This document shows positions 1-23,400 of a DNA stretch of 23,400 nucleotides, piece by piece. The number at the start of each line of letters is the position of its first letter. The first letter of the stretch is position 1. The stretch is taken from positions 1 through 23,400 of the IMG/VR virus record IMGVR_UViG_3300008262_000616. One strand, 5' to 3'. The notes under the pieces were generated by a model, which saw nothing but the letters and a program-made list of their open reading frames with translations, searched no databases and was not told where the DNA came from. The DNA comes from a virus. Made by a program: the position numbers and the translations under genes.

Positions 1-45
1 GTATCCTGCTGGCCGTCAGGTACTTATGGCGTTCTAATCGCCGTG

Positions 46-73
46 CACCAACCCCCTTCGGGGGGTATTGGTG
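46..73 (+). terminator. Strong hairpin with UUCG tetraloop, probable terminator
   Basis: ACCCCC (51-56) pairs perfectly with GGGGGT (61-66) around the extra-stable loop TTCG. A second segment, CACCA (46-50) with TGGTG (69-73), extends the stem past a two-base bulge. A T-rich but interrupted stretch follows. It stands out in an AT-rich genome and probably ends whatever transcript enters the window from the left. The lack of a clean T run leaves open an RNA-structure or processing role. Confidence 0.6.
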
Positions 74-152
74 TTGTTCTTCGGTCTTTAAATACGACTC
101 GATATATTAAGTTTATCGCTTAATTCAGTATTCACCTCTAAAACCTCAAACT

Positions 153-221
153 ATGGAGACATACATCATAGTAGACGGTGTTGTTACTATCCTCGAATGG
201 GTAGTAAACACCAACGCATAA
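153..221 (+). CDS. Possible 22-residue peptide
   Basis: A short reading frame starts at ATG 153 and encodes 22 residues, beginning METYIIVDGV and ending VVNTNA. The argument that it is translated is its leader: ACCTCTAAAAC at 134-144 is followed by ATG exactly 16 nt after the CC. The same element with the same spacing precedes the genes at 764, 1233, 1600 and 2094. The peptide is hydrophobic in its middle but too short for a confident membrane call. Its stop codon lies inside a 7-bp hairpin (214-231). No function can be assigned. It could instead be a chance frame inside the 5' part of the structured RNA that follows. Confidence 0.4.
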   Translation: METYIIVDGVVTILEWVVNTNA

Positions 222-745
222 CAATATGCGTGATAAGCATAGCTCTATAACTAGGGCTATGTTTACTTTAAATCCTATATACCATAGTTAACACAGGATA
301 TAGGCTCACTGTAAGCTATAAGTGAGATGCCATTCAATAGGGTAATTAGCAAGCCTATTATATACTCTCATCCAAGCAGGTACTATAGTTCTTTCCGCTA
401 CAGAGTCCCATTAGGGTAACTCATTAGAATATGGCAAAGATGTCAAGGGTTGCAACCTTGTGAGAGTACGTAAAGCGCTCCACCATGAGCTAAAAAGTGT
501 ATGTCTTATAGCCTGAGAAACTATTTGATGAAACAAAACCAGGGGAATAAGACTGAAGCAGTAGCAATACTGTTTGAATGAACAACCTGGAACATTGGTG
601 ATACCGTTATGCTTAACGGCCTGTACCTAATAGTTAATTGTGCTAGCTGCAAAGTTATAGACAAGACTATTAAAGCTGTATTCCTTACCTCAATTCGGAC
701 AATGCAGGTTACAATGGGTGTGTAGGTTAATCACACCCTTTTTTT
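204..745 (+). ncRNA. Candidate large structured non-coding RNA
   Basis: From 222 to 763 there is no credible protein gene, but there is a dense run of perfect helices: 214-220/225-231, 238-245/254-261, 274-280/298-304, 305-310/321-326, 336-341/354-359, 363-370/461-468 (8 bp closing a 90-nt domain), 403-409/414-422, 444-448/456-460, 503-509/547-553, 604-609/614-619 and 628-634/666-672. The hairpin 559-572 carries a GCAA (GNRA) tetraloop. CCAGG (539-543) can pair with CCTGG (586-590) across the 503-553 helix, giving pseudoknot topology. The region ends in an intrinsic terminator at 716-745. Size, complexity, phage context and a tRNA about 3.4 kb downstream recall the ornate large phage RNAs (GOLLD, ROOL), but I cannot match a consensus by eye. 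The 5' end is uncertain. Confidence 0.55.
716..745 (+). terminator. Rho-independent terminator
   Basis: GGGTGTG (716-722) pairs perfectly with CACACCC (732-738) around a 9-nt loop, followed directly by seven T residues (739-745). It closes the non-coding transcript. The next gene's leader element begins in the last base of the T run, so the gene at 764 is likely transcribed separately or by read-through. Confidence 0.88.
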
Positions 746-763
746 ACTTTTAAAACTAACAAC

Positions 764-1186
764 ATGAGAACAGATAAAATTGGTAGTGATTTCAATTACA
801 GAGCTTATCGTTTCAATAACTGCTTAGCATATGAGCAGTACGATGGTGAGAAGAGAATGCACACATACATAGTATTTACTGATATATCTTATAGACGTTT
901 CAAAGCAAGCAAAGGTTCATGGAAAAATGAACTAGAGCCTGTACGTAAAAGAAAATATGATAAGATACTATTCATGACTAATAAACAACTAATGGATATG
1001 ACTCATCCACTAGCTGATTATCATTTCATGAAAGATGTACGTGCTTTAGTATTCGATGCTAAATTAGGAACAAGATACGAAGCTACTAGACGATATAGTA
1101 CTAGTACAGGTTCTTATTTCTGGTGTCTATCCTCTGATACTACTGAAATCAAAAGTTATCCCAAGAAAAGGGTACGTCGAAGCTGA
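764..1186 (+). CDS. Hypothetical protein, 140 aa
   Basis: This is an open frame of 140 residues that I do not recognise. It is basic, with a C-terminal KKRVRR cluster, rich in Tyr and Arg, and shows no membrane span or signal peptide. The middle contains alternating hydrophobic stretches (residues 35-41, 67-72, 91-97) compatible with a small alpha/beta fold. The start is supported by the leader element TTTTAAAAC with ATG 16 nt after its AC, directly behind the terminator at 716-745. The next frame opens two bases after the stop, but its true start is probably 1233. Nothing in the context points to a specific role; it is an early/accessory phage gene. Confidence 0.75.
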   Translation: MRTDKIGSDFNYRAYRFNNCLAYEQYDGEKRMHTYIVFTDISYRRFKASKGSWKNELEPVRKRKYDKILFMTNKQLMDMTHPLADYHFMKDVRALVFDAKLGTRYEATRRYSTSTGSYFWCLSSDTTEIKSYPKKRVRRS

Positions 1187-1204
1187 GATGACGGTTAAAG
1201 CTTC

Positions 1205-1226
1205 ATTTTATTTACCTCTAATACAA
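1205..1226 (+). repeat. 22-nt leader repeat, copy 1 (before gene at 1233)
   Basis: Positions 1205-1226 are identical over 22 nt to 1572-1593. Both contain TTTACCTCTAATACAA and sit immediately upstream of an ATG, 16 nt after the CC. The sequence matches the A/T-rich leaders in front of the genes at 153, 764, 2094, 12997 and 13613. I therefore read it as an expression signal (promoter or translation-initiation element) and not as coding sequence. Confidence 0.7.
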
Positions 1227-1232
1227 CACATT

Positions 1233-1565
1233 ATGACTAAAGCTGAAGCATTAGCATTGTTAGAATACAATGCACAACCTACTGAATACATATCAAGTGA
1301 AGAGTTTGACCGTGCATTCCGTGAAGCAATAGAAAGTAAATCAGATGCTGATTACTTTACTAAATCTTCATTATATAACTCTGAGATAAGATCTTTTGTC
1401 TATAACAAAATGCGTTACACATGCATCTGTATCATGAGACAAGATTGGACAGGTGATTGGTATGATGACAGCACTGTCTACTTCAAACAGAGACAAATGA
1501 CACACGAAGAGATGATATCTCTTATGAGTTATATTCCTGGCTTACAAGACTTTGATGTCGAGTAA
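1233..1565 (+). CDS. Hypothetical protein, 110 aa
   Basis: I take the start at ATG 1233 and not the upstream ATG 1188, because the DNA between them carries the conserved leader repeat (1205-1226) and would otherwise be translated as FYLPLIQ, exactly as in the next gene. The 110-residue product begins MTKAEALALLEYN, is mildly acidic, has no membrane span and is not a family I recognise. Its C-terminal part (YDDST, then MTHEEMISLMSYIPGL) resembles that of the following gene's product (YDTPI, then LTPDDITSIMQQVSEL), so the two may be diverged paralogues. The frame ends 34 nt before the next proposed start. Confidence 0.7.
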   Translation: MTKAEALALLEYNAQPTEYISSEEFDRAFREAIESKSDADYFTKSSLYNSEIRSFVYNKMRYTCICIMRQDWTGDWYDDSTVYFKQRQMTHEEMISLMSYIPGLQDFDVE

Positions 1566-1571
1566 GCCAGT

Positions 1572-1593
1572 ATTTTATTTACCTCTAATACAA
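1572..1593 (+). repeat. 22-nt leader repeat, copy 2 (before gene at 1600)
   Basis: Identical over 22 nt to 1205-1226 and placed the same 16 nt (CC to ATG) ahead of its gene. Conservation at the base level immediately upstream of two unrelated N termini argues that it is a regulatory leader. Confidence 0.7.
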
Positions 1594-1599
1594 TACAAC

Positions 1600-1914
1600 A
1601 TGACATTCAACGATCTAATATTCAGTGTAGAAGAAGACGAAGAACAAGCTGAACTTAACTGGGTTCAGTTAGGTGAAACTGCCTTCCATATATTCCCTAA
1701 CCATTATGGCGTATCAGTAGTACGTGGTCATGGTACTAAGGGAGTAGAAAAAGGACTATATGAATTGGCTGTTATACACATGGGACCTGATGATGAATGG
1801 TCTGAGATAGTATATGACACACCAATTACTAACGATGTAATAGGCTATTTAACACCTGATGATATCACTAGTATCATGCAACAGGTAAGTGAATTACCTC
1901 CACGAAATTTATAA
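1600..1914 (+). CDS. Hypothetical acidic protein, 104 aa
   Basis: The start is set at ATG 1600, 16 nt after the CC of the leader repeat; an upstream ATG at 1552 would overlap the previous gene and translate the leader. The 104-residue product begins MTFNDLIFSVEEDEEQAELNW and is strongly acidic, a property shared by many small phage proteins that bind host proteins or mimic DNA. No catalytic motif or membrane span is visible. The C-terminal segment YLTPDDITSIMQQVSEL is similar in pattern to the end of the preceding gene's product. The stop codon (1912-1914) lies in the 5' arm of a 9-bp hairpin. Confidence 0.72.
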   Translation: MTFNDLIFSVEEDEEQAELNWVQLGETAFHIFPNHYGVSVVRGHGTKGVEKGLYELAVIHMGPDDEWSEIVYDTPITNDVIGYLTPDDITSIMQQVSELPPRNL

Positions 1915-2060
1915 GCTTACCCAAAGGGTACAGGTAAGCTTCTGCTGCAGCAGTCGCGTCGCAATGCGGGCCCTAGTTTAGATTAGTGAACTAAAGTATC
2001 CGTGGTAGTAGCAGTGCTAATCCACTCCATAAGCTACAAACTCCTGGGTATGAGTATAAA
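1913..2060 (+). ncRNA. Structured intergenic segment
   Basis: This 180-nt spacer has no credible gene. It begins with a perfect 9-bp hairpin (1913-1921 with 1933-1941) that includes the upstream stop codon. The 12-bp palindrome CTGCTGCAGCAG (1942-1953), a GC-rich patch (1954-1972) and GATTAG (1981-1986) pairing with CTAATC (2017-2022) follow. It could be a 3' UTR structure, a small RNA, or the leader of the gene at 2094. I see no T-run terminator directly behind the first hairpin. The next leader element starts near 2070. Confidence 0.4.
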
Positions 2061-2093
2061 CTGCCTATTTTTTAACCTTTAAAACTAAACACA

Positions 2094-2297
2094 ATGAATA
2101 CAATCAGATTAATCGGAAGACTAGCAGTAACTATGCTAGTAGTAATTTTATTCGAAGGCTTAATGACATTAGGATTAGCCTTTAAACCAGAGACTTACAG
2201 TAGCCCACTTGCATGGATAGTACAAGTACTAATAGTATGTGGTGTAGTATGGTTTGCTGCTGAATGGCATAACGAAGAAACAAATAAGCAATCATGA
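2094..2297 (+). CDS. Small membrane protein, 67 aa, two spans
   Basis: The 67-residue product has two clear hydrophobic segments, about residues 9-30 and 40-56, separated by a short polar loop (KPETYSS), and a charged tail EWHNEETNKQS. This is the pattern of a small two-span inner-membrane protein. The start is supported by the leader TTTAACCTTTAAAAC with ATG 16 nt after the CC. Its stop overlaps the start of the next small frame (ATGA at 2294-2297), so it begins a cluster of four tiny membrane proteins. Possible roles include membrane anchoring, superinfection exclusion or lysis help, but nothing in the sequence chooses between them. Confidence 0.72.
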   Translation: MNTIRLIGRLAVTMLVVILFEGLMTLGLAFKPETYSSPLAWIVQVLIVCGVVWFAAEWHNEETNKQS

Positions 2298-2365
2298 TAG
2301 TAGTACACATCATCATCATGACTGCAATCGTTGCATTCACTATTTATTTATTTATTACTCAATAA
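2294..2365 (+). CDS. Tiny membrane peptide, 23 aa
   Basis: ATG 2294 overlaps the TGA of the previous gene in the classic ATGA arrangement, pointing to translational coupling. The 23-residue product (MIVVHIIIMTAIV.. to ..LFITQ) is almost entirely hydrophobic and would form one transmembrane helix. The next gene starts four bases after its stop. It is too short for family assignment. An alternative frame through this stretch (from 2254) gives a His/Tyr/Asp-rich protein without sensible composition, which I regard as a shadow. Confidence 0.55.
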   Translation: MIVVHIIIMTAIVAFTIYLFITQ

Positions 2366-2368
2366 CTT

Positions 2369-2539
2369 ATGAAGAAGACAGCATTATTTCTTATGATTTT
2401 TATGATACTAGTCACCTTTACAATGGTGGTGATATCATTATCTAACACATTACTCAACCCTGCACTGTCCTGGTTCTTGACTGTAATGTATTTCGTAGCC
2501 ACACTAGGCTCTATTCTTGTATATCAGGGTGAGAAATAG
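2369..2539 (+). CDS. Small membrane protein, 56 aa, two spans
   Basis: A 56-residue frame starts with MKKTALFLMIFMILVTF, a Lys-Lys start followed by a long hydrophobic helix (about residues 4-25). After a short loop (NTLLNPALS) comes a second hydrophobic helix (about 33-51) and the tail YQGEK. It could be a two-span membrane protein. The first helix could also act as a signal anchor. It lies four bases behind the preceding peptide and ends in TAG. The four-gene arrangement 2094-2830 suggests that the products act at the host membrane. Confidence 0.68.
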   Translation: MKKTALFLMIFMILVTFTMVVISLSNTLLNPALSWFLTVMYFVATLGSILVYQGEK

Positions 2540-2584
2540 TCTCTCACCTTGATTATGCTATAATTCGTACTAAATCTACACACA

Positions 2585-2830
2585 ATGAAATACCTTAAAA
2601 CATTAAATCCACCAACAAAAGCACTAGTTGCTTTATTATTGCCTGCTGTATACTTGACTGTACTCAACAAGGCATTATTACTAGCCTTATATATCTCATT
2701 CGGCATGACTACTAAAGAGTATAACAACTCTTACTTAGTGCTGGCCTTGAATATATTGGCTGGCCTGTTCTTCCTTTATGAGACACTACTGTTCTTATAT
2801 AGTAATAAGCGAACACCAAGAGAATATTAA
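2585..2830 (+). CDS. Small membrane protein, 81 aa, two spans
   Basis: The 81-residue product has hydrophobic segments at about residues 12-37 and 50-70, a polar linker (TTKEYNNS) and a basic C terminus (SNKRTPREY). The start ATG is preceded by an A-rich leader (CTACACACA) typical of this genome and by a 45-nt spacer after the previous gene, so it may have its own initiation signal. It is the fourth and last member of the small-membrane-protein cluster. A strong 11-bp hairpin and a terminator follow. No family is recognised. Confidence 0.72.
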   Translation: MKYLKTLNPPTKALVALLLPAVYLTVLNKALLLALYISFGMTTKEYNNSYLVLALNILAGLFFLYETLLFLYSNKRTPREY

Positions 2831-2835
2831 TTACC

Positions 2836-2867
2836 TAGTTATAGTAGGATAGCTCTTACTATAACTA
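2836..2867 (+). other. 11-bp perfect hairpin in 3' UTR
   Basis: TAGTTATAGTA (2836-2846) pairs perfectly with TACTATAACTA (2857-2867) around a 10-nt loop. It overlaps the decamer AGTAGGATAG (2843-2852) and is followed by CACGTTT (2868-2874). The same two words recur in the same order after the gene ending at 3934. Confidence 0.6.
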
Positions 2868-2881
2868 CACGTTTTAGAGGT

Positions 2882-2920
2882 AAGCCCTGCTTGGCTAACG
2901 CTGAGTGGGGCTTTATTTTT
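2882..2920 (+). terminator. Rho-independent terminator
   Basis: AAGCCC (2882-2887) pairs with GGGCTT (2908-2913). The interior can form a smaller TGGC/GCTGA-type hairpin, and TTATTTTT follows. It ends the transcript of the small membrane proteins. Confidence 0.78.
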
Positions 2921-2950
2921 ATCCATCGTTTTTTCATTTAATAATCCAAC

Positions 2951-3031
2951 ATCAAAGCGCATCGTCACAAAAACTTTGATAGGAAACCATTACAGCATGT
3001 TCGGACTGTAATGTATAGGCTTTATAAGCCT
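2951..3031 (+). promoter_or_regulatory. Three tandem hairpins in the 5' leader of the gene at 3080
   Basis: Three perfect stems lie side by side: ATCAAAG/CTTTGAT (2951-2957 with 2974-2980), CATTACAG/CTGTAATG (2988-2995 with 3006-3013) and AGGCTT/AAGCCT (3017-3022 with 3026-3031). They sit between an upstream terminator and the single gene at 3080. They may stabilise its mRNA, regulate translation, or belong to a small RNA. No known riboswitch is recognised. Confidence 0.55.
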
Positions 3032-3079
3032 GATCTAGAACACAATCTATTATTTATTTATCTATTAAAAACAATTATC

Positions 3080-3595
3080 ATGAACAAAATCGTTTTAGAA
3101 TCTGCAAAAGGAGTAAAAGGTAACAAAGTACAACTTACTTTCTCACAAATTGTCAACACTGGCAAATCATCAAATAACATTCTTGGTCTATTAAATGCAT
3201 CTGATGATCGCTTTAATCAGTCTAAGCCTCGTTTTGCATGGTTATCTGGTGAGAAAGCAGATATCACTGCGCAATTTGGCATCGATGTAACTAATCTTGC
3301 TGAAGGTGAAGAGCTTATCATTAACCAAGAAGATCCACGTCTTGCTGGTGCACCTGATATGCCATTGAACATTCAGATTGTAGAGACTACAAAAGGTACA
3401 GAGTATGATGTAGCTAACTTTGGGACACGTGCTAAGCGTGCTGGCAAAGATGGTGACTTCCTTCTTCACAACGGTTTGTATATCTATAGCCGCTCACTTG
3501 TAGTAACAGGTGAAGCAAAGCATGTTATTCTTGAAGGCACTACTCGTTTAGACGTAGCTCAAGCTGCTGATGCGATTGCATCTGCATTGAACTAA
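3080..3595 (+). CDS. Hypothetical protein, 171 aa, stand-alone and probably abundant
   Basis: I place the start at ATG 3080 (MNKIVLESAKGVKGNK). The ATG at 3011 falls within the arm of a hairpin, and the sequence before 3080 (TTTATCTATTAAAAACAATTATC) is a typical leader. The 171-residue soluble protein is rich in Ala, Gly, Leu and beta-prone segments, has no Cys and no membrane span, and I cannot assign a family. Its codons (CGT, CTT, GGT, GCT) look more selected than those of its neighbours. It has its own structured leader and a strong terminator of its own. These points suggest a highly expressed protein such as a binding or minor structural protein, but this is inference. Confidence 0.8.
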   Translation: MNKIVLESAKGVKGNKVQLTFSQIVNTGKSSNNILGLLNASDDRFNQSKPRFAWLSGEKADITAQFGIDVTNLAEGEELIINQEDPRLAGAPDMPLNIQIVETTKGTEYDVANFGTRAKRAGKDGDFLLHNGLYIYSRSLVVTGEAKHVILEGTTRLDVAQAADAIASALN

Positions 3596-3618
3596 TCTAA
3601 GGTTTAGTTTGTAAACAG

Positions 3619-3647
3619 GGGAGTATAGTTTCTATGCTCCCTTTTTT
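3619..3647 (+). terminator. Rho-independent terminator
   Basis: GGGAGTATAG (3619-3628) pairs with CTATGCTCCC (3632-3641), with one T-G wobble and a 3-nt loop, followed by six T residues. It ends the single-gene transcript of 3080-3595. Confidence 0.9.
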
Positions 3648-3667
3648 CTATTCTTAAAATACACGCC

Positions 3668-3934
3668 ATGGCTACTAAAAAAACAACTATCAAAAGGGTT
3701 CGAATGGATGAACTTGGTCTATACTTAAATACAATAGAACTGGACCATAAACCACGAACAAATAAAGAGCGAGCGGAGTTGGTATCTAAATACTTTAATG
3801 TAAAGTGTTTAGAAGAGGATGTAGATAATTATGAGAGACTTTCAAAAGAATACGATTACATAGTACATGAAGATTACGAGCTTGAATCTAGACGTCAAGA
3901 GTATTTTTCACACCTAGGGTTTATATTTATATAA
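3668..3934 (+). CDS. Hypothetical protein, 88 aa, possible DNA-binding helices
   Basis: The 88-residue product starts with a basic segment (MATKKTTIKRVRM) and continues with a predicted helical middle. The stretch TNKERAELVSKYFNVKCLEE resembles the first two helices of a small helix-turn-helix, but the recognition helix is acidic (LEEDVDNYERL), so this is a weak suggestion. The C terminus ends in aromatic residues. The start has an A-rich leader (TTCTTAAAATACACGCC) behind the terminator at 3619-3647. A structured untranslated region and then a tRNA follow. No family is recognised. Confidence 0.68.
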   Translation: MATKKTTIKRVRMDELGLYLNTIELDHKPRTNKERAELVSKYFNVKCLEEDVDNYERLSKEYDYIVHEDYELESRRQEYFSHLGFIFI

Positions 3935-3936
3935 AC

Positions 3937-4132
3937 AGTAGGATAGTCAAGGTGTATTGGTTTACATCTTGACTGCACGTTTCGGTTCATCACCGAATAG
4001 TATGTCCAATATGATGAGAAGTAGGCTGATTACCTACATGGGACTTCTGATAGGGAAACGCTCTATTCGGTCTGACTAGCCGCGGGGAATATCAAAGAGA
4101 TGCAAAGAACAACGTGCTCTCACAGTCAATAT
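3937..4132 (+). ncRNA. Structured RNA segment upstream of the tRNA
   Basis: This 196-nt gene-free stretch contains a 12-bp hairpin (3945-3956 with 3963-3974, one wobble), a 6-bp hairpin TTCGGT/ACCGAA (3981-3986 with 3992-3997), a 5-bp hairpin GTAGG/CCTAC with 7-nt loop (4021-4025 with 4033-4037) and GAG..GCA/TGC..CTC (4097-4121). CCGAATAG (3993-4000) can also pair perfectly with CTATTCGG (4063-4070), which excludes the 3981-3997 hairpin. Two mutually exclusive folds are a feature of RNA switches. It could be a 5' leader processed off the tRNA, an independent small RNA, or a riboswitch-like element. No known class is recognised. Confidence 0.45.
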
Positions 4133-4218
4133 AGTCAGGTGGCGGAATGGTAGACGCTAATGGTCAAGTATGTGAATCTAACCGCATACTGTTACAGGTT
4201 CGAATCCTGTCCTGACTA
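4133..4218 (+). tRNA. tRNA with non-canonical anticodon arm, identity uncertain
   Basis: The acceptor stem is perfect (AGTCAGG 4133-4139 with CCTGACT 4211-4217, discriminator A 4218). The D arm GCG-GAATGGTAGA-CGC (4142-4157) has the Leu-type sequence with GG, and the T arm ACAGG-TTCGAAT-CCTGT (4194-4210) is canonical. No CCA is encoded. I scanned 4158-4193 for a 7-nt loop on a 5-bp stem and found none. The best helix is AGTATGTG/CGCATACT (4167-4174 with 4183-4190), whose 8-nt loop AATCTAAC contains CTA after a T. That would be an amber-type anticodon in an enlarged loop, with 9 nt before the arm and 3 after. An unpaired TCAAG at 4164-4168 would instead suggest Leu(CAA). The total of 86 nt fits a class II tRNA. 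It may be functional and odd, or degenerate. Confidence 0.75.
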
Positions 4219-4225
4219 CTAGACA

Positions 4226-4248
4226 GCCTGGAAAGACAGGCATCTTTT
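4226..4248 (+). terminator. Weak terminator after the tRNA
   Basis: GCCTG (4226-4230) pairs with CAGGC (4237-4241) around GAAAGA, followed by ATCTTTT. The short stem and broken T run make it a modest terminator or a tRNA 3'-processing structure. Confidence 0.5.
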
Positions 4249-4271
4249 ATTAATCCTTTAAAACTTAAATT

Positions 4272-4610
4272 ATGAATGAACAAAAATTAATGGCAGGTAT
4301 GTATGTAAGAATACCTAAAAGTGTTACTGACCACTCGCAGTTTGTAAGCAGAAAGAAAGAGTATTTAGTACTTGATGTAGAAAGACTAGCTAAGAATACA
4401 TACTTTCATATTGTCGAAGATAAAGGTAATATTGTACTATGCATTTTAGAAAACTGCTCTTTTCTTAATGGTGGTAGCTGGGAAATTATAGAATCTAAGA
4501 GAACTTTAATAAACATAGATAAAGTAGTTTCTAGCAAAGGATATCAAGCAGCATTATATTTCTTAGCAGGTATTGGTTTTGGTTATTTAATATTTGCTGC
4601 ATTATCATGA
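4272..4610 (+). CDS. Hypothetical protein, 112 aa, soluble domain plus C-terminal membrane helix
   Basis: The N-terminal ~80 residues (MNEQKLMAGMYVRIPKSV onward) have alternating beta-type segments (VRIP, YLVLDV, NIVLCIL, WEII) of the kind found in small SH3-like barrel domains. Residues about 93-111 (AALYFLAGIGFGYLIFAALS) form a single transmembrane helix at the very C terminus, so this looks like a tail-anchored membrane protein. The start is supported by the leader TTAATCCTTTAAAAC. It overlaps the next gene by four bases (ATGA, 4607-4610), so the two are probably translated together. No family is recognised. Confidence 0.75.
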   Translation: MNEQKLMAGMYVRIPKSVTDHSQFVSRKKEYLVLDVERLAKNTYFHIVEDKGNIVLCILENCSFLNGGSWEIIESKRTLINIDKVVSSKGYQAALYFLAGIGFGYLIFAALS

Positions 4611-5476
4611 AACCTACTTTAATAGAAAAAGTCAGTAGAAAGACTTTTAAAATTAGAGAATCAGGTAGATCTAGCGATTATATAAGCCCCTCATTTGGTT
4701 TTGGCTGCTTACTAGAATGTGGCTACTGCTACATGAAGCGTCATAAACCAAAGGGGCTTAGTGTTGCTAAGAATACAGGTGATATACTAACAGAGATTAA
4801 TAATCATGCATTCTTTTATGCTGATGTTCCTAAACCTAATCAAACAGATGAACATTTTATTACTTACGATATTGCATGCAATGAGGACTTTGCGCTCCAT
4901 GCCAAGTATCATGATTGGGAAAGAATATTTGAATTCTTTCGCACGCATCCTATTGCAAAAGCTACACTTGCGACTAAAATAATACCTATTGACTTTCTAA
5001 AATACAATCCTGAAGGTAAAGTAAGAATTAGGTTTAGTCTAATGCCACAAAAGATATCAAGTATATTGGAGCCTAATACTAGTTTAATCATCGATAGAAT
5101 CAAAGCTATTGATGCATTTATAGATGCAGGCTACGATGTGCATGTTAACTTTAGTCCTGTAGTAGTATATCCTGGTTATTTAAAAGATTACGAAGAATTG
5201 TTTGAGATGTTAGAAAACTACGTGGATTATAAAGAGCAAGTAAAAGCTGAAGTAATCTTCTTAACTCACAATAAATCTAAGCATATTTACAATCTGATAA
5301 ATAATGTACCAGGTGAAGATTTATTATGGACTTTTGACAACCAAGAGACTAAAAATTCACAGTACGGCGGAGAGAATATTAGATATCAACTAGGCTTAAA
5401 AGCTAAATATATCCAAGACTTCAAAACTTTACATGATTTTATAATCCCTTGGAATACAATTCGTTACATTTTTTAA
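4607..5476 (+). CDS. Radical SAM protein, spore photoproduct lyase family
   Basis: The 289-residue protein carries the radical-SAM cluster motif CxxxCxxC (C34, C38, C41 in GFGCLLECGYCYMKRH), which binds the [4Fe-4S] cluster that cleaves S-adenosylmethionine. The surrounding SPSFGFGC..CGYCY and the later RIRFSLMPQK and VHVNFSPVVV segments are typical of spore photoproduct lyase-like proteins, which reverse a thymine dimer in DNA. Bacterial SplB is about 340 aa, so this is a compact version. C91 (YDIACNEDF), 50 residues after the cluster, is a candidate for the hydrogen-donating cysteine of that family. Bacteroidota do not sporulate, so the phage enzyme may repair UV damage in phage DNA or act on another substrate. 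It is translationally coupled to the upstream membrane-anchored protein. Confidence 0.85.
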   Translation: MKPTLIEKVSRKTFKIRESGRSSDYISPSFGFGCLLECGYCYMKRHKPKGLSVAKNTGDILTEINNHAFFYADVPKPNQTDEHFITYDIACNEDFALHAKYHDWERIFEFFRTHPIAKATLATKIIPIDFLKYNPEGKVRIRFSLMPQKISSILEPNTSLIIDRIKAIDAFIDAGYDVHVNFSPVVVYPGYLKDYEELFEMLENYVDYKEQVKAEVIFLTHNKSKHIYNLINNVPGEDLLWTFDNQETKNSQYGGENIRYQLGLKAKYIQDFKTLHDFIIPWNTIRYIF

Positions 5477-5485
5477 ACTATCTTT

Positions 5486-5671
5486 ATGCAGAAATTTAAA
5501 CTAATCTTTGTGGGAATAACAATAGGTATATTAATAAGCATCTTTATAGACAAAGCTACTTATAAGCCTGTTGTAGAAGAATACCACATTACTCTAACAC
5601 AGGATTGGGAAAAGACCTGTAACGCTCGTGAAAAAGCATATTATGAACACTTAATTAGAACTAGGCCATGA
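5486..5671 (+). CDS. Small membrane-anchored protein, 61 aa
   Basis: The 61-residue product starts MQKFKLIFVGITIGILISIF, a positively charged start and one hydrophobic helix (about residues 5-21) that serves as signal anchor. A charged ~38-residue tail follows, probably outside the cytoplasmic membrane or alpha-helical (TQDWEKTCNAREKAYYEHL). The layout of one span plus a helical tail is reminiscent of small spanin-like or accessory lysis proteins, but there is no lysis cassette nearby, so I do not assign that role. It starts nine bases after the radical-SAM gene and overlaps the next frame by ATGA. Confidence 0.7.
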   Translation: MQKFKLIFVGITIGILISIFIDKATYKPVVEEYHITLTQDWEKTCNAREKAYYEHLIRTRP

Positions 5672-5766
5672 TCAAAGAATTAGAATTCTGGCTTAAATAC
5701 ATTATAGTTATTGTGCTGATTGTGTACATACTTAAACGACTATCATGTTATGAATTTCTTTATTAA
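5668..5766 (+). CDS. Tiny membrane protein, 32 aa
   Basis: ATG 5668 overlaps the preceding TGA (ATGA), a coupling arrangement common in this genome. The product has an amphipathic start (MIKELEFWLKY), a hydrophobic helix (IIVIVLIVYIL) and the tail KRLSCYEFLY, giving a single-span micro-membrane protein of 32 residues. The stop is TAA at 5764-5766. No function can be assigned. Confidence 0.55.
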   Translation: MIKELEFWLKYIIVIVLIVYILKRLSCYEFLY

Positions 5767-5780
5767 CTAAACACAATACA

Positions 5781-6002
5781 ATGAAAACAGCAGTAGAATG
5801 GTTGGTAGAAAAATTTATGACTGAGAACACCACAAAGGAAGGTTGGCATGAAATCTTTGAACAAGCCAAAGAAATGGAGAAGGAGCAGAAGATTAAGTTT
5901 GCGGAAAATTGTTTAGACAAAGCATTAGACTTAGATATTAGAACTGCATTTTCTAATGTAGAAAAATACTACAACGAAACCTTTAAACAACAAGAACAAT
6001 AA
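5781..6002 (+). CDS. Small helical phage protein, 73 aa
   Basis: The 73-residue product begins MKTAVEWLVEKFM and contains FEQAKEMEKEQKIKFAENCL, a strongly charged amphipathic helix. Short proteins with the pattern TAVEWL..(I/F)..QAKEMEKEQ are common in Bacteroidota phages and prophages and are usually left as hypothetical. Its presence supports the host assignment. The protein is likely entirely alpha-helical and soluble. Its leader is TTAACTAAACACAATACA. The neighbours on both sides are also small accessory proteins, and nothing more specific can be concluded. Confidence 0.78.
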   Translation: MKTAVEWLVEKFMTENTTKEGWHEIFEQAKEMEKEQKIKFAENCLDKALDLDIRTAFSNVEKYYNETFKQQEQ

Positions 6003-6020
6003 ACCCCTAAATTTTTAAAT

Positions 6021-6215
6021 ATGACAAAGTACAAAGTAGTGCAAGTAGATGAGAATGTATTTGCTGTTAAAAAACGTGTATTATTCTTTTTTTGGTCTTA
6101 TGTAACAGTTTCTAACTATCCTCGAATAGTATGGACTTCTAACTCTTACAGAGGCGCAAAAGCATACCACACTTTATTGGTTAATAAAGTGAAAAACACA
6201 AAGAAAACTAAGTAG
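6021..6215 (+). CDS. Small basic protein, 64 aa, paralogue of the 22933 product
   Basis: The 64-residue basic protein reads MTKYKVVQVDENVFAVKKR, then LFFFWSYV, and later RGAKAYHTLLV with a Lys-rich tail. The order (Y)KV..., FA(V/I)xKR, an aromatic/hydrophobic strand, I-V-x-T, then AKAYxxxxV is repeated in the 55-residue product at 22933-23100 (YKVIPI, FAIAKR, LWVFIL, IVFTL, AKAAQAYI). This suggests two copies of the same small beta-rich domain. Function is unknown. Its TAG stop is immediately followed by a short hairpin and by the promoter of the replication operon. Confidence 0.7.
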   Translation: MTKYKVVQVDENVFAVKKRVLFFFWSYVTVSNYPRIVWTSNSYRGAKAYHTLLVNKVKNTKKTK

Positions 6216-6231
6216 TCAAATACCTTGACTG

Positions 6232-6262
6232 TTGCATAATTATTGTAAATTATTTATATTTA
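6232..6262 (+). promoter_or_regulatory. Bacteroidota-type housekeeping promoter
   Basis: TTG (6232-6234) is separated by 20 nt from TATATTTA (6255-6262), matching the known Bacteroidota vegetative sigma-factor pattern (TTTG near -33, TAnnTTTG near -7). It lies 67 bases upstream of the DNA polymerase start, in a spacer after a short hairpin (6214-6219 with 6225-6230). It probably starts the replication operon with host RNA polymerase. Confidence 0.6.
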
Positions 6263-6328
6263 CAGTTAGCTTTTTGTTTTCTAGTAAAATAGTAATTTAC
6301 TGATTATCAACCTAATAAGTTCCTACTT

Positions 6329-8338
6329 ATGATTTATTTAGTTACTAACCAGCAGAGTATGTTTACCTCTGCTGGTTATTCTTTGGCGACCGTCGAAGAC
6401 TCAATAAAATACCTCAAAACACTAGACATTATCGGTTTCGATACCGAGACTATGGGCTTAGACCCTTACACTAAACCTTTGCTGTCTATGCAGCTAGGTG
6501 ATGAACAAAAGCAGTATGTAGTAGACTGCATGACTGTAGACCCCAAAGTGTACAAAGATTTGCTTGAGAGCAAGGTTTTGATCATGCACAATGCAAAGTT
6601 TGACTTGAGATATCTATTTCACCATGGAATCGTGCCTACTAAAATCTTTGATACTTTTCTTATCGAGAGAATCTTGACTACTGGCATAGATACTGTTAGA
6701 AGATCACTTGATGCAGTAGTGTATAGATATTGCAAAATAGAACTTGATAAGACTGTACGTGGTCATATTCATCGTGAAGGCTTGTCTACAAGAGTTATTA
6801 AATATGCAGCTGACGACGTTAAGTATCTTCACCAGGTGATGAGAAAACAACAAGTAGCATTGCAAGAGAATAACTTAACACGTGCTGCTAGTCTTGACAA
6901 CGAGTTTGTTGTAGTATTAGCATATATCGAGTATTGTGGTTTCTATATGAATCCACAAGACTGGGCTAAAAAATGCGAAGAAGACAAAAAAGATCTTGAA
7001 GCTGTTAAGAAGAAATTAGATGATTTTATACTGACTAACCCTGAACAATATGCTGATTATATAGACAATCAGCTAGATTTATTTGCTCCAGGTGTGTCTA
7101 CTAAAATCAATTGGTCATCTTCTAAACAAGTAATAAGCTTCATGCAGTCTCTAGGCGTTGAAACACTTACTAAAGACAAAGAAACAGGCTTGTTTAAACA
7201 CTCTGTTGATAAGAAAGTCTTGGGTCCTCAGAAAAAGAAACACCCTATTATTCCTACGTACATAGAGTACACTGAGCATCAAAAAGTTGTGAGTACTTAC
7301 GGCGACAATTGGTTTAGTTACATTAACCCTGTCACCAAGAGAATACACAGTAACTTTACTCAGATTATGAATACGGGCAGGTTGTCCAGTGGTCAAAAAG
7401 CTAACAAAAAAACTAACATACCACAGGCACCTAACATGCAAAACATACCGAGTGATTCAAGAACTCGTAGTTGCTTCCAATCTCAAGAAGGTAATGTACT
7501 AATAGTAAGTGACTATAGTGGTCAAGAGCAGATTGTACTTGCCAACAAAAGTTTGGACAATGACTTGTTGTATTTCTATTCACAAGGCCTTGGTGATATG
7601 CATAGTTTCGTAGCATCAAAGATCTTTCCTGAGTTATCAGGATTGTCTTTGGATGAGATTAAAAACAATCACAAAGACAAGAGACAGATTGCTAAAGGTG
7701 CAGGCTTTGCTATTAACTATGGCGGCACAGGGATTACTATATCTCAAAACTTAAACATCTCTATGGAAGAGGGCGAGAAAGTATATCAAGAATACTTTAA
7801 AGCATTTCCTGGCTTAGCTAACTATTTTAAGCAAGAGAAGCAACGAGCGTTAAGTCTTGGTTACATAGAATTTAATCCTATTAGTCGTCGTAAATGTTTT
7901 ATTCCTTTCTGGGAAGATTACAAGAGACTACATGATGAAATCTATAAGACTACAGGATTCTGGGATGACTACAAGTATCACAAACAAGAAGAAACTGAAG
8001 AATTTCGACAGTTCTACAAACCTAAAGTGCGTGAGTATTTCATGAAGAAAGGCGATATTGAACGCATGTCATTGAATTATCCTATTCAAGGCTCTAGTGC
8101 TGACATCACTAAACTTGCAGGTATTTATTTCTTTAGGTATCTAATAGAAAAAGGTTTAGTATTCAAAGTCCTTATGCCTAATGTAGTACATGACGAATGG
8201 ATTGTAGAATCTCCCAAAGAACTTGCAGAAGAAATGAAAAACAAACTACAAGAATGCATGGAAGATGCAGGTAAAGTATTTTGTAAAGTTGTTAAACTAA
8301 AAGCTGACCCAATGGTGACAACACATTGGCAGCACTAA
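6329..8338 (+). CDS. polA: DNA polymerase family A with 3'-5' exonuclease
   Basis: This is the replicative polymerase of the phage, 669 aa and therefore shorter than bacterial Pol I because the 5'-3' exonuclease domain is absent. The proofreading domain is complete: Exo I DTET (D38, E40), Exo II HNAKFD (87-92) and Exo III YAADD (159-163). The polymerase domain shows motif A DYSGQE (395-400, catalytic D395), motif B R452..K456..F460..YG (464-465) and motif C VHDE (620-623). Motif A has SGQE in place of the common SQIE, a mild variant that keeps the Glu. It is the first gene behind the 6232 promoter and 12 bases ahead of an HTH gene. Confidence 0.95.
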   Translation: MIYLVTNQQSMFTSAGYSLATVEDSIKYLKTLDIIGFDTETMGLDPYTKPLLSMQLGDEQKQYVVDCMTVDPKVYKDLLESKVLIMHNAKFDLRYLFHHGIVPTKIFDTFLIERILTTGIDTVRRSLDAVVYRYCKIELDKTVRGHIHREGLSTRVIKYAADDVKYLHQVMRKQQVALQENNLTRAASLDNEFVVVLAYIEYCGFYMNPQDWAKKCEEDKKDLEAVKKKLDDFILTNPEQYADYIDNQLDLFAPGVSTKINWSSSKQVISFMQSLGVETLTKDKETGLFKHSVDKKVLGPQKKKHPIIPTYIEYTEHQKVVSTYGDNWFSYINPVTKRIHSNFTQIMNTGRLSSGQKANKKTNIPQAPNMQNIPSDSRTRSCFQSQEGNVLIVSDYSGQEQIVLANKSLDNDLLYFYSQGLGDMHSFVASKIFPELSGLSLDEIKNNHKDKRQIAKGAGFAINYGGTGITISQNLNISMEEGEKVYQEYFKAFPGLANYFKQEKQRALSLGYIEFNPISRRKCFIPFWEDYKRLHDEIYKTTGFWDDYKYHKQEETEEFRQFYKPKVREYFMKKGDIERMSLNYPIQGSSADITKLAGIYFFRYLIEKGLVFKVLMPNVVHDEWIVESPKELAEEMKNKLQECMEDAGKVFCKVVKLKADPMVTTHWQH

Positions 8339-8350
8339 ACTAAATTAACT

Positions 8351-8818
8351 ATGGCAGTATCTATAAAACTAAACACGATGTCTTATCGTGAAAGAATTCG
8401 CGAATTACGTCAAGAAATTAGATTATTCGAAGAATTAGAAACTTTAGAAGCATATTTTAAGCCATTGCGCAATGTAAATAATATGTATATGTTAGAATTA
8501 CGTAGAATCTACGCGCAAAAACTATACGACAAAGGCTTAACTTATTCAGAAATAGGTAGAACTTTTGGAATGACATATAATGTAGCAAAACGTGCTATGT
8601 TGAATCCTTCTAACCCTGCTACATTTAGAGCTATTAAAGATCTACATGCTAAATGGTTAAAAGATAATGTCTATCCTGTGACCTATGATGGTAGAGTTTA
8701 TGATTCTGTAACTACAAACACAACGCCTTACATTAGGCCGTTTACTTTAAAACCTGTTAAAAAATATGCAAAAGAGAACGTTAGTGCAATCTACGGCTAC
8801 GGAGTCAATCATTGCTAA
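8351..8818 (+). CDS. Helix-turn-helix protein, 155 aa
   Basis: Residues 10-35 form a charged helix (SYRERIRELRQEIRLFEELE), possibly a short coiled coil. Residues about 55-83 contain a homeodomain-like helix-turn-helix: AQKLYDKGLTYSEIGRTFGM then TYNVAKRAM. This pattern (GLTYSEIGRTFG) is typical of DNA-binding domains of the Trp-repressor/resolvase type. The C-terminal ~50 residues are less structured. It may be a transcription or replication regulator of the operon. ATG 8351 is preferred; an internal ATG at 8378 is possible. The 3' end overlaps the helicase start by 53 bases, so expression of the two is probably coupled. Confidence 0.75.
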   Translation: MAVSIKLNTMSYRERIRELRQEIRLFEELETLEAYFKPLRNVNNMYMLELRRIYAQKLYDKGLTYSEIGRTFGMTYNVAKRAMLNPSNPATFRAIKDLHAKWLKDNVYPVTYDGRVYDSVTTNTTPYIRPFTLKPVKKYAKENVSAIYGYGVNHC

Positions 8819-9917
8819 TAAATTTAAAGGCATAATTGAAGTAGCACCGCGTGTAGGCAAGAGTAAAATAGTAATCGATGCTCTAAACACAGTAGAAGCT
8901 AACCTGAAAGTACTTATTACTGCACCAAGAAAAGAAATATTCGAGAGTTGGAAGAAAGAGTTTGAAATTTGGGGATTAAGAGAGAATATTTCTGTTGATT
9001 TCTTGTGGAGTAATAGTCTGAAGAAGAACAAAACTGCATATAATCTGATTATATGTGATGAGGTTCATGCTTACAATCTAAATGTCCTTAGTTTGCTTAC
9101 ACTAGAGCAAGCTAAGGGCACTAGGATACTGAGCATTACAGGTACTTTAGATGGCAATACTCAGTATTTGTTAGAGACTATGTTGAAGCAAGAAGTGTTG
9201 TATACCTACACTGTTGCCGAAGCTATCGAAGATCAAATTGTAGCTGATTATGAAATCATATGTGTAGGCTGTAATTTAGATAGCACACTGAGCTATGTAC
9301 AAGCAGGTAATGCTGAGAAACCATTTACACAGACAGAGTTAGCAGCTTATACTTATTGGAATGATGCATATCAAAAAGCAAAAGCAAGACAGCAGTGGAG
9401 CTCTTTAAGATTCCTAATGTCTAAACGTTTGGATGTAATCTACAATTCTAAGACTAAACTTGAGGCAACTAAGAAAATCTTATCTTTGCAAGACAGAGCA
9501 ATTTCTTTTTCTGGGCGCCAAGAAATAGCCGATCAATTAGGAGATGAATCTTTCCACAGTAAAGCTGATAAAACTGCATTAGATCGCTTTAAAGCAGGCA
9601 AAATTAACAAACTGAGCGTAGTTTCTATGGTCTCAATGGGTGTTACTATTACCGATCTTAAAGTAGCAGTGTTTAATCAACTTAAAAGTGAAGAAAATCT
9701 TGCTATTCAACAAGCTATGAGGGTAATGAATATGGAAGGAGGCAAGAAAGCCACCATCTATATTGTGTACTTAAAAGGCACACAGGATGAAGTATGGATG
9801 CTATCTGCATTACAAGGATTTGATCCTAATAAAATCAAAAAAATAGACTTAAAAGACTTACCAGATGGAAATAGTACTAAACCTAAAAGAGTTAACAAGA
9901 AAAAGTCTGTGTCCTGA
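8766..9917 (+). CDS. Superfamily 2 DExH helicase
   Basis: The 383-residue protein has the ordered SF2 motifs: I APRVGKS (27-33), Ia TAPRKE (52-57), II DEVH (98-101), III TGT (125-127), a motif IV-like ISFSGRQE (246-253), motif V MGVTITDL (291-298) and motif VI QQAMRVMN (315-322). In motif VI the second arginine of the usual Q..R..R pattern appears to be Asn. It is a short single-unit helicase comparable to UvsW-type phage helicases that remodel forks and recombination intermediates. ATG 8766 is kept despite the 53-base overlap, because the segment before motif I (VQSTATESIIANKFKGIIE) has the length expected for the Q-motif region. Confidence 0.88.
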   Translation: MQKRTLVQSTATESIIANKFKGIIEVAPRVGKSKIVIDALNTVEANLKVLITAPRKEIFESWKKEFEIWGLRENISVDFLWSNSLKKNKTAYNLIICDEVHAYNLNVLSLLTLEQAKGTRILSITGTLDGNTQYLLETMLKQEVLYTYTVAEAIEDQIVADYEIICVGCNLDSTLSYVQAGNAEKPFTQTELAAYTYWNDAYQKAKARQQWSSLRFLMSKRLDVIYNSKTKLEATKKILSLQDRAISFSGRQEIADQLGDESFHSKADKTALDRFKAGKINKLSVVSMVSMGVTITDLKVAVFNQLKSEENLAIQQAMRVMNMEGGKKATIYIVYLKGTQDEVWMLSALQGFDPNKIKKIDLKDLPDGNSTKPKRVNKKKSVS

Positions 9918-10425
9918 TGAGTATGTACTGTTGTATTTGATGTATCACAAAGATTTTGATACGATTCTGACTTTATACGGAGCAAAACATGCTCTAAAAT
10001 TAAGGGAAGAATTAAAGAATTCTGGGTATATACTAGACGCTTCTGGAAAATTTACAGAAACTAAGCTTAGCAATAAGCATGTAGAGAAACTCTTGCACAT
10101 AAGAACAGACAAAGTAAATTTTTGGGAGTTTTATAACTGCTACCCTGTCAAGGTTGGATCTCGCATTCTTCGTAGTGCGGGGCCAACCTCTCAGGTAGCA
10201 TTAAAACACGAGAAAAAATACTTGGCTCGTATTAAAACACAGGAGCAACATCAGCATGCAGTTGCTAGCATAGAAGCCTATGTGGCTAAAGTAATCCAAA
10301 CAGGCAAACAGCAATATCTGCCTAACATGGAAACTGTAATGAATAATTCATTATGGGAACAATGGGGAGAGTTTATACAGCCGTTTGGAGCTGAAGGACA
10401 AGATTGGAATTCTCAAGTAATTTAA
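9865..10425 (+). CDS. Putative replication organiser / helicase loader
   Basis: The 186-residue protein starts with a winged-helix-like domain (PDEYVLLYLMYHKDF, then ALKLREELKNSGYI, about residues 8-78). It ends with a helical region carrying YLPNMETVMNNSLWEQW (151-167), which resembles the Y(I/L)P..TFLN...WE signature at the C terminus of phage replication organisers that load DnaB-type helicases. A DnaB-type helicase lies two genes downstream. The start at 9865 overlaps the previous gene by 53 bases but keeps the whole N-terminal helix; ATG 9940 would cut into it. The assignment rests on motif pattern and gene order. Confidence 0.6.
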   Translation: MEIVLNLKELTRKSLCPDEYVLLYLMYHKDFDTILTLYGAKHALKLREELKNSGYILDASGKFTETKLSNKHVEKLLHIRTDKVNFWEFYNCYPVKVGSRILRSAGPTSQVALKHEKKYLARIKTQEQHQHAVASIEAYVAKVIQTGKQQYLPNMETVMNNSLWEQWGEFIQPFGAEGQDWNSQVI

Positions 10426-10430
10426 TAAAT

Positions 10431-10619
10431 ATGAATATAACAATAGACTTAGAAGAGGCAATCCTTACATTGGCTAAAGAAAAAGCTCTTTATAATTTTA
10501 CAGATAACTCAGTAAGTTATGAAGAAGCTTTGCTAACAGACATAGGCCCGCAATTAGTAGAAGCAGTTATAATGTACAGCAGATACTACAGGCGAATATT
10601 AACGTCCTTAAAAAAATAA
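10431..10619 (+). CDS. Hypothetical protein, 62 aa
   Basis: I choose ATG 10431 (MNITIDLEEAILTLAKEKAL), which follows the previous stop and has an A/T-rich leader; an upstream ATG 10404 would overlap it. The product is a small, mostly alpha-helical, acidic protein with a basic end (YYRRILTSLKK). It sits between the putative loader and the DnaB-type helicase, with five bases to the next start. It may be an accessory replication factor, but there is no recognisable motif. Confidence 0.68.
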   Translation: MNITIDLEEAILTLAKEKALYNFTDNSVSYEEALLTDIGPQLVEAVIMYSRYYRRILTSLKK

Positions 10620-10623
10620 TCAA

Positions 10624-11697
10624 ATGGCTAAAATCAAATATTGGGATAGGCTAAAAGAAAGTATTGAACGTGGTAAACACGGTCTCAATACAGGCATACC
10701 TTTCCAAGGCTTTACTACTTTAAGTAATCAGATAAAGAATATTCAACAAGGTCGTTATGATTTAATTTTTGCAGGTACCAGCGTCGGTAAAACAGCGTTT
10801 GTAAATTCTACTTATGTGTATGGTGCTATAGAGTTTCTACAAAATAATCCTGGCTATATCCATGATATCGAGATTATTTACTATTCTCTAGAGATTCCAC
10901 CTGAGCATCAGATTGCTAAGCATATTGCTAGTTTGATATGGAGAAACCACGGTGTACTAACATCAGTAGACGAGATACTTTCTAGAGGTAATTTGCTTAT
11001 CCGTCCTGAAGTCGAAGCATTGATAGATTTATATCAATCACAGATGGAAGAGATACAGGATAAATATCTGCACTTTAGAAGCTCGTTGAATCCTGATTTC
11101 TTGTACAAAGACTTAATTACTTATGCTGAGAGTCGTGGGCAAGTAGTAAAGAGTCCTGAAGGTTTGATAGTTGATTATGTGCCTAACAATCCAGGCTTAA
11201 TTACTCTAGTAGTAATAGACCATATTGGTCTTATAGGCTATAACAACTACAAAGACCTCAAGGAAGCTATCGACAAAGCATCTAGAACTTTAGTGTTCTT
11301 TAGAAACATGTTTAACTTCAGCCCTGTAGTAATCTCGCAGATTAACCGTAGCTCCGAGCAAATGGATCGTAGAGAAAATGATAGTTGGATGCCTATGCTC
11401 AGTGATATCAAAAACACTGGTAACGTAGCAGAAGACTGTAATACTGCTATCGGCATTGCTAGTCCGTTTTACTACGGCGTAGATAAGTGTCTGGGCTATG
11501 ACATTACTAAGTTTAAGAATCGCTACAGACTTGCTAAAATCTGCAAGAATCGTGACGGCGACGTAAATCTCTTGGCTAGCTTCCTGTTTATAGGCGAGTT
11601 TGGCGGTTATTATCAACTACCAAAAGCTGAAGATATGATGGGTAAGCCAGAAGAACTACGTAAAATCGACGATTATTATCGCTCACTAAACTCCTAA
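10624..11697 (+). CDS. dnaB: Replicative DNA helicase, DnaB/SF4 type
   Basis: The 357-residue protein is a RecA-fold hexameric helicase that unwinds the fork 5'-3'. Visible motifs are Walker A GTSVGKT (51-57), H1a YYSLEIP with Glu 90, Walker B LVVIDH (195-200), H3 ISQINRS (237-243), H4 MLSDIKNTG..AEDCN (258-273) and a late KNRDGDVN segment equivalent to the KxRxG of DnaB. Only about 45 residues precede Walker A, so the N-terminal DnaB scaffold domain is missing, as in several compact phage helicases. It lies directly after the putative loader region and three bases before the next gene. Confidence 0.93.
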   Translation: MAKIKYWDRLKESIERGKHGLNTGIPFQGFTTLSNQIKNIQQGRYDLIFAGTSVGKTAFVNSTYVYGAIEFLQNNPGYIHDIEIIYYSLEIPPEHQIAKHIASLIWRNHGVLTSVDEILSRGNLLIRPEVEALIDLYQSQMEEIQDKYLHFRSSLNPDFLYKDLITYAESRGQVVKSPEGLIVDYVPNNPGLITLVVIDHIGLIGYNNYKDLKEAIDKASRTLVFFRNMFNFSPVVISQINRSSEQMDRRENDSWMPMLSDIKNTGNVAEDCNTAIGIASPFYYGVDKCLGYDITKFKNRYRLAKICKNRDGDVNLLASFLFIGEFGGYYQLPKAEDMMGKPEELRKIDDYYRSLNS

Positions 11698-11699
11698 TT

Positions 11700-11993
11700 A
11701 TGATAGTAGAAAAATATGAGTGGGTTAAGAAACAACTCACAGATTTCCCTGCGCTAAGAGATAGTAACGAGCGGCTGTATTATCGATACTTACTAGCAAT
11801 GGGTTATGATGTAGACACTAAGACTGCTAAGGAATTCTTAAAAGATATGGAAGCTAGAAGCATACCGTATCTAGATTCTGTAAGCAGAGCTAGTCGTAAA
11901 GTACAAGAAGAGCATCCACACTTACGTGGAGAGTTGTACAACAAACGTAAAGTAAAACAAGAGCAAGTAAAAGAAGAAATCCAAAGTATGTAA
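11700..11993 (+). CDS. Small phage protein, 97 aa
   Basis: The 97-residue charged protein has the pattern FPALRDSNERLYYRYL, then SRASRKVQEEHPHLRGELY. Short proteins with an LR(D/N)S..L...Y...G start and an RA(S/R)RK(V/I)Q...P.LR end are frequent in the early regions of phages, where they are uncharacterised; I rely on remembered pattern and not on a search. The second segment is basic and helical and could bind nucleic acid. It begins three bases after the helicase stop and ends one base before the next ATG. Confidence 0.72.
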   Translation: MIVEKYEWVKKQLTDFPALRDSNERLYYRYLLAMGYDVDTKTAKEFLKDMEARSIPYLDSVSRASRKVQEEHPHLRGELYNKRKVKQEQVKEEIQSM

Positions 11994-11994
11994 T

Positions 11995-12246
11995 ATGCAG
12001 TTAACTTTTAAAGACTGGGGTAAGCCCCATGGAATCGCAGGAAGTATTAAATCAAACGATCCTAAAAAATCTAAAGAAGAAGCAGAAAGAATTCTATTTT
12101 ATCAAGAAGAATTAACTCCACAAGGAGGAAGATTCGAGCTTTTTAGAGAACCACAGCACACAGATGAAGATGTCAATAGAGCCAAAAGTTGGCTAAGACA
12201 TAACCTTGATGTAGTAAGCATTAAAGTGGTCAAAGCTCTTGTATAA
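11995..12246 (+). CDS. Hypothetical protein, 83 aa
   Basis: The 83-residue product begins MQLTFKDWGKPHGIAGSIKS and has charged, Lys/Glu-rich segments and a C-terminal beta-type stretch (LDVVSIKVVKALV). There is no membrane span and no recognisable motif. It starts one base after the previous stop and is the last gene before an internal promoter, which overlaps its final codons (TTG at 12239-12241). It is probably co-transcribed with the helicase genes. Confidence 0.7.
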   Translation: MQLTFKDWGKPHGIAGSIKSNDPKKSKEEAERILFYQEELTPQGGRFELFREPQHTDEDVNRAKSWLRHNLDVVSIKVVKALV

Positions 12247-12269
12247 TCTAGATTTTTTGCGTATCTTTA
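12239..12269 (+). promoter_or_regulatory. Bacteroidota-type promoter before the recombination genes
   Basis: TTG (12239-12241), 20 nt, TATCTTTA (12262-12269) repeats exactly the geometry of the promoter at 6232-6262. It lies 28 bases before the start of the Sak4-like gene at 12297. It would give the recombination/ssDNA-binding genes extra expression inside the long operon. Confidence 0.55.
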
Positions 12270-12296
12270 TTAAGTAATCTAATCAAAAATTTATTT

Positions 12297-12971
12297 ATGG
12301 CACAACTAGTGTTCCTGGTGGGAAAATCAGGTATGGGGAAGTCGACTTCTCTAAGAAATCTTAATCCCGATGAGACTGTAATCATTAATACAGACCAAAA
12401 AGCCTTGCCGTTTAAGAATTTCTCTGCTAAGTATAGCGAAGAGAAAAGAAACTACCGCAAGACTTCAGACATTAACATCGTTATCAGCACTCTACAAAAG
12501 GTAAATACTCTACCTAATGTAAAGACTGTAGTAATTGACACATGGTCAAGAATTATGACTGATACAGTAATGTCACAAAGTTTCCGTGCAGAGAAAGGTT
12601 TCGACAAATGGTCGAAAATGGCTGCGGCTCAGTATGATCTAATCAACACTGTGAATGATGTGATGAGAGATGATATCATTGTATATCTAATCGCTCACCC
12701 AGAAACTCACTATGATGATTCAGGATTCTCTTCTGAGCGTATTGGTGTACAAGGCAAAATGCTAGAGCGTTTTGTTCCTGAGTCATTTAGTACTATCGTA
12801 CTTTACTCAGAGATTGTTAAAACACCTGGACAACCAAATCGACATGTGTTCCGCACAGTGTCGTCAGGTAATGATACCTGTAAAACTCCGCTAGAAATGT
12901 TCGAAGAAGACCTCATCGACAATGATCTAGTAGATGTAAACAACACAATTCGTGAATATTATTCAATTTAA
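12297..12971 (+). CDS. Sak4-like RecA-fold ATPase (AAA_24 type)
   Basis: The 224-residue protein starts with an early Walker A, GKSGMGKST (9-17), and has Walker B TVVIDTW (77-83), then a core with FDKWSKMAAAQYDL and IVYLIAHPE. These are features of the short phage RecA-like ATPases (Sak4/AAA_24) that assist single-strand annealing recombination. Its position immediately before two putative ssDNA-binding proteins fits, because Sak4-type proteins act together with a phage SSB. It is served by the promoter at 12239-12269 and is followed by a leader-preceded gene. It lacks the length of a full RecA. Confidence 0.82.
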   Translation: MAQLVFLVGKSGMGKSTSLRNLNPDETVIINTDQKALPFKNFSAKYSEEKRNYRKTSDINIVISTLQKVNTLPNVKTVVIDTWSRIMTDTVMSQSFRAEKGFDKWSKMAAAQYDLINTVNDVMRDDIIVYLIAHPETHYDDSGFSSERIGVQGKMLERFVPESFSTIVLYSEIVKTPGQPNRHVFRTVSSGNDTCKTPLEMFEEDLIDNDLVDVNNTIREYYSI

Positions 12972-12996
12972 TCTTTAACCCTTAATAACTTAAAAA

Positions 12997-13563
12997 ATGG
13001 AGAATTTAATTTGGGACGGCGTTCCCGCACAACGCACAAGAAAATCAGAGAAGTATGATTTCGCAGTAGTAACTATGTCAGCAATCGATAAGCCAGGTGC
13101 TGGTCGTAAGTTTACTTTCAACAAAGCCGCACAAAGTGTATTAGGAATCAACGGAGAAGACCGTGTTTCTTTTGGCTTTAGTACTGATCGTACAATTATT
13201 GCTGTTCGTAAAGCAGCAGGTGATGCAGGTTTGAAACTTACTAAAACTTGCACTCTTAGCGACAAGCGTACTTATGATTTCATTGCTAAAATCTTGAATC
13301 TTGATATTACTCAAGAAACTGATTTAGAAATTGTAGCATCTAACGGTTTGCTTACTTTGAATCGTCTTACAGCAACAGAAGCAATTGCTCCTGAAGTAGA
13401 AGAAGAAGAGACTTATATCTCTGCTCCTGCAGTAGAACCAGTAGTAGAAGAGGAAGAAGCTGAAGAAAGCTTTGAACTTGCAGGTGAAGTAGAAGAGGAA
13501 GAAGAAGAGCCGTTTGAAGTACGTGCTTCTGAGTCTGAAGAATCAACTGAAGACGTTTGGTAA
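12997..13563 (+). CDS. Putative single-stranded DNA-binding protein with acidic tail
   Basis: The 188-residue protein has a compact basic N-terminal part (residues 1-125, beta-rich: YDFAVVTMS, GRKFTFNKAA) and a long Glu-rich tail (about 130-188). The tail ends STEDVW, an aromatic residue at the very C terminus. An acidic tail capped by an aromatic residue is the hallmark of T7 gp2.5 and bacterial SSB, where it recruits partner proteins. No OB-fold can be proved by eye. The leader TTTAACCCTTAATAAC with ATG 16 nt after the first two Cs suggests strong independent translation. Neighbours are a Sak4-like ATPase and a second candidate DNA-binding protein. Confidence 0.6.
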   Translation: MENLIWDGVPAQRTRKSEKYDFAVVTMSAIDKPGAGRKFTFNKAAQSVLGINGEDRVSFGFSTDRTIIAVRKAAGDAGLKLTKTCTLSDKRTYDFIAKILNLDITQETDLEIVASNGLLTLNRLTATEAIAPEVEEEETYISAPAVEPVVEEEEAEESFELAGEVEEEEEEPFEVRASESEESTEDVW

Positions 13564-13612
13564 TCCACAACTAACTAATTTTTAATTTTTTTACCCTTAA
13601 TTTTTAACAACA

Positions 13613-14221
13613 ATGATTAATTTAAATGACACGTCGTTTGACGCAAAAGAAGGTTCAGTAATTTTTAACAACGGTAACGCAGGTGTAGCAGAGAATGTAG
13701 CTATGTCCGTAGTAAAACGTAAACCAGAAGACAAGGAGAACTCTCCTGAGTACAAGCTTGTGTTTACTGATGAAAATGGCGGTGCTTGTAATAGTTCTTT
13801 CTGGTATGTAGAGAAAGCAACTGCATATGCTAGCGTAGAGGATCAAATCAAGAAACAAGGTACCGTGTTGAAACACGTTATCCATTCTATCTATGGTGGT
13901 ACTTATCAATTACCTTCTTTCAACTCTGCTAAAGAGATGTTGGATGGCTGTATGAAAATCATCCGTGATGGTCTTGCTAGTGCAGGTAAATTCCGTGTGT
14001 TTGCTAACTACGGTTCCACACAGTCTGTGAAGAATTATATCCAACCACGTTCTTGGGTTCCATTTGTAGAGAACATGAGTGTTCCTGCAGCTGAAACTCG
14101 TTTGAAAGCTGGTAACATCGATGCTATGCAACGTCTTGAGCGTGATAGTGTAACTGTTAATGTGAGGATAATATACCATCTTTTGCACTGTATTTTCATA
14201 AAATCAATAGAGATATCTTAA
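13613..14221 (+). CDS. Putative DNA-binding/replication protein, C terminus probably altered
   Basis: Residues 1-180 form a well-behaved soluble protein (EYKLVFTDENGG, SSFWYVEKATAY, RSWVPFVENMS) of a type seen next to SSB and primase genes in Bacteroidota phages, probably ssDNA-binding or a replication accessory. The last ~23 residues (VTVNVRIIYHLLHCIFIKS..) are unlike the rest. In the -1 frame the same DNA encodes a primase-like CEDNIPSF segment. The real protein therefore likely ends near 14162, and the present C terminus is read-through of primase sequence after a frameshift or deletion. The leader TTTACCCTTAATTTTTAAC precedes the start. The stop and the ATG of the primase frame share one base. 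Confidence 0.65.
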   Translation: MINLNDTSFDAKEGSVIFNNGNAGVAENVAMSVVKRKPEDKENSPEYKLVFTDENGGACNSSFWYVEKATAYASVEDQIKKQGTVLKHVIHSIYGGTYQLPSFNSAKEMLDGCMKIIRDGLASAGKFRVFANYGSTQSVKNYIQPRSWVPFVENMSVPAAETRLKAGNIDAMQRLERDSVTVNVRIIYHLLHCIFIKSIEIS

Positions 14222-15015
14222 TGTTTAAAGATTTTGCTACTAATGACACAGGCGATGTGGTTGTATTAGTAATGAAGATGTTTGGCTTAGGATATAAAGA
14301 TGCTGTCCACAAGATAGCATTTGATATGAAGCTTAGTGCTTTTAATGTAGATTCGACAAAGCAAGTATTCTCAGGCATTACTAGATTGGTAGAAAAAACA
14401 AGGGTAGACTTAGGTATTAAAACTAGACCATGGATGGTTAAAGACCGCAACTATTGGTCCCAGTTTGGTATACACAAAGTCACTCTTGAGAAATTTAACG
14501 TGTTCCCTATTACCCATATTTTCTACAACGACACTGCTGTTAGAGCAAGTGATTTAGCGTATGCTTACGTAGAAACTAAAGATGGCAGGACAAGTTATAA
14601 AATCTATCAACCTTTAGAAATTAGAGTCAAGAAATGGATTAATAATGCTGACTACAGCGTTCACCAAGGTTATACACAGCTTGCTAAACATGGCGAGTTA
14701 CTTGTTATTACTAAGTCTCTTAAAGATGTAATGAGTCTTCATGATTGTCCAGGCGTATCTGCGATAGGTTTACAGTCTGAATCTGTTACAATGAAGGACT
14801 CGGTAATGGAAGAGTATAAATCTAGGTTTAAGAAAGTAGTGTGCATCTTTGATAATGATGCTGCTGGTATTAAACTTTCAGAAAGTTTTACTAAAAAGTA
14901 TCATATACCGCATTATTTTATGCCAAAGATTGACGGCGTAAAGGATTTTAGTGATCTAGTAAAAGCCAAAGGAAAGGATTTCGCAATAGAATATTTCAAC
15001 AACTTAAAAATATAG
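14161..15015 (+). CDS. TOPRIM primase, 5' end disrupted (ATG at 14221)
   Basis: From ATG 14221 the frame gives 264 aa. Twenty in-frame codons upstream (14161-14220) read CEDNIPSFALYF.. and continue into MFKDFATNDTGDVV, which together match the N-terminal region of DnaG/CHC2-type phage primases (..DNxPSF..Y.....KDF..xxxGD). No ATG exists in that upstream segment, and TAA (14158-14160) precedes it. The TOPRIM core is present: TKSLKD (164-169 from M14221) where other primases have an E-G motif, and IFDNDAAG (209-216) with the metal-binding DxD. The start may be restored by a 2-base change at TGTG (14161-14164). It makes RNA primers for the DnaB-type helicase and polymerase. The terminal Zn-binding residues are largely missing. 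Confidence 0.7.
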   Translation, partial: CEDNIPSFALYFHKINRDILMFKDFATNDTGDVVVLVMKMFGLGYKDAVHKIAFDMKLSAFNVDSTKQVFSGITRLVEKTRVDLGIKTRPWMVKDRNYWSQFGIHKVTLEKFNVFPITHIFYNDTAVRASDLAYAYVETKDGRTSYKIYQPLEIRVKKWINNADYSVHQGYTQLAKHGELLVITKSLKDVMSLHDCPGVSAIGLQSESVTMKDSVMEEYKSRFKKVVCIFDNDAAGIKLSESFTKKYHIPHYFMPKIDGVKDFSDLVKAKGKDFAIEYFNNLKI

Positions 15016-15017
15016 CT

Positions 15018-16202
15018 ATGACTAAAGCAGAATCGCTTAGTAAAGTTAGTAAAGAATTGATGTTGAAGGAGCCGTTTTACGGCTTTTTCCTTTTAATGCT
15101 CAACAAAGTATGGGATGCTAAGCGTGTACCTACAGCATGTGTGAGTAAAAACAACATCAATTATCAGCTTACTATTAATCCTGAGTTTTGGGAAAGTCTT
15201 GTAGACAAACACCAAATGGGATTACTTAAACACGAACTCTTGCATATTGCGTTTAACCATCTTACTAATACGTTTCCGTTTAGTGATAAGAAGCTGGCTA
15301 ATATTGCATTTGACTTAGAGATTAATCAATTTATTGACCCAGAATGGCTTCCTGAAGGAGGTTTAACATTAAATACTTATCCAGAGTTAAATTTAGAAGC
15401 TAAACAGGGTAGTAGATATTATTATTCTAAGTTGCTTGCAGCAAAACAAGAGAAAGATAAAAAAGGCACATCAGGTTGTCCCAATTTTGACAAACATTGT
15501 GACCAAATGGATCAGGGTGAAGATCTTGCAAACCATGGCACTTGGGAAGAATTTGAAGATTTACCAGAAGCAGAGAGAAAGCTCATTGAGAAGCAAGTAC
15601 AACGTATACTCGGCGAGGTAAAAGAGCAAACAGAAAAGCGTCAGGGAAATGTTCCTGGTGAGATGGTAGGCAAGATTCTTATCGAGGTAATTGAGAAAGC
15701 CAAATTTAATTGGCGTGAGTATGTCCGTAGATTTGCTGGTAACAGTACTAAAATCTATACTAAAAAAGTACGACGCAAAGAAAACAGAAGGTTTTCTGAT
15801 AATCCTGGCCTAAAGATCAAAATGCGTCAACACATGTTGTTGGCTATTGATACATCAGGATCCGTAAGTGACGCAGAGCTAAAAGAATTTATGAATGAGA
15901 TATTTCATATTTACAAGCAAGGCGTAGATGTCACTATCGTACAATGTGATACGGAAATTAAAAGCATTAAACCTTATAAAGGTGCTTTAGATTTAGAAGT
16001 AGGGGGAAGAGGAGGAACAAGTTTCGATCCTGTATTAGAATACTTCAATGAGAATCTCAAGAAATATACTAGTCTAGTATATTTTACCGACGGCGAATGT
16101 GATACCAACATGAAGCCGCGTGGACCCATTTTATGGGTGTTATCAGAAAGGTCATATGATAATAAAAGCCTTCCTGGAAAAGTAATCAAGTTAGAACTTT
16201 AA
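15018..16202 (+). CDS. Metallopeptidase-like VWA-domain protein
   Basis: The 394-residue protein joins an N-terminal zinc-peptidase-like helix HELLH (72-76, in LLKHELLHIAFNHL) to a C-terminal von Willebrand A domain. The VWA metal site has DTSGSVS (278-284), GGTSF (332-336) and TDGE (357-360). This architecture is known as the DUF2201-type family and usually travels with a MoxR AAA+ ATPase, which follows here. The middle (140-215) is charged and Cys-containing. In cellular MoxR-VWA pairs the ATPase remodels or activates a target recognised by the VWA protein; the phage role is unknown. It starts two bases after the primase gene and ends ten before the ATPase. Confidence 0.88.
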   Translation: MTKAESLSKVSKELMLKEPFYGFFLLMLNKVWDAKRVPTACVSKNNINYQLTINPEFWESLVDKHQMGLLKHELLHIAFNHLTNTFPFSDKKLANIAFDLEINQFIDPEWLPEGGLTLNTYPELNLEAKQGSRYYYSKLLAAKQEKDKKGTSGCPNFDKHCDQMDQGEDLANHGTWEEFEDLPEAERKLIEKQVQRILGEVKEQTEKRQGNVPGEMVGKILIEVIEKAKFNWREYVRRFAGNSTKIYTKKVRRKENRRFSDNPGLKIKMRQHMLLAIDTSGSVSDAELKEFMNEIFHIYKQGVDVTIVQCDTEIKSIKPYKGALDLEVGGRGGTSFDPVLEYFNENLKKYTSLVYFTDGECDTNMKPRGPILWVLSERSYDNKSLPGKVIKLEL

Positions 16203-16212
16203 AAATTAACAC

Positions 16213-17382
16213 ATGAATCAAGTAAAATTAAACGTTGAAGAGTTAAAAGGCTTTATTAAGCATATGATTGTAAACAATCAAACTATACAGGCACAAGGTA
16301 AAGTACCTGTTGCAATCAACATCGAAGGCGATGCGGGCCTTGGCAAGACTTCTGCTATCATGCAGTTAGGTCAAGAATTAGGTAAGCAAGTAGTAAAACT
16401 AAACTTAGCACAGCTAGAAGAGCTAGGTGACTTAGTTGGTTTTCCTGTTAAAGAATATCAAGTAAAGAATGCAGAAGGTAAAACTTTATGGATTACTGAA
16501 CAAGAGATTGAAATAGCTAACCAAAAAGGCTACCGTGTTGTAGATAAGCGCATGTCTCATGCTGCTCCTGAATGGATTCAAGGCAAAGGCGAAGGCGGTA
16601 TCTTAATTCTAGACGACTACACTCGTGCTGATCAACGTTTTACCCAAGCAACTATGGAGTTGCTAGACCGCCAAGAGTATGTGTCTTGGAAGCTTCCTAA
16701 AGATTGGCATATTGTCCTAACTACAAATCCTGACAACGGTGACTATAATGTTACTAGTCTTGACGTAGCGCAAAAGACTCGTTTCATTTCTGTAGAGCTT
16801 AAATTTGATGTAGACGTATGGGCTAAGTGGGCAGAGACTGCAGGTATTGACGGTCGTTGTATTAACTTCTTGTTGATGCACCCTGAAAGTATTACGCAGA
16901 GAATTAATCCTCGTTCTGTGACTACATTCTTTAATGCTATTACATCTATTGAAGACTTTGATAGTAATCTGCCTTTGATCCAAATGATTGGTGAGGGCTC
17001 GGTAGGACCAGAGTTTGCTGGTTTGTTTACTATGTTTATCAATAATAAACTAGATAGAATTATTAGTCCTAAAGATATCTTAGAGAAAGATGCTCAGTAT
17101 GTATTAAACACTCTTACGCATGTTATTGGAAAAGATGAGGACTACCGTGCTGATATTGCTAGTGTATTAGCCACTCGTCTAGTAAACTATTCATTGAACT
17201 TCAGCACTAAGCATTCTATTCCACAAGAAATGGTAGACAGATTGGTAGTATTAAGCACAGAGTCTAATGTATTTACTGAAGATCTAAAGTATCGACTAGT
17301 TAAAGATATCATCAACGGCAACAAAGTGAAGTTTGCTAAATTAATTATGAACCAAGAAGTCATGAAAATGGCTATAAACTAA
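16213..17382 (+). CDS. MoxR-family AAA+ ATPase
   Basis: The 389-residue protein has Walker A EGDAGLGKTS (38-47), Walker B GILILDD (129-135), sensor 1 TTNPDNGDYNV (170-180) with N172, and the arginine-finger region QKTRF (187-191). The insertions and the NPDxxDY sequence are those of MoxR ATPases. It should form a hexamer that uses ATP to remodel protein targets together with the VWA protein encoded immediately upstream. The pair, plus the gene at 17388, looks like a conserved cassette within the replication operon. The start has an A-rich leader (TTAAAAATTAACAC). Confidence 0.9.
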   Translation: MNQVKLNVEELKGFIKHMIVNNQTIQAQGKVPVAINIEGDAGLGKTSAIMQLGQELGKQVVKLNLAQLEELGDLVGFPVKEYQVKNAEGKTLWITEQEIEIANQKGYRVVDKRMSHAAPEWIQGKGEGGILILDDYTRADQRFTQATMELLDRQEYVSWKLPKDWHIVLTTNPDNGDYNVTSLDVAQKTRFISVELKFDVDVWAKWAETAGIDGRCINFLLMHPESITQRINPRSVTTFFNAITSIEDFDSNLPLIQMIGEGSVGPEFAGLFTMFINNKLDRIISPKDILEKDAQYVLNTLTHVIGKDEDYRADIASVLATRLVNYSLNFSTKHSIPQEMVDRLVVLSTESNVFTEDLKYRLVKDIINGNKVKFAKLIMNQEVMKMAIN

Positions 17383-17387
17383 GAATC

Positions 17388-18599
17388 ATGAGCAATAAAA
17401 TATTTTACAAGTCCTTGTATATTACCAGTTTAGAGACGGATTATAAAGGCGACATTTTATCTTTAGATGTTGAGACTGTTGGAGTAATACATGAGAATGA
17501 TGTCAAGGCTATTCCTTATACTACTTATACACAAACACCGTATGAGAAATATTTCTTGATGCCTGGCACTGTAGTGCCTAGGGTAAAACTACAAAACTTA
17601 TCTGTAGATGCAGGAATTAAAATAGTACGTTCTCCTGAAGATGCTGATAAAGTATTCGTTGGCAAAAACAGTTTTAGTAAAATGTCCAAATCTGGACATG
17701 TGTATGCTATTGAAAAATCTTTAATTGAGGCATATATCAATTCTGAAGCTTTAACTACAGATGAATACATCATTGATAGATTGAGGATAGCATTACTTAA
17801 TGTTGAGCATACTTATATTGCTATGGATTACAGTGCTAGAAATTTTTTCATAGGCAATGTACCTAATAAGCAACAAGTAATGCTGCGAAATATTTATGAG
17901 AAATCTCCTAATAAATTAGGATCTAACAATTTTAGTTATGAGCATTATATTATTGAAGGCAGTTATTGTCAGATGTTAGATAAGGCTTTAAATAGCTCTA
18001 ATTTGCAGATCTGCAACGAACAGGATTTATTAGAAAATCTTAATGGTGATGATGCATTGATTATTTCACAAGGTGAGTTTAATCAGTTATCTGAGATGTT
18101 CAAGAGTTCTGACAGAGATAATCACGTACTTGCTATGGAGATTATGGCGAATTCTAACTATTCTCAAAGTATTTTTTACTTACTAAGATTGTTTAAAGAT
18201 TTTCATAATCATATAGCTAGTCAAAAATCTAGAAACCATGTTAATTTTAAGAGCCTGCTCAGCTATTTATCTATGGGTAATGCAACCTATAATTGGGATG
18301 TAACAATTAATAAAATGTTTGAGATTATCAAAAACAAAGGTTTGTTAACTATACAAATGATTGAAGAAGCTTTTGTTGCATATGAATACGAGGTAAAAGG
18401 TTATTCTATCCATGAGAATTCTGTGATTCAAATTAAATCTTTTACTCTACATCCTGATTATGCAGCGTTTCTTAACACAAATTATGTAAACACTGTACAA
18501 GAGGATTTTATCCCTGTAGAAACAGTAGAGGTTCCTGAAGAGCCTCAAGTATTAGCCGACGTAGTACCTGATAAAACAGAGTCTATCAGTTGGAATTAA
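17388..18599 (+). CDS. Unknown protein, 403 aa, third member of the MoxR-VWA cassette
   Basis: The 403-residue protein follows the MoxR gene after five bases. I do not recognise a family. It has mixed alpha/beta character with beta-type segments (ILSLDVETV, HTYIAMDY) early, a helical middle (NQLSEMFKSSDRDNHVLAME), and an acidic, Pro-rich tail (VETVEVPEEPQVLADVV) ending ESISWN. The tail resembles the partner-recruiting tails of phage DNA-binding proteins. Gene order suggests that it is the substrate, adaptor or third subunit of the MoxR-VWA pair; this is inferred only from context. It ends nine bases before the RusA-like gene. Confidence 0.72.
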   Translation: MSNKIFYKSLYITSLETDYKGDILSLDVETVGVIHENDVKAIPYTTYTQTPYEKYFLMPGTVVPRVKLQNLSVDAGIKIVRSPEDADKVFVGKNSFSKMSKSGHVYAIEKSLIEAYINSEALTTDEYIIDRLRIALLNVEHTYIAMDYSARNFFIGNVPNKQQVMLRNIYEKSPNKLGSNNFSYEHYIIEGSYCQMLDKALNSSNLQICNEQDLLENLNGDDALIISQGEFNQLSEMFKSSDRDNHVLAMEIMANSNYSQSIFYLLRLFKDFHNHIASQKSRNHVNFKSLLSYLSMGNATYNWDVTINKMFEIIKNKGLLTIQMIEEAFVAYEYEVKGYSIHENSVIQIKSFTLHPDYAAFLNTNYVNTVQEDFIPVETVEVPEEPQVLADVVPDKTESISWN

Positions 18600-18608
18600 A
18601 AGAGAGAT

Positions 18609-19103
18609 ATGGTAAGCGCGATTAAATTAGAATTTCCAGAGTTTATTACACATATTCCTCAAAACAAGAAACTATGGGTCAAGATTGGTTATAATAAAAT
18701 TCATGCAAGCGCACATTTTGCTACGCGGGCGGCTCTAGTGGCCGCCATGCATGGATATATTGAAAAACATATTCCACCAAATCTTACTATTCAAGGTCCT
18801 GTAGAGACTAAATTGATTGTATATGCACCAATAAACTTCGGCAGTGTAAAAATGACTCTTAGCAGACAGACAGGTAGACGGCAGATTAATTGGAAACCTG
18901 CTTTGCCTAGCTATAAACCAAATTGGGATATCGGAAATCTGGCCCTAGTATGGCTAAAATCATTAGATGATGTGTTGATCAAAAAGGGGATACTACCCGA
19001 CGATACTATTGAGTACATACAACGCACAAGTTATGAGTTTAGACCTGTAAAAGATTTCAAAGACAGAAAATTAGTATACGAACTAAAAACAATTAAACGA
19101 TGA
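18609..19103 (+). CDS. RusA-like Holliday junction resolvase
   Basis: The 164-residue protein has the RusA-type spacing of acidic residues: PNWDIGN (D107, N110), a helix ending SLDD (D120, D121), then GILPDDTIEYI (D131, D132). In RusA these positions bind metal and cut Holliday junctions during replication and packaging. The usual DxDN is here D-I-G-N, so one aspartate differs, and activity should be checked. Length fits the family (about 120-165). It overlaps the PD-(D/E)XK nuclease gene by four bases (ATGA), so the two DNA-processing enzymes are translationally coupled. Confidence 0.7.
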   Translation: MVSAIKLEFPEFITHIPQNKKLWVKIGYNKIHASAHFATRAALVAAMHGYIEKHIPPNLTIQGPVETKLIVYAPINFGSVKMTLSRQTGRRQINWKPALPSYKPNWDIGNLALVWLKSLDDVLIKKGILPDDTIEYIQRTSYEFRPVKDFKDRKLVYELKTIKR

Positions 19104-20119
19104 GCGTGGATTATAGAGACATTCCCGCATTAAATCAAAGTTCCTTAAAGAAAATATTGACTCATCCTCAAGACTACCTCAATGCGATTAAACGCAATGA
19201 GGAGTCTAAAGAGGACCATTTTATCTTTGGTACACTAGTAGATTTAATGTTGACAGGGACAAAAGAAGAATTTGATAGCAAATTTTATGTTATCAAACAA
19301 GAAGTAAGTATCTCAGATGCTGTAAAAGTCATTGTAGATGGTATTGTAGAAGAGATACGCAACCTTGGCGTAGATTTATCTTTGTGGACCAATGAACGTG
19401 ATGTAATCTTAAAGCATGTGAAGTATCAAAACTACCAAGGTAACTGGAAAGATGATACTAGAATCGATGCTATTATCAAAGCTGCTCAAGGATACGTGAC
19501 GTTATTGGAAACTGTAGGCAACCGCACAATGGTTACCGACCTTACGTATTCTAAAGCAGTAAATGCCGTAGCAGGATTACGATCTGATAAGTTTACTCAA
19601 GAGTTTTCTATGCCTGCAAAGAAATATCCTGAGCATATCCAAGTAATTGATAAATTTATTGTGAGCTTTAAGCATAGGGAGTTTAATATCAAAGGTGAAT
19701 TAGATAGAGTTATCATTAATCACCAGACTCAAAAGATTAAACCCCTCGATTTTAAGACTACAAGTAAGCCGCTTATGAATTTTATGAGTGAATTTTGGAA
19801 ACTACGGTATGATTTTCAGGCAGCAACTTACTCTGTGGGACTAGTATCCCATCCAGAGATCAAAGAGCTGCTTGACAAAGGTTATACTATGGAGCCGTTC
19901 CGATTTATAGTAGCTCACTCTGAGTCTATTACTGCTCCTATGGTATTTACAGTGCCGATGAAAGTAATAACTATAGGTACCTATGGTGGCGAAACTTCAG
20001 TAAGATATTATGAGGGTCTTGAACAAGCTTTGCAACGTTACGAATTTGCTACAACTAACAATCTTTGGGACTATCCTAAAGAGTATTACGAAAAAGGATC
20101 GATTGATATAGAGCTATGA
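19100..20119 (+). CDS. PD-(D/E)XK nuclease, exonuclease-like
   Basis: The 339-residue protein opens with ALNQSSLKKILTHPQDYL (10-27), the N-terminal signature of phage and Cas4/RecB-like nucleases, followed by HFIFGTLVDLML (40-51). The catalytic core is GELDRVI (199-205, D202), PLDFKTT (215-221, D217 and K219) and the QAATYS motif (240-245, Q240). This is the RecB/exonuclease VIII-type arrangement that degrades DNA ends to make ssDNA for recombination. It fits with the Sak4-like ATPase and SSB genes upstream as an end-resecting partner. It overlaps both neighbours by four bases. Confidence 0.85.
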   Translation: MSVDYRDIPALNQSSLKKILTHPQDYLNAIKRNEESKEDHFIFGTLVDLMLTGTKEEFDSKFYVIKQEVSISDAVKVIVDGIVEEIRNLGVDLSLWTNERDVILKHVKYQNYQGNWKDDTRIDAIIKAAQGYVTLLETVGNRTMVTDLTYSKAVNAVAGLRSDKFTQEFSMPAKKYPEHIQVIDKFIVSFKHREFNIKGELDRVIINHQTQKIKPLDFKTTSKPLMNFMSEFWKLRYDFQAATYSVGLVSHPEIKELLDKGYTMEPFRFIVAHSESITAPMVFTVPMKVITIGTYGGETSVRYYEGLEQALQRYEFATTNNLWDYPKEYYEKGSIDIEL

Positions 20120-20733
20120 CGACAATGAAATTCACAAAAACCGCAACTTTTCTCTTTCCACTAACGACCATTCCTAAAAGTCTGTTCGAGTGTAACATCA
20201 AAGATGTATTTGGGAGAACTAAGTTTACTACAAGATTTGTTAATGCCTTCTCTTCTAGTACTTGTATTAACAAGTATCAAGAAGAACCAGGCTTAATATT
20301 TATTGTAACTAAACAATATCAAGATGTGGGTTTTGAGGCTTTCTATACAACGATAACTTCTTTTCCTAACTATGTGGACGATTACGATGATTCAGGATAC
20401 CTAGTGTTTATTTTTAGGATTCCTGAAGAAAATCAAAAAGATTATGAGTTAATATTAAACGGGAAATATTCACAAATTTCGCAGCAAGCTAAAAAATTAA
20501 TCCTTGGAAATAACTTTTTTACAGGAAAAGCCTTTACTTTGCCATTAATCTTAAACAAATCTGAAGCATTAAAAACAAGTTGGGAAGATCGGCTTAGTCT
20601 TCCGTGGTCTCCTGCAGTTTTAGGAGACCAAGAAGTCTGGCCAATAATTGACTCAGTAGAAGAAGTCTTGACGCCCGATGTGATGAAAAACATCGCAGTG
20701 ACATCAAAACTAACACCATCGGGGGAGTTCTAA
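20116..20733 (+). CDS. Hypothetical protein, 205 aa, with GKYSxIS motif
   Basis: The 205-residue protein starts MTTMKFTKTATFLFPL and has a central block YLVFIFRIPEENQKDYELIL followed by NGKYSQISQQAKKLIL. Uncharacterised phage proteins with a GKYSxIS..(A/F)K..IL core occur beside replication genes; I know of no demonstrated activity. A later segment is TSWEDRLSLPWSP. It begins with an ATGA overlap on the nuclease gene and is the last gene of the operon. Its stop codon (20731-20733) lies in the loop of a GC-rich hairpin that begins the terminal structure of the transcript. Confidence 0.75.
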   Translation: MTTMKFTKTATFLFPLTTIPKSLFECNIKDVFGRTKFTTRFVNAFSSSTCINKYQEEPGLIFIVTKQYQDVGFEAFYTTITSFPNYVDDYDDSGYLVFIFRIPEENQKDYELILNGKYSQISQQAKKLILGNNFFTGKAFTLPLILNKSEALKTSWEDRLSLPWSPAVLGDQEVWPIIDSVEEVLTPDVMKNIAVTSKLTPSGEF

Positions 20734-20741
20734 GCTCCCCC
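20721..20741 (+). other. GC-rich hairpin over a stop codon
   Basis: GGGGGAG (20721-20727) pairs with CTCCCCC (20735-20741) around a 7-nt loop that contains the TAA stop. No T run follows. It may stall transcription or translation, or form part of a larger switch with the next G and C tracts. Confidence 0.7.
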
Positions 20742-20776
20742 TATATGGGCTTCTACAATCTTTTATAAAGATGATT

Positions 20777-20841
20777 GAGAGGGGGGATTTAAGTTAAACA
20801 AAGGGTTTTAAATTAAATCAGGGAGCCCCCCTCTCTTTTTT
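20777..20841 (+). terminator. Rho-independent terminator with long loop
   Basis: GAGAGGGGGG (20777-20786) pairs perfectly over 10 bp with CCCCCCTCTC (20826-20835), with a 39-nt A/T-rich loop, then six T residues (20836-20841). It ends the replication operon. The long loop is unusual. GGGGGA in its 5' arm could instead pair with TCCCCC of the hairpin just upstream. Confidence 0.82.
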
Positions 20842-20842
20842 A

Positions 20843-20869
20843 TGTATAGAAAATCACTTTTTCTATACA
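20843..20869 (+). promoter_or_regulatory. 11-bp inverted repeat upstream of thyX
   Basis: TGTATAGAAAA (20843-20853) and TTTTCTATACA (20859-20869) are perfect inverted repeats separated by 5 nt. They lie between the operon terminator and the thyX gene. The symmetry fits either an operator for a dimeric repressor or a second terminator-type hairpin. A repeat of TATGTATA follows at 20882-20889. Confidence 0.5.
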
Positions 20870-20922
20870 CAAGACGAGACTTATGTATAAAAAATGGCTA
20901 AAATGCCTATAAACCTATAATT

Positions 20923-21543
20923 ATGAAGAATACAGTAGAACTATTAGGTTGGTATGGGTCTGACAATGTTCACGCCCAATCAGCTTGGACCTCAACATCA
21001 AGAGACTTAACTGAAGATAAGGTAGAAAGAATACCAAAACTGCTAGAGATGTTGGCCTCAGAAGGTCATCATACTCCATTTGAGAAGTCCTCACTGCATT
21101 TCTTGGTTACAGTGGACCAAGCTACTCACATACATCTTTTAAAGCATAGAATAGGCGTTTCTATCAATGGTGAGTCAGCACGCTACAAAGAGCTGAAAGA
21201 GGATAAGTTTTATATTCCTGAAGATTGGGATATTGAATGGAAACATTCATTAGAAGAGTTTACAGTTATGTCAAATAAACTGTATCATAGAGCTTTAGAT
21301 ATAATGACTCCTATGTTAGGACGTAAGAGAGCTAAAGAGTCTGCAAGATTCTTCAAGACATTCAACTCACAGATTACTATGGATGTAATGTTTAATTGGC
21401 GTAGCTTTTATCATTTTCAACAGCTACGCAATAGTGAGCATGCACAAGTTGAAGTACGTGAGTTAGCCCAACAGATGCTTGACCTTGTCAAGAATATTGA
21501 AGGCAATCCTTTTAAAAAAACTATTAAAGCATTTAAACTATGA
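20923..21543 (+). CDS. thyX: FAD-dependent thymidylate synthase
   Basis: ThyX makes dTMP from dUMP with FAD, NADPH and methylene-tetrahydrofolate. The signature RHRxxSxNxxSxRY is present as KHRIGVSINGESARY (74-88), with Lys in the first Arg position, which is a tolerated or at least conservative change. Upstream, EGHHTPFEKSSLHFLV (47-62) and downstream, RSFYHFQQLRNSEHAQVEVR, match other conserved parts. The length of 206 aa is normal for a phage ThyX. It is the first gene after the operon terminator and overlaps the next small gene by ATGA. It would boost dTTP for phage replication. Confidence 0.92.
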   Translation: MKNTVELLGWYGSDNVHAQSAWTSTSRDLTEDKVERIPKLLEMLASEGHHTPFEKSSLHFLVTVDQATHIHLLKHRIGVSINGESARYKELKEDKFYIPEDWDIEWKHSLEEFTVMSNKLYHRALDIMTPMLGRKRAKESARFFKTFNSQITMDVMFNWRSFYHFQQLRNSEHAQVEVRELAQQMLDLVKNIEGNPFKKTIKAFKL

Positions 21544-21647
21544 AAAATCAAGAAGAACGTAGAGAAGAAGTTGCTGCTTATGCTACTATGGCAATTGTAG
21601 CTGCAGTAGCAATTGTGCTAATATTTGCTCTTATTTTTAAACTGTAA
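21540..21647 (+). CDS. Tiny single-span membrane protein, 35 aa
   Basis: The frame starts at the ATGA overlap with thyX and ends in a TAATG overlap with the next gene, so both junctions are of the coupled type. The product has a charged N terminus (MKNQEERREEVAAY) and one long hydrophobic helix (about residues 15-33, AIVAAVAIVLIFALIF). It is a single-span micro-membrane protein of unknown role, easily missed because of its size. Confidence 0.65.
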   Translation: MKNQEERREEVAAYATMAIVAAVAIVLIFALIFKL

Positions 21648-22198
21648 TGCAAAGAGATAAAGCCTATTGGGTAGATAAACTAGGCGAAGACTGGACAATA
21701 GCTTTGAGAGATATCTTAAAGAGTCCTTACATGGAAAGGTTACTAAACTTTTTAGCGATGGAAGGTGCTTTTAAAAGCATATATCCTAGCAGTAAAGACG
21801 TGTTTAAGTATTTTAAAGAAGTTAGCCTTGCAGATGTAAGGTTAATAATCAGTTACACGGAGCCAGGCATAGATTCAAGTATCTTTCCTATGGATCGCAG
21901 TGATCAGTATATAGACTCTTATCATCATGCTAATTACATGAAGATTTCTGAATGTGTAAGCCGCGAGTATCCCGACAACGGAGTGTTTAATTTTGATCAT
22001 TTTCCTGAAGAGTGGATAAGCCAAGGAGTATTATTGCTTCCAAGAGCACTTACTGTTCCTACACAACAAGCTGGTGCACACCTGGTGCAGTGGCGTAGAT
22101 TCTACGAGGCAGTTTTACAAGCAGTAGTTAGGGAAAAGCCAGGAGTAATTTGGTTTATGTGGGGAGACGAAGCTAAGCAGTATGCTGATATTCTATAG
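21647..22198 (+). CDS. Uracil-DNA glycosylase-like protein lacking catalytic motifs
   Basis: The 183-residue protein follows the order of family-1 UNG: YMERLLNFLAMEG, then IYPSSKDVFKYF, LADVRLIISYTEP, WISQGVLLLPRALTV (123-137), a GAH..QWRRF segment, and IWFMWGDEA (168-176). The catalytic motifs are altered. GQDPYH becomes YTEPGI (70-75), the uracil-reading Asn of LLLN becomes Pro (LLLP, P132), and the protein ends after the WG motif, so the HPSP loop is absent. It is therefore probably inactive as a glycosylase. It could bind DNA or a partner, as the vaccinia UNG D4 does in the viral polymerase. It sits between ThyX and MazG genes, and its stop is TAG. Confidence 0.65.
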   Translation: MQRDKAYWVDKLGEDWTIALRDILKSPYMERLLNFLAMEGAFKSIYPSSKDVFKYFKEVSLADVRLIISYTEPGIDSSIFPMDRSDQYIDSYHHANYMKISECVSREYPDNGVFNFDHFPEEWISQGVLLLPRALTVPTQQAGAHLVQWRRFYEAVLQAVVREKPGVIWFMWGDEAKQYADIL

Positions 22199-22227
22199 AT
22201 GGTATTTATGACGATTTTATTGCAGGT

Positions 22228-22518
22228 ATGATTCAAGTAGATTTATATCAAAAGCATGCTATTAACAAGTCAATATTAGAGCACTTAGTAACTAATTATT
22301 ATATTAAAGGTTCTAGTGCATTTGCAGCAGCTTATACTAAATTTACTATAGGAATCTTAGGACATAAAGATTCTGCTTATTTTACAGAAGAAGAAATGTT
22401 AAAGCCCAAAGAATACACTTGGGAAAGTTTATCAAAAAAAGAAAGATTATTTTATGAAAAATACACAAGAAAACTCGAAAGAGAGCGGTACTACGCTAGG
22501 TTTGGTAGCAATGATTAA
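22228..22518 (+). CDS. Hypothetical protein, 96 aa
   Basis: The 96-residue product begins MIQVDLYQKHAINKSILEHL and is mostly helical and charged, with a basic end (KKERLFYEKYTRKLERERYY). I find no recognisable motif or membrane span. It starts 29 bases after the glycosylase-like gene. Its last 65 bases overlap the annotated start of the MazG gene, or only 8 bases if MazG begins at 22511. I considered whether it might be the lost C terminus of the glycosylase-like protein, but it shows no HPSP-type sequence. Confidence 0.65.
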   Translation: MIQVDLYQKHAINKSILEHLVTNYYIKGSSAFAAAYTKFTIGILGHKDSAYFTEEEMLKPKEYTWESLSKKERLFYEKYTRKLERERYYARFGSND

Positions 22519-22930
22519 AGATTGGAGTACTGTATTTGGTGCGCCAATAAAAGAAACAGAAGGATTTCCTGATGTAGATCGTATGAGATTAGCAATGGAT
22601 CTTATAGACGAAGAGTTTATGGAGACTGTTATGGCTATCGATCAGAAAAACTTTGCTGAGGTTAAAGATGGCTTAGGTGATTTGTTGTGGGTAGTAGTAC
22701 GAGCTATGATGGAATTCGGCGTAGATCCAGAAACTACTATCAGAGAAATCTATCGATCTAATATGTCGAAAGCAGATTATACTGAAGAAGATGCGTTAAA
22801 GACAAGAGATAAATATAAAGAGCAGGGTATTGATACCTACATGCGTATTCGCAAAGATATTTATATAACTTATAACGCAGCCACTGGTAAGATACTAAAA
22901 AGTCATAACTTTATAGCTCCAAAGCTTTAA
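22454..22930 (+). CDS. MazG-type nucleotide pyrophosphohydrolase
   Basis: The 158-residue protein carries the all-alpha NTP-pyrophosphatase signature: IDEEFMET (51-58, E53, E54 and E57), then EVKDGLGDLLW (69-79, E69, D72, D76), the metal-binding EExxE..ExxD. MazG-type enzymes hydrolyse nucleoside triphosphates to monophosphates; in phages they may clean up dUTP or alter host (p)ppGpp. With ThyX and a glycosylase-like protein nearby, a role in keeping uracil or odd bases out of DNA is plausible. ATG 22454 has an A/T-rich leader; ATG 22511 (MIKDWSTVFG) is an alternative with much less overlap. The C-terminal ~30 residues are not part of the core. Confidence 0.85.
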   Translation: MKNTQENSKESGTTLGLVAMIKDWSTVFGAPIKETEGFPDVDRMRLAMDLIDEEFMETVMAIDQKNFAEVKDGLGDLLWVVVRAMMEFGVDPETTIREIYRSNMSKADYTEEDALKTRDKYKEQGIDTYMRIRKDIYITYNAATGKILKSHNFIAPKL

Positions 22931-22932
22931 TA

Positions 22933-23100
22933 ATGTATAAAGTAATACCCATTAAACGGCACCACTGCACTAAATTTGCAATAGCAAAAAGGCTACGGTT
23001 CGGGCTATGGGTATTTATACTTAATCATGAAAACATTGTTTTTACTTTGAGTACTGCTAAAGCGGCGCAAGCTTACATTAATCAAGTTAGCAAATTATAA
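22933..23100 (+). CDS. Small basic protein, 55 aa, paralogue of the 6021 product
   Basis: A 55-residue frame starts two bases after the MazG stop. It reads MYKVIPIKRHHCTKFAIAKR, then LWVFIL, IVFTL and AKAAQAYI. The order and spacing of these pieces match the 64-residue protein encoded at 6021-6215 (YKVV, FAVKKR, FFWSYV, IVWT, AKAY), so they are likely copies of one small beta-rich domain. Function is unknown. The frame stops four bases before the next gene's ATG at 23105. Confidence 0.65.
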   Translation: MYKVIPIKRHHCTKFAIAKRLRFGLWVFILNHENIVFTLSTAKAAQAYINQVSKL

Positions 23101-23104
23101 TTTT

Positions 23105-23400
23105 ATGAAGATTGGACAAGAAGTTGTCTGCGTAGACGACAGTATTAAAACTGGCGAACTTTTTAGTGTTGGTAAACACTATCAGAATTGGATACAAAAA
23201 GGAGTAAAATATACTGTAAGAGCTATACTAGACAATGAAGACATTGTAACTGGTATACTGTTAGAGGAAGTAGTAAACAATCCTATTTATATCAAACTAA
23301 TTGATAAAATACAAGAGCCTGCGTTTAGACCCGATAGGTTCAGAGAATTACAAGAACCCGATAAATTAGCAGTAGAATGTACAGAAGAAGAATTTTTAAG
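23105..23400 (+). CDS. Hypothetical protein, N-terminal 98 residues (runs off window)
   Basis: The frame opens at ATG 23105 (MKIGQEVVCVDDSIKTGELF) and stays open to the end of the window. The first ~70 residues are beta-rich with repeated short strands (EVVCVDD, KYTVRAIL, IYIKLID) as in small SH3-like barrels. A more acidic stretch (TEEEF) comes at the edge. Similar short proteins beginning with a (K)xGQ.V(V/I)C(V/I)D pattern are common in Bacteroidota phages, from memory and without a search. The 3' end, and so any further domain, is outside the window. Confidence 0.7.
   Translation, partial: MKIGQEVVCVDDSIKTGELFSVGKHYQNWIQKGVKYTVRAILDNEDIVTGILLEEVVNNPIYIKLIDKIQEPAFRPDRFRELQEPDKLAVECTEEEFL

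Follow-up and report, generated by a model that had tools for sequence, protein, structure and literature searches.

A widespread family of phage RNA modules with a cloverleaf-like frame and apparently exchangeable cores

GOLLD and ROOL are single RNAs of about 600-800 nt that form a homo-oligomeric cage, and functional study of these and similar phage RNAs has resisted efforts for more than ten years. Integron attC sites consist of folded bottom-strand DNA with GTTRRRY/RYYYAAC boxes and variable tips. In GOLLD, a conserved 3' part is joined to a less conserved 5' part, with tRNAs sometimes found in the linker (PMC12286853). RNA anti-CRISPRs (Racrs) copy CRISPR repeats (PMC10651486), and in the engineered tRNA scaffold for RNA production in E. 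coli a stable tRNA body displays a foreign RNA where its anticodon arm would be (for example PMC3753655). The RNA modules described here share with GOLLD and ROOL that they are structured non-coding phage RNAs, but they are shorter (about 70-270 nt versus 600-800 nt) and their defining trait is the apparent exchange of a core inside a constant frame.

The window, that is the whole stretch of DNA analysed (23.4 kb), is an incomplete IMG/VR viral record of an uncultivated phage. The region studied, 204-745, is bounded by a 22-codon ORF (153-221) on one side and a gene at 764 on the other, and all features of the row given below lie on the plus strand. The first-pass annotation had described it as one large, densely structured RNA of about 520 nt without a credible gene, akin to GOLLD or ROOL or else of a new class. 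Its structured, non-coding character was borne out: the predicted fold energy was -147.6 kcal/mol versus -127.6 ± 6.7 kcal/mol for dinucleotide shuffles, lower than in 100 of 100 of them (z -2.99). In 222-745 no stretch stays open for more than 71 codons, the median for shuffled sequence being 63, and the open frames were not preserved in the relative L003, hence no conserved reading frame runs through the region. Rfam models at gathering score gave no match in the window or in five relatives, and a search up to E = 10 on window positions 1-900 yielded nothing convincing, including no match to group I or II introns, HEARO or known ribozymes. The covariance-model search thus lent no support to kinship with GOLLD or ROOL, and the alternative of a new class is supported, with no Rfam match, no conserved reading frame and helices that covary across homologues (in frames A and B described below, and through compensatory changes against L003).

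Relatives were gathered by protein searches from the genes beside the region, followed by DNA comparison. This revealed strongly conserved islands at 1-310 (including the micro-ORF), 359-382 and 443-473 with replaced sequence between them, and the latter two islands proved to be the two ends of one module, frame A. The single RNA of about 520 nt was not supported by this comparison, as frame A occurs alone, reordered or beside other modules in more than 100 contigs and the part 470-745 was seen in just one other, diverged contig. Such variation in module order and presence speaks against one RNA in the style of GOLLD or ROOL. The region is probably a row of separate RNA modules reaching from the micro-ORF to a terminator, a tandem of smaller structured RNAs, each moving independently. 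No sigma-70 promoter was found, which is not informative for a host that may use another consensus.

Frame A together with its core occupies 363-468. Its layout, TACTCTCA-T-CC[AAGCA]GG, core, CAAGG[RTTGCAA]CCTTG-TGAGAGTA, comprises a closing stem of 8 bp and two hairpins, one D-like with a 2-bp stem and the other T-like with 5 bp and a loop of 7 nt; the loops of these hairpins pair with each other. In the window the closing stem is formed by TACTCTCA (363-370) and TGAGAGTA (461-468), precisely the helix claimed at first reading, the D-like hairpin CC[AAGCA]GG lies at 372-380 and the T-like hairpin CAAGG[GTTGCAA]CCTTG at 444-460, stacked directly on the closing stem, while loop nucleotides GCA (376-378) pair with TGC (451-453). 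The 90-nt domain that this stem had been proposed to close is real and equals frame A plus an exchangeable core of 63 nt (381-443), but it is probably not a domain of a 520-nt RNA.

The pairings of frame A are supported by covariation in other phages. Sites were located by the D-like motif plus the loop of the T-like hairpin, without demanding pairing of the closing stem, and in 144 of 160 all seven inner positions of that stem were paired; six of the seven inner pairs vary, five of them with compensatory changes, and at the outermost pair 131 copies have T-A and 7 have A-T. Over 54 distinct spliced rows 96.9% of the cells were paired, and sliding the partners lowered pairing to 34-40%. Double changes were observed in 11 of the 18 pairs, a number reached by none of 500 shuffles (mean 3.0); the shuffles ignore relatedness, and the double changes nonetheless occur in many unrelated contexts. 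All helices of the frame have compensatory pairs: the T-like stem (three of five pairs doubly changed), the D-like stem (C-G replaced by G-U and by U-A), the closing stem and the contact between the loops. In the loop-loop helix, which has no unpaired cell, a C-G to U-A replacement appears in 5 of the 54 distinct rows, a change of G to A at position 4 of the T-like loop always being accompanied by C to U in the D-like loop (five rows); other co-varying combinations are D-loops of the AATA type with the T-loop TTAGAA, and TTGTA with TTACAG. Frame A was found by pattern plus pairing scans, its variable core making a poor covariance model. Wobble cells were G-U and almost never A-C (17 versus 1), which points to RNA of the plus strand and not to a DNA hairpin. 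Furthermore, both flanking ORFs lie on the strand of the module in 112 of the 117 copies that have two neighbours. Seven copies (L022, L027, L034, L039, L064, L070, L216) carry a variant 3' end that breaks the closing stem and forms a small hairpin, TGCTTATAG...ATAAGTATCC, instead. Judged by this pattern of covariation, 363-468 very probably belongs to a widespread and so far undescribed family of RNA modules in phages, with a cloverleaf-like frame.

The layout of frame A resembles that of tRNA and tmRNA in its four-way cloverleaf, its D-loop/T-loop pairing and its T-like hairpin on the closing stem, so that an elbow as in tRNA, with loop-loop pairing beside the stacked T hairpin, is present. 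In contrast to tRNA, the T-like loop is RTTGCAA (in nearly all copies) and not TTCRANY, the closing stem has 8 bp and the D stem 2 bp, the frame stem is followed by C plus any base and lacks CCA, and there is no anticodon arm, the place of which is taken by the core. At 363-468 neither an Rfam match to a tRNA or tmRNA model (up to E = 10) nor an ARAGORN call was obtained, a tmRNA model match with a tag reading frame was likewise not found, and the only tRNA in the window is a tRNA-Leu (4133-4219). Frame A is therefore like tRNA in fold and not a member of the family. The engineered tRNA scaffold is man-made and derived from tRNA, whereas frame A would be a natural and unrelated analogue; the comparison is one of analogy only.

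The exchangeable cores in this constant, covarying frame are the most remarkable feature of the locus, and one that is invisible from a single sequence. Core length ranges from 5 to 202 nt, and 134 copies fall into 60 clusters (57 in a second clustering) whose families are unrelated in sequence. We compared all pairs of copies by their 100-nt flanks and their cores, with a background identity of about 0.5. Both flanks exceeded 80% identity in 17 pairs, and in five of these, with flanks 86-99% identical, the cores were unrelated (0.36-0.51). The five pairs involve seven contigs (L080, L093 and L110; L052 and L097; L057 and L127) and thus represent three independent sites. A letter-by-letter reading shows near-identical flanks and frame, with the difference confined to the core and beginning exactly at the boundary. 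Cores more than 80% identical made up 267 pairs, 242 of them with both flanks at background. At the site 3' of the 22-codon ORF, in the group to which the window belongs, five unrelated cores are present across different phages. The core of the window has relatives in L017, L110, L112, L122 and L139, and in L110, L112 and L122, where it recurs, the match to the RNA row of the window is this module alone. Equal flanks with unrelated cores, together with equal cores in unrelated flanks, indicate that phages exchange folded cores within fixed scaffolds. From these alignments the cores are, in all likelihood, exchanged between phages precisely at the frame boundary. The apparent swaps could be metagenome-assembly joins of different phages at the conserved frame, but against this they are seen repeatedly, at three sites and in both frames.

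The cores fold as well, given that doubly changed pairs were observed in four core families (7 of 15, 5 of 25, 7 of 42 and 9 of 28). Within the family of the window's core the outer part is constant and the inner hairpin varies, which repeats the frame and core pattern at a second level. The core families have no motif in common, k-mers being shared no more than in shuffles, and a candidate suspected by eye (AGTATGGG...CCCTACTAAC) was discarded. Two cores, at L136 (start 9041) and L168 (start 10144), in frames A and B, include the genuine T-arm consensus of tRNA, GGTTCAAATCC, and were perhaps captured from tRNAs. No core was matched to any target. Like the modules, Racrs are short, solitary phage RNAs, viewed as counter-defence, that vary between phages; unlike in Racrs, which copy repeats, no common repeat-like motif was seen in the cores. 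The Rfam CRISPR models, the only repeat set compared, gave one chance-level match at 236-251, outside frame A.

Frame A was found in at least about 148 copies in about 135 stretches of viral DNA, with at least 120 rows in each of two viral-collection scans for the two short islands; 135 copies with both conserved ends were scanned. These scans looked for exact conserved words, so that divergent frames are counted too low and 148 is a floor; discovery by exact words also understates variation and could hide other frame types. The frame occurs mostly once per genome. Of 22 large records, all of them fragments, three have PolA, TerL and capsid proteins close to those of Crassvirales, with polymerases 45-77% identical to that of the window, which in turn is 41-42% identical to the polymerase of phage cr108_1; most of the remaining large records reach just 21-25% identity to crAss terminase (TerL). 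Frame A sits in module rows that run in the direction of the flanking genes, in phages related to Crassvirales and in more distant ones. It was absent from the 50,697 cultured or deposited phage records scanned, and its exact word was absent from 84,980 prokaryote genomes (GTDB). A similarity to crAss phage cr56_1 falls in a long gene on the opposite strand and was dismissed as chance. A search for a partner protein encoded close by gave no candidate: the commonest neighbouring family was near 44 of 135 copies, and no family was near half of them.

A second scaffold, frame B, with the layout TGCAC-CA-hairpin-CAGTTGTAAT, core, ATTACAACTG-A-GTGCA-GAGGG, was found in 153 fetched loci, where it often shares an ORF-less stretch with frame A; it is absent from 204-745 of the window. 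In frame B 98.3% of cells were paired, with 105 double-changed cells versus 31.8 in shuffles, and with 20 G-U versus 6 A-C cells. A candidate pseudoknot CCC/GGG fits 97.6% of cells with no compensatory change and thus stays a proposal. Among 73 copies the cores form 56 clusters, and three pairs of copies have both flanks in common and unrelated cores; no core common to frames A and B was detected by BLAST. By comparison of these copies, frame B behaves like frame A, with cores seemingly swapped within a constant scaffold. Frame B precedes frame A in L006/L042 and L120 and follows it in L009, L010 and L012, and frame A also occurs without frame B. Cultured phages gave only chance-level matches to frame B. 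The frame B word at L220 57-82 (RFNS01000086.1) lies on a 4.6-kb contig of a Lake Lanier MAG binned as an alphaproteobacterium, which is probably mis-binned phage DNA.

Other recurrent modules are C, E, F and G. Module C (L078, L087 and L003; for example L087 2914-2968), ACCACAAGGTTTCAGG...CTCTCATCCTGTAAAGCAG...GACTTGTGGT, resembles the 5' part of frame A. Module F (L010 4620-4775 and L087 3645-3820), GGGAGCATGTGACCATGAAAG...CCAACACTATTT, is about 160-190 nt long, well conserved and has no Rfam match. At L087 1380-3310 a 1.9-kb ORF-poor island contains two copies of frame A, frame C, frame B and several further hairpins, with no Rfam match up to E = 1.

The row of the window begins with the micro-ORF (153-221, METYIIVDGVVTILEWVVNTNA before the stop), which 13 non-identical loci retain, most of the changes being synonymous or conservative, and which could encode a leader peptide or a tiny phage protein. 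Its stop codon falls within hairpin 1 (214-231; ACGCATA 214-220 / TATGCGT 225-231), which is present in 10 of 10 relatives and invariant and therefore gives no covariation evidence. Hairpin 2 (234-265; 14 bp, TAAGCATAGCTCTA/TAGGGCTATGTTTA) has one compensatory and one G-U variant pair among 10 relatives, and 204-265 folds with a z of -6.2. Module G (274-304), with the stem CCTATAT/ATATAGG capped by the conserved CATAGTTAACACAG (283-296), occurs in 12 copies, some of them in phages without flanking similarity, and is followed by a hairpin CTCACT/AGTGAG (305-326) from fold prediction.

Beyond frame A lies module H (470-715), about 250 nt with several putative helices and a relative in L003/L050 only (80-84% identical); with just two sequences its structure is not provable. 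Compensatory pairs are 479/488, 510/522, 540/589 and 559/572, and a fifth, 629/671, was noted by reading the alignment. The GNRA-capped hairpin reported earlier at 559-572 (CAGTA-GCAA-TACTG) is present and has one compensatory change in L003. Of the proposed H-type pseudoknot, the helix 539-543/586-590 is present, with a compensatory change in L003, while its partner 503-509/547-553, paired at 7 of 7 positions in the window, has two pairs broken in L003 and was rejected; a local hairpin 508-511/520-523 with one compensatory change suits both sequences better. The row ends at 716-745 with the predicted intrinsic terminator, GGGTGTG (716-722) and CACACCC (732-738) followed by U7, which is preserved in L003. 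Elsewhere in the window, 1915-2070 is ORF-poor with strong inverted repeats (AAGCTTACC...GGTAAGCTT and more) and is possibly a further RNA module; 3600-3660 and 3935-4132, around the tRNA-Leu gene, are ORF-poor with possible hairpins; and 4607-5476 encodes a radical-SAM protein of the spore photoproduct lyase family (PF20903), unusual for a phage.

A constant frame with a replaced core would be expected if the partner of the frame is constant and that of the core changes fast. We propose that the row would be transcribed together with the neighbouring, probably early, genes, and that the compact frame may protect or deliver the RNA, much as the engineered tRNA scaffold guards an insert in its anticodon arm. 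The constant partner of the frame could be folding, stability, processing or a host protein. The working part would be the core, with a trans-acting role directed at a partner that keeps diversifying, for instance a component of host defence or a competing phage, and the identical ends of the frame (17 and 24 nt) could provide the homology for core swapping. We regard this explanation as a whole, swapped cores in a frame working as trans-acting RNA, as evenly balanced between true and false; on sequence comparison the odds are likewise even that frame A and its core make up an accessory RNA acting in trans. That host defence or competition would be the target of the core is a tentative suggestion, somewhat on the unlikely side.

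The main rival is a role in cis in the early mRNA, in which the modules would be leader, attenuator, processing or stability parts that tune the flanking genes. Such a role would account for nearly all copies lying on the strand of the flanking genes, for a conserved 22-codon ORF that ends within the first hairpin and for the terminator that closes the row. A cis regulator is, however, expected to track its gene, whereas the core is replaced wholesale while the flanking genes stay, and frame A, mostly single-copy, stands beside many different genes; we consider a cis role unlikely. The case for one large ornate RNA of about 520 nt, with the frames as domains and some of these variable, is improbable: it would be in keeping with a head-to-tail arrangement of the modules in a single ORF-less stretch that ends in one terminator, with the usual single frame A of a genome and with the overall z of -2.99, but the order and membership of frames A and B vary, frame A occurs without frame B and module H is present in one other contig only.

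An element acting at the level of DNA, for which exchange would be the purpose, should likewise show precise swaps between conserved ends; it could be a small mobile element or a recombination site that folds as integron attC does. Indeed, attC sites share with frame A complementary conserved ends, a variable tip and a tie to exchange. They are, however, folded DNA; frame A, as read, has no GTTRRRY/RYYYAAC boxes and forms no cassette array, usually being single-copy in a genome. Moreover, the ratios of G-U to A-C cells (17 to 1 in frame A and 20 to 6 in frame B), the fixed orientation to genes and the conserved folds of the cores oppose a DNA element, which is very improbable. Least to be expected are decayed or divergent tRNA or tmRNA genes. 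The cloverleaf layout with its elbow contact and the T-arm consensus GGTTCAAATCC in L136 and L168 recall such genes, but the frame is under strong constraint, the cores are mostly unlike anticodon arms and no call was obtained in the loci scanned, bar one doubtful call elsewhere. Cores as decayed tRNAs were rejected, since the T-arm consensus is found in two cores only.

Returning to the proposed trans-acting reading, environmental crAss-like and related phages might share a natural RNA display system of at least two constant frames, tRNA-elbow-like or pseudoknotted, with functionally different cores swapped across lineages, a possibility that we hold just short of evenly balanced. If true, such a system would be to RNA what exchangeable cassettes of anti-defence genes are to proteins. 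The open-access literature searched does not describe a family of this kind, and neither the frame nor the exchange of plug-in RNA cores was matched there or in Rfam; in more cautious wording, the modules may be a new family within the known structured RNAs of phages. With one frame carrying about 57-60 cores, and one core present in different genomic settings, nature has performed a domain-swap experiment, which makes the scaffold separable from the working part and each directly testable. The L087 island is a rich place for studying the system, and the frame could be usable as an RNA scaffold. Regardless of function, at least two RNA families missing from Rfam and present in more than 100 viral contigs merit models. 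If the cores act against hosts or rivals, the arms race of phages would have an RNA arm, equipped with an exchange system of its own.
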